Source: a virus. From it: a stretch of 53,440 nucleotides of DNA. Below are positions 1 to 53,440 of this stretch, one piece after another. The notes below the pieces were generated by a model. It was not told the DNA's origin, did no database searches, and saw only the letters and a program-made list of their open reading frames with translations. How positions within the stretch are numbered: the first letter of the stretch is position 1; each line of letters opens with the position of its first letter. Made by a program: the position numbers and the translations under genes. Location: positions 1-53,440 of the IMG/VR virus record IMGVR_UViG_3300030116_007267. The stretch is one strand, 5' to 3'.

Positions 1-58
1 AAGGTCCGTCCTCAGACTGTGCTTCATAGTAATAAGGAGCGGTTTCGATACGATACAT
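1..58 (-). CDS. Partial small CDS running off the left edge
   Basis: An ATG at 58 is preceded by an AAGGAAC ribosome site and opens a frame that stays open to the window edge (reads MYRIETAPYYYEAQSEDGP). Its leader, GAAAGGAACTAACC, nearly copies the leader of the next gene upstream (GAAAGGAACCAACA before 326), so both probably use the same translation-initiation context and belong to one transcript. Only 19 residues are visible and no function can be given. Confidence 0.5.
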   Translation of the reverse strand, partial: MYRIETAPYYYEAQSEDGP

Positions 59-86
59 GGTTAGTTCCTTTCGAGTTTCGGTTTAC

Positions 87-326
87 TTATTTAGTCATTT
101 GTGCGGCATCTCGACCAGCCTTGCGAGCCATGTCCAACAGTCGGCAAGCATCGTCTGGGGTAGCGTCCAAAAAAGCGTTTAAAACTGGGCCTTTCAAGAC
201 TGCTTTAACATGATCCGAAGCCTTTCCAGCATCGGTATCCGGCGTGCAATGCTTTGCAAATGCGGTCATTGCCGCATGTATGATCATGTCCCAAGCCTTG
301 TCGTTTGCAGTGAAATCGTTTGCCAT
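87..326 (-). CDS. Small hypothetical protein (79 aa)
   Basis: A 79-residue soluble protein I do not recognise. The start at 326 is supported by AAGGAA about eight bases upstream. It is the first gene behind the sigma-70 promoter at 382-410 and lies just past a strong terminator, so it opens a new transcription unit that continues leftward out of the window. The sequence is mixed alpha-helical, with two cysteines and no recognised motif. Its position as the promoter-proximal small gene fits an early host-takeover or regulatory gene, which is inference only. Confidence 0.6.
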   Translation of the reverse strand: MANDFTANDKAWDMIIHAAMTAFAKHCTPDTDAGKASDHVKAVLKGPVLNAFLDATPDDACRLLDMARKAGRDAAQMTK

Positions 327-381
327 TGTTGGTTCCTTTCGGGTTTAGGTTGTTGTTTGCTTCCCTCTCTCTTGTATGCTT

Positions 382-410
382 AGTATATACTTATTATCGA
401 CGCTCGTCAA
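382..410 (-). promoter_or_regulatory. Sigma-70-like promoter
   Basis: On the minus strand TTGACG (410-405) is followed by a 17-base spacer and TATACT (387-382). Both boxes are close to consensus and the spacing is ideal. The promoter lies between a terminator and the 79-residue gene at 326, in a 180-base stretch with no gene. Confidence 0.75.
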
Positions 411-442
411 GACTTCCGTTATCTTTTTTTCAAAAATTGCAT

Positions 443-480
443 AAAAAAAGCTCCTTGACGAAGGAGGAACGTCAAGGAGC
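443..480 (-). terminator. Intrinsic terminator
   Basis: A perfect 11-bp inverted repeat (GCTCCTTGACG and its complement) encloses a 9-base loop at 450-480. On the minus strand it is followed directly by seven T residues (449-443). It closes the long replication/recombination transcript just after the gene ending at 509 and separates it from the promoter at 382-410. Confidence 0.85.
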
Positions 481-508
481 AACCAGGAGCAAGCAACAAC
501 CCTGGCGA

Positions 509-697
509 TTATTTTTTAAACGAAAATAAAGTTTGACAAAGTTGATTATCTAACTGCTCACGATACGACAACACAATGCCACGATCCGTTTCCGAAATCG
601 TACTTTGATGCCAATACCATTCTTGTTCATATTGCAGCGCCATTGCTAACGCTGCATCACGATCTGCACATTTAATTTCAGTTTCAAATGAAGACAT
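509..697 (-). CDS. Small hypothetical protein (62 aa)
   Basis: The frame is open from 709, but GGAG six bases before the ATG at 697 favours the shorter protein beginning MSSFETEIK. It is acidic, helical and rich in Trp, Tyr and Gln. No family is recognised. It is the last gene before the terminator at 443-480 and is separated from the secreted nuclease-like gene by about 85 bases of extremely AT-rich DNA. Confidence 0.55.
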   Translation of the reverse strand: MSSFETEIKCADRDAALAMALQYEQEWYWHQSTISETDRGIVLSYREQLDNQLCQTLFSFKK

Positions 698-782
698 GAC
701 AAGCTCCATATATAAAATCCCCTAGTCCTTCAATTATATACCTATATATTTAATATATTTATAAAAAAAATGAAGAACTCCC

Positions 783-1355
783 TTAATATTTATGAATGAC
801 TAATCGCAATCCCTTCACTGCATTACAAACAGTTTGGGCTCGATAAGCAAAACGCGATGGAGAATTAGATTTTTTTACAAGCAGGATTACCACAGGTTTT
901 TTGCCAGTAGCCTTTGCATAGTAAAGGCTTTGACCAATAGCTTCTGCCCACTTCTCTTCAAAATCTACCTCAGCTACCCAGTCATCACCGACAAGATCGG
1001 CACGAGTACCATCCCACAACACAACCTCTTGTTGGGCATCGTATTTTTCAGCCAACAAATCAACAAAAGTAGCTTCTGGGCTCCTCTTTTGAATATTTTT
1101 AACGGCTGGTAAGCCTGCTAATGGATGACTAGTAGGTACACCAGCAGACGATTCATCCCTTGCTTTTTGCACGTCTAACTGCGCTTGTGCTCGTTTAAAT
1201 TTCTGACGCTCATACTCGTCTCTTTGTTTAAAATAATCATGATATACATTAGAAAAGTAAACATCACGCTCAACTTGTGTCGTATCCATCAAGCTAATAC
1301 TACTTTGGCCCCACACTGGAGTTGCCAAAAATAATAAAATCAAAAAGATTCTCAT
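783..1355 (-). CDS. Secreted PD-(D/E)XK-like protein
   Basis: AAGGA seven bases before the ATG at 1355 sets the start at MRIF. The protein (about 190 aa) then begins with a classic signal peptide: a short basic start, a hydrophobic core and a cleavage-like site near VWGQ. After a charged helical stretch, the C-terminal half contains an Asp in GTRAD, then AEVDFEEKW and GQSLYY. That pattern of an acidic residue, an acidic strand with Lys, and Q-x-x-x-Y resembles RecB/Cas4-type nucleases of the PD-(D/E)XK superfamily. Nuclease function is inferred. Export would put it in the host envelope or outside the cell, which is odd for a gene embedded in a recombination operon. Confidence 0.6.
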   Translation of the reverse strand: MRIFLILLFLATPVWGQSSISLMDTTQVERDVYFSNVYHDYFKQRDEYERQKFKRAQAQLDVQKARDESSAGVPTSHPLAGLPAVKNIQKRSPEATFVDLLAEKYDAQQEVVLWDGTRADLVGDDWVAEVDFEEKWAEAIGQSLYYAKATGKKPVVILLVKKSNSPSRFAYRAQTVCNAVKGLRLVIHKY

Positions 1356-1359
1356 GACT

Positions 1360-2229
1360 TTATCCTTCAATCACTTGTCCACAAGCATCACAAATATCAT
1401 AGTCAGATAACGCAGTCACTGCTATCAATAGTTGCTGTTTTAATTGTTCAATCTGCAAAACATTAGAATCCCATGCAGTTGCTAATTTTTTCATTTCTGA
1501 AAGTTCAGCCTTCAACGCCTTCATTTGCTCAATGTCTATTTGAGGCTCTGTAGGCATCTTTATCGGCTTTATAGACTTCAACAACTCTATACAGTCTCCT
1601 AGCTCTGAAAGCTCTGCACTAGCCGTCTCCACGCCTTTCAGCAGATTTTCTATCTCAAGCAAGGACTGCTCTAATTTTGCAACTGGCTGATAGCTTTCAA
1701 CCGTTTGTTTACTGCTCTCCAATTCCTCATCAAAAACTTGGACTCGTACCCCTGCGTCCTTAACAAGCCCACGAAGTATTGACATGGTTACGTCAATAAT
1801 ACGCAGATCCACAATTTTGTTAAGTTTCTTAGCTACCTGACCTGCCGAATCACTAAGCCAAAATATAGGATCATGTTGGTTTTGAATTGTTAACTCTTTG
1901 TCAACATTCAATAACTCAATGATTTCTGGAGGATATGTGTTTGAAAATGCTTTCCACACATTCTTATCCACTTTAAGGTCATTTCTTTTTCCCTTGGTAC
2001 GTAAAAGCTTTGTGCCGTCTTCTAATTGAATACCGACACTTGCATTAGCTTCACCGTGTGTAACAAAGGATTTACCCCTCGCCTCATTAAACAAGAGCAT
2101 TCCTAAAGCGCGTACTATGGCACTCTTTCCGCTGTCAGTACGACCAATGATTGTTGTGACTTGGGGAGAAAGCGTTATTTCCAATCGCTTATGCTTCTGG
2201 AAATTTTTAATAAACAGCTTTTTAATCAT
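1360..2229 (-). CDS. Half-length Rad50/SbcC-like ATPase
   Basis: The ATG at 2229 (MIKKLFIKNF) follows CAGGT and overlaps the upstream gene by 8 bases. The N-terminus matches the SMC/Rad50/RecF family: a beta strand IKNFQKH, then the Walker A GRTDSGKSA. A long heptad-rich segment follows, and the protein ends six residues after CDACG, a CxxC zinc-hook motif. In Rad50/SbcC a second coiled coil and a C-terminal Walker B lobe follow the hook. Here they are absent, so at about 289 aa this is only the N-terminal half. No second half is visible in the window. It may dimerise or pair with a host or phage lobe, or act as a simpler ABC ATPase in repair. Confidence 0.7.
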   Translation of the reverse strand: MIKKLFIKNFQKHKRLEITLSPQVTTIIGRTDSGKSAIVRALGMLLFNEARGKSFVTHGEANASVGIQLEDGTKLLRTKGKRNDLKVDKNVWKAFSNTYPPEIIELLNVDKELTIQNQHDPIFWLSDSAGQVAKKLNKIVDLRIIDVTMSILRGLVKDAGVRVQVFDEELESSKQTVESYQPVAKLEQSLLEIENLLKGVETASAELSELGDCIELLKSIKPIKMPTEPQIDIEQMKALKAELSEMKKLATAWDSNVLQIEQLKQQLLIAVTALSDYDICDACGQVIEG

Positions 2230-2674
2230 AGAGACCTGAATATTTTCTTTTGCAGTACTCTGCAATTAAGATTGCATCCGCATTTGCATGAACAATCTCT
2301 TTACGGTACTCAGGAAATAATTCTTGGGCTCGTCTCTTAGTTACATTCTTGTCGCCCTTAGACATACAGCCCATCGGACGCTGCCACTTGGCAGGTGCAA
2401 TAAATTCAAATGAAACACCTGCTCCTATTAGAATGCCTTGGACTATGCCGTATGATTCTCCAAAAGAAAACGCACTAACCACTCCCATTTGTGGGCTAGA
2501 TGATACACGTTCAATTAAACCGCATTTAATGTGCGAAGCATAATTGTGTAACCAGTCATAGAATTCACTTGGAGTCCCTTGATCAAAACGAAACCACAAC
2601 GTTTCACCTGTTGCAGTTTGTAATGCACACGAACCACTTTTACCTGGATCAAGACCTAAGAACACATGCTTCAT
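2222..2674 (-). CDS. RuvC-like Holliday junction resolvase
   Basis: This 150-residue protein has the RuvC/RNase H fold signature. The first strand GLDPGKSG carries Asp9, IERVSSSPQMG carries Glu55 on the next acidic strand, and HANADAILIAEY carries Asp133 near the C-terminus. APAKWQ, between the acidic residues, is also typical of the family. Such enzymes cut branched DNA to resolve recombination intermediates and clear packaging substrates. The start overlaps the preceding stop as TAATG, and the gene sits between a small unknown protein and the Rad50-like half ATPase, in line with a recombination role. Confidence 0.85.
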   Translation of the reverse strand: MKHVFLGLDPGKSGSCALQTATGETLWFRFDQGTPSEFYDWLHNYASHIKCGLIERVSSSPQMGVVSAFSFGESYGIVQGILIGAGVSFEFIAPAKWQRPMGCMSKGDKNVTKRRAQELFPEYRKEIVHANADAILIAEYCKRKYSGLYD

Positions 2675-2919
2675 TAATTTCTCTTTGCGATAACAGTCAA
2701 CGTCATTAAGCCATGCTCAAAATCAGATTTTTTCATCTCATCTCGAACTGTGATGTAATCGACCTCATCAACATCACCAAGCTCTAGCTGATCAACTGTT
2801 GTAATTGAACTTTCTATTACATCAGCATTGCCACAAATATAGATGCCTTCCGTATTAGACCAATGCGCCCAAATGTTTTTACGAGCACCCGTACCTTCTC
2901 TGCTTATAAAGTATCGCAC
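2674..2919 (-). CDS. Hypothetical protein (81 aa)
   Basis: The frame starts with GTG at 2919, preceded by AAGGGAAGAG, and overlaps the end of csrA by 16 bases, so translation is probably coupled. The protein is small, mixed alpha/beta and acidic in the middle, with no motif I recognise. Operon position between csrA and the resolvase gene is the only functional hint. Confidence 0.6.
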   Translation of the reverse strand: MRYFISREGTGARKNIWAHWSNTEGIYICGNADVIESSITTVDQLELGDVDEVDYITVRDEMKKSDFEHGLMTLTVIAKRN

Positions 2920-3071
2920 AACTCTTCCCTTTTAATATGCACATCAGGTTCAGCCTCAAAACCTAAGCGCACTGATTTCCCACGAACTTCCTTAACCACT
3001 ACCCTGATGGTTTCCCCATTAGAAGCAGTCAACACAATCCGTTGGTCGATTTTTCGTGTGAGAATTAGCAT
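2904..3071 (-). CDS. csrA: CsrA/RsmA-family RNA-binding regulator
   Basis: Starting at the ATG at 3071 (AAAGGA six bases upstream) gives a 55-residue protein that begins MLILTRK, the hallmark N-terminus of CsrA. It continues with the alternating beta strands of the family, including VRGKSVRLGFEA, and ends with IKREEL. The conserved Arg6 and Arg48 match the RNA-contacting surface of CsrA. The family forms swapped dimers that bind GGA motifs in mRNA leaders and block or stabilise translation. A phage copy could redirect host carbon storage and motility control or time phage translation. It lies directly after recA in the recombination operon. Confidence 0.9.
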   Translation of the reverse strand: MLILTRKIDQRIVLTASNGETIRVVVKEVRGKSVRLGFEAEPDVHIKREELCDTL

Positions 3072-3082
3072 AAAGAATCCTT

Positions 3083-4234
3083 TCATTCATACCTTGGGTT
3101 GCGATTTAACGATGCCTTTCTTTGGACTTTCGTCCACTCTTCACCTGTTAATTTTTGAAGCTTAGTCCTCCATCCTGGCTTAGACTCAATTTCAGTCATT
3201 AACTTGGCTTTATTAACTGTCAATCCAAAATCAGTTGCATCGATCTTTTGTCCAGACATTTTCCATTTGTGGACATTTACCAAGTAATCAATGCACGAAC
3301 ATGTATCATCAATGCCATAACTTGGATAGATCGGAATTTCTATTGCTGTCTTCTTACCCGTAAAACGAGTTCGACTAACTTTGACTTTGATCGTGTTGCC
3401 GATTGCATGTTTCGTAGCGTCTATCGTTTTATAAATCGGACCTTTAATCGACGACCACAAACGCACACTAGCGTAGAAATCTAGAGCATGACCTCCTGAT
3501 TTCGTTTTTGTTGGCCCAAACGGCATAGCGTTTAATTTGTCTCTCGTTTGATTAATTACAAGCAAAATAGAACCAGTCGCTCTAATCTTAGCCAAGGCTT
3601 GCCGAATGCCAGATGCATTTGCTTTAGCTTTACCATCACCATAGCTGCCCTTACCTTCCTTGCCGCCCTGAAAACGTTTCTTGTTTTCGCCAAACGTATC
3701 AGTCTCTTGCACACTACTGAGTGCATCCATGCTATCTAAAATGTAAATGCATGGCTTTTCATGAGCTAACGCATCATCCAGGTTGTAATAAAACTCTTCA
3801 ACTGTTTGACTTGTTATCGGTAAACCATCAGCATCCACTTTAGGCGGCTCTAAACGATCAGCCATTTTGCTGCCAAAAAATTTACGAAGATTCATAATAG
3901 CACCGCCTTCGACGTTATCTAAAATGAATCGATAATTATCAAAATGCGGATTCTGTGCAGCTTCTGCTAAACACGTCAACGAAAGAAACGTCTTACCACT
4001 ATCTGAATCACCCACTAAAAACAAATACATGCCCTTAGCCACGAAACCCCAAGGCGTATCTGTCACCGCAAGATTCAACATCGTTGATCCTGATGACAAA
4101 TAATCATCTACCGGAATGGGCGCTTCTTCACTTACCGGAGCTGTCATCTGCTCTTTGATAGAGTCGATGCTTGGCGACGAATCTGGCTGCGAAGTCTTGG
4201 GCATAGTTTCGGAGCTTGTCGATTTTGCCATCAT
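3083..4234 (-). CDS. recA: RecA/UvsX-like recombinase
   Basis: GAGGTG seven bases before the ATG at 4234 sets the start and gives about 383 aa. A low-complexity Ser/Thr/Pro N-terminus precedes a RecA core: Walker A GDSDSGKT near residue 75, Walker B YILDSMDAL, and a NQTRDKLNAMPFGP segment followed by SGGHALDFYASVRLW, which match the Walker B-distal strand and L2-region signature of RecA/UvsX. It should coat ssDNA and catalyse strand exchange with ATP. The 5' end overlaps the dNMP kinase gene by about 107 bases in a different frame. Neighbours (SSB, resolvase, Rad50-like ATPase) complete a phage recombination set. Confidence 0.9.
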   Translation of the reverse strand: MMAKSTSSETMPKTSQPDSSPSIDSIKEQMTAPVSEEAPIPVDDYLSSGSTMLNLAVTDTPWGFVAKGMYLFLVGDSDSGKTFLSLTCLAEAAQNPHFDNYRFILDNVEGGAIMNLRKFFGSKMADRLEPPKVDADGLPITSQTVEEFYYNLDDALAHEKPCIYILDSMDALSSVQETDTFGENKKRFQGGKEGKGSYGDGKAKANASGIRQALAKIRATGSILLVINQTRDKLNAMPFGPTKTKSGGHALDFYASVRLWSSIKGPIYKTIDATKHAIGNTIKVKVSRTRFTGKKTAIEIPIYPSYGIDDTCSCIDYLVNVHKWKMSGQKIDATDFGLTVNKAKLMTEIESKPGWRTKLQKLTGEEWTKVQRKASLNRNPRYE

Positions 4235-4766
4235 TAATAAACACCTCATCCTCGTATTGAAACAATTCTAAATTTTTATCGATGCTGGTAGCTTTGCCGT
4301 TTGAGCTTGGCCGCTCCACCCGAATAATTGATCCGCCGTTTTCTCTAATCGCGTCTACTTCATTCATGTATCGAACATCAGTGACAATCACAATGTCGCA
4401 TTTAAAATGAGTAACGCTTTCAAATAATTTATCAATCCAAATATCGCGATACAAAATATCTCGCAACCCATCTCCTAAACTGCACCAAACTTCAATCGGA
4501 GTTTTTTTGATTGCTTTTAATTTCTTGTAACGTTCTTCTGGATTATGCTCGTAATAGTCTTTAGTTTCTAAACCGTATTGAGCACACAAAACATAAGCAA
4601 CTCGTTTTAATTCGTCGGCAAACCCAATACGCAAAGCATCTAAATCGTGTTTTGCAAACTCTTCAATTAGAGATTGGCCTAAAGTATCCTTGCCTACTCG
4701 GGAACTATGGCCGATGCCTATTATTAAAGGCTCGTGGTTGCCTGTTCCAGTTGGTTCAAATTCCAT
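4128..4766 (-). CDS. Deoxynucleoside monophosphate kinase-like P-loop protein
   Basis: GGAG six bases before the ATG at 4766 favours the start MEFEPTG rather than the upstream ATG at 4778. The 212-residue protein carries GIGHSSRVGKDT (a P-loop of the GxxxxGKDT kinase type), and later VIVTDVRYMNEVDAI followed by GGSIIRVERP, which is characteristic of phage dNMP kinases such as T4 gp1. It would phosphorylate deoxynucleotide monophosphates to supply precursors for the phage polymerase. The end overlaps the start of recA by over 100 bases, an unusually long real overlap in this compact genome. Confidence 0.75.
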   Translation of the reverse strand: MEFEPTGTGNHEPLIIGIGHSSRVGKDTLGQSLIEEFAKHDLDALRIGFADELKRVAYVLCAQYGLETKDYYEHNPEERYKKLKAIKKTPIEVWCSLGDGLRDILYRDIWIDKLFESVTHFKCDIVIVTDVRYMNEVDAIRENGGSIIRVERPSSNGKATSIDKNLELFQYEDEVFINDGKIDKLRNYAQDFAARFVAKHRLYQRADDSSGK

Positions 4767-4850
4767 TTTGATCTCCATGAAAAAGAGGGAGCCGTAAACA
4801 GGTGGAGAACAATCCTGCTACGACCCCCTCATCCCCAACTCCGTTATGTC

Positions 4851-5702
4851 CTACCACTCATCATCATCGTCGTCATCATCATCTTGCGGCACAGATACTT
4901 TAGCCTCAGATTTTGATTCAGTATCAAACGGCACTTCTTTCTCTTCCTCTTCCTCTTCTTTTACAGGCGCTGCTGCTGGCTCTGCCGTAGCACCATGCAA
5001 CATAGCTTTCAACTCGTCGTACGATTTCTCTACAAGCATCTCATCCAAACAAGGCATTTCATCAGCTTCAGATTCCAAAGGATCAGCAGCTTTCATTTCA
5101 ATCGTTTCTGCTGGGAACCATTTGCCTGATGCACCAATGGTTTTCTCAGCAAAGCTAACCACAACGATTCTACCGTCATCATGCATGGCGAAGAATTCTC
5201 GATCATCATCTTCATCACCCATAGCAATGACCGCATCTAACTGTTCGCCAAATCCTTTGTAGGACACATCCCACAACATCAATTGATTAGGATCTTCGCT
5301 CTTCAAATCCTTCAATAGATAGAGCTGACGTTCCTGCGCCCGTAGCGAATAAATCAAATCTCTCATCTCTTGGTCATCAGGATCAGCTTGCGTACGCAAT
5401 TCCCGCTGGTATTCACAGATCGGACATGGTTTACCAAACGACCGCAAACATACTACAGAACGATTAGATGGACCAATACCACCATGCTTGTAATAAGATC
5501 GCGTATGGTACTCATTACCCGCACCAGCATCTGGATTGTTCTCACCCGTTACATACGCTAGAAACCGAAAACGCTTTAAACCAGCTTTGTCGATTCGTAA
5601 CGGAACAACACCATCCGGCAAATTTAATGTTGGGATACTGCCCCTACTATGCCGATCTTTCGATACCTTCGCAGAAATACGTTTGCGTTTTTTCTTAGCC
5701 AT
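4851..5702 (-). CDS. gp32-like single-stranded DNA-binding protein
   Basis: The 283-residue protein begins with a very basic stretch (MAKKKRKR). The core has a cysteine/histidine cluster ending in GKPCPICEYQREL, similar to the zinc region of T4 gp32-like proteins. The C-terminus has a Glu run, then a run of eight Asp residues ending in EW. Such an acidic tail with a final hydrophobic residue is typical of ssDNA-binding proteins that recruit replication partners. GAGGGAAC precedes the start at 5702, which overlaps the preceding gene by 8 bases. The neighbouring clamp loader and polymerase support a replication role. Confidence 0.8.
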   Translation of the reverse strand: MAKKKRKRISAKVSKDRHSRGSIPTLNLPDGVVPLRIDKAGLKRFRFLAYVTGENNPDAGAGNEYHTRSYYKHGGIGPSNRSVVCLRSFGKPCPICEYQRELRTQADPDDQEMRDLIYSLRAQERQLYLLKDLKSEDPNQLMLWDVSYKGFGEQLDAVIAMGDEDDDREFFAMHDDGRIVVVSFAEKTIGASGKWFPAETIEMKAADPLESEADEMPCLDEMLVEKSYDELKAMLHGATAEPAAAPVKEEEEEEKEVPFDTESKSEAKVSVPQDDDDDDDDEW

Positions 5703-6159
5703 TTCGTTCCCTCACTGATCGTTGACGTGTTAGTTTGTTGCTTGACATTGTGTCTGTGCGAGTTTTTGGTTCTCTAGGACTGGAATAGTAATCTGCCATA
5801 TGCAGAGTCACTAAATTTTCCAAAGCTTTCTTCCTGTGCTCTATAGCCGTCATTGCAGCTTGCAACACTGCCAATTCATGCTTTGCATCAATAACAGCTT
5901 TGTTAGCATCTTGGTAGATAGCTTGTTTAGGTATCGAACTAGATATTGCAGCCTCACTGACTTTCTTAATGTTGTAGTCAGCCGGATTAAGCCGCATACC
6001 TTCAGCTAATGTTGCTTCCACTAGCTTCAATTCGTTCTTAGCTAAATCCAAACTGCGAGTAGCATCAGCTTGTAATTTTGCATACTTCGCAGCAAACTCT
6101 GGCTGTTTCAGCCATTCCTCATCTAAACTGTGAGGATCTAAATAGAATTCGTTCTCCAT
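5695..6159 (-). CDS. Helical protein of unknown function in the replication operon
   Basis: A 154-residue, almost wholly alpha-helical protein with a strong AGGGGG site before the ATG at 6159. Long heptad-like stretches run from about residue 20 to 118, including KALENLVTLHMADYY near the end of the helices, then a basic disordered tail. Proteins of this look occur in phage replication clusters next to ssDNA-binding proteins, but I cannot name the family. Overlap with the SSB gene suggests a partner of SSB or of the clamp loader. That is inference from position. Confidence 0.6.
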   Translation of the reverse strand: MENEFYLDPHSLDEEWLKQPEFAAKYAKLQADATRSLDLAKNELKLVEATLAEGMRLNPADYNIKKVSEAAISSSIPKQAIYQDANKAVIDAKHELAVLQAAMTAIEHRKKALENLVTLHMADYYSSPREPKTRTDTMSSNKLTRQRSVRERNG

Positions 6160-6168
6160 AGTTTCCCC

Positions 6169-7101
6169 CTAAAAATCATTAGGTTCTTCTAAATAAATAC
6201 TTTCATAACAAGCAGCAAGTAATTTAGCCTTGCCACTGACATAAAAGGGATCAGAAAAACTATCAATCACCCTATATGCTTGCACATCTGGCTTTTTCAT
6301 CAAAACCGCTGCCATGTATCCGCAAATCATTTGACGAGTGTATTCAGGCTCGCCAGTAATTTGCCTTAGTACTGATATTATAGACGACCATTCTGCTCGC
6401 TTCAATAACAATTGACAAAGTTTCTTAACCTCGTCTGGAGCATTCCCTTGGGCAATTGCTTCTAACTGGAGATCTTCATTCTCAATGCCTTGCACCGTTT
6501 GCAAAAGCACCAACGCCTGACGAGCCGAACCCTCTGCGGCTTCAACAATAGACAAACCAACTTCCCTAGTTAGTTTGATATTTTCTAATTTGCACGCCTC
6601 TTTCAACACTTCTTTTACTTCAGCATCCGACAACGCTTTTAGCTGAATATGCATACACCTTGTGTGTATAGCCTTTTTCAACTTAGCCGGATTCGTAGTG
6701 CAAAGCATAAAATACACATGCGCTGGAGTATCTTCTAAGATCTTCAACAACGCTTCTTGTGCTGGAAAAGTAAGTTGATGCGCTTCATCTAAAAGATAAA
6801 TTCGACAATCACCATCTAATGGCATGGCATGGCAATTGTATTGCACCTCTCTGATTGTCTCGATGCCACGATCATTTGCCGCATTCATCTCAACAAAATC
6901 AACATCAGAACAACCTAATTCATTCTTTAAGATGCGCACAATCGTCGTCTTGCCACATCCAGATGGACCACTAAAAAGCAGACTACTAGGTAGCTTACCA
7001 GAACGTTTTAACGTCTCTATCGCTGCTTCCTGGCCCACAATCTGATCAAACGCCTCGGGCCTATGCCGTCTATAAATTTCTCTCGCATCCCCCTCATTCA
7101 T
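6169..7101 (-). CDS. Sliding clamp loader AAA+ ATPase (RFC/DnaX-like)
   Basis: A 310-residue AAA+ protein. It opens with YRRHRPEAFDQIVGQ, the typical RFC small subunit/DnaX start, followed by Walker A GPSGCGKTT, Walker B IYLLDEAHQL, sensor 1 CTTNP and a TRC arginine-finger motif (SRC equivalent) before HIQLKALSD. It should form the loader that opens the phage clamp encoded at 9589-10536. A strong GAAGGAGG site precedes the start, and the gene overlaps the end of the polymerase by 4 bases. Only one loader subunit gene is visible, so the complex may be a homo-oligomer or may include a protein not recognised here. Confidence 0.9.
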   Translation of the reverse strand: MNEGDAREIYRRHRPEAFDQIVGQEAAIETLKRSGKLPSSLLFSGPSGCGKTTIVRILKNELGCSDVDFVEMNAANDRGIETIREVQYNCHAMPLDGDCRIYLLDEAHQLTFPAQEALLKILEDTPAHVYFMLCTTNPAKLKKAIHTRCMHIQLKALSDAEVKEVLKEACKLENIKLTREVGLSIVEAAEGSARQALVLLQTVQGIENEDLQLEAIAQGNAPDEVKKLCQLLLKRAEWSSIISVLRQITGEPEYTRQMICGYMAAVLMKKPDVQAYRVIDSFSDPFYVSGKAKLLAACYESIYLEEPNDF

Positions 7102-8438
7102 ATCTCTATTTCCTCCTTCTCATACCAATTTTTACGACTACCTTCAGCTTCTATATCAAGAGGTACTATCAACCATTTATAGTGGTCTACGACATCCTTC
7201 GTCATAACTTCTTTAGCTTTTTTCAAAACTAAATCTAATTCATCTTCATGCACATCCCAAACAATACTATCGTGGATTTGACCAATAATGAGACTCTTCA
7301 TTCCCGCCTCATTTAACCACTGCTGTAGTTTCATCAACGACCACAACAAACAATGGAATGCTGCACCTTGTACTGGCGCATTGATGCACTCGTTTCTTTT
7401 GCGATCTCCCCGGTACGGAAATCCTGACAACATCATCAACTCACCAGTCTTTTGGTATTTTTCCCAAAGATCTTTTTTCCACTGATCGTAGACCGGAAAA
7501 CGAATGTTCCAAAAATCATTTTCGACTTGTCTAATATGCTGGGTAAAATCAGACAAATTTCTGATGCCCACCGACTTTAAATGCTCACGCATCGGAACGT
7601 CTTGCTGCGTCCGTATGTCATCTGTGCTAATAGTTTCCCACATTGCAGGAGCTATTTGTTGGTAATACGATCCATAAAACGCTGGAAAGACAAATCCACC
7701 CTTAGCCGATACACGCGCCGCTTTAGATAGTTGCTCTGGCTGCAACTTATAACACTCTATTGCCATGTCCGCATGTAAATCCTTGCCCTCACGAATGTAA
7801 GAAAGCATTGCTGGATCTTTGTGGTAGCACGCTGCTACACGTACCTCCACTGCGGAATAATCTATTTCTAAAAGCAAATGGTTTGGTCTTGGAATAAACA
7901 GAGATCGAATGTACTTGCTTGTTTGCTTATCCCTAACTGGCACATTCTGAAAGTTTGGATTCGATGAGGAAGAACGAAAAGTATCAATGTTGTGGAGGTT
8001 AAATACAGGATGTAAATAACCATCAACCACTTCACGCTCTAAAGCACTAATGTACGTATCTCTAATCTTCATTAACTTTTTTAATGCACGATACTTTGCA
8101 ATAAAAGGATGGTTAATGTTTTCGAGATCGGCAGAAGAAACACTAGGTCGCCCAGTAGCCGTAAAGTTTTGCGGCTTATAACCTAGCTTGTCAAACAGCA
8201 ACGTTTTTAATTGATCATTGCTGCGTAAATTAGCAGAAGCTTTATACTCTTTTTCCCAAATCGACCACCACTTAGATCGATACAAACGCTTTTCAAGCTT
8301 ACTAATCTCATCACCAAGTTCGATCTTTACCTCTTTTAATCTGTCGGTATCTATTCTAATACCGTTAGATTCAACTTGTGCTAAAGCCATGCTGGCATCA
8401 ACAAGTAGATCGACCGCCTGATTGGTTGGTTTGAGCAT
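7098..8438 (-). CDS. Family A DNA polymerase, polymerase domain only
   Basis: The palm, fingers and thumb of a PolA-type polymerase are encoded alone (about 446 aa). Motif A is LEIDYSAVEVRVAACY. Motif B (O helix) is RVSAKGGFVFPAFYG, one residue longer than in E. coli Pol I. Motif C is GQIHDSIVWDV with the catalytic His-Asp. A thumb-like start, DASMALAQVESNGIRID, is present, but there is no exonuclease domain. GGGGA seven bases before the ATG at 8438 favours that codon over the ATG at 8444. The gene starts inside the preceding UDG-exonuclease gene in another frame, so the two should be made in coupled fashion and likely assemble into one enzyme. Confidence 0.9.
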   Translation of the reverse strand: MLKPTNQAVDLLVDASMALAQVESNGIRIDTDRLKEVKIELGDEISKLEKRLYRSKWWSIWEKEYKASANLRSNDQLKTLLFDKLGYKPQNFTATGRPSVSSADLENINHPFIAKYRALKKLMKIRDTYISALEREVVDGYLHPVFNLHNIDTFRSSSSNPNFQNVPVRDKQTSKYIRSLFIPRPNHLLLEIDYSAVEVRVAACYHKDPAMLSYIREGKDLHADMAIECYKLQPEQLSKAARVSAKGGFVFPAFYGSYYQQIAPAMWETISTDDIRTQQDVPMREHLKSVGIRNLSDFTQHIRQVENDFWNIRFPVYDQWKKDLWEKYQKTGELMMLSGFPYRGDRKRNECINAPVQGAAFHCLLWSLMKLQQWLNEAGMKSLIIGQIHDSIVWDVHEDELDLVLKKAKEVMTKDVVDHYKWLIVPLDIEAEGSRKNWYEKEEIEI

Positions 8439-9588
8439 CGACATTTCCCCGCTGCATCATGGCTATCTTGTATTCCAAAATACAGTCAAGCGCATTGTAT
8501 TTTAAAAGATCTTTTATCGGTGCCTGTCTTATCTGATTAGCAGAATTTGCACTATCTGATTTGAAATACTTTGCAACTGTGTCGTAGGCTGGATATCCTA
8601 ATAAAGAGAACGCTTGAAACTTTACACCTACCACGCCTTTTCTATTATCAATAGCATGTGCTGCAAGCATCGTATCCCAAATAGGTTTTTTAATAGACGT
8701 ACCACATTTTGCCCTAGTCCATCTATCTTCAAACTTTAGATTTGCACCAATGATTGGTACTTGTTCGACTAACTTTTTCCACGTAGGTATGATTGCTTCG
8801 TGCCATGGAAACGCTATTGTCTCCTTGCCTCGCCAACAGACACCCGCACTAACTATTTCAGCACACTCAGCATCCGGCTTAATCGTCGTCGTTTCATAAT
8901 CAACAGCAACTGGTTTACCTGACAGAATATACTTTTCTAAATACGGGATAGCCTCTCGCGGATCATACAACAGAGTTAAAGGAAACTCTTTAATCTCTTT
9001 GTGCGGCCTGCCCACTAATTCATAAGCAGACATAAATTGTTTTTTAAACAAATTTTTGCCAGTTACACTAGAGTCTTCCTGTGCAAATCGTATTGGATTT
9101 TCAACAGGACAAATCCAAGCATTTAATTCCCTAGACGGGATCTGCAAACCAAACCATCGTTGTGTATTGCCAATGTCTTCATGCCATAGATGGCCGATCA
9201 CTGACAATATGCTTGGATAACCTAAAAGAATAATCGTGGTTGGTTGTAGTCGTTTTATTTCTTTAAAAACGTTAGATCGACAATAACGAATCTCTTCGGG
9301 AGTAGCCCGTCCACGACAGATGATAGACGTTAACATCCATGTATCGACATCCAAATCGTAACCGTCCTTCGCCACCATCTGCCGCAGACTATGGGCGATT
9401 CCTCCTGAAAATAGACGACCGCTGACATCATCCTGTTCAGTTGGATGATCGCCTATTATTAAGATCCGTCTCTCTCCTTTTCCTACCACTTCCTGTTTTG
9501 GCGTTAAGCAATCTTTATACAGACCGCACTTTTCACACAAAGGAACTGCAACTGATAATGTTTTTAACTCTTCCTCATTAAAAAACAT
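8398..9588 (-). CDS. UDG-like domain fused to DnaQ-type 3'-5' exonuclease
   Basis: The first about 190 residues resemble family 4 uracil-DNA glycosylases. Four cysteines (18, 21, 91, 103) could hold a 4Fe-4S cluster, with IIGDHPTEQDDVSGRLFSGG in the place of the active-site loop. The loop differs from the usual GEAPG, so activity is uncertain. The second part has exonuclease motifs: VDYETT near 228, NLKFEDRW near 286 and YNALDCILEYK near 365. Some phages of the SPO1 type carry UDG-like, exonuclease and polymerase domains in one protein. Here translation stops 47 bases into the polymerase reading frame, leaving the proofreading half as a separate 396-residue protein. Confidence 0.8.
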   Translation of the reverse strand: MFFNEEELKTLSVAVPLCEKCGLYKDCLTPKQEVVGKGERRILIIGDHPTEQDDVSGRLFSGGIAHSLRQMVAKDGYDLDVDTWMLTSIICRGRATPEEIRYCRSNVFKEIKRLQPTTIILLGYPSILSVIGHLWHEDIGNTQRWFGLQIPSRELNAWICPVENPIRFAQEDSSVTGKNLFKKQFMSAYELVGRPHKEIKEFPLTLLYDPREAIPYLEKYILSGKPVAVDYETTTIKPDAECAEIVSAGVCWRGKETIAFPWHEAIIPTWKKLVEQVPIIGANLKFEDRWTRAKCGTSIKKPIWDTMLAAHAIDNRKGVVGVKFQAFSLLGYPAYDTVAKYFKSDSANSANQIRQAPIKDLLKYNALDCILEYKIAMMQRGNVDAQTNQSGGRSTC

Positions 9589-10536
9589 TTACATACTTTC
9601 AATACTTATAGCATATTGAAATGATTCCCCCTGGAGAATCATTGCATTTTGTGTAATTAAACAAGAATTCCCTAAACTGTTCAAACGTCTAAACAACTTA
9701 ATCGGCAGTTTTAAGACTTTGGGCTCGTCGCTCGTATACAAAACCTTTACTTGTTCTTTATACGAAGATCCCTCTGAAGTACTATTTATCTCACAGCAAT
9801 TTTCCGAAAACGTAATTTGTATCTCATGATCCGACTTGCACAATGTAGAACAACGCTGTAGGGCTTGTGCTAACTCTTCTGAAAATTCTAGATAAGAACC
9901 ATTTTCTACATTCAACAATTTGTCAAGTTTTGGATAAGGCTGGTTAAAACGAGCAAACGCACTTAAAACTCCGTTGTGATCAATGATTAAATGATTTGCT
10001 GTGGTGCCTACCTTTGCTCCTGGCAATATGTTTTGAGCTGCTTGGAGGCTAAACAACCCGCTAATCCCGTAGTCTCCGTAGCAACGATAAAGCTGATACC
10101 CGTCACAACCTTCAATAAAATCTTTCGTGACATGAATACAGGTCAATGCATGTACGTGATGGTTTTTGCTTACCGACTTTGATGCTTGACTAAACGTTTG
10201 TGATAACTGTTCTGTTACTTCCAACCACTCTATCGGCACATCAAATAGTGGTACTTTAGTTAGCTCGATCTTCGAAATCTTTGCGGATCTTTCACCTTGA
10301 GTAATTATGTAATTTTTAGCAGTCTCCCGAATATCCGCATCATCATCAAAATTAGACAAGGTTGTTTGCAAGAGACGCGCATTGAATGCTACGGGACTTT
10401 CAAAAAATTCAAAAGGAGTTGTCATAAGCAACTCCTCTGTTTGCGCAGATGCTGATTGATCATCAAACACAATAGTTGTGGCTTTGGCTGCAATAAACTT
10501 GCCAACTACTTCTCTAAGCGCTTTAAGATTTCCCAT
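9589..10536 (-). CDS. Probable DNA sliding clamp (DnaN-like)
   Basis: A 315-residue, beta-rich protein between the helicase-associated gene and the polymerase genes. The segment from about 150, including CIHVTKDFIEGCDGYQLYR, matches the pattern in DnaN repeats where a strand is followed by a TDGHRL-like turn. Similar spaced strands occur in the last 100 residues. A clamp is expected because a clamp loader gene lies 2.5 kb downstream in the same operon. Good AAAGGA precedes the ATG at 10536. Similarity is weak by eye and the identification leans partly on context. Confidence 0.6.
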   Translation of the reverse strand: MGNLKALREVVGKFIAAKATTIVFDDQSASAQTEELLMTTPFEFFESPVAFNARLLQTTLSNFDDDADIRETAKNYIITQGERSAKISKIELTKVPLFDVPIEWLEVTEQLSQTFSQASKSVSKNHHVHALTCIHVTKDFIEGCDGYQLYRCYGDYGISGLFSLQAAQNILPGAKVGTTANHLIIDHNGVLSAFARFNQPYPKLDKLLNVENGSYLEFSEELAQALQRCSTLCKSDHEIQITFSENCCEINSTSEGSSYKEQVKVLYTSDEPKVLKLPIKLFRRLNSLGNSCLITQNAMILQGESFQYAISIESM

Positions 10537-11116
10537 TGCTATCCTTTGCGATTGGCAAATTAAGACCTTTCTTCCAACCGTAGAGATAATTCCTAATTGT
10601 CCCTATATTAGCCCCCTGATCTTTAAACTGATTAAACAATTGACGAGCTGTTAATTCTTTTCCTGATTTGAGCCATGCTTCATACATGAGCGATTTTAGT
10701 GTTTTGCCTTTAGTCGTTCTCTTTTTCTTTAAAGGCTTTACTAAATCTGGATGAGGTATATCAGGATTGTCTATGGGATCGTAAAAAGATCGAGTATCTA
10801 ATCCACCTGCCAATCCCTCTACCTCTACCTCTACATCTCGCTCATCAGTATCAGATTCAATTTCAAGTTCAAACTCTTGCTGATCTATAAAACTTTCACC
10901 CTCACCAATCAATACAATTTCTTCACCAGACCTAATAGCTTCTTTTAATTGGCACAATGTTTCATCTGCTTCATCGTCTCCCGTTTCATACTTTGCATCA
11001 ACAATCTCATTTAACTTAGATACTCGACGTTGCAATTCGTCTTGTTCCCACGTTACAGCATGAGCAAATCCCATAGAGATAAACAAATCAACCGCTTTAT
11101 GTACTAAAATTCGCAT
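10523..11116 (-). CDS. Replication-operon protein with acidic linker and C-terminal helical domain
   Basis: GAGGA upstream of the ATG at 11116 supports a 197-residue product, although the frame is open from a TTG at 11134. The N-terminal helical part is followed by a strongly acidic linker (around residues 75-110) and a basic C-terminus with KSLMYEAWLKSGKELTARQ and NIGTIRNYLYGWKKG, which looks like a winged or helix-turn-helix DNA-binding fold. No family is recognised. Its place between the helicase and the clamp fits an accessory or primase-like replication role, unproven. Confidence 0.55.
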   Translation of the reverse strand: MRILVHKAVDLFISMGFAHAVTWEQDELQRRVSKLNEIVDAKYETGDDEADETLCQLKEAIRSGEEIVLIGEGESFIDQQEFELEIESDTDERDVEVEVEGLAGGLDTRSFYDPIDNPDIPHPDLVKPLKKKRTTKGKTLKSLMYEAWLKSGKELTARQLFNQFKDQGANIGTIRNYLYGWKKGLNLPIAKDSNGKS

Positions 11117-11123
11117 AGCATCC

Positions 11124-12560
11124 TCAAAATTCAACTACTGCTTCGTCGGCTGTTTGCTTAGAAGCATCCGCAGCTTCAGTAGGTTTCCACGAAACAACAA
11201 CAGGATTGGCTACTGCTGGACAACCTGCAACATGCACACAAGCGTATTCGTTATAGGGACCATGGCGATACACAACCCAATTCAAACGAGTAACCTGCTG
11301 TGCTTTATCTTCTGGCGTTACATTTAATCCAATCATGCCACTCACATGTGCCAACTTGGTTTTGCGTCCAGAGAATGATTCTCTAGTCAACACTGTATGG
11401 CCTTTTTTGTAGGCCAAAGCTGATGACTGCGTAGCCGTTAAAACCAAAGCATGAAGACGCTGCGACATACCACGTAGCTGCATCCATGTATGATCGATTT
11501 TTGCTAATTCATTGTCTGACTGTACACCCAGAGGTGGCGCTAAGATGTCTGCATAATCTAGAACAACCATATCGGCAACCCACCCCTGCTGCGCCCAATC
11601 CATTAAAATTGATTGGATGCCTTCTACCGATATTGAAAACGCAGGATGACAAACTAATCTAAAAAGATCCCTGCCACGAAGACGTTTCTCAAATGCTGCA
11701 TGAGCTTCAACACCCAACAAACGTTGGTCATGCGTTACATCTTCAAAAGATACTGCACCTTTATCATCAAAATGCAATGGCTTACGAATAGTGCTTGCAA
11801 ATCTAGGACGAATGGCAGATCTCATACCTATGCGCTGCCCTACCTCCCGTTCCGTCATATCACCACATTCAAAAAACGCTACTCGCAACCCAGCACGAAT
11901 ACCACGATATGCGGCATCTAATAACCAAAAAGATTTACCAACTTTGTCTGGACCCATCCAAGCAAAAAATCGACCTCGCTGGAAGGCGTTTCCTATAAAA
12001 TCACCCAGAGGCCCAGGGTATTTAATCAACCCACGCTCAACTTCTTGCTCAAAACAATCTTCCCAAAAATCAGGATCTAACTCTAATTGCTTAACTCTTG
12101 TATTGAATTCATCACTGGTCCGAAGATTTGCAAACACAATTTTAGGATCAACGCCATCGACAAGTTGCATTTCAGCATCTGCCATTTGTCGACGTAGTTG
12201 CACCGCATTAATATGACGTTCGCAGATATCAAGAATGTAATCAGAAGCAGGCAATCCATCCTCGACTACCTCATACACATCATTGATGAGGGTTGTCATA
12301 TTTTCTACGATATCTTCGTTTGGCTGTTTGTCTTCAATCCATTGTTGGTAGTATTGCTCTACTGCAACCCCTAATGGCTCTTCATAAGCACGCCAATGTT
12401 TAATAGCCCACCGACTTAACATATCGGCAGATGGACTATCTAATGCTTGTTTCGGCCAGAGGCTTGCCAATTTTGAACATACTGTCGTATGACTGACAAG
12501 CGCCGCAAGAATTAAATGAACATGTTTGTGGTTAGTCTCATCCTTGACTCTCACAACCAT
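11124..12560 (-). CDS. DnaB-like replicative helicase
   Basis: The 478-residue protein has an N-terminal helical region (to about residue 170) and a RecA-like ATPase domain: Walker A WMGPDKVGKS at about 201-210, AFFECGDMTEREVGQR (the DnaB-type catalytic glutamate region), Walker B MVVLDYADIL near 330 and TATQSSALAYKKG as a sensor strand. This is the DnaB/gp4-helicase arrangement, expected to unwind DNA ahead of the polymerase. AAGGGG directly abuts the ATG at 12560, so the GTG two codons later may be the real start. It follows the replication-initiation-like genes at 12568-13770. Confidence 0.8.
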   Translation of the reverse strand: MVVRVKDETNHKHVHLILAALVSHTTVCSKLASLWPKQALDSPSADMLSRWAIKHWRAYEEPLGVAVEQYYQQWIEDKQPNEDIVENMTTLINDVYEVVEDGLPASDYILDICERHINAVQLRRQMADAEMQLVDGVDPKIVFANLRTSDEFNTRVKQLELDPDFWEDCFEQEVERGLIKYPGPLGDFIGNAFQRGRFFAWMGPDKVGKSFWLLDAAYRGIRAGLRVAFFECGDMTEREVGQRIGMRSAIRPRFASTIRKPLHFDDKGAVSFEDVTHDQRLLGVEAHAAFEKRLRGRDLFRLVCHPAFSISVEGIQSILMDWAQQGWVADMVVLDYADILAPPLGVQSDNELAKIDHTWMQLRGMSQRLHALVLTATQSSALAYKKGHTVLTRESFSGRKTKLAHVSGMIGLNVTPEDKAQQVTRLNWVVYRHGPYNEYACVHVAGCPAVANPVVVSWKPTEAADASKQTADEAVVEF

Positions 12561-12567
12561 CCCCTTA

Positions 12568-13392
12568 CTACAATAAACGTTCCATCTTTATTCGATTTAA
12601 ATAAGCTTCTCCCATCATCTTAGAAATCTTCAACTTGCGTAATGCACGACCGTCTGGCATATCCTGAAATGCCTTTTTATAATTCGGCAATAACGCATCT
12701 CGCAAGAAAATAAACATCGGCTCTTCCTTGCCAGTTGAATATTCTGAAACCGTTTGCTCCTCCATCAATTGATCCAACTTTACATAATTAGTCATCAATT
12801 GTTCAAGAGTAGAGATTCTAGGGAAGTACTGAGTTTCCCACCCATATAAAGACGCACACTTACGCCAATACATGATGGTTCGGATTCTAGCTAAATTCGG
12901 TTTGTGATTCGTCACCCACCAATACCTAAACTCTAAACGATCCGTATATTTGAGCTTCTTAGCATCAGTGATTTCAGATTTTAAAAACCATTTAGCATGT
13001 GGTAATAAAACCACTTGATCAATCTTATCTCGTTGATCTTGATTTAAATCCATTACCTCAAATCTATGGATAAAACGATCAACATTATTTGGTCGTAAGG
13101 CAATATCAATAGAAAAATACGGCTTACCTCGCGAACCTCCGTTAGCATTGAAAGGATCGAGGAACATTCCACGAACGCTCATTTCTAATTCATCAACTGA
13201 ATAGTCTTCCAGCGCTTGTTGTAAATGCTCCCCTGTCCTTTGATGCCAATCCAAGCGCCGCATTCGGCTACCTGTTTCTACTTTATAAATAGCCAATGCT
13301 TGTGCGGCAGCTTGTTGCAAACGCTCAAACGCTAAACAGTCCTGCTTACGAATGTTGTTCTTTGCACTTGTAATAGTACGGACTCGCATCAT
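12568..13392 (-). CDS. Probable replication initiation/helicase-loading protein
   Basis: A 274-residue basic protein. Residues about 50-110 (DWHQRTGEHLQQALEDYSVD, then MFLDPF and IDIALRPNNVDRFIH) look like the conserved C-terminal region of phage O-type replication proteins, in which a helical domain ends with a phrase such as LRPxNFxRF. Those proteins normally also carry an N-terminal winged helix. Here a separate 72-residue winged-helix gene lies directly upstream and overlaps this one by 47 bases, suggesting a split version. The DnaB-like helicase follows at once, in line with a loader role. No primase or Walker motif is visible. Confidence 0.5.
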   Translation of the reverse strand: MMRVRTITSAKNNIRKQDCLAFERLQQAAAQALAIYKVETGSRMRRLDWHQRTGEHLQQALEDYSVDELEMSVRGMFLDPFNANGGSRGKPYFSIDIALRPNNVDRFIHRFEVMDLNQDQRDKIDQVVLLPHAKWFLKSEITDAKKLKYTDRLEFRYWWVTNHKPNLARIRTIMYWRKCASLYGWETQYFPRISTLEQLMTNYVKLDQLMEEQTVSEYSTGKEEPMFIFLRDALLPNYKKAFQDMPDGRALRKLKISKMMGEAYLNRIKMERLL

Positions 13393-13564
13393 TTTCGCGT
13401 GATACTTCTAACAACCCAGCTTCCATCAAAGCTTCGGTAGCTCGCCGAACAGTCAACCTTTTACACTGCAACGCTTCTGCAATCGCTGTTTGTGAAATCT
13501 CGCCTGGACCCTTTTCTTTAAGCCAATTGTAGATATCCATATGCCTTGGGTGAATTTTTTTCAT
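13346..13564 (-). CDS. Winged helix-turn-helix DNA-binding protein (72 aa)
   Basis: The sequence runs HMDIYNWLKEKGP, then SQTAIAEALQCKRLTVRRAT and EALMEAGLLEV, a textbook winged helix: recognition helix in LTVRRA and wing after GLLEV. Proteins of this size resemble the N-terminal domain of phage replication initiators or GntR/MarR-type regulators. It overlaps both neighbours (4 bases with the upstream gene, 47 with the downstream), so it is probably co-translated with the initiator-like gene. Confidence 0.7.
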   Translation of the reverse strand: MKKIHPRHMDIYNWLKEKGPGEISQTAIAEALQCKRLTVRRATEALMEAGLLEVSRENDASPYYYKCKEQHS

Positions 13565-13770
13565 CGTTGTTTAAATCCTATACCTGTTAACTTTACACGT
13601 TCCGATGTGTCTGGTAGTTTTTTCAGTTCATCACGAGAAACCAAAACCTTTCTAGCACTAAGCCGCATGACGTTAATGTTGTAGGTTTCAATCAATTGCC
13701 ATACTCTTTGGCGACTAACTCCCTGCTCAACCGCAATTTGATGGATCGTTAAGTGTTCACTAGTATCCAT
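13561..13770 (-). CDS. Small helix-turn-helix protein (excisionase/MerR-like)
   Basis: In this 69-residue protein LTIHQIAVEQGVSRQRVWQL forms a helix-turn-helix typical of the HTH_17/excisionase-like and MerR-like group. It is followed by a short strand and LVSRDELKKLP, the usual closing helix of this fold. AGGTGAGG precedes the ATG. It is the second gene after the replication promoter and may bind the origin or control the operon. There is no integrase in the window to make it an excisionase. Confidence 0.65.
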   Translation of the reverse strand: MDTSEHLTIHQIAVEQGVSRQRVWQLIETYNINVMRLSARKVLVSRDELKKLPDTSERVKLTGIGFKQR

Positions 13771-13773
13771 ACC

Positions 13774-15420
13774 TCACCTATTATTTAATGCTTGCTCAAT
13801 CACTTGAGCTTTTAGGTTTACAGTCTTTGCCATCGTAACATCTAATGTTTTGGCAAAAACTAATTGCTGAACCAACACACTATTCTTTTGACCAATACGA
13901 TGCGTACGATCTTCAAATTGCATCATTTCTCCAGGAGTCCACAAACCCTCACCAAAAACGACATGCGAACTTCTAGTCAATGTGTAGCCTTCTTTGATAG
14001 ATGAAATAAACAAATCATATTTACCATCTTGGAAATCTTCTACAATCTTCTGTCGTTTTTTTATCGGCGTCTCACCATTCATTTGAACAGCACACTTTTT
14101 AAATTCATCCATGATTTTATCTGCCGCACTATGGTGGTGCATGAATAAAAGCACTGGGCCGTCTTCTAATATATTTTGCAAATGCGAAATAATGTACGGC
14201 ACTTTAGTCTCTGCCAAAATTTGACGAAATTCTGCCATCTCATCAAACGGCACAGGATTTGACATCTCCAATGCAGTAACGCGCTCTTGAAACGTTTTTA
14301 AATCTGCTGTCTCTTCGGCATCCTGCACTGCAACATCAAGTTCTTGCATATACGTTTGTATGCCCTCGATGTCATAATCAAAATCTTTAGGAGGTTCTAT
14401 TTCAATAACTTGTCGAATCTTAGGCGGCAATTCATCTAACACGTCTTCTTTCATACGACGAACCATGATTGAAGCCCGCAACCGCTGCTGCAAATCTCCT
14501 AAATTACTTGCTCCTTTATAATCCCATGCCTGCCGACCCTGCCCAATATGAATTAATTTTGGCGCACAATAACGCTCCGCAAATCTATTAAAAGATCTAC
14601 CTAAACCATTGCGATCAACTCGCTGCAAAAGCGGAAACAGTTCTACAGGTCGATTAACAATTGGAGTACCCGAAAGCGCTAAAATCTTCGTAGCTGGAAT
14701 AGGCAGCATTTGTGTTGATTTGCGCTTGTGACCATTTCCATAAACGGCTTTCGTGCGCTGTGCCTGTGGATTCTTTAAGTACTGACACTCATCTAAAATT
14801 AAGACATCCCACTGCTTAATCTTGTCTATGTCTTTGCGAGATTTTTTTACAATGTCGTAGTTGATGATTACAATATTTGTTTGTGGAAATTTGTTTTTTG
14901 ATTCATGTACACCAATGGTCAGTGATTTATCGACTAACCACTTTTTTAATTCTTTTTGCCAATTCAACTTCAAACTAGCAGGACAAATAATCAGCACTCG
15001 TTTAATCTTTAGCTGATTAATTACACCAATAGCTTGAATTGTTTTGCCTAACCCCATCTCATCGCCAATCAAACAATGATCGCGATCCAAGGCGTAAGAA
15101 ATGCCTGCTCGTTGATAGGGTAGATAAGAAAGATTAGCAGGACATCTAAGATTAACGTCCGCTGTCTTAGCTGAACTTTTTTCTAATTGCTCAACACGCT
15201 TTTTATTTTGCTTTTTGTTGAGCTTTCTTTTTTGATAGACAACCCACTTGTCGTCTTTTTTAATGACAAAAACGCCAGACTGCCGTATCTTACTTTTGTG
15301 TTGACGCCATAGATGCCAAAATTTTTGTGTTGGCTTTGCGTATCGAATTTGAATCGGGCCATCAACAGTTTCTTCTTGTTGATATGGACCCCAATCCAAT
15401 CCTAAAGCCAAAACGTCCAT
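13774..15420 (-). CDS. SNF2-family DEAD/H helicase-like ATPase
   Basis: GGGGG about nine bases before the ATG at 15420 favours the start MDVLALG over the upstream codon at 15453. The product is about 548 aa. A basic N-terminal region is followed by SNF2 motifs in order: LPYQRAGI (Q-like), GDEMGLGKTIQAIG (I), LILDECQYLKN (II, DECQ form), ALSGTPIVNRP (III) and, in the second lobe, VLLFMHHHSAA, FISSIKEGYTLT and EDRTHRIGQ (VI). Phage SNF2 proteins remodel or translocate on dsDNA in replication or recombination. It is the first gene after the promoter at 15462-15490 and heads the whole replication module. Confidence 0.9.
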   Translation of the reverse strand: MDVLALGLDWGPYQQEETVDGPIQIRYAKPTQKFWHLWRQHKSKIRQSGVFVIKKDDKWVVYQKRKLNKKQNKKRVEQLEKSSAKTADVNLRCPANLSYLPYQRAGISYALDRDHCLIGDEMGLGKTIQAIGVINQLKIKRVLIICPASLKLNWQKELKKWLVDKSLTIGVHESKNKFPQTNIVIINYDIVKKSRKDIDKIKQWDVLILDECQYLKNPQAQRTKAVYGNGHKRKSTQMLPIPATKILALSGTPIVNRPVELFPLLQRVDRNGLGRSFNRFAERYCAPKLIHIGQGRQAWDYKGASNLGDLQQRLRASIMVRRMKEDVLDELPPKIRQVIEIEPPKDFDYDIEGIQTYMQELDVAVQDAEETADLKTFQERVTALEMSNPVPFDEMAEFRQILAETKVPYIISHLQNILEDGPVLLFMHHHSAADKIMDEFKKCAVQMNGETPIKKRQKIVEDFQDGKYDLFISSIKEGYTLTRSSHVVFGEGLWTPGEMMQFEDRTHRIGQKNSVLVQQLVFAKTLDVTMAKTVNLKAQVIEQALNNR

Positions 15421-15461
15421 AACTCTTCCCCCCAAACACACTTTAACAAACAACTACTATA

Positions 15462-15490
15462 GTTATATACTCCTTATTAAATTACGTCAA
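15462..15490 (-). promoter_or_regulatory. Sigma-70-like promoter of the replication module
   Basis: On the minus strand TTGACG (15490-15485) and TATAAC (15467-15462) are separated by exactly 17 bases in the 97-base gap between the sugar cassette and the SNF2 gene. Box sequence and spacing match the promoter at 382-410, which has the same TTGACG, so they may be fired together by host RNA polymerase. No terminator separates it from the cassette upstream, so read-through is possible. Confidence 0.75.
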
Positions 15491-15517
15491 TACTTGTTTG
15501 CATTTTTATCAAATTAA

Positions 15518-16228
15518 TTAATATGTTTTGCAAGTATGCCGACATCTATAAACACCTGGAATATCTAAACCAGTTCCTGGAATTTCAACGATTTTTCTAA
15601 ATGCTAAATCATCTTGAAAATCACCAAATGGCTTACCATCCGTTCTTGGCTTTGACCATTTACCAGTCGGCACATATCCATTTTGCCTTGCCCAATGACC
15701 GTTGACTATTTGAATACCACCAATAGCTCGGCTATGCCTTTTCTTTTTCCAAGTTGATACATCTGGTATTCCGGTAACATTTTTTGCCAAATCATCGCCT
15801 TCACTATGTGAGCGCTGAATGTAACCAAACTTTGGATAAAACAAAATTGCTTCTCTATTTATAGAGGAATAAGCTTTATCTACTTGTATTGCGATATCTG
15901 GACTAAAGAAATAATCGACATCTGTAAACCAATAAAACTTAGGCAAATCACCAGAATGTGTGGGTAACTTTGTTGCTCGATTCCGCCCAATGCTGCGACG
16001 AAACAATTCCGCATCGCGCATCGCTAATGGAATCAATACGTTACCCATCTGGTCTATATACTCATTAATAACATTAACTGTTTGAGCATCTTCTAAACAA
16101 AAGCAAACCACAATATCAATACCAGGAGTATGGTTTGCTGCTGCTTTGATAGACTCCAATTGGATTTTTAAAAAACTAGCATATTGATAATTATTTTTAG
16201 CGTAGCAATGTGAAACAAATCTAATCAT
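15518..16228 (-). CDS. Glycosyltransferase-like protein (GT-A type)
   Basis: A 236-residue protein. The N-terminus IRFVSHCYAKNN begins like a GT-A nucleotide-binding strand. Later FRRSIGRNRATK and FYWFTDVDYFF follow the order of an R-x-x-x-RN segment then a DxD metal site, as in family 2-like glycosyltransferases. It probably moves a sugar from a nucleotide donor. It is the last gene of the cassette and overlaps the KdsB-like gene by 4 bases, so donor synthesis and transfer may be linked. The acceptor is unknown. Confidence 0.55.
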   Translation of the reverse strand: MIRFVSHCYAKNNYQYASFLKIQLESIKAAANHTPGIDIVVCFCLEDAQTVNVINEYIDQMGNVLIPLAMRDAELFRRSIGRNRATKLPTHSGDLPKFYWFTDVDYFFSPDIAIQVDKAYSSINREAILFYPKFGYIQRSHSEGDDLAKNVTGIPDVSTWKKKRHSRAIGGIQIVNGHWARQNGYVPTGKWSKPRTDGKPFGDFQDDLAFRKIVEIPGTGLDIPGVYRCRHTCKTY

Positions 16229-16938
16229 GAGAGCCTTTCAATCGACGAAACAATACTTCTAAAGGCTTCTAGATCTTCTCGATTATTAATGCTTAATGGC
16301 AATCCTGAAATTTCATGTGCGCGAATTGAAAAATCAAAATCTAACCAAGATATCTGTTCTAATGATTCAAAATTAGCATTTGAAGACACAGGAATTCTTT
16401 TAATTTCTTGCAAAGTAGACATGGTATATCCATAAATTCCCACATGACCCCATGTCGAAATTCGTTGTCGGCTAAACCATTTGCAATAATTTGTGGGATT
16501 GATTGCCACTTTCACCATATCCCGATTCATTTGCTCGATATACTCACCGGAAAGTTTTGAAACCATAGTATCTACAGCACCAATACTATTTCGATTTTCG
16601 TACATCATCGAAACATCATTTATTTCAAGCATTGGCTCATCTACTTGCCAATTAACAATGTAATCCTCTTTATGAAATTCCTTTATGGTTGCTGCTGCTG
16701 CAACTCTTTGTGTTCCATTTTTGTATGCAACACTATCATCAAAAACTACACCTCCACCAAATCTACAAACCTCGTCACAAATATCTTGACTATCTGTAGC
16801 TACTAAAACTCTGGTGGCTTGTGGCACTTTCGATGCGCGTTCATATGTGTGCTGGAGCAAGGTCTTATTATTAATTCGTAATAACGGCTTTGACGGTAGA
16901 CGCTCGGATTCCATACGAGCAGGTATGATGATAATCAC
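16225..16938 (-). CDS. KdsB-like CMP-sugar synthetase
   Basis: The 237-residue protein aligns by eye with 3-deoxy-manno-octulosonate cytidylyltransferase throughout. It has IPARMESERLPSKPLL (CTP-binding start), LLQHTYERA, VLVATDSQDI, FGGGVVF, NGTQR and IVNWQVDEP, where QGDEP is usual. The family joins CTP and a 3-deoxy-ulosonic acid to make a CMP-activated sugar for outer-membrane glycans. The start is a GTG at 16938 (GGGAG seven bases upstream), overlapping the sulfotransferase stop as GTGA. A phage copy would raise the supply of CMP-Kdo or a relative for the neighbouring transferases. Confidence 0.8.
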   Translation of the reverse strand: MIIIIPARMESERLPSKPLLRINNKTLLQHTYERASKVPQATRVLVATDSQDICDEVCRFGGGVVFDDSVAYKNGTQRVAAAATIKEFHKEDYIVNWQVDEPMLEINDVSMMYENRNSIGAVDTMVSKLSGEYIEQMNRDMVKVAINPTNYCKWFSRQRISTWGHVGIYGYTMSTLQEIKRIPVSSNANFESLEQISWLDFDFSIRAHEISGLPLSINNREDLEAFRSIVSSIERLS

Positions 16939-17486
16939 CTTCGGGCTCCCGAATAGGAAACATCGTAATCAAATTGTTCAATAAAACTTAATTCCGCCTC
17001 AATCACTTGCTCGTATTGCTTAGAATCCCAAACAAAATTACGAGTTTTAGAATTTACTCTATCTGGCATAACAGGCTTAGTAATATTAAACGTATCGCAC
17101 AAATCAAAAAAACAATGTGGCGCGTCTTCAATTCGTAAATACGTATGCGCTGAATACGACAAAAACATTTGCCCAACACAACCAGATGCATGATTTAAAT
17201 AGTTATCTATAAAATGATCGAAATACACCCAATCAGAAGAAAGCTTGGCAAAGCGATCAACAGAAGGCACTCCTAAAATGGCACCTTTGATCACATTAAA
17301 ATAACTAGCTAACCAATCACAAGGATGGCGTACCATAGAAATCTTATAGATGTCGGTACGTGTATCTGGAAGATGAACTGTAGCCTTGTGACCAATACCT
17401 AAACCAGCATTTGCTGCCGCTTGCATAAACCACGTCGACCCACTCCTTGGCGCGGATGCAAAAGAAAAATCCTTATAGTCAATCAT
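16935..17486 (-). CDS. Sulfotransferase-fold protein
   Basis: In this 183-residue protein residues 11-20 (SAPRSGSTWF) form the 5'-phosphosulfate-binding loop of PAPS-dependent sulfotransferases. MVRHPCDWLASYF (from residue 51, with Arg53 and Ser61) matches the 3'-phosphate-binding motif. These enzymes move sulfate from PAPS to hydroxyl groups of sugars or proteins. The protein is short for the family (usually over 250 aa), but both signature motifs are intact. It lies between a methyltransferase and the KdsB-like gene, so a sugar is the likely acceptor. Confidence 0.75.
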   Translation of the reverse strand: MIDYKDFSFASAPRSGSTWFMQAAANAGLGIGHKATVHLPDTRTDIYKISMVRHPCDWLASYFNVIKGAILGVPSVDRFAKLSSDWVYFDHFIDNYLNHASGCVGQMFLSYSAHTYLRIEDAPHCFFDLCDTFNITKPVMPDRVNSKTRNFVWDSKQYEQVIEAELSFIEQFDYDVSYSGARR

Positions 17487-18055
17487 CCCCTAAACACCAT
17501 TATCTTGTTTTTATATTTTGGTTTTGCAATAGCCTCTTTAGCTATATATGTCTTCTCTTCATCAAAAACGAATCCGCCAACCCTATACAACAATTGGCTA
17601 ATATGACCAGGATGGTGACAATTTACATGTCCATACCCACGGTCTTCTTTACCTGCCCATGTAATGACTAACCATCGGCGAGCTAAATGAGCTAGATTTT
17701 TAATAAAATCAGTTTCATACCTAGGTGGAATATGCTCACCAACCTCAAAACAAATTCCCCAAGTAGATTGATGTAAAGCACATTTATTGATATCGAATTT
17801 GGACAAATCAAACTCATGAACTAATCCGTTTGTTGCATCCTCAATTCCTGGAGTGCCATCAATCCCTGTAGCACGCCAACCTTCATCACGCATAGCTTGC
17901 ACATGACAACCATTACCCGTACCAATATCTACAACAGTTTCACTGTGAGGTATCAATGCACGAAACACTGCCATGTAGTTAGGACTAATTCGCTGCCTTG
18001 ATCCTTGAAACTCTGGAGAGTATGCACCATTTTCTAAGGTTTTATTATCCACCAA
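17483..18055 (-). CDS. Class I SAM-dependent methyltransferase
   Basis: The protein (about 190 aa) starts with TTG at 18055 or GTG at 18052, after GGGGAAA. Motif I VVDIGTGNGCHVQAM, a GIDGTPG acidic loop and later EVGEHIPPRYE (motif IV-V region) match the Methyltransf_11-like fold. It should transfer a methyl group from S-adenosylmethionine to a small molecule or glycan. The end overlaps the sulfotransferase start by 4 bases. Confidence 0.75.
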   Translation of the reverse strand: MVDNKTLENGAYSPEFQGSRQRISPNYMAVFRALIPHSETVVDIGTGNGCHVQAMRDEGWRATGIDGTPGIEDATNGLVHEFDLSKFDINKCALHQSTWGICFEVGEHIPPRYETDFIKNLAHLARRWLVITWAGKEDRGYGHVNCHHPGHISQLLYRVGGFVFDEEKTYIAKEAIAKPKYKNKIMVFRG

Positions 18056-18588
18056 ATTTTTCCCCGATCTGGTCCATTGACGGTTAAGCCTCTCGCGGCT
18101 GCAAATTCATCTACCGCTCTTTTAACATCTATTTTTGAATTCTTTGAATGCCGGTTTCTATAATCATGCCCACTAAATAAACCACCACTTCGAACAGCAG
18201 ACCACCAAGCATGTAGATCTCGCTTCACTGCTTCATAACGATGATCGGCATCGATGAATACAAAATCCATCATAATCAATCCTTTTGCAGCTCGTGCGCT
18301 ATCAGTTTGTATGACAAATCTTCGATGACCATGCTTTCTAGTTCTGCTAAGCGCTTGTTCTTTTGCCTGCTGCATATCTTCAATTGATGCTTGGTTCATA
18401 TTTGAACCTTCATATGGCTTCCAACGATCCACCATATAAAGCATTTTTAATTCGGGTAACTCATTTAAAAGAGTCTCTGATAATTCACCCTGCCAAACAC
18501 CAATCTCTGCACCAATAATATTATTACTAGTGTGCTGTATTACATGCTCGCGACACAAATGAAGTAAAGTTTTAATATGACTACGCAT
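18034..18588 (-). CDS. SAM-dependent methyltransferase (Methyltransf_24-like)
   Basis: In this 184-residue protein GAEIGVWQGELSETLL is motif I, MVDRWKPYEGS is the acidic second strand and FVFIDADHRYEAVKRDL is motif IV, with the D-A-DHxY pattern typical of the Methyltransf_24/CmcI-like group often found in polysaccharide clusters. GGLFSGHDY supports the same call. It is coupled by TAATG to the glycosyltransferase upstream. Confidence 0.8.
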   Translation of the reverse strand: MRSHIKTLLHLCREHVIQHTSNNIIGAEIGVWQGELSETLLNELPELKMLYMVDRWKPYEGSNMNQASIEDMQQAKEQALSRTRKHGHRRFVIQTDSARAAKGLIMMDFVFIDADHRYEAVKRDLHAWWSAVRSGGLFSGHDYRNRHSKNSKIDVKRAVDEFAAARGLTVNGPDRGKIWWIIKP

Positions 18589-19526
18589 TACTTAACCACA
18601 TAATCTTTATAAGGATGATCAACTTTTTCTGGCTCATAGGTAGGATCAAGAAATGGCGGTAAGCGATGGTTGTTACATAAAGGCGACCACTCTTTAGCTT
18701 TGCATTTATTAGTCTCTAAAAACTGCTTAAAGATATGAAACCACATAGCATGGCCTCTAACTGCTTTGTTAGGACGCACAAAAGAGGCACCATGACCATG
18801 CCAAACAACTACATCATCATCTTCTAAACCTTTAGGTTGATATTTCATTGTGCTGCAATTGTATTTACCACCCAACAAAACATTAACCTGATCCGCATAT
18901 TTAATTTGCAAACATTGGAATGTGGTTTCGTCTGCAATAAATACACCCGCCGCTTTAATAGACCAATCTCTCCACTCTTTCAAAATTTTAGAATTCTTTT
19001 CAGCAGAAAATACACCAACATTTGGACTCGGATAAGGATTCGTTATCGCCTGATTGACATACTCATGCTCTATGCCCTCAATGTCTAACAAACGCTTAAT
19101 TCGAGTTACCATAATCGGTTTGTTTGTATGCCAATCACAAAATTGAGTTGTGGTGACTTCAAAACCTTCTGATTCGACAAAGAAATCATCAATCGGATTA
19201 TTAATTAAAGTATCCGCATCTAATAACATCCCACCGCGATCATAAATAATTTCAATCTTATGAATTAGATGGCGCTTGCGTGCCTTTTGACCAGGACTAG
19301 CAACTACAACCTGTACATTGTCGTATGCCTTCGCAATCTCTTGGCAAATATCTACAGAATTAATCGTGCAATGTCTGCGCTCTCTGGGAGACATTGCGCT
19401 TTCCGGCCAAGCATGTAAATTGATCGGAATGTCTGGAGAATGATGTCGTAAAGTTTCAACACTGCAAACAAGAAAACACGCATGTGCTGGATGAGATAGC
19501 AAATAGTTAATTTCTTTAGGTATCAT
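18588..19526 (-). CDS. Glycosyltransferase with DxD motif
   Basis: A 312-residue protein. IEIIYDRGGMLLDADTLINN holds the typical RGGxYxDxD-like signature of glycosyltransferases that share the GT32/GT8 sugar-transfer fold (here GGMLLDAD). Preceding segments (INLHAWPES) are like the nucleotide-sugar-binding half, and VVVWHGHGASF near the end resembles the family's closing histidine motif. Substrate unknown. It overlaps the FkbM gene by 11 bases. Confidence 0.7.
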   Translation of the reverse strand: MIPKEINYLLSHPAHACFLVCSVETLRHHSPDIPINLHAWPESAMSPRERRHCTINSVDICQEIAKAYDNVQVVVASPGQKARKRHLIHKIEIIYDRGGMLLDADTLINNPIDDFFVESEGFEVTTTQFCDWHTNKPIMVTRIKRLLDIEGIEHEYVNQAITNPYPSPNVGVFSAEKNSKILKEWRDWSIKAAGVFIADETTFQCLQIKYADQVNVLLGGKYNCSTMKYQPKGLEDDDVVVWHGHGASFVRPNKAVRGHAMWFHIFKQFLETNKCKAKEWSPLCNNHRLPPFLDPTYEPEKVDHPYKDYVVK

Positions 19527-20250
19527 GTTCCATCATTTTTAACGTAAACGGACAAGTACACCAACGCGAGTCAAACAACTTTCGCTTGACATACACACAA
19601 TCAACTTGTCCTGCATAAGCTTTAGTCGTATGAAAAAACTGACGTACAAATCCAAATCTATGAAGGATCTCATGTATTTGTATAGGAGTATCCCAACCCA
19701 AGCCTGGAGGATTACTAGTCAGTTCAACATTTATCATATCCGTATGTTTTAAAAACTCTGTTGCACAATCTAATACTTTTCTTTCTGTGCCTTCACAATC
19801 CAACCACAGCAAAGATTTTTTATCTGGTACCGGCTCCCAAACTTTATCTAATTGCCGAACGATAATTGGCACTGATTGATCATACCCGTCTGCAATTGTG
19901 CCTTCATGTGGCAATAAACTAGCACCGTCTTTATGACGATTGCGCCAATACAAGGTGCCGCTGCCACAATAATTACTAAAAGCAATTGGCAACATTTCAC
20001 CTGGATATTTTTCTTGTAGATTTAAAAAAGATTGAGGATGAGGCTCTACTGCAAAAAATTCTGGTTGATCACATAAAAAATCTAAACACTGCCATTCTTC
20101 AGCATTTACACCTACACCAACCTGATGAATTACTTCGGGATACCAATTCAGGAACGTTAAAATATTACAAATACCAATACCACTACGTCGAGAAAGTAAA
20201 CTCTTATCTCCATTCTCAATCAGTTTTTCTATTTTTGATTTCCGAGTCAT
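19516..20250 (-). CDS. FkbM-family methyltransferase
   Basis: In the 244-residue protein HQVGVGVNAEEWQCL replaces the usual DVGAN motif I, FAVEPHPQSFLNL is the second motif and LLWLDCEGTERKVLDC is the FkbM signature (usually LKIDVEGAE). TDMINVELTS follows as expected. FkbM enzymes O-methylate sugars and natural products and are common in glycan and phage-decoration clusters. The start overlaps the previous gene as ATGA. Confidence 0.8.
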   Translation of the reverse strand: MTRKSKIEKLIENGDKSLLSRRSGIGICNILTFLNWYPEVIHQVGVGVNAEEWQCLDFLCDQPEFFAVEPHPQSFLNLQEKYPGEMLPIAFSNYCGSGTLYWRNRHKDGASLLPHEGTIADGYDQSVPIIVRQLDKVWEPVPDKKSLLWLDCEGTERKVLDCATEFLKHTDMINVELTSNPPGLGWDTPIQIHEILHRFGFVRQFFHTTKAYAGQVDCVYVKRKLFDSRWCTCPFTLKMMEHDT

Positions 20251-21059
20251 GATAACGCTCTCGCAGATTGCGCTCGAACTGCATTAATTCCATTTGTCCA
20301 AACCCAACCACGCTTCTTTGCACTGAACGTGCGAATTTGACAACCTATACGTGCCGCACAATACCACACATAACCATCTTGTGACGGTACCGGAAGTTGA
20401 TCTGGTCCACATGTACGTTCCGCCATTTGCGATATGACTCGCGTAAATGCAGTGTTGTAAAAAGAAACATAAGAAATGATTCTCTTATGCTTAACTTTAT
20501 TTGCTCCCTCCTCTGGGCGCAAATTTAACGGTTTGTTCTGCGCTAATAATTGAAGAGGACTATCTGCACCAGATCCATATTGATCTACCCAGTCATCAAG
20601 TTTCAACATTTGATTTGCTGGTTTTGTATATCCCCATGGTGGTGAAATAATTGCAGGTTGAAACTCAAACCAACTTTCATCAATCCAATCATCATCACCT
20701 GTAGCAACCATGTCCGTATCTATTTTTAACCAATACGGTGTAGAAACCGTTATTGCAGGGACATGCACAAAACCAGCAAGCATTTTATATCGCTGTGGAT
20801 TTGACCATTTAGAAGAATTGTTACCAGCAAATTCAGTATTTCCTGATTGAGGCCAAGGAACGTATGTAATTTTCATCGACGCTTTTGCTTTTAACGTCGA
20901 TTGGATTTCATGTGCAGTTACCTCAGATCGATCATAAAAAATTACAAAAGGTTGCTGCATCAATGATGGTTTGTTTGCTTGCCACGTTTCCCATGAATAA
21001 GCAAGTTGTGTTAAATGTGCTTTATCAACACCGATAACTATCGTGTAGTTGGTAAACAT
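20247..21059 (-). CDS. Glycosyltransferase-like protein
   Basis: The 270-residue protein starts YTIVIGVDKAHL, a GT-A-like first strand, and has YWLKIDTDMVATGDDDW, a DxD-type metal and nucleotide-sugar site in mid-sequence. VSFYNTAF and SQDGYVWYCA follow in the acceptor half. No exact family can be given. It overlaps the cupin gene by 22 bases and the FkbM gene by 4. Confidence 0.6.
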   Translation of the reverse strand: MFTNYTIVIGVDKAHLTQLAYSWETWQANKPSLMQQPFVIFYDRSEVTAHEIQSTLKAKASMKITYVPWPQSGNTEFAGNNSSKWSNPQRYKMLAGFVHVPAITVSTPYWLKIDTDMVATGDDDWIDESWFEFQPAIISPPWGYTKPANQMLKLDDWVDQYGSGADSPLQLLAQNKPLNLRPEEGANKVKHKRIISYVSFYNTAFTRVISQMAERTCGPDQLPVPSQDGYVWYCAARIGCQIRTFSAKKRGWVWTNGINAVRAQSARALS

Positions 21060-21478
21060 TTAGCTATATCTCGATGCAAAGCTTCTATTGAATCTATCCC
21101 ACCAACATCCAGACGACAAATATCATCTGCTCGGCAGGTACCCCCACGATCCGGCCAATACACTTCAACCATTTCACCATCTTCTAATACACGAAATCGA
21201 TGTATGACTGTAGAAGGTACCGTATAGTGATCGCCCGCATTTAAAATCTTTAATGTTTTTAAAGAGGGATCGTAATTAGTAATAGTCGTATCCCATTCTT
21301 CAATTACAACCTTACCGCTAATAACATAAAAAGCATTTGCTCGATCTTCATGATAATGACGAGAACATCTTGTTCCTCGTTTTACTTTTAGATGACTTAC
21401 TGCGGCTCCTTGATCACAAAACATGTGAACCACTTCACCCCAACATTTCTTTTCATGTTTCGGTGTAAACGGACCCAT
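21038..21478 (-). CDS. Cupin-domain protein
   Basis: This 146-residue beta-barrel protein has cupin motif 1 in SRHYHEDRANAFYVISGKV (His41 and His43) and motif 2 in AGDHYTVPSTVIHRF (His93), the metal-binding pattern of sugar isomerases and epimerases such as the C-terminal domain of type II mannose-6-phosphate isomerase. It probably processes a sugar or nucleotide sugar for the cassette. GGATGA precedes the ATG, and the previous stop overlaps as TAATG. Confidence 0.75.
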   Translation of the reverse strand: MGPFTPKHEKKCWGEVVHMFCDQGAAVSHLKVKRGTRCSRHYHEDRANAFYVISGKVVIEEWDTTITNYDPSLKTLKILNAGDHYTVPSTVIHRFRVLEDGEMVEVYWPDRGGTCRADDICRLDVGGIDSIEALHRDIAKCLPTTR

Positions 21479-22707
21479 TAATTTTCATCCTTTTTATACC
21501 AATCTTTAATGTCCCAATTCTTAGGCATATGCTGTTTGCAAATTTCTAAAGCCCTTTCATATGGAACATAGGGAAATGCACGCAAATGCGAATGCTTATT
21601 GCAATTGAAAGTTTGAAACCCATAACGTTCAAAGACTGGTCGCAATCGCAGAAACCAATTATTAGAAATCTCGTAATGACGATTATTTGATCTTACTGCA
21701 CTACTGTCTCTTTGTTCGCCAAATGCATAATTCTCATGCAATCCCGCATCAGGATTCATATAAAAATCAACACCTAACAAAAAGATAGTTCGACATCCTA
21801 AATATTGAAGAAGCCGTAAACCTAAGAAGGTTGTATTTGCGCAACGAGGCTCTCCCAATTTATTATGACCTTGTTTTTGATTTCCCCATGCTGCACGAGT
21901 CGTAGAAAACCATGTGTCATCACAGGCTAACCAACTACGTCTGTCAAAACCCCAAACGTTAGGACACTCATAAGTATGCCTACCTGTAAATTCGTAAGTA
22001 CCATTTTCATGACAATGGCGTAATTTAGCTCGATTATTTTTTAGCTTAGGGATGGGCACAAATTTCATAATTTTGGGATCTTCCCAAATACCACTATGAA
22101 ATTTTTGAGGAGGATCGCTACAAACAAACGCGCTAACAGTAGGTGGCACCTGCAAAGGATCAACACCTTCTGGAGTGTAAGCAGCAACGTTATTAACACC
22201 CAAAGAAAACACCCCACGATCACCTAATCGCAAAGTATCTATTTCTTTAAGAGAAGGACCACCGCAAACTAAAAATGCGGCTTTGCCTGCAAGCATCCCT
22301 CTAAGAGAATCCGTTTTTTTACGAAAACGATCCGTTATATGTAACGGATCTAAATATTTGTCACTGACTAACGGATCTTCATGATTGACATAATCTGAAC
22401 ACTTTGAGCAATCTTTTAGTCCAGTATGTCGCCGATTAGAAAATCGAGTGCAATGTCCATGATGTGGGCACTCGTATATGGGATGGTCGGCATCAGGCCA
22501 CTTATTTTCCTGATTAAGCTTGCCTAAATATATACAAGGCAATACGCCATCTGATTTAGGTGGACCATTGCCACCTCGACACTCTTTATGTGACTCTGGA
22601 TCACTGACTGTGTGGTGAAAAGTACAATGCCCTGCTGCATCGCATTTGCAAGAAATATCTTTTGAAAATTTGCTAACAGGCGTTTGCTTTTCCAACTCAT
22701 TATCCAT
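21478..22707 (-). CDS. DUF115/GT42-like transferase with cysteine-rich N-terminus
   Basis: The 409-residue protein opens with two Cys/His clusters: CKCDAAGHCTFHH with a later Cys, then CPHHGHCTRF and CSKCSDY, likely zinc-bound. From about residue 140, AFLVCGGPSLKEIDTLRLG matches the start of DUF115 and the GT42 sialyltransferase fold (GNGPSL-K-EID in that family). GVNNVAAYTPEG and FLLGVDFYM then follow the expected strands. It may transfer a CMP-activated sugar, which would fit the KdsB-like gene in the same cassette. It is the first gene of the cassette, with AAGGAG upstream. Confidence 0.55.
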   Translation of the reverse strand: MDNELEKQTPVSKFSKDISCKCDAAGHCTFHHTVSDPESHKECRGGNGPPKSDGVLPCIYLGKLNQENKWPDADHPIYECPHHGHCTRFSNRRHTGLKDCSKCSDYVNHEDPLVSDKYLDPLHITDRFRKKTDSLRGMLAGKAAFLVCGGPSLKEIDTLRLGDRGVFSLGVNNVAAYTPEGVDPLQVPPTVSAFVCSDPPQKFHSGIWEDPKIMKFVPIPKLKNNRAKLRHCHENGTYEFTGRHTYECPNVWGFDRRSWLACDDTWFSTTRAAWGNQKQGHNKLGEPRCANTTFLGLRLLQYLGCRTIFLLGVDFYMNPDAGLHENYAFGEQRDSSAVRSNNRHYEISNNWFLRLRPVFERYGFQTFNCNKHSHLRAFPYVPYERALEICKQHMPKNWDIKDWYKKDEN

Positions 22708-22768
22708 AACGCATCGCTCCTTCTACTTGATTGTAGTTCAGATGCGCTAAGATAATCAAGGCTTTACA

Positions 22769-23176
22769 TCAGTCTGCATTACCTGTATTTCTTAATGGCG
22801 TATAAAAATAAGAATCAGATTCGAACATCAATCGCAAATCATCTTTTCGCACAAAATTTTCACGAATTTCTTTTTTTAATTCACGCAGATCTACATCAAG
22901 TTTTTCCATTCTGGAAATAATATTATCAACACGCTCTAACGTGATTGGATGCCCTGTCGTCTGATGATGTACCGTCATTTGATGCTCTATAGTATCTAAT
23001 CGTTTTATGATTGGAGATACAGCAGCATCAATTCGTTCTTGTTTTTGCTGCGGAGTTTCCATGCGCGTATGCATGATGCCACCAAACCAGAAAGCAAATG
23101 AAGAAACCACAACTAGTGGTGCCCAAAGATCTTTAACAATTGAATATAACGTTGATCGTATATTTTCTTTATTCAT
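22769..23176 (-). CDS. Membrane-anchored coiled-coil protein, possible lysis accessory
   Basis: The 135-residue protein has one clear transmembrane segment near residues 17-36 (LWAPLVVVSSFAFWFGGI), preceded by a few charged residues. It then has a long amphipathic heptad region from about 50 to 110 (DTIEHQMT, ISRMEKLDVDLRELKKEI) and a short tail. Single-span proteins with coiled coils occur among phage holins, spanins and tail-membrane proteins. Its place after the tail genes fits lysis, but no endolysin is visible nearby. Confidence 0.5.
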   Translation of the reverse strand: MNKENIRSTLYSIVKDLWAPLVVVSSFAFWFGGIMHTRMETPQQKQERIDAAVSPIIKRLDTIEHQMTVHHQTTGHPITLERVDNIISRMEKLDVDLRELKKEIRENFVRKDDLRLMFESDSYFYTPLRNTGNAD

Positions 23177-23221
23177 GTCGCCACTAGCTGTAATAAGACG
23201 GCCCCTATTCTTATTATTTTA

Positions 23222-23728
23222 TCAAATTTTAGATTTTTCGTAGTAAATGGCGACTCTATATACTATTGCAATTACAATCCTAGCAAGCCATTTAGGCATG
23301 GAATCTGAAAGACCTGCTACTATCTCTCTTCGTATCCGTCGCCAATTAGTACGCTTTCGCTTACTTCTCATTTCATGCTTTAAAATTAATTGATTGACGA
23401 CAGTTTTACGATTCTTTCGTAACGTCTTAACATCCGTTAAATCTAAATAACGAGCAGTTGCATCACAGCCGCAACCTCCTTGACTGCGTATGCCTAGATG
23501 ATGAAACCAAGCTTTAAGAGTTGTTCCTATTCTGGTTTTATCAGAACCAACACGCACATAAGGAACATTACAAGCTTCAAGAAATTCTAGATCTGCGTAA
23601 TAAACCCAAAGAGGTTTTATCGTAAAAATTTTATGGCGATTGCCATACGGAATTTTTACAACTTGCTTATCTTGAATTTTAAACGTGACTTTGATGCCAT
23701 CTTTTATTTGACGACCATGAATGAACAT
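23222..23728 (-). CDS. Hypothetical protein with GCGC motif
   Basis: The 168-residue basic protein contains GTTLKAWFHHLGIRSQGGCG followed by CDATARYLD. A glycine-led helix, a cysteine cluster and an aromatic-Leu-Asp end of this kind recur in small proteins of tail-end regions of phage genomes, but I cannot name the family. The C-terminal helix WLARIVIAIVYRVAIYY is hydrophobic and may contact membrane. It lies 4 bases after the tail gene at 23733. Confidence 0.5.
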   Translation of the reverse strand: MFIHGRQIKDGIKVTFKIQDKQVVKIPYGNRHKIFTIKPLWVYYADLEFLEACNVPYVRVGSDKTRIGTTLKAWFHHLGIRSQGGCGCDATARYLDLTDVKTLRKNRKTVVNQLILKHEMRSKRKRTNWRRIRREIVAGLSDSMPKWLARIVIAIVYRVAIYYEKSKI

Positions 23729-23732
23729 GTAC

Positions 23733-25553
23733 CTAAGACCATGTAATGACCACGGTTGTTCGCTGATCAGCAGATGGATCGTTTGGATCAGCTCTATTAA
23801 TTATCAATCCACAAGGAATTCCATCTGGATTAATTTGTGAGAAAAAGTCGTTTTTGCAACCAACAAAAGTATGTATTCCAAACTGCTGACCACCAAAAAT
23901 ACCATCTTTATTAAATTCTTTTGCAAACGCTTCTTCATCACCATCGTCATCAAACGTTTCTCTTTTTTGGAAATTAGGTACGCCACCAATAGTATATTTT
24001 CCATCCGTATCAAACCAAGACGCTTTACCTATAGACGCATACCATTCACCTCTGTTTTGTGTATGACTTTGCCCAAAAATAAGATCAAATGTACCTACCG
24101 AATTAAAATGACAAATTTCATTCATAGATGGCACATTCTCTGCATCAACTGCTGCATACATATACTGCGCCATATCATCTGTGCCATCTGTTGGCGGACG
24201 ATAAGTAGCATCTGCAAGATCTAACGAATTATTTCGTTCATGACCCCGATAAATCGGATGTCCTGGTGGATATAAATGCTGCATAACACAGTGTGTAATA
24301 TCTCCACCCGAACAACTTGCTTGAACACGATACCACCTAGTAATCGTTTCAGGATCTAAAGGCTCTTTAGCATCCACAGACATATTCCAACAATCACTAG
24401 GATGATAATCTGTGATTATAACTTCATTTAAATCTATAGAATCTCCAGGAGCCGATTGCTCCTCCTTAAACATTTGTTTTATTTCTCCAGTTAAAGGATC
24501 AAGCACTACATAACCAATATACGGATCATCCCAGTCTGTTGTAGGCTCGCCACCTTCTCCTTTAATCAAATAAGATACTCCATAACCACGAACATCTTGA
24601 ACAACATCAACACTAAATTCTCCTTGCCACCAACCATCATAAGCACTAAATACCGCAAAAATTATTTCATTATCTGATCGTGGTGAAAGGTTTCTAATTT
24701 TTTCTTTTGTCACATAATGCATAGTCACTTCACCAATGACTGCCATTGATTCATGACATTCTTCAAACCCAGCACCTGAATGTGAAAAACGGGCTGTCAT
24801 TGTCGAATTAGTGCTCGGGCAATCAACAGAACCCCAACAACACCATTCATAAATTTCTAATGTTTCTGTTAAGGTAATACCTGTGTTTTCCGAAGTCCAA
24901 GTAAGTGTCATTTCTTCGCCAGTCGGCCTTACCCATCCTTCAGATTCTTCTGGTACATCACAATCTGCAACAATCCAAGCACCTTTTGTGATATATCCAG
25001 GGTCACATATATTTGAAACATCATCTAATCTTTTAACAGTTCCTCGATAAGCACAACATTTTGACGAGGAATCTCCCTCAACCTCTCTTTTTGCACATTC
25101 ACATACATAACCGCACCACATAGAGTCACTTTCTTGACAACAAATGGGCGCATACATGTTCCTTTGCAAATCCCAATAGGCAATAACAACATCACCTACT
25201 TGATAGTCCTTATCTATAAAAGAACCATCCATAGGAAAGGGTCCAGTAGTTTCTATCATGAACCACTTACCCTTATCACGATCAAAATAATGTTCGTGAA
25301 CCAGATAAACTTTTAACTTTTTATCACCTTGTGCTGCGTTTTCGAATTCTACCGTGGTTGAACCTACAACCTCTACCACTCTTTGATGGTGAGGAATCGG
25401 GCTGGATTGCGTAGCGAATGTGCCCGCATTGTATAAATGGTTGGGGGCACCGCCTGAAGATTGACCACCCTGACGAACACCAGAGCTTAAATCATTTAGA
25501 TACTCTGCTGTTATATGCTGACCGGGATGCTTCTTTGGAAATAGTTCATGCAT
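23733..25553 (-). CDS. Cysteine-rich tail-tip or baseplate protein
   Basis: The 606-residue protein follows the tape measure and one other tail gene. It starts HELFPKKHPGQHITAEYLND, a pattern I associate with phage minor tail proteins that begin with a short anchoring domain. About 20 cysteines are grouped around residues 138-250 (CCQES, CGYVCECAK, KCCAYRG, EWCCWGSVDC). This is unusual for a cytoplasm-assembled virion protein and suggests metal binding or late disulfides. Probably a structural protein at the tail tip. The function is inferred from position. Confidence 0.55.
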   Translation of the reverse strand: MHELFPKKHPGQHITAEYLNDLSSGVRQGGQSSGGAPNHLYNAGTFATQSSPIPHHQRVVEVVGSTTVEFENAAQGDKKLKVYLVHEHYFDRDKGKWFMIETTGPFPMDGSFIDKDYQVGDVVIAYWDLQRNMYAPICCQESDSMWCGYVCECAKREVEGDSSSKCCAYRGTVKRLDDVSNICDPGYITKGAWIVADCDVPEESEGWVRPTGEEMTLTWTSENTGITLTETLEIYEWCCWGSVDCPSTNSTMTARFSHSGAGFEECHESMAVIGEVTMHYVTKEKIRNLSPRSDNEIIFAVFSAYDGWWQGEFSVDVVQDVRGYGVSYLIKGEGGEPTTDWDDPYIGYVVLDPLTGEIKQMFKEEQSAPGDSIDLNEVIITDYHPSDCWNMSVDAKEPLDPETITRWYRVQASCSGGDITHCVMQHLYPPGHPIYRGHERNNSLDLADATYRPPTDGTDDMAQYMYAAVDAENVPSMNEICHFNSVGTFDLIFGQSHTQNRGEWYASIGKASWFDTDGKYTIGGVPNFQKRETFDDDGDEEAFAKEFNKDGIFGGQQFGIHTFVGCKNDFFSQINPDGIPCGLIINRADPNDPSADQRTTVVITWS

Positions 25554-25573
25554 TAGTGAACTTTCAGCACTTT

Positions 25574-26635
25574 TTAATTTTCTTTATTTATTTCGTCTAT
25601 TTCAGCAGAAAAGATTTGCATCAAATTTTGAGAAGGGAACAATGGCTTACCATCATCAAAATATACTTTTTCCCACTGACCACGTTCTGGATTCCAAATA
25701 TGATTATGACCTCTCACAGCTTTAGCATTCGCATCCGCTTTGCGGTTGTATTTTCTAACTTCTGAAAAATGCAAATTTAATGTGATAGTCTTATCATCTT
25801 CACGATTATCCTCTGCACGAAGATCATTTTGAATATTTAATAATTGTGCTTGTTTTCGAGGATCTAACGGTTTACCTGTATCTGGATCTTTTTCACCTCT
25901 ACTTAATTCATCACCGATTGCCATACCCAACACAGCAGCATTTGTATACTCTTCTTCAAAATCAAATCCTAAAAACAAAACTGTTTCTTCAGGAGCACCA
26001 AAAAATATTTCCATCTTTTTATCATTAATTGTTCCAACTAATGATCTCAAAAGAGGCAAAAGTGTTTGCCTAAATAACGACCGATCAATACTAGGCCACT
26101 CTACAGACCATGTAATGGTTGGCGTCATGATTTGTAATGGTAACTGTGGCTGTTTAAACGATTGTGCAGTCCCACCATCATCACCTTGTACTTTAGCATT
26201 CGGTGCAGGAGACGTTAGCACTTGGCCCGATGCTCGGGCAGATATTTTATAAGGCTGGTCGTCTTCTTGTTCTTTCGTTTCATACTGAACAGTTACTTTA
26301 GCTAACGTATCGTACGTCTCCGCTGGAGCCCAATAATCCGCTGCAAAAAAATCAATTGGACGACCACCTGTAAATGCTACCGCTGAAATATTAGAGGTTT
26401 GCAATCGAGTCCCCGGCAAATAACGAGTCCTTCGAATTGCCTGTTTACCTTTAGTATTGTTTGTTGGCGGAAAAGATTCGTTAATAAAAGCAACCACATA
26501 ATTCCAAGGCATTACTAAAATTTCTGTAGCAGATGCCTTATTCTCTTCGACACTTAATGACAAATCCATAACACGATATGGAATGCCTGCTTTAGTTTTT
26601 AAACGCCATGTGGCTGGCAGTCGTGGATCAGTCAT
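25574..26635 (-). CDS. Putative distal tail protein
   Basis: A 353-residue beta-rich protein directly after the tape measure gene, joined by a TAATG overlap. The first product downstream of a tape measure in siphophages is usually the distal tail hub. ITWSVEWPSIDRSLFRQTLL in mid-sequence and KKMEIFFGAPEETVLFLGF later look like strands of a ring protein. No clear family motif can be named. A central acidic-charged segment (residues 270-300) may be a flexible loop. Confidence 0.5.
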   Translation of the reverse strand: MTDPRLPATWRLKTKAGIPYRVMDLSLSVEENKASATEILVMPWNYVVAFINESFPPTNNTKGKQAIRRTRYLPGTRLQTSNISAVAFTGGRPIDFFAADYWAPAETYDTLAKVTVQYETKEQEDDQPYKISARASGQVLTSPAPNAKVQGDDGGTAQSFKQPQLPLQIMTPTITWSVEWPSIDRSLFRQTLLPLLRSLVGTINDKKMEIFFGAPEETVLFLGFDFEEEYTNAAVLGMAIGDELSRGEKDPDTGKPLDPRKQAQLLNIQNDLRAEDNREDDKTITLNLHFSEVRKYNRKADANAKAVRGHNHIWNPERGQWEKVYFDDGKPLFPSQNLMQIFSAEIDEINKEN

Positions 26636-28191
26636 TATCTACTCTTTAAAGTTCCTGGTCCGCCGTTTCGATGCTGCTCTTCTTGGATATCCAATTGCCG
26701 TTGCTGCATCGCATTACCGGCTTCGAGCGCATTTAATTGTTTCTGATCAGTATCTTCACCAAACATCATGTCTTGTATAGAAGAAGCCAGTCCAAGTAAA
26801 TCAGTCGCTCCATAACTAAACCCCGATTTAGAGTCTTTTTTAATTTGAAGAGCTGGTGCAGCAGGTTTGTCAAATGCCTCTGGTGGTTTTGGTCTTGTCG
26901 CATCTGCAAAACCCTTCATAAAATTTCGTCTTTTTTCTTCAAATTCTCTTTTAGACCTTTTTAAATCAGAACTTTCAGAAGTCTTCATGCTAGCTTTCAT
27001 CTCTGCATATGCACCTTTGAGATATGCTGCATTTTCACCCGCTGATTTAGAGATACCGTTAAAGGCGTCTTCTGCATGATCAGTGATTTCTAATATCATC
27101 TGTCCAAACTCATTTGAAACATCGCCACCTGTAAAAGCGGCCCAAATCATCTTTCCTAAGCCTTTAAAAATACTAACAGCCGATTTACCAAAAAGAGCTA
27201 AATACTCTAGAAGGTTTTGTAATTGTTGTCTCATACCTAATTGAAGCGCTTTCATCGCAAACCATGCATATTGCGGAAAGTTTTTCCAAAAATTCACAGT
27301 CCAGTTTTCTAATTCATAGTATTTAAGTTTTACACCAGCCATAATTAAGTCCCATGTCATGGACCAATTATCAAGAACAAAACCTAACATTTTAACCCAA
27401 GGCAAAACAAAGTCTGTCAAAAAGGCTAACCACTTCTCTTTAATCTTGACAAACATTGGAATAAGTGCAGTACCCAATGCTTCTTTTGTGTCATTCAATT
27501 TGTTATTAACAATTTGCAATTGACCTGCTGGCGTATCTGCCATTGCTTGTGCTACACCATCTACCTGACCTTTAACAGCCGCTAACAAGATTTCTTGTGC
27601 TCCAAGCAAATTACCCTGTTCCATCAATAGCTGAATGCGTTCTTTATCATCTGGCAAAATGGAAACACCAACACGCTTTAACGCAGAAACACCTTGGATT
27701 GGGTCTTCTAACGCTTTACCCATTTGAATACTAGCCTGCTCAATACTACCAAATCCAGTATGAGCAAGATCTAAAGAAGCTTGTGTTGCATCTCTAAAAA
27801 CCTCTCCTTGGACATTTTTAAATGTGGCTAATTTTCCCATAGCATTTAGGATTTCTTCATCGCCAATAGTTGATGCACTTTGCATCTCATTAGCCATGTC
27901 TCCTAATTGTTCTGCTGAAAATCCTGCTGCATGGCCTGTCGCTTTGAGAACACCTTTTACTCGTGCCATTGCTTGAATTTGAGTTGTCGCTAACTCAATA
28001 GACTCGCCTGCTAATCGCCATCCACGAAAGGCTAAAGCGGTTAATCCCAAACCACCAGCCATCATTTTCATCTGACGTTTAGACCATTTAACAAGCTTTT
28101 TTAATCGCTTCTTAAAGTCTTCTGTTTTTTTACGTCCGTCTTTATCATCGATTTGAATTTTAACGGCTAAGTTTGCAATTTGTATTGCCAT
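26635..28191 (-). CDS. Tape measure protein
   Basis: The 518-residue, mostly helical protein has the phage tape-measure signature near the N-terminus: a basic start, GLGLTALAFRGW, FSAEQLGDMANEMQSASTIG, and LGKAL-like segments (MGKALEDPIQGVSALKRVGV) typical of lambda H/TP901-type proteins. Later DTPAGQLQIVNNKL continues the family pattern. A hydrophobic helical part lies near residues 240-370. At 518 residues it predicts a short tail (roughly 0.15 nm per residue gives about 78 nm). The upstream genes are the chaperones with a frameshift, the usual arrangement. Confidence 0.85.
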   Translation of the reverse strand: MAIQIANLAVKIQIDDKDGRKKTEDFKKRLKKLVKWSKRQMKMMAGGLGLTALAFRGWRLAGESIELATTQIQAMARVKGVLKATGHAAGFSAEQLGDMANEMQSASTIGDEEILNAMGKLATFKNVQGEVFRDATQASLDLAHTGFGSIEQASIQMGKALEDPIQGVSALKRVGVSILPDDKERIQLLMEQGNLLGAQEILLAAVKGQVDGVAQAMADTPAGQLQIVNNKLNDTKEALGTALIPMFVKIKEKWLAFLTDFVLPWVKMLGFVLDNWSMTWDLIMAGVKLKYYELENWTVNFWKNFPQYAWFAMKALQLGMRQQLQNLLEYLALFGKSAVSIFKGLGKMIWAAFTGGDVSNEFGQMILEITDHAEDAFNGISKSAGENAAYLKGAYAEMKASMKTSESSDLKRSKREFEEKRRNFMKGFADATRPKPPEAFDKPAAPALQIKKDSKSGFSYGATDLLGLASSIQDMMFGEDTDQKQLNALEAGNAMQQRQLDIQEEQHRNGGPGTLKSR

Positions 28192-28198
28192 AACTATC

Positions 28199-29181
28199 TC
28201 ACATTTTTGGGTTAATTAACCCATCAGCAGAAAACTTTTTAACTGTACCATCTGCCATACGCACTTTAATGTCATTATTTTCATCAGCTAATGTCACTGC
28301 CTGTGCCTGATTCATTTTGACAATGCGTTTGCCATCTTGGCGTTTTAACAACTCTGGTTCTGTTAAACGAAAGTAAATTTGGTAAGGAGTCATGTCACCA
28401 ACTTCTTGTATCGTATAACCACCACCTCCATTTATTGAACTCTCTACCATACATCGAATATGGTAAGGAGTTACTCCCGCTAATAAATCAGGAACATTAA
28501 CTACTAATTGGGCCGCATACGCTTCTGCCTGATCAGCTTCGCTGCGGCCTATTAATTTCCCGCATCTGCTGACGAAACATCTTCTACAACGCCAGCCGCT
28601 GTAATCAAATCATCTGGGGACCAATCAAGAATTTCTTGCTTAGTTACATCTGGATGATGTTTTTGTAAACCACAATGGATGATGCAAGCCATGCCTTCAT
28701 ATGTCGATGTGGCCCACCATGCATCATAAGGAACTCGAACTGCTTTTGGCATCTGTTTCGTTATTCGATGAACGTCTTGAGGCGTAACTTGCTCTCTATC
28801 TAATGCAGTAGATAAATATCTTCTTGCATCTTCGTCATCAACATCAAAAACATCAGTCCATTCAAGACTAACCAATAGCTCTTTAATCTTTTTACTAATG
28901 GGCACTTTTTCACAATCATAAGCAACACGCATAGGCAAATCAGTAACTTCTAATTTAGAAGCTTTCGTCATCGCTTCATGCATCATTGCGTCACCATTGG
29001 GCAGCAAATCCATGTTGTCTGCCCAAGTTTTGATGTAATTGCGTTTGTAATATTGCAAAGCTTCTTTTTGAATTTCAGTCAATTGTTTTAACGACAGAGG
29101 ACTGACGTTATATTCAGTCCCCTTTACTGTTAAAACTTGACCGGCACCCAAAGTAGTAGCCATTTCACTACTAACACCCAT
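28199..29181 (-). CDS. Frameshift product GT: tail assembly chaperone fusion
   Basis: The -1 product of the two overlapping chaperone frames. The first frame runs 29181-28552. A GGGAAAT heptamer at 28561-28555 lies with zero-frame codons G GGA AAT immediately before the TAA. Slipping one base back reads LIGRSEADQAEAYAAQLVVN and stays open to 28199, giving 118 extra residues (about 327 in all). In lambda-like phages a minor fraction of ribosomes makes such a GT protein that loads the tape measure for tail-tube assembly. The order chaperone, frameshift, tape measure matches. The slipping itself is predicted, not observed. Confidence 0.75.
28552..29181 (-). CDS. Tail assembly chaperone G-like protein
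   Basis: AAGGGGAGG eight bases before the ATG at 29181 favours the start MGVSSEMATT (209 aa) over the upstream TTG at 29199. The middle, LSLKQLTEIQKEALQYYKRN and the helices after it, resembles the first tail chaperone of siphophages. The product follows the tail tube gene and ends at TAA 28554-28552, next to the slippery site. It should bind tape measure protein during tail assembly. Confidence 0.7.
   Translation of the reverse strand: MGVSSEMATTLGAGQVLTVKGTEYNVSPLSLKQLTEIQKEALQYYKRNYIKTWADNMDLLPNGDAMMHEAMTKASKLEVTDLPMRVAYDCEKVPISKKIKELLVSLEWTDVFDVDDEDARRYLSTALDREQVTPQDVHRITKQMPKAVRVPYDAWWATSTYEGMACIIHCGLQKHHPDVTKQEILDWSPDDLITAAGVVEDVSSADAGN
28555..28561 (-). promoter_or_regulatory. -1 programmed frameshift heptamer GGGAAAT
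   Basis: In the chaperone frame the codons are GCG GGA AAT TAA. The heptamer GGGAAAT has the form X XXY YYZ, with zero-frame codons GGA and AAT re-pairing as GGG and AAA after a one-base slip. The stop directly follows, which favours pausing. The -1 frame is free of stops for 118 codons. A hairpin or Shine-Dalgarno stimulator further downstream cannot be judged by eye. Confidence 0.75.
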
Positions 29182-29208
29182 AACATCCTCCCCTTGCAAA
29201 AACTAAAA

Positions 29209-29649
29209 CTATGATTGAGACGAGTCCGTAATACTCTTAACTGGCGCGCCTGCTTGTCCTGGACGATAGTACATGCCATCAGCACCCCAAGAAGATTCAT
29301 AGCCAACAACTTCAGCACTATCAATGTCGATAGTCATGTTGAAATCATTACACAAAGCTCTTGGGAAATTGAAATACTTAGTACCATTAATCCACAACGT
29401 AACATCAGCAACTACACCAACATAAATCAAAGACCATGGTTCGCTTGCTGTGTCATACTTTCCTGCTGCATTGAACGTTGCATCTAGCCGACCACGCAAA
29501 CGATTCGTGTAACCAGCACTATCCGAATCGCCCCATTCACTACTAGTCGCTAAAGTAGGATTTACATCCCAAGATGTAATTCGTGCCACCGTAGTTGCAC
29601 CAACTTGGATTTCCCCACTTTTTCCCGTAATACAATTAACTGAAGACAT
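29209..29649 (-). CDS. Probable major tail tube protein
   Basis: The 146-residue beta-rich protein begins NCITGKSGEIQVGATTVARI, then SWDVNPTLATSSEWGDS and TFNAAGKYDTASEPW, the layout of a small siphophage tail tube subunit (first strand, capping loop, repeated strands). It lies immediately upstream of the tail chaperones and tape measure, where the tube gene normally sits. AGGAG nine bases before the ATG. Many copies should form the tail tube. Confidence 0.65.
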   Translation of the reverse strand: MSSVNCITGKSGEIQVGATTVARITSWDVNPTLATSSEWGDSDSAGYTNRLRGRLDATFNAAGKYDTASEPWSLIYVGVVADVTLWINGTKYFNFPRALCNDFNMTIDIDSAEVVGYESSWGADGMYYRPGQAGAPVKSITDSSQS

Positions 29650-29661
29650 TTATTTAAACTC

Positions 29662-30453
29662 CTATGGACCCGAAGTCGTCGAACTATACGACGACGATGA
29701 TTGTGAACTTGCAGAACTCGGTGAACTCGTAGAGGCTGTTGTGAAACTCTGTGAGCTTGAAGAATCAAGTTCAAGACTACTTGATGAAGTACTAGATACT
29801 GACGACGATGATGAAGTAGAACCTGTGGTGCTACTTCGTGACGAACTGGACGCAGACGAGGACGACGAACTCGAATTTGAAGACGATGAATCGTCTGCAT
29901 CATGGCGACCAACGACAATAATCGAATAGCCACAATCTGCGCCATTTGCCGTTAATTTGATTCTGTGATTACTTGCATCTGTAACCACAAATCCAGGATC
30001 TGCCACTGCCATCTTTGCAATCGCACCACCACCTGTAATACCACCACCTGTTGCTGCGGTATGCGTCCCCATTGGAGACCAGCCATTTGTAGAATCTGGC
30101 TCTACTTCTAATGTACCTGATGCTGTTCTAGCATTCGTATTAGCTACCGCTATATACACTATTTCAGCTAACGCCAATGTTTGACCTACAGGATCGCGAC
30201 CATCACCTGTACCACCATCGGTGCCAACAAAATCATAAAGATCAATAACTTCAGAAGCACCTGATGAAATTGATCCGTTGCTTTTGAAAAACACACGATC
30301 TGCTTCATTAACTTCAATGCCACTGGTCGGTTGATTTATACGATCCTGAGAAATAACCGCTTTACTAATATATTCGGCATTTGCACCAAACGTATTCTGT
30401 ACAGTAGTTGCCGCACTAATTGTTAATGTTGTGCTTTGTAAACTACGTGCCAT
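29662..30453 (-). CDS. Tail-region virion protein with serine-rich C-terminus
   Basis: The start is the ATG at 30453 (MARSLQSTT), overlapping the preceding stop as TAATG. The protein has 263 aa. The first 185 residues form a beta-rich domain with many Gly and Thr (VSISAATTVQN-like strands, GGGITGGGAIAK). The last about 75 residues are almost pure Ser/Thr with a few Ala, Leu, Asp (SSSSNSSSSSSSASSSSRSS). The tail is the smallest of the five such tracts in this window. It may be a tail decoration or head-tail completion protein. It lies directly upstream of the tube gene. Confidence 0.55.
   Translation of the reverse strand: MARSLQSTTLTISAATTVQNTFGANAEYISKAVISQDRINQPTSGIEVNEADRVFFKSNGSISSGASEVIDLYDFVGTDGGTGDGRDPVGQTLALAEIVYIAVANTNARTASGTLEVEPDSTNGWSPMGTHTAATGGGITGGGAIAKMAVADPGFVVTDASNHRIKLTANGADCGYSIIVVGRHDADDSSSSNSSSSSSSASSSSRSSTTGSTSSSSSVSSTSSSSLELDSSSSQSFTTASTSSPSSASSQSSSSYSSTTSGP
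29665..29895 (-). repeat. Serine-coding low-complexity tract (shortest)
   Basis: The C-terminal about 75 codons of the gene at 29662-30453 are mostly Ser with Thr, Ala and a few Asp/Leu. Codon choice varies as in the other tracts. Confidence 0.8.
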
Positions 30454-30944
30454 TATGACAATTCCCATCTAGGATTTTTAAACAGAGCATCAACACGAAC
30501 CGTATATTCTATAGCCCACATATACACACGTTGGTCCATCCTAGAACCTTGCGAAAAAGTATGCATTGTGCATATGTGTTGGCCCCCATCTATATTTAAT
30601 TCCAATTCGGTTTCAGTAGTATGCCCACCAAACACTTTTGAAACTTCTTCATTTAATAAATATGCAACTTCTTTAGCCGACTTTGAGCCTACTTGCTCTG
30701 CCCAAATTTCAAATCGAATAGGCACATCAACAGTTGCATGATGTTCATAAATATCGTGCCCAGACATCCGAGTAATAACAGTACTTTGCTCAATATTAAC
30801 TGTGCAAAATGGAAATGGATGTTCTGGATTAGCTACTGTGTCAAAAAAATATGGCGACTTGCCCCCATACTGCGAAAACGCATCGTCTAATTCACCATCA
30901 ACCCATGCTTGTGCAATCGCTTTATGTAATTGAGGTTCAAACAT
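30453..30944 (-). CDS. Putative tail terminator/completion protein
   Basis: In the 163-residue protein the N-terminal helix FEPQLHKAIAQAWVDGELDD is followed by FPFCTVNIEQSTV and strands such as RVYMWAIEYTVRVDALFKNP. That layout, and the position after the gp10-like gene and before the tube gene, fit the tail terminator of siphophages (DUF3168-like), which caps the tube. Similarity by eye is modest. Confidence 0.5.
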   Translation of the reverse strand: MFEPQLHKAIAQAWVDGELDDAFSQYGGKSPYFFDTVANPEHPFPFCTVNIEQSTVITRMSGHDIYEHHATVDVPIRFEIWAEQVGSKSAKEVAYLLNEEVSKVFGGHTTETELELNIDGGQHICTMHTFSQGSRMDQRVYMWAIEYTVRVDALFKNPRWELS

Positions 30945-30947
30945 GCA

Positions 30948-31433
30948 CTAAACCTGATTTGCAAATTTTGCAAAATGTTTGGGGAACATTGATCTCATAT
31001 CTCTAAACAAACGAACAATAGTCGGTATTTCTTCTTTAATAGTTCGCATCATAAAAGAACGGCGTTTAGTAAATTCTAATTCGATATTGTAAGGCTCTGT
31101 GCCTGGAGGCAAACTGGAACCTACATAAAGAGAAAGCTGATCAGCAGTAACCCACGAATCAATGCCATCACGCAATGTGCCTGTTCTCATTCTTGGAAAT
31201 TCACCACGTTTACTTGGTCGACCATTTCTAGCAGGCTTGCTCAGATTTTCTTGAATTTGACCAGCTACATGATCTCCGATACGCACCAACACATCTAATC
31301 CAGTTTTGGCGATAATGAAATTGCCGTCTCCACCCTTCCAATCTAAAGAGCCTGCTCTCTGTATCACGTAATACTTGTTTTCTTTTTGATAATCAGACTT
31401 TTTTAACGTACCTTTTCGCTTAGTTTTTGCCAT
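30948..31433 (-). CDS. HK97 gp10-like head-tail protein
   Basis: The 161-residue basic protein has IAKTGLDVLVRIGDHVAGQI, then PRMRTGTLRDGIDSWVTADQ and LSLYVGSSLPPGTEPYNIEL. The R-x-R-TG-x-L-R-x-x-I pattern with a following LYVGS strand is the signature of HK97-gp10/tail-completion proteins. These plug the neck between head and tail. A clear GAGGGA site precedes the ATG. Confidence 0.75.
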   Translation of the reverse strand: MAKTKRKGTLKKSDYQKENKYYVIQRAGSLDWKGGDGNFIIAKTGLDVLVRIGDHVAGQIQENLSKPARNGRPSKRGEFPRMRTGTLRDGIDSWVTADQLSLYVGSSLPPGTEPYNIELEFTKRRSFMMRTIKEEIPTIVRLFRDMRSMFPKHFAKFANQV

Positions 31434-31445
31434 TCTAAGTCCCTC

Positions 31446-31476
31446 AGAGCCCCTCTAAGGGGCTCTTTTTATTTTA
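31446..31476 (+). terminator. Intrinsic terminator oriented to the plus strand
   Basis: AGAGCCCCT and AGGGGCTCT form a 9-bp perfect stem with a three-base loop (31446-31466). On the plus strand the stem is followed by TTTTATTTTAAC. On the minus strand, which carries all the genes here, no T-run follows the stem. It sits in the 88-base gap just before the gp10-like gene. It would stop antisense transcription, or act on the minus strand only as a mRNA hairpin. Confidence 0.7.
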
Positions 31477-31521
31477 ACAATAGATCAATGCCTATTTTTG
31501 AAAAACTTGTTAGCGAAGCCC

Positions 31522-32100
31522 CTAGCGATTCAAATTGTCTTTCCAAGCTTCAAAGTCTTTTTCGTATCGTGGCTGCGTATTTGGTACTTGTGAACCAGGA
31601 TTCAAAAGATAGTTTCCCGGCAAAGCATCTACATCATCCAATGTAAATTTGGGACCGCTTACCCACCGCGCCTCATCAGCATTTAGGATGTGATACACTT
31701 CACGACACAACGTCTTCATTCGATCTTTATCTAAGGTGCCTTGGCGTTTAGGAACGCCCTGCACAGGCTGCAAACCCTTTGCAATCAATCCACGATTAAC
31801 TGTGTCCAACTTAGATTCATCTTCAGCTAAAGGATCGACTATTTCATAGCTATATTCTGCTGGATTTACCTTCAAAATATGACCAGGAACCATTGGCAAT
31901 GTCGCCAACCCTGCGGCTTGATCAATCGGCGTCATTTTTTGCCCAGTACGTTGATCCGTAACTGTTTTGTTGGATTCAATCCGACCTCGCAAACGCTCAC
32001 CAGTAATGCTTGCTAACAGCAAATCGCCATTCCTAGGCGTATCTGCCTCAACTGAAAACATCGGTACGCTGCTCGTGTTTTTTTTAGTTGCTTCTACCAT
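31522..32100 (-). CDS. Hypothetical head-associated protein
   Basis: A 192-residue protein between the major capsid and gp10-like genes, with GGGG seven bases before the ATG at 32100. It starts with a Ser/Thr/Lys stretch, then has GDLLLASITGERLRGRI and a central VPGHILKVNPAEYSYEIVDP, and ends with a Trp/Pro-rich C-terminus. I recognise no family. Position suggests a head completion or head-tail joining protein. Because it sits after the terminator at 32121-32190, it is probably made at lower level than capsid protein. Confidence 0.5.
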   Translation of the reverse strand: MVEATKKNTSSVPMFSVEADTPRNGDLLLASITGERLRGRIESNKTVTDQRTGQKMTPIDQAAGLATLPMVPGHILKVNPAEYSYEIVDPLAEDESKLDTVNRGLIAKGLQPVQGVPKRQGTLDKDRMKTLCREVYHILNADEARWVSGPKFTLDDVDALPGNYLLNPGSQVPNTQPRYEKDFEAWKDNLNR

Positions 32101-32120
32101 TTAATTTTTCCCCTATGCGA

Positions 32121-32190
32121 AATAATAAAAATGCCCACCCACCCCAATCGCACAGGGGGGGATGCGATTTTAGGGGTAGGTGGGACATTT
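32121..32190 (-). terminator. Strong terminator after the capsid gene
   Basis: A long inverted repeat: CCCACCTACCCC pairs with GGGGTGGGTGGG, and ATCGCA pairs with TGCGAT nearer the loop, ending at 32130 with ATTTTTATTATTT on the minus strand. It begins 36 bases beyond the capsid stop. It probably limits transcription of the genes downstream while capsid mRNA stays abundant, allowing partial read-through. Confidence 0.75.
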
Positions 32191-32225
32191 CCGACAATTC
32201 TAAACCCCCACGACGAGGCTAGTCA

Positions 32226-33743
32226 TTAAGACGGAGCAGTCGTCGTTACTGCCGCTTGAGCACCACGTTCCAGTTGTCCACCGAATCGTGCCATAGCGGT
32301 AATCAACATGTTGTTACGACGCATCAGTTCATCGCCCTCGCGGCTTTCCGCGATTTCGAGTCCCTTACGACGATACATACGATAGCCACCCATCAGAGCA
32401 TAGAAGATCTGAGTGTTTGCAAGGCTTTCGTTGATCTTATAAGGAACGCCCATCCACTGATAATTCTGCGAGTAGTCGTTTCCATGGAGACGACGATCAT
32501 CAGAAGCACCAACTGGAAGCGATTTCATGCGCTGGTAGCTTTGCTCGGTTCCACAGAAGACTGCGGTATTACCGATAGCACGATGCTCGGCTTTGGCTAC
32601 GCCAAATCGAAGCAATTCGTAGTTACCCAACGAAGTAGTACTAGCAAAGTTGACACTCGTCGTGCCTGCTTTGTTCATAATACCTTCAGGCTGCGTAGTA
32701 CCGTTACCAGTAGCAATACAATCATCGAGATCTTCGAGAAGACGCTCACCATACTGCTGCGTAATGATGGTACCGAAATCAATCGGTGTATCAGACATAA
32801 AGTCCAAACCGACATGGATAGCACCCTGCCAACGATGGATCGTGGTATCGAATGCACTGACATACGAACTCGTGTTAAACAACGAGATCGAAGTATCATC
32901 TACACCACCCCACGATGCCGTTACGTTAGCTACCGATACGCCTTCAATGCGACGACCGCGATCAATCGGTACTTGATTGACGAGCGGGAACAATTCGCCA
33001 TTGAGAAGCGGAGTCTGGATAACCAAATCGTCAAAAACGATAGGTGCAGCTTCCGTACCACCCGAAGTAGCGTCATCGATCAACGCTTTAAAACCACCAG
33101 GAATGCCTTTCATCTGCTTACCATCTACGTCCCAATCCATGGACGTTCCGGCATAGTTCAGCAATTCTTTTTCGTGGTTAGGGAGGGTTTCAAAACCGAA
33201 CGTTGGCGCTCGGCCTTTAAGAAACGTGTTGAGCTTAAACTTCCACCAAGCACCTGCAACAGCCTTGTCGAGATCGCTAGGCGTTTCCATCTGGCGACCC
33301 GTTTCATCAACAACGGGCTGACCTGCCAACTTGTGGCGATTTCCAGACTTCGTGGTTTCGGGGAAATTCAAAGCGCTTTTCGATGTGTTGTACATCTCAT
33401 GTGCGCCTTTGACACGAATCTCAGCATCGCTGCTTTCTTGAGCGATGTCCGCAACGGCCTTCTCAACGGCAGGAGCTTCTGATTTTTCTTCCTGTGGTTG
33501 AGCAAAACTAGCCAAAGCATCACTAATCGATTGAATGGATTTCTCCATGCTTTCGAAGCGATTCTGTACTTCTGCGGCTTTTTCTTCTTCGGGATCAACT
33601 TGCAATTCAGCAAACTTATCCACAGACAACGTACCGTCTGCCAACGCTTTGGCGGCAGCAGCGCGAAAATCGTCATCAGATGCTGCATCAACAACATCAC
33701 AATTCTCAACGATCCACGCCTTAAAAAGACTGGTCAACTTCAT
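32226..33743 (-). CDS. Major capsid protein (HK97 fold)
   Basis: The 505-residue protein begins with about 120 residues of helical delta/scaffold region (AAEVQNRFESMEKSIQSISD coiled coil). The HK97 capsid domain follows from about residue 195: FDDLVIQTPLLNGELFPL, then IDRGRRIEGVSVANVTAS, and IATGNGTTQPEGIMN, the typical loop near the E-loop/P-domain junction, and YQWMGVPYKINESLAN later. The N-terminal scaffold is expected to be cleaved by the protease encoded directly upstream. GAGGTATAAAA precedes the start. It should form most of the head. Confidence 0.9.
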   Translation of the reverse strand: MKLTSLFKAWIVENCDVVDAASDDDFRAAAAKALADGTLSVDKFAELQVDPEEEKAAEVQNRFESMEKSIQSISDALASFAQPQEEKSEAPAVEKAVADIAQESSDAEIRVKGAHEMYNTSKSALNFPETTKSGNRHKLAGQPVVDETGRQMETPSDLDKAVAGAWWKFKLNTFLKGRAPTFGFETLPNHEKELLNYAGTSMDWDVDGKQMKGIPGGFKALIDDATSGGTEAAPIVFDDLVIQTPLLNGELFPLVNQVPIDRGRRIEGVSVANVTASWGGVDDTSISLFNTSSYVSAFDTTIHRWQGAIHVGLDFMSDTPIDFGTIITQQYGERLLEDLDDCIATGNGTTQPEGIMNKAGTTSVNFASTTSLGNYELLRFGVAKAEHRAIGNTAVFCGTEQSYQRMKSLPVGASDDRRLHGNDYSQNYQWMGVPYKINESLANTQIFYALMGGYRMYRRKGLEIAESREGDELMRRNNMLITAMARFGGQLERGAQAAVTTTAPS

Positions 33744-33776
33744 TTTTATACCTCAAACTATGTTGACTTTTATTTA

Positions 33777-33807
33777 AACGGTTATCAGCACTTACTAATA
33801 ACCCGTT
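33777..33807 (-). other. Imperfect hairpin in the capsid leader
   Basis: In the 69-base gap before the capsid gene AACGGGTTAT and ATAACCGTT pair with one bulge around a 12-base loop. It is followed on the minus strand by TTTAAATAAAAG, an AT-rich but not pure T stretch. It could be a weak terminator, a processing site, or a stabilising 5' hairpin for capsid mRNA. I cannot decide. Confidence 0.35.
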
Positions 33808-33812
33808 AAATC

Positions 33813-35267
33813 CTATAGAAAGTTTTTAAATGCCCGAACAATCAGGCTTTTATCTTCTTGAAGCAATACAGCTAAAACATCTGCAACTTGCTTCAAATCT
33901 TCAGGACTCGATTGGAACAACAAAGCTTTAGCGTCTTGAATTGTAAAGTTTGTTACATATTCAGTTTCATCTACAGTTTGTTCCAAAACCGCATACAACA
34001 AGTTGCAAGCACGTTCTAATGTGGCAAATTCACCTGTGCCTAAATCACAAACAGGTTGACCACTAGAATCTGTTTTACAAACTGCTGATTTAACTGCTTC
34101 AAGATCATCATAAACAGCTTTTAATTGCTGATATGTATTCTGCGAAAGCTTACTGTCAGCCTCTACAGATTTATACTCTTCATCATCATCAGATTCTTCT
34201 TCATCTACTTCTTTCTCATCATCTGATGATTCTTCTTCCTCTTCTTCCGCAAAAGGATTTTTCTCTTCTACTTGTTCGTCGGCAATTTCCTTTTCGGAGT
34301 CTTCTGAATCTTCTTCGTCTCCATGTTCATCTTTAGCTTCGTTTGCTCGTTCTCCGCAGCAGTTGCTGCATTCGCATTCTGAGCATCCGTTGCCAGAATC
34401 TTTGGCTTCTTCTGAAACGATTCCGTCTCCGATTGCCTTTTCATCTGCTGCATCATCGACTTGTTCGTTCTCATCTTCAGTAAACTCCGCTTCAACTGCG
34501 ACTTGAATTGGCATTTCTTGGCGAATATTTTTAGCGTACTCTGTAACCACTTGTGATTTCAAAGTACCTTTTTCACACAATTCAACCATTCGTTCAGACA
34601 TTTCAGCATCAACATTGCTAGGAACGCTAACTATCGATTCTTCCATGATTTCAAATGATTTAATATTAAAACCACCAGTTTTAACATCATCATCATCAAC
34701 CAACTCTTCCCAATCCAATGCTCTAAAGCCATGGGAAAAACGAGCCATGTCATTGTCGACCATCACAGCCGCATCATGACTTAACTCATTCATATCGACG
34801 ATTGCAGAAACCATAACCAAACGATCTTTTGTATGTTCTTCAACATACAATGCTTTACCAATCGGAAGATTATGAACATGCTGCCATAACAACAACATCT
34901 TGGGATCAGGTGATGCACCTTCGGTACGTAAAATATCACCGTCACGATCAATACGTGGAGTTGTTAAAACATGTTTAAAAACCATCAATGTATTTTTAGG
35001 CACGTCAAAAGAATATTCTTTTGCCGCATCTGCAATTGTCATTGATTTAGTCACTTGCATATCTTGATTAGAATGCACCAATGTACTTTTGGATTGCTGC
35101 AAACAATCAGCAAATGACTTTGTTTGAGTTGCTGCAAATTTATAGCAATTGTCGAGACCGATAGTTTCCTGAAGTGTGGAAACATAACGATCCGCAGTCA
35201 TTATGCCGTGATTAAATTCAGTTTGCTTGGTGCCGCGCTGTCGTACGGCATCTAGAAGTGATTTCAC
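33813..35267 (-). CDS. Prohead protease with acidic scaffold-like extension
   Basis: AGGAGG seven bases before a GTG at 35267 sets the start, so the product is about 484 aa. The core matches the S78 prohead protease family: LLLWQHVHNLPIGK with the active histidine region, RFSHGFR with a serine (Ser178) and EESIVSVPSNVDAE after it. Residues about 260-385 are very acidic, with long Glu/Asp runs, and include an unusual cysteine cluster (CSECECSNCC). The last about 100 residues are helical. A protease with a highly charged extension could act as scaffold and enzyme in one chain. It precedes the capsid gene. Confidence 0.8.
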   Translation of the reverse strand: MKSLLDAVRQRGTKQTEFNHGIMTADRYVSTLQETIGLDNCYKFAATQTKSFADCLQQSKSTLVHSNQDMQVTKSMTIADAAKEYSFDVPKNTLMVFKHVLTTPRIDRDGDILRTEGASPDPKMLLLWQHVHNLPIGKALYVEEHTKDRLVMVSAIVDMNELSHDAAVMVDNDMARFSHGFRALDWEELVDDDDVKTGGFNIKSFEIMEESIVSVPSNVDAEMSERMVELCEKGTLKSQVVTEYAKNIRQEMPIQVAVEAEFTEDENEQVDDAADEKAIGDGIVSEEAKDSGNGCSECECSNCCGERANEAKDEHGDEEDSEDSEKEIADEQVEEKNPFAEEEEEESSDDEKEVDEEESDDDEEYKSVEADSKLSQNTYQQLKAVYDDLEAVKSAVCKTDSSGQPVCDLGTGEFATLERACNLLYAVLEQTVDETEYVTNFTIQDAKALLFQSSPEDLKQVADVLAVLLQEDKSLIVRAFKNFL

Positions 35268-35278
35268 AGTAGATCCTC

Positions 35279-35575
35279 CTAACTGCCCAGACGAGCTTTG
35301 CCAGTAGCCCAAATTTTGGTCAACTGCTCAACTGCCGCCTCATTATCTTTATTGATTTTGCTCATCCAAGTAATGACTGAGCCAGTATCAACATTATCAG
35401 AACCTCTTGGCACCCCTTCGACTACAGCGCTGCGATCCCTACTGGCTCGCAATTGACGTAATCGTTGTTGTGATGCTTCGACGAGAGACATGACAACGGC
35501 AACATCAGCACGTTTAATTGTACGGATGACGTTGTTAAACGTTTTGTCCGCAAGTTCAACTTGAATATTACCCAT
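35279..35575 (-). CDS. Small helical protein next to the protease gene
   Basis: A 98-residue, mainly helical, basic protein: VELADKTFNNVIRTIKRAD, LVEASQQRLRQLRASRDRSAVV, then ITWMSKINKDNEAAVEQLTK. AGGATTTAAATAA precedes the ATG. It ends 12 bases before the protease start. No recognised family. It may be a head-region assembly helper, but only the position suggests it. Confidence 0.5.
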   Translation of the reverse strand: MGNIQVELADKTFNNVIRTIKRADVAVVMSLVEASQQRLRQLRASRDRSAVVEGVPRGSDNVDTGSVITWMSKINKDNEAAVEQLTKIWATGKARLGS

Positions 35576-35596
35576 TTATTTAAATCCTGTTTTAGT

Positions 35597-36418
35597 CTAA
35601 GAGCTTGATGAACTAGTACTCTGCGAACTCATCGAACTTGTACTCGACGAACTTGAATTCGAGCTAGTTGAGATAGAACTGCTACTAGCTGACAAAGAAC
35701 TACTTGAAGACAAAGATGACGAGCTTTGCGACGAACGCGAAGAGCTTTGTGATGAACTAACAGAACTAGACTCTGAACTAGTAGAAATTGAGCTAGTAGA
35801 TGTCGATATTGAACTACTCGATGATGTGCTACTAGTCGAACTCTCCGAACTAGAGCTGAATGATGTAAGCGAACTTGCAGACATCGAACTACTAGATAAC
35901 GAACTGAACGAACTTTCAGATGATGACGACGACGAGTTGCTAGACGAACTTGACGACGAAACTGAAGAGGATGACGACGAACTATCAGATGACGAGCTTT
36001 GCGAACTAGACGACGAATTCGAAGAAGTCGAAATCGAACTTGACGACGAACTGTGCGAACTAGTTGAGATAGAGGACGAAGACAACGAGCTTTGTGAACT
36101 TTCGCTCATATCTTCCATCGAAAGTACACTAAGCCCATTACTAGATGGACCAGGAAAAAGCAATTCACCTGTAGAAAATAATAAAATTCTAGGCTCGCTT
36201 ACAGCGCCGCCAGAATGCGTATCAGTTACGATCAATTGATATATTTCATTAGTATTTAATGTTTGAGTCGTAACTTCAGTGCTACCGGATAAATTCGTAC
36301 TCACACTATTTGCTGGCATGGTATCATCACCAGCACGAGGCAAACGTTTAATAACTACGTTACGTTGTGATAACGAATTAGCCGGTCCAAGATATATAGT
36401 GACTTGTCGTTGTGCCAT
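35597..36418 (-). CDS. Virion protein with serine-rich C-terminus
   Basis: The 273-residue protein has about 100 residues of a beta-rich domain (QVTIYLGPANSLSQRNVVIKR and IYQLIVTDTHSGG), then a C-terminal tract of about 170 residues that is nearly all serine with some Thr, Leu, Glu, Gln, Ile and Met (for example SSSISTSSHSSSSSSISTS). GGAATATAAAAC precedes the ATG at 36418. The head-region position points to a decoration or minor head protein with a long flexible, possibly glycosylated, arm. Confidence 0.55.
   Translation of the reverse strand: MAQRQVTIYLGPANSLSQRNVVIKRLPRAGDDTMPANSVSTNLSGSTEVTTQTLNTNEIYQLIVTDTHSGGAVSEPRILLFSTGELLFPGPSSNGLSVLSMEDMSESSQSSLSSSSISTSSHSSSSSSISTSSNSSSSSQSSSSDSSSSSSSVSSSSSSSNSSSSSSESSFSSLSSSSMSASSLTSFSSSSESSTSSTSSSSSISTSTSSISTSSESSSVSSSQSSSRSSQSSSSLSSSSSLSASSSSISTSSNSSSSSTSSMSSQSTSSSSS
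35600..36110 (-). repeat. Serine-coding low-complexity tract
   Basis: The C-terminal about 170 codons of the gene at 35597-36418 are mainly Ser. SISTSS blocks, also seen in the other tracts, recur here. Confidence 0.85.
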
Positions 36419-36459
36419 GTTTTATATTCCGGTTTTGGACCAAATGACCAGTTAACTTT

Positions 36460-36666
36460 TTATTTTACCAAATTGTTTCTATATTCGATCACAATTTCTG
36501 TTCCAAACGGTTTTACAAGAACTGGTATTCCAGAACCTGCCCATTTCTCAACAGCTTGCCGAATCTTGTCAATTTCTTGAGTTGACAATTCTGGATCAGC
36601 GACATCAATTATGATTCGCGTACCTGGAGGTAACTCACAAGTACGAACGTTGACTAATCTTGCCAT
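36460..36666 (-). CDS. Small hypothetical protein (68 aa)
   Basis: The frame can start at TTG 36693, but the first ATG is at 36666 (MARLVNVRTC), which leaves only a short overlap with the previous gene. LPPGTRIIIDVADPELSTQE and IPVLVKPFGTEIVIEY suggest a small alpha/beta protein. No family is recognised. Confidence 0.45.
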   Translation of the reverse strand: MARLVNVRTCELPPGTRIIIDVADPELSTQEIDKIRQAVEKWAGSGIPVLVKPFGTEIVIEYRNNLVK

Positions 36667-36953
36667 TCCATTTTGACCATTGGTTGGTTGCAAAGCGTAT
36701 TATTGACATCCAACGTCCATTGCGCAACATCACGCAATGCCAATAATTCAGATCTAGTGTGTCTATAATCGCCTTGTTGAAATCGATAATGCATAGTACG
36801 CCAACGCTTACACGTCGATTTAAATTCTTCTGACATTGGTGGAGGCGTGCCGTGTGTTCGATGATGCCTATCCACCACGATTCTAAAACGATCTGTTACT
36901 TCGTTTGATAAGTACAAAGTATCTGGATTAGCTGCCTGTAGATTTTCGCTCAT
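36654..36953 (-). CDS. Hypothetical head-region protein (99 aa)
   Basis: A basic 99-residue protein with HRTHGTPPPMSEEFKSTCKR, MHYRFQQGDYRH and LLALRDVAQWTLDVNNTL. It follows the head morphogenesis gene after a 95-base gap and begins at ATG 36953 with GGAAGCG in front. No known family. Mixed helical content and Trp/His-rich segments may mean a small connector, but this is speculation. Confidence 0.45.
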   Translation of the reverse strand: MSENLQAANPDTLYLSNEVTDRFRIVVDRHHRTHGTPPPMSEEFKSTCKRWRTMHYRFQQGDYRHTRSELLALRDVAQWTLDVNNTLCNQPMVKMEWQD

Positions 36954-37049
36954 CGCTTCCTAAAATGTTCTTTTAACATAAATGCATATATACGATTTCT
37001 AGTAGCCCTTCTGGGCATAACGGTACGTTTATCTATGAACAAGCGCTTT

Positions 37050-38018
37050 TTATTGCGCTGATTCATCTGTTTGGAATTCGTGCATAATTGTGCATAGACA
37101 GTTTATACGATGCTCTGGTGGCAAAGAATGGTGGGCAGGATAGGGAACTTCTATACCATCTAAGTCCCACATACCGTTTTCATTTTCAGGAACTCCATCC
37201 AAACTAGCATGTGGATCTCGGGTTGTTGGAAGCAACGCCGATACCCATATCGATTTAATTGGCAAATGCGCATCTTCTCGCAAAGATTTAACTGTTGCTT
37301 TACGAGCAGCATTTAAACCATTAGATACTTCAGTTTGACCAATCAAACGTCCTTTAATCTGTCTCCAGCTTTTACCAAAAACAGAACCTAAGAAATTTTT
37401 AAATTTACTAGTATTCGATTGTGTGCCAACACCATCTACTGTAAACATGCGCTGTGCTCTAATAACACCTCGCTCCACTTCTTCCTGTATGTGAAACGCA
37501 ATTTGATTCCAATAAGACATCAATGCCACAGCACCAAGAATTAAAGCAATTTCATTTAAGATACTTGGTGGCGTTTTTTGAACCTCTACGGCTAAATATT
37601 CCCATTCACCTTCTTCTAATTCTTCAATGGGAATTTGCAGCACTGCATTATCAGAAGGAGCCTTAGATTGTTGAACCAAATCTAAATACAGATTTGCTTC
37701 GCGGCTCATAGAAATTGCCAAAATGCGAATGGTTTCTTTTTTAAGATCACGTCCTAATTGATCTCTAATATCATCCGGCAATAAAGCAATTTTAATTTCA
37801 GATGTATCTATATTAGTTATGTCATCTGAAATTAAACCATCGACATTTTCAATCATATTGTCGACAGTTGTTTTTAGAAGAGAATCTACAACAGACGCAA
37901 CTTCACTAATCGTGCGTTCACGATTTCGCTCATATGCTTCTTTAGAAAGAACTCTAAAATATTTGGACGTTGTAGCTTGTACTGCCCTAGTTATCTTCTT
38001 TATCAGATTTCGATCCAT
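37050..38018 (-). CDS. Head morphogenesis protein (Mu gpF/SPP1 gp7-like)
   Basis: The start is the ATG at 38018 (MDRNLIKKITRAV), since the upstream codon is TTG; the product is about 322 aa. The C-terminus is characteristic: RLIGQTEVSNGLNAAR, WVSALLPTTRDPHASLDGV, VPYPAHHSLPPEHRINCLCT. The sequence DxHxxLDG followed by HRINCLCxI matches Mu F and SPP1 gp7, minor head proteins that enter the host with or around DNA. The N-terminal 200 residues are helical. It overlaps the portal gene, the usual neighbour. Confidence 0.85.
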   Translation of the reverse strand: MDRNLIKKITRAVQATTSKYFRVLSKEAYERNRERTISEVASVVDSLLKTTVDNMIENVDGLISDDITNIDTSEIKIALLPDDIRDQLGRDLKKETIRILAISMSREANLYLDLVQQSKAPSDNAVLQIPIEELEEGEWEYLAVEVQKTPPSILNEIALILGAVALMSYWNQIAFHIQEEVERGVIRAQRMFTVDGVGTQSNTSKFKNFLGSVFGKSWRQIKGRLIGQTEVSNGLNAARKATVKSLREDAHLPIKSIWVSALLPTTRDPHASLDGVPENENGMWDLDGIEVPYPAHHSLPPEHRINCLCTIMHEFQTDESAQ

Positions 38019-39717
38019 CTTTATGATTCTCAAGAATATCCAAGGGCGCTCGTAATGCCGCTACAGCATTACGCAATTCCATCATTAACGCCTTTTCTTC
38101 TTCATCTTCTTCATCTACAGCATCTGCATCTGAATCCGATTCTTCATCATCGTCTTCAGCTACAACTTCATCTTCTACAGGCAATGCAGGATCAATACCT
38201 TGCAAAGCTTCTGGTACTTCTTCAGGTTCTGGAATAAGCCGCTCTACTTCCGATTTAGACATGCTGAACAAAATTTCTAGCAGCGTTCTAGCTTGCTCAT
38301 GATCGATGTTTCCAGCACCATTCATAGACAAGATATTCATTAAATTTTGAACACCTTGAGTAGATGAAAGAGATGGGTCTTTTTGAGTTTCTTCAACTGG
38401 TGGAAGATTTAAAAATGCACGATATTCATTTTTAGAGATATCGCCATTAGTCCTAGCCTCTCTCATATTTTGAGCTTGAAGTTGCAAATCTTCAGCTTCA
38501 CACTTCTCATACCAAAACATTAATTTTGGATCGATATGTGTTTGCACAAGTTTTTCAACCAACAAGCTGGTCATGCCCAATAAAATATTAACTCGATCAC
38601 AAAATTGCTGACGAATTACCGTTGCTTGAGCATAACCACCTACATTAGATAACTCACCTAGCATAAATGGATGGACGCCTAGAGATGAAAGGATTCTAGT
38701 GCGCACCTTATCTTCTGATTTTTCCCATCCCATTTCATTTTGAGTAGCACTTAAACGTTGAATGCTATCAATCATCCCATCAATAATGGCAGGATTTCCA
38801 TAGTTATGGACGCCAGTCATAACTTTACGAATAGCATTTGTGACTTGTCGACGTTGTGATGCCGATAATCTAGGCCGAACTCCATCAGACATAGCATCTG
38901 GATGCGGTTGTTTTCCCATAGAAACAATTACTGATGGAAAAATACCATTTTCAAAAAACATCTCTTGTGATGTCTGAATGTTTTGATCGATTTTAATTGC
39001 TCGCAATTGTGCAGCTACAGGACTAGTAGCAGCTAAAGGATTTCCTGGATTTGGAAAACGAGCCATTCCAACATTTTCAGGAGATAAATCAACTGGCTTT
39101 GCATTGGGGTCATTTGGATTAATTAATCTAAATAACGAAAACGGACCATTTGTGTGATCAGGAATAATCCAACTAGAAGGCAATGCATAAAAATGTGGTC
39201 GCTTACGACCTTTTCTGCCTTGGTCTGGATAATCTACTACTACAAATGCCCAACCAGTTAAATTTAAATTACTGGTCATCATGTACAAAAAATCCCATTT
39301 CGATTGAAAGGGATTTGGATTTTGAGTTACATCATAGGCTAGATGCGAATCCTCAAGAACTACTACACCTTGATTATCTCCATGGTATTTTTGATGACCT
39401 TCTGGACGACTATGCCACTTTGATCCTGGAATAGTCCGCTTAGGATCATCACCCATAGCGTCTGTGGCATACTCTTTTTTGCCTAACACACATGGCGCAT
39501 TTGCAGCACGAGATGATAAAGCATGAATGGCTGAATAAAGCCATCCTTGGAAGAGATGATATCTAGATGTCAGATTAGTTTGCTGACGCTTATCTCTCCA
39601 ATAACCAGGAGTAGAATCTCCCATTTGAGCATATGCACCTGTTCGATTTCGTTTCTCATCAAACTGTGCATTTTTGACAGATTCCATCCGTTGAATCGCT
39701 TTATCTAGTGCTTTCAT
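37987..39717 (-). CDS. Portal protein
   Basis: The 576-residue protein has a portal-family core: TSRYHLFQGWLYSAIHAL (stem start), FLYMMTSNLNLTGWAFVVVD, MARFPNPGNPLAATSPVAAQ (crown/wing), a NYGNPAIIDGMI strand and SSLGVHPFMLGELSNVGGYA near the end of the wing. A final acidic stretch (EDDDEESDSDADAVDEEDEEE) precedes the end. Twelve copies should ring the packaging vertex. It is joined to the previous gene by TAATG and overlaps the F-like gene by 32 bases. Confidence 0.9.
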   Translation of the reverse strand: MKALDKAIQRMESVKNAQFDEKRNRTGAYAQMGDSTPGYWRDKRQQTNLTSRYHLFQGWLYSAIHALSSRAANAPCVLGKKEYATDAMGDDPKRTIPGSKWHSRPEGHQKYHGDNQGVVVLEDSHLAYDVTQNPNPFQSKWDFLYMMTSNLNLTGWAFVVVDYPDQGRKGRKRPHFYALPSSWIIPDHTNGPFSLFRLINPNDPNAKPVDLSPENVGMARFPNPGNPLAATSPVAAQLRAIKIDQNIQTSQEMFFENGIFPSVIVSMGKQPHPDAMSDGVRPRLSASQRRQVTNAIRKVMTGVHNYGNPAIIDGMIDSIQRLSATQNEMGWEKSEDKVRTRILSSLGVHPFMLGELSNVGGYAQATVIRQQFCDRVNILLGMTSLLVEKLVQTHIDPKLMFWYEKCEAEDLQLQAQNMREARTNGDISKNEYRAFLNLPPVEETQKDPSLSSTQGVQNLMNILSMNGAGNIDHEQARTLLEILFSMSKSEVERLIPEPEEVPEALQGIDPALPVEDEVVAEDDDEESDSDADAVDEEDEEEKALMMELRNAVAALRAPLDILENHKDGSKSDKEDN

Positions 39718-40130
39718 TATTCTTGATTAGCCTGTTGAATAAACTGGCGACGAGCAGACATCGCAGTTTCCGTCTCCCAACGCTGCTGCGCATTTTTAAC
39801 AGCAGCAGTTAATTCTGGGATTACGATTTCTTCTGCAATTTGTAATTGAGACTGCAATCGCTCAATTTCTACTCGATACGTTTCATGATTTTTGACAATA
39901 TCACTTAACTCAGATCTAACGCCAGCAACAATTTCCCGATGATTTTTTAATTCACCAGCAGCTTCATTCACAATAGAACGTAAACGAGCCTCTTGCTGAC
40001 GCAAAACCTTGTTACGATCTGCCAACTGACTCTCTATATATTCTAACGTATTAGCACAATCTGATATTTTATTTTTTATCTGCTTTGAATACCCCAGCAG
40101 CACAAACCAACGTTTTATATTTTTCCACAT
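39717..40130 (-). CDS. Coiled-coil protein next to the portal
   Basis: The 137-residue protein has an N-terminal hydrophobic and basic start (MWKNIKRWFVLLGYSKQIK). The rest is a long, nearly uninterrupted heptad region (ADRNKVLRQQEARLRSIVNE, then ELSDIVKNHETYRVEIERLQ) ending in Gln/Arg-rich residues. No family can be named. It may be an internal head or entry factor. The stop overlaps the portal start. Confidence 0.5.
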   Translation of the reverse strand: MWKNIKRWFVLLGYSKQIKNKISDCANTLEYIESQLADRNKVLRQQEARLRSIVNEAAGELKNHREIVAGVRSELSDIVKNHETYRVEIERLQSQLQIAEEIVIPELTAAVKNAQQRWETETAMSARRQFIQQANQE

Positions 40131-40132
40131 TT

Positions 40133-40399
40133 TTATAAATCCGCTTCTGGAAGATCTTCAACAGTTGCCGAAATTAGCTGTTTTCGATCATTGTCAATCA
40201 TTTCACCAAAAGCAGCGATTGCCCTAGATGTTCGGTCGTGATTCCAATGAAAGGTTGTCATCGATGTCTTTAATTCGGCACCTTTAGTCGATGCGACAAA
40301 GACCATAATTCCTTCATTGTCCTCAACCTCATCCATAGCAGAATCAATAAGATTTCTTGCCTGAATCTTTGTGTCCAATAATTTTCGCTCAATACCCAT
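40133..40399 (-). CDS. Small hypothetical protein (88 aa)
   Basis: A 88-residue protein with AGGGGAAAACC before the ATG. It combines LLDTKIQARNLIDSAMDEVE with GIMVFVASTKGAEL and FHWNHDRTSRAIAAFGEM, an alpha/beta pattern I do not recognise. It lies in the connector gene group before the portal. Confidence 0.45.
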   Translation of the reverse strand: MGIERKLLDTKIQARNLIDSAMDEVEDNEGIMVFVASTKGAELKTSMTTFHWNHDRTSRAIAAFGEMIDNDRKQLISATVEDLPEADL

Positions 40400-40408
40400 G
40401 GTTTTCCC

Positions 40409-40756
40409 CTATGCAAAAGAAATTGATCCCGGCAGCATTTCAAAGCCACCATTTTCAATAAAAGATAATACTTTTTGAAATTCGTCTGCTAATTTTATTG
40501 AACCTTCTAGCACCCCATCAGCAGTAGCTTGATCCGTACCGCAAACAATTTCAGCCCTTACTAATATAGCCGATGACTGCGTTTGTACGATAGTCGAGAA
40601 ATAAGCCACTACAGTGCATATATAATCATATTGTTGATCAGGGATAGTTTGCGAATCGCAGTATACAAAATCTAGATTACTGCCCAATTTTACATGTTCA
40701 TCAAGTATACGAACAAATTCCTCGGCAGAACATACATTAACCGCTAATTCAAGCAT
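40409..40756 (-). CDS. Putative minor virion protein (115 aa)
   Basis: The protein opens with LELAVNVCSAEEFVRILDEH and has QTIPDQQYDYICTVVAYFST and AILVRAEIVCGTDQ, which look like a small beta-sandwich or mixed fold. The start overlaps the preceding gene by 8 bases. It is placed among connector genes, but no family signature is visible. Confidence 0.45.
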   Translation of the reverse strand: MLELAVNVCSAEEFVRILDEHVKLGSNLDFVYCDSQTIPDQQYDYICTVVAYFSTIVQTQSSAILVRAEIVCGTDQATADGVLEGSIKLADEFQKVLSFIENGGFEMLPGSISFA

Positions 40757-41108
40757 CTGTAGTTCGTCTTCCTAATAGTACACGCCAAAAAACACCTAAG
40801 CCTACCGTACCATCAGGCTTTGCTGCACTAAGGACATCATATTCTTCAGGATTTGGTGCTTGCGGATTTGTAATCGTTACCACATGCTCCTTAGTAATAC
40901 CTGGATCTTCTTGAAAATATACTTTGCAAGTAACACGAAATCCTTCACGTCCAAATTCGTTAGACTCGCCCTCTGTAGTAAACTGCTGCCAACACTTCTT
41001 TCCTGTAAAAACAGTTGTAAGTGTTTCAAATTGACCACCAAATTGATCAACAGCAGTGCTTCGAATTTTTGCACTCGCGGTATGTGGTAAATTACCTAAT
41101 ATTCCCAT
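40749..41108 (-). CDS. Putative head closure/connector protein (119 aa)
   Basis: The protein starts GILGNLPHTASAKIRSTAVD and has LTTVFTGKKCWQQFTT, RVTCKVYFQEDP and VGLGVFWRVLLGRR. Its size and beta-rich layout are compatible with small head-closure proteins (SPP1 gp16-type), but the match is weak. GGGAAGATAATC precedes the ATG. It lies 2 bases after the metallophosphoesterase gene. Confidence 0.4.
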   Translation of the reverse strand: MGILGNLPHTASAKIRSTAVDQFGGQFETLTTVFTGKKCWQQFTTEGESNEFGREGFRVTCKVYFQEDPGITKEHVVTITNPQAPNPEEYDVLSAAKPDGTVGLGVFWRVLLGRRTTDA

Positions 41109-41110
41109 GA

Positions 41111-42412
41111 TTATCTTCCCATTGGTCCACCAGTGTAATTATTTAAATTACACTGTAATCTAGCGATTGGACCTTGTTCTTGATCCCAAATAAACGCCAT
41201 GGCACCTCTCTTTTGCCATGTAAATCCTTTAACCGTATGCCATGCATTATTGGCAGTTAGCCCTGGAAGATATTCAACCGATACACCTTGCTCCTCAAAC
41301 ATTGCAGGTTTTCCAGTACCCTTACGATGTTGGTCGCCTAGATGCCATTCTCTCCAACCACCAGCAGTCTCTGACCAATCTTGAGGCGCTTCATTTGCCA
41401 TAATAGAAGCTAATCGCAAAGCATTAATTGAATGTCCATGTTCAAATCCAATTAGATTGCATCCAAATCTATAAAACTTATAAGGCTTTGCAGAGGCATC
41501 TACATTAACGTTTGGATCATTGCGATAATAAGCATTCAAAACTCTAGCCAATGTATAAACAGATTGGCGATCATGATTTCCAGGAACACTTAAAATTTTT
41601 ACTGGAGCTACTTGTTTTAAACGTTCTATTGCAGCAATAGCTAATTGCTCACCTCTTAAATAAATGTAATGCCACGGCAATGATTCTGCCTGTGCTGTAC
41701 CTGCTGTAGTTGTATGCGCTACATTATCTACATGCAAAAAATCATTACCAAAAGGAAATACAATTTCAGTAATATTTTCATAACGAGATGATTGATCAAT
41801 CAAATTCTCAATTGCCCACATAAACAATTGTTCGCAATCCTCCAATGAATACGCATCTTGGCATTCAGGTGGATAACAATTAAGTCCTAAATGTGGATCA
41901 CAAATTGAAATTTCTAAAGAACGTTTTGATATTTTTTTAGACGGCTTCTTGTATTTGATACGAGGAACCACTGGAGAGTTTTCTTCAACCAACTCTAACA
42001 GATTTTCTAAAGCTAACCGTTCATCACTTTTACGTCTAAAGACTGCACGAATACGCCGCAATGGCATTTTCCACAGACTATCTTTTAACTTTCCACCAAC
42101 TTCCCAATTTGTTGAATCAACTCGATCTATCTCAAAGACATTCATATCAATATCAATGTCTTTAATTAAATCTTCAATAGTGACTATTTTTTTACCGACA
42201 TAAGACACTGTTAGTGTCGCATCTGTTTCAGTCGTTTTCACACATTCTTTTAAATTGCCCTGCCTATCTACTAATTCACGCTTTGCTTGGGCTACACGAT
42301 CTCTAAGTGTGGTTCTAGGAAGACCTAAGACTTTTGCAGCTTTAGCTACAGAACCATACCGCTCTACAGCTTCTAGCGCTTGGCATAATTGATCAAGATT
42401 AAGTTCACTCAT
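41111..42412 (-). CDS. HTH-linked metallophosphoesterase
   Basis: The 433-residue protein begins with LCQALEAVERYGSVAKAAKV and GLPRTTLRDRVAQAKRE, a helix-turn-helix like Fis/HTH_8. A calcineurin-type phosphoesterase domain follows: ISICDPHLGLN (DxH), VFPFGNDFLHVDN, SVPGNHDRQSVYT (GNHD), GFEHGHS and GDQHRKG. The metal-binding residues look complete, so it should be an active phosphodiesterase or nuclease that is targeted to DNA by the HTH. It is joined by 4 bases to the ClpP gene in the head connector region, so it may act on DNA ends at packaging or on nucleotides. Confidence 0.8.
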   Translation of the reverse strand: MSELNLDQLCQALEAVERYGSVAKAAKVLGLPRTTLRDRVAQAKRELVDRQGNLKECVKTTETDATLTVSYVGKKIVTIEDLIKDIDIDMNVFEIDRVDSTNWEVGGKLKDSLWKMPLRRIRAVFRRKSDERLALENLLELVEENSPVVPRIKYKKPSKKISKRSLEISICDPHLGLNCYPPECQDAYSLEDCEQLFMWAIENLIDQSSRYENITEIVFPFGNDFLHVDNVAHTTTAGTAQAESLPWHYIYLRGEQLAIAAIERLKQVAPVKILSVPGNHDRQSVYTLARVLNAYYRNDPNVNVDASAKPYKFYRFGCNLIGFEHGHSINALRLASIMANEAPQDWSETAGGWREWHLGDQHRKGTGKPAMFEEQGVSVEYLPGLTANNAWHTVKGFTWQKRGAMAFIWDQEQGPIARLQCNLNNYTGGPMGR

Positions 42413-42975
42413 TTTTCAATCCACATATGATCTACCAAGCCCAACTCAATTGCAGTCTCCGCATTAAAATAACAATCCCCTGCCTGACTACAAATATCAT
42501 TCCAATAACTAGCTGGTTGCTTTGTATGCAATTCCATCAAATCTAACCAACGTTTACCAATAGCATCTCGATGCTCAATCTGTTTTTTTATTTCATCATA
42601 TCGTTGCTGACCAAAATCTTCCCATCCTTGATGGACCATCCAACTTGTATTAGGCAATGTGTATCTCATTCCTGGAGTGCCACAAGCAACTAACAATGGG
42701 CCAGCACTCATACATTTACCAATAGCAATTGTTTCGACATCGTTGGGGATGCTTTGAATAGCATCATACAATCCCAACATTTCATACTCACAACCACCAA
42801 AAGAACCTATAAACAATTCAATCTTGGTGGATGCTATGAATGCAAGATGGTAAATGCCTTTAATGACATTTGAAATCGCTTTGGAATCGATGTCGTCAAG
42901 CAAATATACGCGACGTTGCTCGGCACAAATACCCCAATCAAATAGGGGTTGCCCCTCCCAATCACGTTTAGGCAT
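42409..42975 (-). CDS. ClpP-like serine protease
   Basis: The 188-residue protein matches ClpP: KIELFIGSFGGCEYEML (substrate groove), IGKCMSAGPLLVACGTPGMR with the catalytic Ser90, YTLPNTSWMVHQGWED with His115, and DCYFNAETAIELGLVDHM with Asp167. It is shorter than chaperone-bound ClpP, as phage head proteases of this fold often are. The window also carries an S78 prohead protease, so this enzyme may process a different virion or host substrate. It lies between a gp6-like connector and the phosphoesterase gene. Confidence 0.85.
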   Translation of the reverse strand: MPKRDWEGQPLFDWGICAEQRRVYLLDDIDSKAISNVIKGIYHLAFIASTKIELFIGSFGGCEYEMLGLYDAIQSIPNDVETIAIGKCMSAGPLLVACGTPGMRYTLPNTSWMVHQGWEDFGQQRYDEIKKQIEHRDAIGKRWLDLMELHTKQPASYWNDICSQAGDCYFNAETAIELGLVDHMWIEK

Positions 42976-42989
42976 ACACGAGCCCTCGC

Positions 42990-43805
42990 TTAACTATGCA
43001 TGGACCAACCGTGATTTACGAACGATTCCAGTAAGTTAGCAGATTCTTGTGTAATAGAATTACGATTACCAAAATTGCGATCAACCAAAGAACCTGCCGA
43101 AGTTGCTCCGATAGAATAGCTGTAATCACCTAACCGTTCCTGCGTAATCATCCCCAAACTAAATCCAGTAGCTGATTTTTTTCCACTCATCAGCACTGCT
43201 TGCTTAAATCTACGTACTGTTTCAATTAGCATCGCAGACATAATAGGAGTTGCATCTAACACGTTAGCATGACCATATAATTCAGCAGGTGAATAACCTG
43301 CCCAATAAATAATTTTGATACCTCCAGGTTCAGTGTTCCACCGATAACCACGAAGTATGCCATCATTAGCTACTTTGGCACCGTTATCATCTTCAACATC
43401 ATAATCGCCCCAATAATCTGTACCTTCAACCAACAAATCAGTGAAGCTGCCAGCAACTGTGCCATTTCTTCCAAGTGCATCCACATACACCACAGGATCT
43501 TGCGCGTTTTCTGTACCTGCATTGCGCAATGGAAGATGCTGTAGTTGCAATTCGTCAGAACGATTGACCGCAGAAAATTCCATGAATGCATCGGTAGCAC
43601 TGGAATTCCACCAATACGACAAAGAATCATTTCTCAAATGCTGATTACGATAATATTGTGTATGTGATCGCAATACCGGATCGTAATGCAAATATTGTTT
43701 AATTGCACCATAAGCATACTTAATCGATTCCACAACGATAGCGCGTTCTAACGTTGTCGGATCGGGTATGTTCAGCTCAATTAATGCTTGTTCCGGTTGA
43801 ATCAT
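42990..43805 (-). CDS. Head-tail connector (gp6-like)
   Basis: The ATG at 43805 overlaps the preceding stop as ATGA, giving 271 aa; the frame is open upstream from a TTG. LIELNIPDPTTLERAIVVES, then KQYLHYDPVLRSHTQYYR, resemble the helical phage connector proteins of the gp6/gp15-like adaptor type. LIETVRRFKQAVLMSG and ERLGDYSYSIG at the C-terminus agree. It bridges portal and neck. The central part carries a Trp/Tyr-rich loop with no known parallel. Confidence 0.6.
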   Translation of the reverse strand: MIQPEQALIELNIPDPTTLERAIVVESIKYAYGAIKQYLHYDPVLRSHTQYYRNQHLRNDSLSYWWNSSATDAFMEFSAVNRSDELQLQHLPLRNAGTENAQDPVVYVDALGRNGTVAGSFTDLLVEGTDYWGDYDVEDDNGAKVANDGILRGYRWNTEPGGIKIIYWAGYSPAELYGHANVLDATPIMSAMLIETVRRFKQAVLMSGKKSATGFSLGMITQERLGDYSYSIGATSAGSLVDRNFGNRNSITQESANLLESFVNHGWSMHS

Positions 43806-45085
43806 GGCGTTATTGAAAGGACACGAGAACCTGCCCGTTTCCAATCTGCTCCATCTGCAAGGTCATAGAAATCAAAATGTATTGAATACACTCCTGTCTG
43901 CGCTAGATTGCTATCAGCACCATCTAATCGCAATCGATATCGACCAGCACCTAAGTGAGTAATAGTGCTGCCATTAGATGTTGGAGTACCTTCAGTTACT
44001 GTCAACCACGCTGTTGAGGTACCTGCCCCCGTAAATGTGCATCTCGCAAGATCGCCAACTTGCGGAATAATAATTAATTCACAAGCATCATACATTTCAA
44101 AATCAAAGTTTTTCGTTAACCCACGACCCACTGCGGCTAACGAAATTTCAGTAGTGCCTGTACAAGATCCAGCTTGTGGAGGATATAGTTTAACCATGTC
44201 GGGATACTGTATACTTTGAGATGAACTGGTGGATGATGATGAGCTTGACGTTGATGTAGTCGAACTCGAAGTCGATGTGCTATCACTCGACGATGAACTA
44301 GTTGACGATTGGCTAGATGAACTTTGCGATGATTCTGAACTACTAGAGGTCGACGATGAGCTTGACGTACTACTTGTAGAAATTGACGACGATGTTGACG
44401 AACTCGATGATGATGATGAGCTTAGACTGCTATCAGATGACCACGAGGACGAACTCGACGTTGACAACGAACTGGACGACGTTGATGACGACGAACTTTC
44501 ACTACTAGCTGACGAGAACGATGACGAACTGGTTGATTCTGATGACGAACTTGATGAAGTTGACGACGTTGAACTTAACGACGACGATGACGATGAGCTT
44601 GATTCTGATTCATCAGATTGCGAACTTGAAGACGATGAACTTAACGACGATGAACTAGAAGACGAACTACTCGATGATGATGAGCTTGTTTCGGCTGATT
44701 GTGAACTAGACGTTGACGACGATGACGACGACGAGCTTAATTCTGATGTACTACTGAACGAACTTGACGACGAGCTAGATTCTGCTGACTGTGAACTAGA
44801 TGTTGAAGACAATGACGACGAACTAGATGACGACGAACTAGTTGACGACAGTGACGACAGTGACGACAAAGAAGATGAAGTTGAAGAGCTAGTGGATGAC
44901 TCGCTCAACGACGATGATGATGTCGATGAAGTCGAAATCGAAGAAGACGATGACGACGCACTTGATGTAGATATACTAGACGATGAACTACCATCCTCTA
45001 ATATATCCGCAAAAAATACAGTATCGGGGCGATATATATCCCACCGATGCCGGAAAACACCGAGTTGTCTACGTTCAAAAGCCAC
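43802..45085 (-). CDS. Serine-rich virion protein with C-terminal beta domain
   Basis: The start is GTG 45085 with AAGGA upstream; the product is 427 aa. An N-terminal 30-residue anchor (AFERRQLGVFRHRWDIYRPD) leads into about 260 residues of nearly pure serine with Thr, Leu, Glu, Gln, Asp (44217-44993). A C-terminal domain of about 135 residues follows (DMVKLYPPQAGSCTGTTEIS and YRLRLDGADSNLAQTGVYSI), beta-rich and Ig-like. The tract likely acts as a long extended stalk between an attachment end and a beta head. It probably lies at the tail or neck. Confidence 0.6.
   Translation of the reverse strand: MAFERRQLGVFRHRWDIYRPDTVFFADILEDGSSSSSISTSSASSSSSSISTSSTSSSSLSESSTSSSTSSSLSSLSSLSSTSSSSSSSSSLSSTSSSQSAESSSSSSSFSSTSELSSSSSSSSTSSSQSAETSSSSSSSSSSSSSSLSSSSSSSQSDESESSSSSSSSLSSTSSTSSSSSSESTSSSSFSSASSESSSSSTSSSSLSTSSSSSWSSDSSLSSSSSSSSSTSSSISTSSTSSSSSTSSSSESSQSSSSQSSTSSSSSDSTSTSSSTTSTSSSSSSTSSSQSIQYPDMVKLYPPQAGSCTGTTEISLAAVGRGLTKNFDFEMYDACELIIIPQVGDLARCTFTGAGTSTAWLTVTEGTPTSNGSTITHLGAGRYRLRLDGADSNLAQTGVYSIHFDFYDLADGADWKRAGSRVLSITP
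44217..44993 (-). repeat. Serine-coding low-complexity tract
   Basis: Within the gene at 43802-45085 almost every codon is Ser or Thr. All Ser codons (TCA, TCG, TCT, AGT, AGC) are mixed, so the DNA is not a simple triplet repeat. The plus strand therefore reads as a run of Asp and Glu codons. It is the second longest of five tracts. Confidence 0.85.
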
Positions 45086-45095
45086 AGATTAGTCC

Positions 45096-45545
45096 TTAAC
45101 CAATCTCTTCAATAGTCAAAGTGCCTGAAAAGCTAGTTGCTGAAGCAGGCGCTGCCGCTGTCAAAATCTCAATAGTTTGTCCACCCTTCAATTCCCAACG
45201 AAATTCGGGAGTAGGCAAATATTGCCAACCACTCAGAGCATTTGCAGCAAATCGTTCAAGAACTTCAACACTAGTAGCTTTTGTACCGCCATAACTACTA
45301 GTACCTGCTGCTGACGCGCCATGTGCATTAACAGCTACAGCACCTACAGTTGTACCTGCTGAAGCAGGCGTACCGCGATTAACAACGAATGCAATCTGAT
45401 CGGATGTATCATCATTTGATGACTGAGAAAGCGCTGCTAAATGCACAATTGCAGATTTATCGTTTGGCGTACGATATTCAACAACAACAACATCTGCTGC
45501 ACTGATAGACACAAATGGCGAATTAAATTTGAATACTTGACCCAT
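45096..45545 (-). CDS. Small beta-rich virion protein
   Basis: The 149-residue protein begins QVFKFNSPFVSISAADVVVV and has Ala/Thr/Ser-rich strands (GTTVGAVAVNAHGASAAGTS, FSGTLTIEEIG). It is a candidate decoration or fibre-attached protein. AAGGTGTAATT precedes the ATG, and an extended -10 promoter sits just upstream at 45582-45590. No named family. Confidence 0.5.
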   Translation of the reverse strand: MGQVFKFNSPFVSISAADVVVVEYRTPNDKSAIVHLAALSQSSNDDTSDQIAFVVNRGTPASAGTTVGAVAVNAHGASAAGTSSYGGTKATSVEVLERFAANALSGWQYLPTPEFRWELKGGQTIEILTAAAPASATSFSGTLTIEEIG

Positions 45546-45581
45546 AATTACACCTTAATTGAAAAATTAATCAGAGAATAT

Positions 45582-45590
45582 ATTATACCA
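45582..45590 (-). promoter_or_regulatory. Possible extended -10 promoter
   Basis: On the minus strand the sequence TGGTATAAT (45590-45582) provides a TGn extension and a perfect TATAAT. There is no good -35 box. It lies in the 50-base gap upstream of the gene starting at 45545. If used, it would give a leader of about 30 bases containing the ribosome site. Confidence 0.45.
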
Positions 45591-45595
45591 ATTGA

Positions 45596-47455
45596 TTAGC
45601 CTAAAGATGCAGAAAACGAACCACCGATTTGAATTATCTTAGCTCGCTGTTCAATTCTAAAAGCTATATCCATATCGGATGCAAAAACAGCTTCTCCACC
45701 CATTTCAATAACCAGTATTACACTAGAACTGGTAGAACTGGTTGAAACAGATGATGATGACGACGATGACGTACTGGTAGTTGAACTAGATGAACTAGAA
45801 CTAGTAGATGTCGACAAACTTGATGATGAACTAGAGGATGATGCAGACGATGATGAACTAGAGGATGTCGAACTGGTAGATATAGATGATGAGCTAGATG
45901 TTGACGATGAACTTGACGAAAGGCTACTAGAACTAGATGAACTAGTATCTATCAATGACGATTGGCTTGATGACGACGACGAGCTAGAAGACGAAGAACT
46001 TGACGACGAGCTAGAAGATGAACTAGAAGAAGAACTAGAAGAAGAATCATCTACTATATTGTATGCAGTAGCCCCTGCATCCCAATTAGCTGCTGCCGTA
46101 TCTCGCTGCTCATCAAATAAATCTTTTGTTTCTTCATCTGCAACATTGGTAGACAAAACAGCAGCTACATCAATTGCTGGACTTGTTGCTTTATGCGTAA
46201 AGTCTCCATTGGCAATATTTGTATATACATCACTACCTGTTGTTGTTGTATAGCTTACATTAGCATCTGTAGAATCAGGAACATAAATGTTGTTCTTTGT
46301 TTCACTTGTAGCTACAAAACCTTCTGGAGTTGGGCTACCCTTTTCTCCAGTAGTCGCTCCATTTGTAAATGTATCGGGATTTGTATTAGTTTCGAAAACT
46401 TCCCATAACGAAGTTGTCGTGTTGTAAGCAACACAATACCAAGTTGTATTTGCCACAACTGTTTTTCTAAATACACGATAGCTTGAATTGTCTGTAAAGT
46501 TTGTGTTGCTATCGCTAATAGTGCCATAAACAGGACAAACTTCATAATTACCGTCGTAATTAGAATTCGACATACTAGCAAGTGTTAAATGGATAGTTCC
46601 ATTAATCTTTACTCGTAGTGTGTCACTCGATGAACCGCTTCCATCCCAGGTAACATTACCGCCAGTTTCTGAAGATGCCCTAACCTCTGGATCAAATGCT
46701 GGCGTTAAATCATCGTTTGCTTCACCAACAACATTATTTTTAACCTTAATGTGTGTTGAACTAGCTGATTGGATAACGTCACAATTTCGACCACCCAACG
46801 AATTATTAACAAACGTGCAACCATAAACTTTTAATGGATAGTTCGATGCGGAATTACCACTCGTTTCTGAATAACGTAAAATTGCTGATGCATCGGCAGT
46901 ACCCGAAATTGTATTGCTATAAAAAACACAATTTCTAAAAAGCAAACCTGTTCCTGCACTTCGCATTACAAGACCAATAGCACTGGTATCAGTACTACAG
47001 GACCAAGAATGAAACATGCAACGATCTATACTAATTTGTGTTGATGTAGGAACTGTCGAATAGCGAACTTTGAAAAAGCCTACATCTCCACCATTTGAAT
47101 TAGCGCACTCAAATTCAATTTCTTTAAATTGAAAACCACCAGTGATGCCAGACAAACCCCCACCGAACTGCATTCCATTATCTGCATAATTAAATCTAAA
47201 CTTTGTGGCATTACCACCTGTTTCACCATACGGAATTCCTGTAAATCCCTGAGAAGTTACCGTCAGTTGATTACATGCATCTATCCATGTGCCTTGTCCC
47301 CAACCCGTTTGATAACGTTCAGCGTCATGAATTTCACCGCTTAAAAACGTGATCAGCCAATCACCAGTGCCACCACCGGGATCTGAGGATTCAAGAAACT
47401 CTCGCCAAGTAGAGAAGTCGCCTGTTGAACCAATTGTGTATTCGTAGAGTGCCAT
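45596..47455 (-). CDS. Beta-helix virion protein with serine-rich linker
   Basis: A 619-residue protein. It opens with LYEYTIGSTGDFSTWREFLE and has many short strands with Asn/Gly turns through about residue 460 (FRNCVFYSN, VYGCTFVNNS, VKNNVVGEAN), a right-handed parallel beta-helix typical of tail fibres. A serine tract of about 110 residues follows (45725-46051), then a short C-terminal beta segment (VILVIEMGGEAVFASD). It is likely a receptor-binding fibre, with the tract as a spacer before a tip or anchor. Confidence 0.65.
   Translation of the reverse strand: MALYEYTIGSTGDFSTWREFLESSDPGGGTGDWLITFLSGEIHDAERYQTGWGQGTWIDACNQLTVTSQGFTGIPYGETGGNATKFRFNYADNGMQFGGGLSGITGGFQFKEIEFECANSNGGDVGFFKVRYSTVPTSTQISIDRCMFHSWSCSTDTSAIGLVMRSAGTGLLFRNCVFYSNTISGTADASAILRYSETSGNSASNYPLKVYGCTFVNNSLGGRNCDVIQSASSTHIKVKNNVVGEANDDLTPAFDPEVRASSETGGNVTWDGSGSSSDTLRVKINGTIHLTLASMSNSNYDGNYEVCPVYGTISDSNTNFTDNSSYRVFRKTVVANTTWYCVAYNTTTSLWEVFETNTNPDTFTNGATTGEKGSPTPEGFVATSETKNNIYVPDSTDANVSYTTTTGSDVYTNIANGDFTHKATSPAIDVAAVLSTNVADEETKDLFDEQRDTAAANWDAGATAYNIVDDSSSSSSSSSSSSSSSSSSSSSSSSSSSQSSLIDTSSSSSSSLSSSSSSTSSSSSISTSSTSSSSSSSASSSSSSSSLSTSTSSSSSSSTTSTSSSSSSSVSTSSTSSSVILVIEMGGEAVFASDMDIAFRIEQRAKIIQIGGSFSASLG
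45725..46051 (-). repeat. Serine-coding low-complexity tract
   Basis: The encoded protein has a long uninterrupted serine run followed by mixed SISTSS-like blocks. Codons TCG, TCA, TCT, AGT and AGC alternate, as in the other tracts. Confidence 0.85.
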
Positions 47456-47463
47456 AATTTTCC

Positions 47464-50400
47464 CTAAAACTCTTCGTATTCAACAAGAATGGCGACCTTA
47501 TTATCCGGCGTTCCGATTAAAAGCCTTGCGGTACCTGTACCTGTAGTTACACCAATACTGGAATAATCAGTGCCCAATGCCTTAACTTCCCAATCATCTG
47601 GCGTAATAAACGTTAAATAATCAACGTAAGTACGATTACCTGTAGGTAGTTGACCTAAACCACGTTGATGCGGACCAATGTCTCGACGATTGTTAGACTT
47701 AGTTGCCAAGAAACTTACATTAGATGTGTCGGTATTATTTAAATACGGACCCAACACATTATCGATTCCAGGCATGTCCGCTTCAGAAGGGCCTTTATCA
47801 TAGAGTTGGCCTGTATCTTTAGGATACATTGCCGCTGAAGTACCTACGTCCGCATTTCCGTATGTACCAATTAACGGCGATTTAACACTTACATCAGTTG
47901 AATCCCAAGTCTCTTCTAGATCATTTGCAGGAACTGTTATTTGTACGCCATTTTGATCAATACCATATGCGGTATACATCGATGCAATACTAGTTTGACC
48001 AACTAATCTTTTACCTGATCCAGAATCTTGATTCCAATAAGCATTACGATCCCACAACAAATAATCTACTAACACAGGACTACTTGTTGTGCCGCTCGTT
48101 GGGCCAGTAGCAATATCATCATATTGTGTTGAATAATAGCCAGATGATTCAGTTAACCAAATATTGGATGTGAAAAATTCACTACCATTGGCATTCATTT
48201 CATCTAATCTTCTATTCTCATATTGATTGCAAACGATGTTGCCAAGAATATTGATAGAAGCTCCTGCATCTTTCCATTTCCAAGGACTATCAGGAGCACC
48301 TACTAATGGAAATCCTGTATGTTGATTTCCAAAATGCCAAACAGGAATAGAGCCTGTTTCCCCTTGAGCAGATACGCATCTGTAACCAGTAAACGATGCA
48401 CGTCTACCTTGATTAATGATTACGCTTGCATTTTCAATCGGTGCTTGTGTTGTGAAATACTCAACTTCTGGATATCGATCAGCAGCAATGGTCGATATAT
48501 CCATTTTTGTTTTATTGCCATATGATTTTTGGCACCACCACACATACCATTTATCCGAATACGCTACATATCGACCATTTGCACCAGGATCACTTGTAAT
48601 ATCAATCGCTGATCCACCCTGACTAGCGGATACTTGGAATGTATTTGTAGTCGCATTAACAATGTAATAAACATTGTTGGATGTTGGTGGTTTTACAGGG
48701 GTACCACTCGTTCCTGTGTTAAAAGTTTCTTCCGATAAACCACTTGGAACACCAGCACCACTTACCGATTGAAATGTAACAGTATCATCATCGATATAAC
48801 CGTGATTAGTGGCTGTAAACGTATCTGTTCCAGTATCTACGGTGTATGCTTGCATTCTTCGTTGGCGAAGTTGCATACCAATTGAAAAATCACTGTAATG
48901 ATTACCACTGGTTGATAGGTATTCCCAACTCTGATGACCATCAACTACACCTAAATCAGTGAGAGACCATTCACCATTTTCTCGCCATTGGCCTGTAAAA
49001 TGATGTTTTTCACAATCACCAACATTACCTAATAGATTTGTATTTCCCCAAGAGGCTCCATGCCTCGTAATGTTGGCATACAGCATGTGACCACCATCAC
49101 TATGGTCGCACTCAATCCAATCATCGAAACACGCATACCAAGAATTGTGATGCACCTCATTATGCAATACAACGTTACCGCCATCCGAACCGCTGTAATG
49201 AGAAAATGAAGAATCATATGTATTCTTCAAATCATTGAATCCAAAAACCATGGCCGTTGTTCGAGCATCAAATGCTTCATTAGGCAACCATCCACCAACT
49301 TCAGGAAATGTTGTTGTGCCTCTACGTCCTGATGTATCCATATCAGGATACGATCCGAGATGGATTTTATTGTCTTCAATGGTTATGTACTTATGATCTT
49401 GTCCATCACTTCCACCAAGAAAGTATCCACCATGACCGTCCCACCAATCACCGTTAGCTTCTGCTACAAAAGGATCGGTAGGCAAATCATCTGGAAATTC
49501 CAATGAACAATTGAAAAAGCCTAAGCCATAATTATCACCCGTAGCTTCAATTGCATATGTATTGGGTGATGAAAAATTGCCGCTGTAATTGTTAAATCGA
49601 ACAGAATCGTAATACACCCAGCTTGATGAATTACTATGCGTTACTTGTGGCAAAATACAGCCATGAGTATCACCACCATTAGCACCATCTTCTGCAACAA
49701 CATGGATTGGATTTAACTCAGTGCCTACTATTGAAATGGAAGTTAACTCATTAGTTCCACCATAATCTGCAAAATTACCTGTAGGTATTACAATAGTGTC
49801 GCCCGCACTTGCTTTAGTACCGCCAGCACCACTACAACCTAACAAAACTCTAATTTCATCTGTGCTTGTAGGATAATGTGTCGTGCCATTATCAGGATAT
49901 CGTGGTCTTGGTCGTGTTCTAAAAGTTGATTCAATAGTAACTCCACTAGTGCCTTGTAGAGTGCCACCTAAATAAACACCATGTGGGTTGCTTAACGTCA
50001 ATTGAATTTCATATTCCGTATTTGGGCACAATCTAAAAATTGCTCCCGAAATATGATATTGATACAGTTCATATAATTGAGCAGCACGACCTGCACGAGC
50101 ATTCGCAGCACGTTTCCACTCAGTTGTGCCTTTACGTCTAAAACGAACCTCTGCCAAAGTATCTTGATCATAATCGCCACGAATGTGAACGATAAAGCTA
50201 CAAGTCGTGTATGTGACGTTGCCCGTCCACTGTTCTAGATAAACCGGCAATCCCCAAGGCGTAGCTAACCATCGACCATTAGCATCACCAGCATCTGAAA
50301 AATCAAAAGCACCACTAGTTGTAGTTCTTCTAACTTGAAATGTTTCTGCTGATCCAGTAGAGGTTGTGTAGTATCGAGTGTCAGCAGTTAATGCATTACC

Positions 50401-50979
50401 GCTTTGAGTAGCTGTTGGTAATGTACCACTGTTTTTTGTGACAAATTTAATTCTTTCAAGCGAATGCGTAGTAGTTGATTTTTCAATATCACTTGGAAAA
50501 TTTAATAACGTAATGTAATCAGTATCTGTATCTACTGTGTATTGATACTCAAAGAAGAAATCATTTCCTGGTCCACCAGACCACTGAACGTCTACAAATC
50601 CCCAAGGTGCCGTTCGATCTTCTTGATTATGTGTTGAAATTGGATATTGCTCTGCTTCTGTTACAGAACTATTCCAAGATTTTCTATGCGTTTGATCCCA
50701 CAAAGAATGCACAAATTGAAACATCTTATTTAAGATGTCCAATGAAAAATCGTTTTCGTGTACACCACCTCGTATACGTAAAACGCCATTATCATCAACA
50801 CGCGAACCATTTAGTAAAACATTACTACCTTGTGTAGTAACTTTTGCACCTAAACCATCTCTCCATTCTTTCTTAGAGATGATTTCTGTTTCGCCAGCGG
50901 CTGTAATAATTTCCTCATAACGATCCCATTTTGGAAACGTATATTGAGTAGCCAAACGTCCTGGTACAGTTACCGCCAT
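47464..50979 (-). CDS. Large tailspike/fibre with beta-helix and duplicated beta module
   Basis: At 1171 residues this is the largest protein of the window. A domain at about 146-236 (TDYITLLNFP to GRWLATPW) and another at about 713-806 (DTFTATNHGYI to GRYVAY) share the same layout: VDT-x-TD start, RYYTT/VYYIV, a FQV strand and DANGR/GANGR end, so the module is duplicated. Between them at about 390-660 lies a pectate-lyase-like parallel beta-helix (GDTIVIPTGNFADYGG, NCSLEF, IEDNKIHLGS, VVLHNEVHHNS). Such spikes bind and often cut host surface polysaccharide. Catalytic residues cannot be assigned. Confidence 0.75.
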   Translation of the reverse strand: MAVTVPGRLATQYTFPKWDRYEEIITAAGETEIISKKEWRDGLGAKVTTQGSNVLLNGSRVDDNGVLRIRGGVHENDFSLDILNKMFQFVHSLWDQTHRKSWNSSVTEAEQYPISTHNQEDRTAPWGFVDVQWSGGPGNDFFFEYQYTVDTDTDYITLLNFPSDIEKSTTTHSLERIKFVTKNSGTLPTATQSGNALTADTRYYTTSTGSAETFQVRRTTTSGAFDFSDAGDANGRWLATPWGLPVYLEQWTGNVTYTTCSFIVHIRGDYDQDTLAEVRFRRKGTTEWKRAANARAGRAAQLYELYQYHISGAIFRLCPNTEYEIQLTLSNPHGVYLGGTLQGTSGVTIESTFRTRPRPRYPDNGTTHYPTSTDEIRVLLGCSGAGGTKASAGDTIVIPTGNFADYGGTNELTSISIVGTELNPIHVVAEDGANGGDTHGCILPQVTHSNSSSWVYYDSVRFNNYSGNFSSPNTYAIEATGDNYGLGFFNCSLEFPDDLPTDPFVAEANGDWWDGHGGYFLGGSDGQDHKYITIEDNKIHLGSYPDMDTSGRRGTTTFPEVGGWLPNEAFDARTTAMVFGFNDLKNTYDSSFSHYSGSDGGNVVLHNEVHHNSWYACFDDWIECDHSDGGHMLYANITRHGASWGNTNLLGNVGDCEKHHFTGQWRENGEWSLTDLGVVDGHQSWEYLSTSGNHYSDFSIGMQLRQRRMQAYTVDTGTDTFTATNHGYIDDDTVTFQSVSGAGVPSGLSEETFNTGTSGTPVKPPTSNNVYYIVNATTNTFQVSASQGGSAIDITSDPGANGRYVAYSDKWYVWWCQKSYGNKTKMDISTIAADRYPEVEYFTTQAPIENASVIINQGRRASFTGYRCVSAQGETGSIPVWHFGNQHTGFPLVGAPDSPWKWKDAGASINILGNIVCNQYENRRLDEMNANGSEFFTSNIWLTESSGYYSTQYDDIATGPTSGTTSSPVLVDYLLWDRNAYWNQDSGSGKRLVGQTSIASMYTAYGIDQNGVQITVPANDLEETWDSTDVSVKSPLIGTYGNADVGTSAAMYPKDTGQLYDKGPSEADMPGIDNVLGPYLNNTDTSNVSFLATKSNNRRDIGPHQRGLGQLPTGNRTYVDYLTFITPDDWEVKALGTDYSSIGVTTGTGTARLLIGTPDNKVAILVEYEEF

Positions 50980-50982
50980 AAA

Positions 50983-51777
50983 TTAAACCTTTACTACTAA
51001 TCCAGACGGATCAACAACAACATTTGAATATCTACGCAATATCTTCTTAGGATCTGGTTCAACGTACGCTAAAAGATTACCCCCATATTGCGCGTCATAT
51101 ACACCAAATTGCGCTAATGTCGAATCATGATTGTCATTGAAATACAAATCAGAACCAATTGCTGAAAGTTGAGCAAAATTTCCACTAAACGTTACGTTTG
51201 TATCCCAAGTAATTTCTACACGCTGATAAACCGGACCACTCCATTCTCCAGCAGTTTGTGATCTTTGATCATGTATTCCTAAATACCATTTAGTAGGAAT
51301 AGGTATAGTCGTTGCTGGAGAAACAAATAATTTATTTAACGTATGGTTTGCTACGTAATCACTAATAGCACCCGTTCCAGGTGCCGTATAATCTTCAAAC
51401 ATCAAACCCAATGTATTAATGCCAAAACGCACATCTCTACCTGCAATAGTCATTGCAGCTACATCGACTTCACCAAACGCTAAAATCTCACCGTGTAATG
51501 TCGCATCACAAATTCCAAAATGCGACATCCATTCATTACCATAAGTTGGAGTTAGTAGTACAACATCATTATTTAGTACATAACGATCAGTTGCAGAGCC
51601 GAATTGAACAACGTTTCTTCCTAGATCCCAACATTGATTATCTTGATAATTAGTTACTAAATCGGTATCGCTCGCAAATCCCGCAACCGTTACAAAGTTA
51701 TTAGCAGGCGCATACGCATCATTTTTAAACCATTGGCGTAGTACTTTTTCTTTAGCGTAATTAGACAACCCTGCCAT
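50983..51777 (-). CDS. Fibre-type virion protein with two repeated lobes
   Basis: The 264-residue protein begins AGLSNYAKEKVLRQWFKNDA, a start common in small phage fibre or decoration proteins. Two related lobes can be seen: HFGICDATLHGEILAFGEV and QFGVYDAQYGGNLLAYVEP. The pair suggests an internal duplication, as in known two-lobed tail proteins. AAGGATGTAGAA precedes the ATG. It sits between the large spike and the serine-rich protein. Confidence 0.6.
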   Translation of the reverse strand: MAGLSNYAKEKVLRQWFKNDAYAPANNFVTVAGFASDTDLVTNYQDNQCWDLGRNVVQFGSATDRYVLNNDVVLLTPTYGNEWMSHFGICDATLHGEILAFGEVDVAAMTIAGRDVRFGINTLGLMFEDYTAPGTGAISDYVANHTLNKLFVSPATTIPIPTKWYLGIHDQRSQTAGEWSGPVYQRVEITWDTNVTFSGNFAQLSAIGSDLYFNDNHDSTLAQFGVYDAQYGGNLLAYVEPDPKKILRRYSNVVVDPSGLVVKV

Positions 51778-51779
51778 TT

Positions 51780-53440
51780 CTACATCCTTAAATATGTTCC
51801 TGGTTGCCGTCTAAAAATAGGCAATGGCGTTAGTCTGTGCTGGCTAGATGACGTTGATGAGCTTGATGACGACAACGACGAACTAGACGATGAGCTGCTT
51901 AACGACGAACTAGAACTTACTGAAGAACTAGACGACGAAGAATCTCCAGAAGAAAAAGAAAGAGAGCTAGATGATGAGCTACTTGAATTAGATGAACTGG
52001 AGTCTACTAAACTTGATGAACTTGCAGAACTTGCTGAAATTGAACTAGAAGATGAACTACTAGATGAAGAACTAGTCGATATTGAACTAGAACTTTCAGA
52101 AGAAGTACTTATAGAACTAGAAGATAAAGATGAACTAACTGAAGAACTTGTTGATGTGCTAGATGGCGAACTAGACGATGAACTACTTAACGACGATTCT
52201 GAACTAGAACTAGAAGAGCTAGAATCAACTACACTAGAAGACGATGATGACGTACTAGATGTTGAAATTGAAGAACTAGAGGAACTAGAGCTAGACGATG
52301 CTGAACTAGAAGACGAGGTACTAGAAGCTGATGATGAATCTGAGGAACTTGAAGTAGACGATGCACTGCTAGGCGACGAACTACTTGATGATGAAGTACT
52401 AGATAATGAACTAGATGACGAAGTACTTGATGAAGAACTAGAAGATGAACTACTAGTAGATGAAGAAGAACTTGATTCATCTGATTGCGAACTACTGGAA
52501 GTTGATATTGAAGACGATGAAGACGACTCTGAGCTAGAGGACGACGTACTTGAGACTGACGACGAACTACTCGATGAATGACTTGAGACTGACGACGAAC
52601 TACTCGATGAATGACTTGAACTAGATGATGTGCTTGATGCTGAACTACTGGATGACGTACTTGATACAGACGACGAACTACTAGATGAATGACTTGAACT
52701 AGACGAATTTGAACTAGATGAATGACTTGAACTAGATGACGTACTTGATACAGACGACGAACTACTAGATGAATGACTTGAACTAGATGAGTTTGACGAT
52801 GAACTACTGGACGAATGACTTGAACTAGATGAGTTTGACGACGAACTACTAGATGAATGACTTGAACTAGATGAGTTTGAACTACTTGAAGAATTACTTG
52901 AACTAGATGATGACGATTCATCATCAGCAGCTTCTATTTGAAAAACAAAGCCATAATATTGCTGCCCCGCACCGCCACCAGCCACTGTGGCGTAGTCTAA
53001 TACAGTGCCTGTAGCGCTGAAACTATCAAAGTCGGCCTGCGCAAGCAACGTATCGTCAAAAGAATTATTTACAGTTGTATCAGTAAATAGCCTTAACGCT
53101 TGAGTTGTACCACTTGATCTATAAGTAACATTGACACTTGCTGAAGAATTGTTTCTGTCTACCTGCGTTTGGTTATAAAAGGTTTGACTACCATCAGTAA
53201 TCACATTACCGATGACTTCAGCAACACTTGAGTCGGTAACGCTAATATTTGAGCTGCTTGTGTGACGGCCAAAAACTCCCATCATAAACTGGGGAGTCCA
53301 CGTCGTTGTGATCGTGTCAGTCCCAGTCGATGTCGGTGTACCATAAGACGTTGTTAATTTTGCGTTTACCGTCGAGCCGATGGTCATCGCTAGATAACCG
53401 ATATCATCACTGCCAGCGTTATGATCTCTTTCAGTAAGAG
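51780..53440 (-). CDS. Serine-rich virion protein, 5' end outside the window
   Basis: An ATG at 53387 is available, but the frame stays open upstream to the window edge (LTERDHNAGSDDIGYLA precedes it), and no ribosome site precedes the ATG. The gene is therefore probably cut at its 5' end. The visible 550 residues have a beta-rich N-terminal part, then about 360 residues of Ser/Thr with a regular pattern of His, Asn, Val, Asp, Glu (51843-52922), and end HRLTPLPIFRRQPGTYLRM. No family is recognised. It is likely a fibre or appendage protein. Confidence 0.6.
   Translation of the reverse strand, partial: LTERDHNAGSDDIGYLAMTIGSTVNAKLTTSYGTPTSTGTDTITTTWTPQFMMGVFGRHTSSSNISVTDSSVAEVIGNVITDGSQTFYNQTQVDRNNSSASVNVTYRSSGTTQALRLFTDTTVNNSFDDTLLAQADFDSFSATGTVLDYATVAGGGAGQQYYGFVFQIEAADDESSSSSSSNSSSSSNSSSSSHSSSSSSSNSSSSSHSSSSSSSNSSSSSHSSSSSSSVSSTSSSSSHSSSSNSSSSSHSSSSSSSVSSTSSSSSASSTSSSSSHSSSSSSSVSSHSSSSSSSVSSTSSSSSESSSSSSISTSSSSQSDESSSSSSTSSSSSSSSSSTSSSSSLSSTSSSSSSSPSSASSTSSSSDSSSASSTSSSSSASSSSSSSSSSISTSSTSSSSSSVVDSSSSSSSSESSLSSSSSSSPSSTSTSSSVSSSLSSSSISTSSESSSSISTSSSSSSSSSSSISASSASSSSLVDSSSSNSSSSSSSSLSFSSGDSSSSSSSVSSSSSLSSSSSSSSLSSSSSSTSSSQHRLTPLPIFRRQPGTYLRM
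51843..52922 (-). repeat. Longest serine-coding low-complexity tract
   Basis: About 360 codons, nearly all Ser or Thr, coding for the C-terminal arm of the right-most protein. The first third has a regular pattern of one His or Asn every six or eight residues. Codons are varied, but a true DNA repeat is embedded at about 52720-52890. Confidence 0.85.
52720..52890 (-). repeat. 42-base tandem repeats in the serine tract
   Basis: Within the longest tract a 42-base unit recurs in tandem with small changes. It encodes a 14-residue block of one Asn, five Ser, one His and seven Ser. Similar Val/Thr-containing blocks follow closer to 52560. Repeats of this kind allow length change by recombination or slippage. 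Confidence 0.65.

Follow-up and report, generated by a model that had tools for sequence, protein, structure and literature searches.

Family A DNA polymerases normally carry the sites for proofreading and for polymerisation on a single chain. SPO1-type phage polymerases (Bacillus phage SBSphiC, L104; the phiLo phage polymerase 9qhs; MW202455) conform to this rule, joining a UDG-like domain, an exonuclease and a polymerase in a single polypeptide; the initial annotation had described such relatives as single chains, and the 925-aa protein of L104 bears this out. The window analysed here, which covers an entire IMG/VR record (53,440 bases) of an uncultured bacterial virus, encodes these three domains in that order, but on two genes in different frames. 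Is this a broken gene, a recoded one, or a replicase whose proofreading exonuclease has become a separate protein? The gene pair comprises the following features:

8398..9588, minus strand: gene 1, UDG-like and 3'-5' exonuclease protein, 396 aa (open reading frame, Pfam and model)
7098..8444, minus strand: gene 2, DNA polymerase domain of family A lacking an exonuclease, 448 aa (446 with the start at 8438), equivalent to Klenow 519-928
8398..8444, minus strand: overlap of the exonuclease and polymerase genes, 47 nt (41 nt with the polymerase start at 8438)
8446..8450, minus strand: GGGGA, Shine-Dalgarno-like, 7 nt before the ATG at 8438 (from sequence)

The first protein had been described as ending 47 bases inside the polymerase gene in another frame, and both open reading frames were found as such, with the polymerase in the +1 frame relative to the exonuclease. 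Pfam recognizes UDG (PF03167, 1.7e-10) and DNA_pol_A_exo1 (PF01612, 9e-7) in the 396-aa protein and DNA_pol_A (PF00476, 1.8e-57) in the 448-aa protein. The polymerase had also been placed behind its own GGGGA. That site is present, but it fits the second in-frame ATG (8438), 7 nt away, and not the first (8444), from which it is separated by a single nucleotide. Because GGGGA lies too near to 8444, and because the polymerases of close relatives (MKPT.., MKPI..) start at the position matching 8438, the true start is probably 8438, which would yield a protein of 446 aa and an overlap of 41 nt.

A +1 frame and a short overlap are what a single base error, or a true frameshift mutation breaking one gene, could leave behind. 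We therefore turned to other genomes. Relatives were collected from viral and genome collections with exonuclease and polymerase profiles, their loci were classed by reading frames, and redundancy was cut to less than 90% polymerase identity, leaving 128 loci. The two genes are split in 119 of them and fused in 9, a ratio that does not equal a population frequency, as the set was gathered with sequence patterns and ordered by similarity. When only the polymerase was used for fetching, 35 of 36 non-redundant loci with both genes present were split with the exonuclease gene nearby, and all 36 kept the exonuclease residues. Another contig, IMGVR_3300030419_007282, has an identical junction and is 99.6% identical over 11.3 kb, differing by 2 nt and no amino acid in the exonuclease and by 16 nt and 4 amino acids in the polymerase. 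This second contig and the 118 other split lineages, in most of which the spacing between the genes is unrelated, rule out an assembly error.

Junctions among the 119 splits are highly variable. Overlaps, most commonly of the 4-base ATGA type (16/47), occur in 47; in more than half of the split lineages the two genes do not overlap. Gaps reach at least 100 nt in 66 loci and at least 300 nt in 52, with a maximum of 4,359 nt, and the genes found in between encode ThyX (thymidylate synthase), dCTP deaminase, MazG, ribonucleotide reductase, DNA methylase, HNH nuclease or DnaJ. On a contig of 171,649 bases binned as Planctomycetaceae, both genes are present 111 kb apart (exonuclease 41101-42330, polymerase 153802-155664). 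With 119 of 128 loci split through such variable junctions, the split cannot be put down to a base error or to a conserved frameshift, and both halves retain their catalytic residues; we consider the probability of a simple break in one gene to be practically negligible. An intron or intein between the two genes is likewise unsupported, the intervening genes being ordinary and varied. Separately, we noticed an intein-like insert inside the polymerase of one relative.

Programmed +1 frameshifting at the overlap, producing some fused chain, would suit the overlap and +1 frame of the window as well as the natural fused chains among relatives. However, adjacent split relatives use all three relative frames (31, 17 and 4 loci), which, together with the ATGA junctions, the inserted genes and the many loci lacking an overlap, rules out a conserved mechanism of this kind. 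No known slippery site was seen at the exonuclease-polymerase junction, and we regard such recoding in the window as very unlikely. That the polymerase has its own start as a separate gene, as the initial annotation proposed, is thus well supported. From sequence comparison, the split is confirmed as real, old and clade-wide, between separate genes. Its extent across the clade had escaped the initial annotation, as had the Glu in ExoII described below.

How did it arise? We rooted the polymerase tree on the SPO1-like single chain. Near its base lie six single chains (L103, L112, L191, L192, L018 and L020), of which L112 is a bacterial Pol I judging from its sequence. The rest of the tree consists of 118 split rows and two fused rows. 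One of the latter, L085, groups with its split kin L084 and L171 (support 100 in the concatenated tree, 98 in the polymerase tree), and the other, L161, falls among split rows with support of 84-95. Constraining all in-clade fused rows to group together was rejected (p-AU 7e-11). The tree of the exonuclease alone left many forks unresolved and served as a check only. The placements in the rooted tree and the p-AU test indicate that most splits have one origin in a single-chain ancestor, and that at least one lineage (L085) has re-fused; L161 is likely a second re-fusion. The basal split row L197 sits on a long branch and may represent an independent split event. According to the initial annotation, relatives with the same junction fused would speak against the split. 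Nine exist, but a fused state is what one expects of the ancestor represented by the outgroup, and the re-fusion in L085 is nested among splits; the fused relatives therefore favor a partnership between exonuclease and polymerase and are not evidence against the split.

To locate the cut relative to the protein fold, we used AlphaFold2 models, both of good quality, of the exonuclease (pLDDT 84, pTM 0.82) and polymerase (pLDDT 88, pTM 0.83) proteins. The first contains two domains:

9004..9546, minus strand: family-4-UDG-like domain, residues 15-195 (VIA-align Z 20.7 to 4zbx, 20.4 to 1l9g)
8431..8991, minus strand: 3'-5' exonuclease domain, residues 200-386, equivalent to Klenow 324-519 (Z 21.2 to 1kfs/1kln)

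The exonuclease has a DnaQ-like fold, as seen from its Z score of 21.2 to the Klenow exonuclease domain, and Foldseek ranks 9qhs, the single-chain polymerase of phage phiLo, first among the matches of its model. The whole polymerase model aligns to Klenow 519/520-928 with Z scores of 31-33 (33.1 to residues 520-928 of 8oo6), and its palm-fingers-thumb fold, along with the DNA_pol_A match, places it in family A. The E. coli Klenow fragment is one chain, with an Asp in ExoII, HDE as motif C and no UDG-like domain. In the window, the exonuclease model matches residues 324-519 of this fragment and the polymerase model residues 519-928. As modelled, the two proteins tile the complete Klenow fragment, meeting at 519/520 with no loss or repeat, plus the UDG-like domain.

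Both halves keep recognizable active sites:

8893..8901, minus strand: ExoI, D230 and E232, invariant (128/128)
8728..8742, minus strand: ExoII, NLKFE (N283-E287), with E287 aligned to Klenow D424; Glu in 126/128, Asp confined to the single-chain outgroup phage sequences L103 and L104
8485..8499, minus strand: ExoIII, YNALD (Y364-D368); D368 in 128/128, Y364 in 126/128
7845..7862, minus strand: polymerase motif A, D195-E200, with D195 and E200 in 128/128
7671..7715, minus strand: polymerase O-helix R244..K248..F253..Y257-G258, one extra residue relative to the outgroup
7266..7274, minus strand: polymerase motif C, HDS

Motifs A, B and C of the polymerase are intact (D195, E200, R244, K248, Y257, G258, H391, D392), and the Ser in third position of motif C is shared by 115 of the 128 loci. 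In the exonuclease, where the majority residue of a column is on average found in a fraction of 0.54 of the 128 sequences, D230, E232, Y364 and D368 are present, and the Asn of the NxxF[DE] motif is found in 120/128. The ExoII residue, assigned by the motif spacing N-x-x-F/Y-D/E, is E287. All 36 sequences fetched with the polymerase read D-E-E-Y-D, and the Glu is thus not forced by the search. Since Asp is replaced by Glu, the site departs from the canonical DEDDy set and exonuclease activity is not assured; a search of the open-access literature for activity measurements on enzymes with Glu in place of Klenow D424 returned none. Conservation nonetheless indicates that this D-E-E-D site is in use.

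The UDG-like domain tells a different story, with the following features:

9427..9453, minus strand: degenerate UDG motif A, GDHPTEQDD, residues 46-54; GEAPGxxED in relatives
9535..9537, minus strand: Cys18, predicted Fe-S ligand (conservation)
9526-9528, minus strand: C21, predicted Fe-S ligand (conservation)
9316-9318, minus strand: C91, predicted Fe-S ligand (conservation)
9280-9282, minus strand: C103, predicted Fe-S ligand (conservation)

The loop GDHPTEQDD had been flagged as departing from the active-site consensus, and it does differ from the consensus of relatives, GEAPGxxED, though the loop is intact in most of them. The second motif reads NPIR (NPIRF) in the window versus HPSY in relatives, with N164 in place of the motif C His. 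The resemblance to family 4 UDG and UdgX thus lies in the fold (Z of about 20) and the Fe-S cysteine pattern: the four predicted ligands are present, but the window copy lacks both catalytic motifs, GE(A/G)PG and HPxxx. Among the 119 split lineages, C91 and C103 are found in all, C18 in 116 and C21 in 115, the remainder being mostly truncated N-termini. Among single chains, L103 and L104 keep the ExoII Asp, and L104 is without three of the Fe-S cysteines.

Could the domain of the window still be an active glycosylase, or a sensor of uracil or modified bases coupled to the replicase? The key E, P and H of GEAPGxxED and HPSY are kept in 100 of 126 relatives, and in the window itself the carboxylate D47 remains along with the cysteines. 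Yet the window belongs to the 26 degenerate sequences (about a fifth), with a degenerate motif A and the Asn for His replacement, and the decay is scattered over the tree, requiring 18 changes while the cysteines stay. These substitutions make activity in the window quite unlikely. The pattern across relatives indicates that loss of the UDG motifs is recurrent and spares the Fe-S core and the exonuclease. Scattered decay with retention of the cysteines fits a non-catalytic role, and the domain of the window is probably devoid of glycosylase activity and retained as an Fe-S module for structure or DNA binding.

The two genes are embedded in a replication cassette, in the order helicase, short ORF, clamp, UDG-exonuclease, polymerase and clamp loader:

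9589..10536, minus strand: sliding clamp (DNA polymerase processivity factor), directly upstream of the exonuclease gene (phrog_947, 4e-17)
6169..7101, minus strand: clamp loader AAA+ subunit, its start overlapping the polymerase stop by 4 nt (phrog_5846, 2e-59)

The clamp stop (9589) abuts the exonuclease start (9588). In the survey set, the clamp lies immediately upstream in 84 loci and the loader immediately downstream in 97.

We propose that the product of the locus is a family A replicase of two subunits, one of them a UDG-like/exonuclease protein for proofreading, a reading to which we assign a probability of roughly three in four and in which the complex, the exonuclease activity and the tethering to the clamp are inferred. 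An ancestral UDG-exonuclease-polymerase chain would have been cut exactly at the boundary between exonuclease and polymerase domains, leaving the polymerase (thumb, palm and fingers) as one protein and the Fe-S UDG-like domain with the exonuclease as its partner. Both pieces would be produced together from a single cassette with the clamp and clamp loader, and would most likely be held at the fork non-covalently, through the clamp and/or the old exonuclease-polymerase interface. A mispaired 3' end would then be handed to the exonuclease subunit, as it is to epsilon in Pol III. At the level of genes the arrangement is indeed epsilon-like, with separate polymerase and exonuclease genes conserved together. 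These separate, co-conserved genes support the suggestion of an exonuclease working in trans or as a subunit, and the sequence is compatible with either mode. In another family A enzyme, Pol gamma, exo- and pol- mutants complement each other in flies and in vitro, an example of proofreading in trans (PMC4773887).

Alternatively, the exonuclease could be an independent repair or clamp-associated nuclease, leaving the polymerase without proofreading or with chance encounters only. The two genes do drift apart, up to the 111 kb mentioned above, and isolated PolA exonuclease domains can fold and bind metal alone, as seen for ExnV1 (PMC9629493). In a mirror-tree analysis, exonuclease distances also follow the clamp (r 0.65, partial 0.43) better than the polymerase (r 0.56, partial 0.27). 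The exonuclease-clamp correlation is not below that of exonuclease and polymerase, and co-evolution therefore does not single out the polymerase as the partner. However, the partial correlation with the polymerase is positive (reached in 0/500 permutations), the exonuclease gene lies near the polymerase in the 35 split loci fetched by the latter, and the two were re-fused in L085. We thus hold an independent nuclease to be unlikely, and favor the two-subunit replicase.

The mirror-tree values suggest that the clamp may itself be a partner of the exonuclease subunit. The tripeptide GFF occurs within the first few residues of the exonuclease in 80 of the 119 split lineages (FF in 97/119), on a disordered tail, and is practically missing from the starts of other ORFs. 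We speculate that the exonuclease may bind the clamp through this N-terminal GFF; for actinobacterial PolA2, a clamp motif of the form QxxLF is on record (PMC12926913). A more specific scenario would be that of a large clade of uncultured phages replicating with a two-subunit PolA, in which the UDG-like/exonuclease subunit works with a D-E-E-D metal site and is tethered to the clamp via the disordered N-terminal GFF, proofreading being recruited through the clamp and not through the polymerase chain. We advance it only tentatively, and would not bet on it in this full form.

Several known systems bear a partial resemblance to this one. In bacterial Pol III, alpha and epsilon are likewise a polymerase and a proofreader on separate polypeptides working with a clamp system, an organization known here from the genes, but Pol III combines a family C polymerase with a DEDDh exonuclease, and the polymerases are not kin. 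The polymerases of jumbo-phage group 1 are predicted to associate with an exonuclease encoded as a standalone protein, but these are divergent family B enzymes with no UDG-like domain reported (PMC7824862). MEP401-type phages carry PolA on two ORFs, with a break within the polymerase domain thought to be intron-like (PMC10580990); there, the exonuclease is still fused to the N-terminal part of the polymerase, whereas the cut in the window falls at the exonuclease-polymerase boundary. The isolated exonuclease domain ExnV1 was judged to be a truncated gene (PMC9629493). Our search of the open-access literature returned no described PolA split at this boundary with both parts conserved. Nor did the records inspected include a named phage with the same split: the best polymerase identities were below 30%, with the limited sensitivity of tblastn, and searches with single exonuclease sequences gave 7 and 21 weak matches. 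The four named-phage ORFs that we inspected each encode a single chain, as do L103 and L104, with lengths of about 800-925 aa.

A chain cut at a domain boundary, with both pieces kept in more than 100 lineages and re-fused in at least one, would provide a natural separable system to study how a mispaired 3' end moves from the polymerase to the exonuclease. It also bears on whether the linking of the two could be done by a clamp instead, and on what keeps an Fe-S UDG-like domain attached to the proofreading subunit once its glycosylase motifs are lost. Finally, the annotation of such polymerases is corrected, as they appear exonuclease-free until the second gene is recognized.

The catalytic sites of the exonuclease and polymerase were compared across 128 non-redundant relatives. 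The aspartate expected in the ExoII motif of a DEDDy exonuclease is replaced by glutamate in 126 of the 128, in the alignment column of residue 287, which gives the following site:

8728-8742, minus strand: ExoII site of the exonuclease, residue 287 (basis: alignment of relatives)

In the polymerase, 115 of the 128 relatives have HDS in place of HDE as motif C (7266-7274), and the O-helix, KxxFVFPxFYG (7671-7715), is one residue longer than in the single-chain outgroup phage sequences L103 and L104 and the bacterial Pol I-like sequence L112.

The polymerase of a 171-kb contig (L203, 85-1980, G001:C529) contains an in-frame insert of ~140 aa at the conserved RSS/NPNFQN site; the insert begins with Cys, ends with HN and is followed by Ser, a sequence arrangement resembling a mini-intein. 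The UDG-exonuclease-polymerase gene of Weizmannia phage Youna2 (L102, 3887-7156) is annotated as two pieces; the break apparently falls within the polymerase domain, as an intron would cause, unlike the split in the window.

Relatives L105-L111 were found in MAG contigs labeled Lokiarchaeota, Parcubacteria, Bacillota, Shapirobacteria, Planctomycetaceae, Deferribacterales and Thioalkalivibrio, with no isolates among them; these are probably phage contigs binned into MAGs. Within the window, an ORF block (15518-21478) separates the replication genes from the tail genes, and the beginnings of some of its ORFs look like those of glycosyltransferase or nucleotidyltransferase genes.

Finally, a GFF/FF motif is conserved directly behind the exonuclease start codon, both in the window (9550-9588) and at the N-termini of relatives, with GFF present in 80 of 119 split lineages. 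It sits in a disordered N-terminal tail, 19-20 residues ahead of the first Fe-S cysteine, and is possibly a clamp-binding motif.

Follow-up and report, generated by a model that had tools for sequence, protein, structure and literature searches.

The question raised by this locus is whether two overlapping frames ahead of a tail tape measure gene are joined by a programmed -1 ribosomal frameshift, as an earlier note on the bare sequence had proposed, and whether they encode a pair of tail assembly chaperones. The window (the whole stretch of DNA analysed, 53,440 bases) is one virus record, IMGVR_UViG_3300030116_007267, of an uncultivated long-tailed phage, and the features of the junction are collected in Table 1. 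The first gene, G, starts at the ATG at 29181, with AGGGGAGG 5' of it, and ends on the minus strand as ...GCG GGA AAT TAA TAG. The second, T, is open in the -1 frame from 28611 to 28202 and closes with a TGA at 28201-28199, with 7 bases between this stop and the ATG of the tape measure gene (28191). The two frames overlap by about 18 codons and the predicted G-T fusion has 209+118 = 327 aa. On re-check all the coordinates of the earlier note hold: the heptamer fits the zero-frame codon register, the TAA follows it immediately, and the -1 frame stays open past the slip until shortly before the tape measure gene. By our own estimate, the chance of an in-register X XXY YYZ in an 18-codon overlap is about 7% per sequence, which leaves the window, taken by itself, no more than suggestive.

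Table 1. Features at the G/T junction of the window and in its surroundings
Feature	Coordinates	Strand	Remarks
Zero-frame gene G	28552..29181	-	209 aa, proposed tail assembly chaperone
-1 frame open region T	28199..28611	-	118 codons post-slip, 28555-28202
Slippery heptamer GGGAAAT	28555..28561 (28561-28555)	-	zero-frame register G GGA AAT
Zero-frame TAA stop	28552..28554	-	directly after the heptamer; then TAG 28551-28549
Stem 5' arm GGCCGCAGCG	28540..28549	-	starts 5 nt past the heptamer
Stem 3' arm CGUAUGCGGCC	28511..28521	-	10 bp, one bulged A
Tail tape measure gene	26635..28191	-	518 aa; PHROG 27166, E 2.8e-33
Conserved 146-aa protein upstream of G	29209..29649	-	candidate major tail tube protein, by position

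Relatives were reached by scanning IMG/VR contigs with the capsid, portal and tube proteins. The capsid and tube alignments served as scan anchors, the 6-row alignments of G and T being too divergent; an iterated G profile drew in unrelated frames, so G matches were counted only when adjoining T matches. The set comprises 59 distinct junctions with pairwise protein identities of 25-72% (median 36%), where the window is represented by its near-twin L002. This contig is 99.3% identical to the window over the region, with identical heptamer and stops; it differs at one position in the -1 part and at six in G, and given so few changes the comparison carries little information. G and T are recognisable by sequence in distant contigs. 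In the first five divergent relatives T occupies the -1 frame, with G GGA AAT inside the overlap, and all T family matches (126 of 126, representing the 59 distinct junctions) are -1 relative to G; among all contigs fetched, none of the 59 junctions has an in-frame G-T fusion. The heptamer is GGGAAAT in 52 of the 59, AAAAAAT in six and GGAAAAT in one (L102), a degenerate form where re-pairing is possible at the A-site part only. The pattern X XXA AAT is present in 58 junctions and A AAT in all 59. The zero-frame stop lies one codon past the heptamer in 56 junctions; exceptions are the window and L002, where it follows directly, and L069 and L082, where it is further downstream. An in-register heptamer is found within the overlap, and both the site and the frame relation are conserved among divergent relatives. 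Its presence in the overlap of 58 of 59 distinct junctions is, as comparative evidence, decisive for a frameshift signal. On these grounds the junction is a selected -1 ribosomal frameshift, and the claim that such a shift joins the two genes is upheld.

The gene order tail tube candidate, G, T and tape measure is conserved across the 59 divergent junctions and agrees with the siphophage G/GT order and location to which the earlier note had pointed. G and T lie between a tube gene assigned from its position and a tape measure gene assigned by its PHROG match. The tape measure protein was also compared with Pfam TMP_2 (E 2e-6, just under the cut-off), and the 146-aa candidate tube protein had no Pfam or PHROG family match. 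Searches with G and T, both singly and for individual members, gave no significant Pfam, PHROG or PDB sequence match, and tblastn against isolate phages, run with the fusion as well as with the G, tube and capsid proteins, gave essentially no matches. The G family has 53 aligned members and a confident structure model (AlphaFold2 pLDDT 93), for which a fold search against PDB gave no match. Against viral models it showed weak similarity to small phage proteins (best E 0.0067); weak matches include a 152-aa Phobos tail protein (probability 0.82) and a 164-aa DLP_5 protein (0.72), with E about 0.6, which from length and product name we infer to be Pho30 and DLP05_016. The T model was of low confidence and its fold search gave no usable match. 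Position and the weak fold match of the model, in place of sequence homology, support a G/GT chaperone role. It is very unlikely that the frameshift is real and G and T nevertheless do another tail-related job: such a reading draws on the lack of sequence homology to known chaperones, which leaves position and weak fold similarity as the whole case, but a -1 fusion between candidate tube and tape measure genes is the hallmark of G/GT (PMC5009743).

Other features were observed around the locus and in its relatives. Directly behind T in L064, L089, L092, L106, L133, L134 and L144 lies an ORF that at its start resembles a GIY-YIG homing endonuclease (e.g. MGCVYLVTNRINGRQYVGKT); these ORFs, recognised by eye in translations, occupy the position of the window's tape measure gene. 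Two proteins of the window, at 29662-30468 (-) and 35597-36418 (-), have long serine-rich tails with SSSSSS runs, and relatives of the former occupy the corresponding position across the phage group. In the bacterial genome collection a single, distant capsid relative turned up, L113 (PABE01000114.1), a Porticoccaceae MAG contig with 32% identity, possibly a hint of host range or else a contaminating phage.

The first ATG, GTG or TTG in the -1 frame of the window is at 28450, 35 codons past the junction. No Shine-Dalgarno-like sequence was identified before this ATG, and the earlier statement that the 83-residue frame at 28199-28450 lacks a ribosome site is borne out. An efficient start with a ribosome site for the downstream frame, named beforehand as an outcome that would speak against frameshifting, was not found in the window. 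Start codon positions in T are not conserved among members, and in 9 of them, including the near-twin of the window, the first ATG, GTG or TTG is at least 35 codons inside. The T protein (51 aligned members) is conserved from the junction onwards, with WIG... and then GLLxGITPxHIR. Since it is conserved from its first residues and has no conserved starts, the segment upstream of the starts is translated, which requires the shift. T could otherwise be a separate gene with an internal start, such as the ATG present at 28450, at which ribosomes re-initiate once they have passed the G stop; the heptamer would then be incidental. Translational coupling is indeed frequent among phage genes, but protein conservation beginning upstream of any start, the missing Shine-Dalgarno and the unconserved starts all oppose this reading, which leaves heptamer and hairpin unexplained and is even less probable than a different function for the two proteins.

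Folding of the RNA downstream of the heptamer, which the earlier note had put forward as a check, yielded a stem-loop that is conserved in relatives. In individual folds most members have a GC-rich stem, with a median of 11 bp, starting 5-7 nt past the heptamer, and the distance to the 3' arm varies among them. When 60-nt segments were folded along G and T, a z-score of -1.97 +/- 0.22 was obtained only in the segment directly behind the heptamer, and values elsewhere were about -0.2. Real pairing was separated from shared composition by testing every 5' arm against the downstream regions of all relatives. Own-arm pairing had a mean of -17.5 kcal/mol against -12.3 when permuted (permutation sd 0.35), the signal was confined to arms starting 0-9 nt past the heptamer, and the window's own-arm pairing was in the top 2% compared with the arms of relatives. 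Pair types vary on both sides at most stem positions (covariation). An upstream SD-like stimulator was not found in the members examined, a loop-downstream pseudoknot was not convincing (own -8.8 vs swapped -7.8, median rank 0.39) and there is no Rfam family at the site. Judged by its conservation, the downstream stem is a predicted stimulator of the frameshift. Transcriptional slippage, where RNA polymerase adds or drops bases and a fraction of the mRNAs carries the fused frame, has an A run (AAAAAAT) to act on in six relatives, but 52 of 59 carry GGGAAAT with runs of three at most, and the strict codon register and the spaced downstream hairpin are ribosomal signatures; it is hardly to be credited. 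That one ordinary frame was split by an indel from sequencing or assembly, or by decay of the gene, has next to no probability: a single metagenomic contig may always carry an indel, but the reading is refuted by the comparison of junctions, since an identical -1 relation recurs at one position in 59 contigs of at most 72% identity, none with an in-frame fusion, which excludes independent sequencing errors.

The A-site codon is AAU in all 59 junctions and never AAG, AAA or AAC. In E. coli the best A-site codons for shifting are AAG and AAA, A_AAU is among the tetramers that are barely or not shift-prone, and heptamers with a pyrimidine as last base (A_AAU, A_AAC) shift poorly; G_GG.A_AA.C is termed low-efficiency, and insertion sequences nevertheless use low-efficiency motifs (PMC4066793). 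The exclusive use of AAU is notable because A_AAU hardly shifts in E. coli, and the shift efficiency here is not predictable since pyrimidine-ending heptamers are poor in that organism. In the -1 frame AAA is followed by the codon TGG in 45 junctions, TAC in 8, TAT in 5 and TTA in 1. The U is not ascribable to slip selection alone, since it is also the first base of this conserved W/Y codon, and the conserved T could come from a protein constraint for a W/Y codon starting with T after AAA. That the whole phage lineage relies on tRNA-Asn slippage on AAU, either with unusually shift-prone tRNA-Asn or ribosomes in the hosts or with the long stem compensating a weak heptamer, is possible and rather doubtful. 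No tRNA gene able to modulate the slip was identified in the 53,440-base window, and no report of GGGAAAT/GGGAAAU as a phage slip site was found in the literature searched.

A programmed -1 ribosomal frameshift making gpG and gpGT is, with high confidence, the reading we prefer. The frames, the heptamer and the hairpin, together with their conservation and covariation, can be read directly from the sequences. Most ribosomes would terminate at the TAA and give gpG (209 aa). A minority would be stalled by the hairpin 5 nt downstream of the heptamer, where the P-site tRNA would exchange its pairing with GGA for GGG and the A-site tRNA its pairing with AAU for AAA; these ribosomes would continue in the -1 frame to give gpGT (327 aa). 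The predicted junction peptide is ...DVSSADAGNLIGR, with N then L under tandem slippage after AAU decoding. We further infer production of the fusion, a G:GT ratio and chaperone roles: by analogy with lambda the ratio would be fixed, G would coat the tape measure protein, and recruitment of the tail tube protein would fall to the T part.

With these results the known range of the G/GT frameshift takes in a sizeable set of uncultivated phages, with chaperones that go unrecognised by family libraries. The 59 divergent sites form a comparative set, and the strict AAU with the covarying stem offers a natural series for measuring what a weak heptamer and a hairpin each contribute to a protein ratio. 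Gene callers are liable to miss T or to predict a false 83-residue gene.

The G/GT arrangement is widespread among long-tailed phages, and in lambda, low-level -1 shifting yields G and GT at about 30:1 (PMC5009743). As in lambda, two overlapping frames precede the tape measure gene here and the -1 slip is near the end of the first (PMC5009743). No sequence similarity to the lambda pair was found, and in contrast to lambda the stop is directly or one codon after the heptamer and a downstream stem is conserved in the present phage group. The slip heptamer of lambda is GGGAAAG, with AAG as A-site codon where AAU is used here. In Phobos (Pho30/Pho31) and Stenotrophomonas phage DLP_5 (gp16/gp17) a gene likewise lies directly ahead of the tape measure. 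Pho30 and DLP_5 gp16 (DLP05_016), identified by protein length, have weak fold similarity to G and are each overlapped by a -1 frame running towards the tape measure, but no significant profile similarity was obtained, and no frameshift is annotated there. The unannotated -1 ORFs, which overlap the end of the gene in question, lie at 26340-26678 of L186 (Phobos, MN478374) and at 10868-11194 of L187 (DLP_5, MG189906). Phobos has GGGAAAG in register at 26352, and an unannotated G/GT frameshift is suggested for this phage. The -1 cassettes of the IS3 family and dnaX combine a heptamer and a downstream structure as here (PMC4066793), but in other genes and mostly with AAG or AAA at the A site. A frameshift of the lambda type is in itself well known; what is new here is its occurrence in another phage group, where a hairpin is conserved after the slip site.
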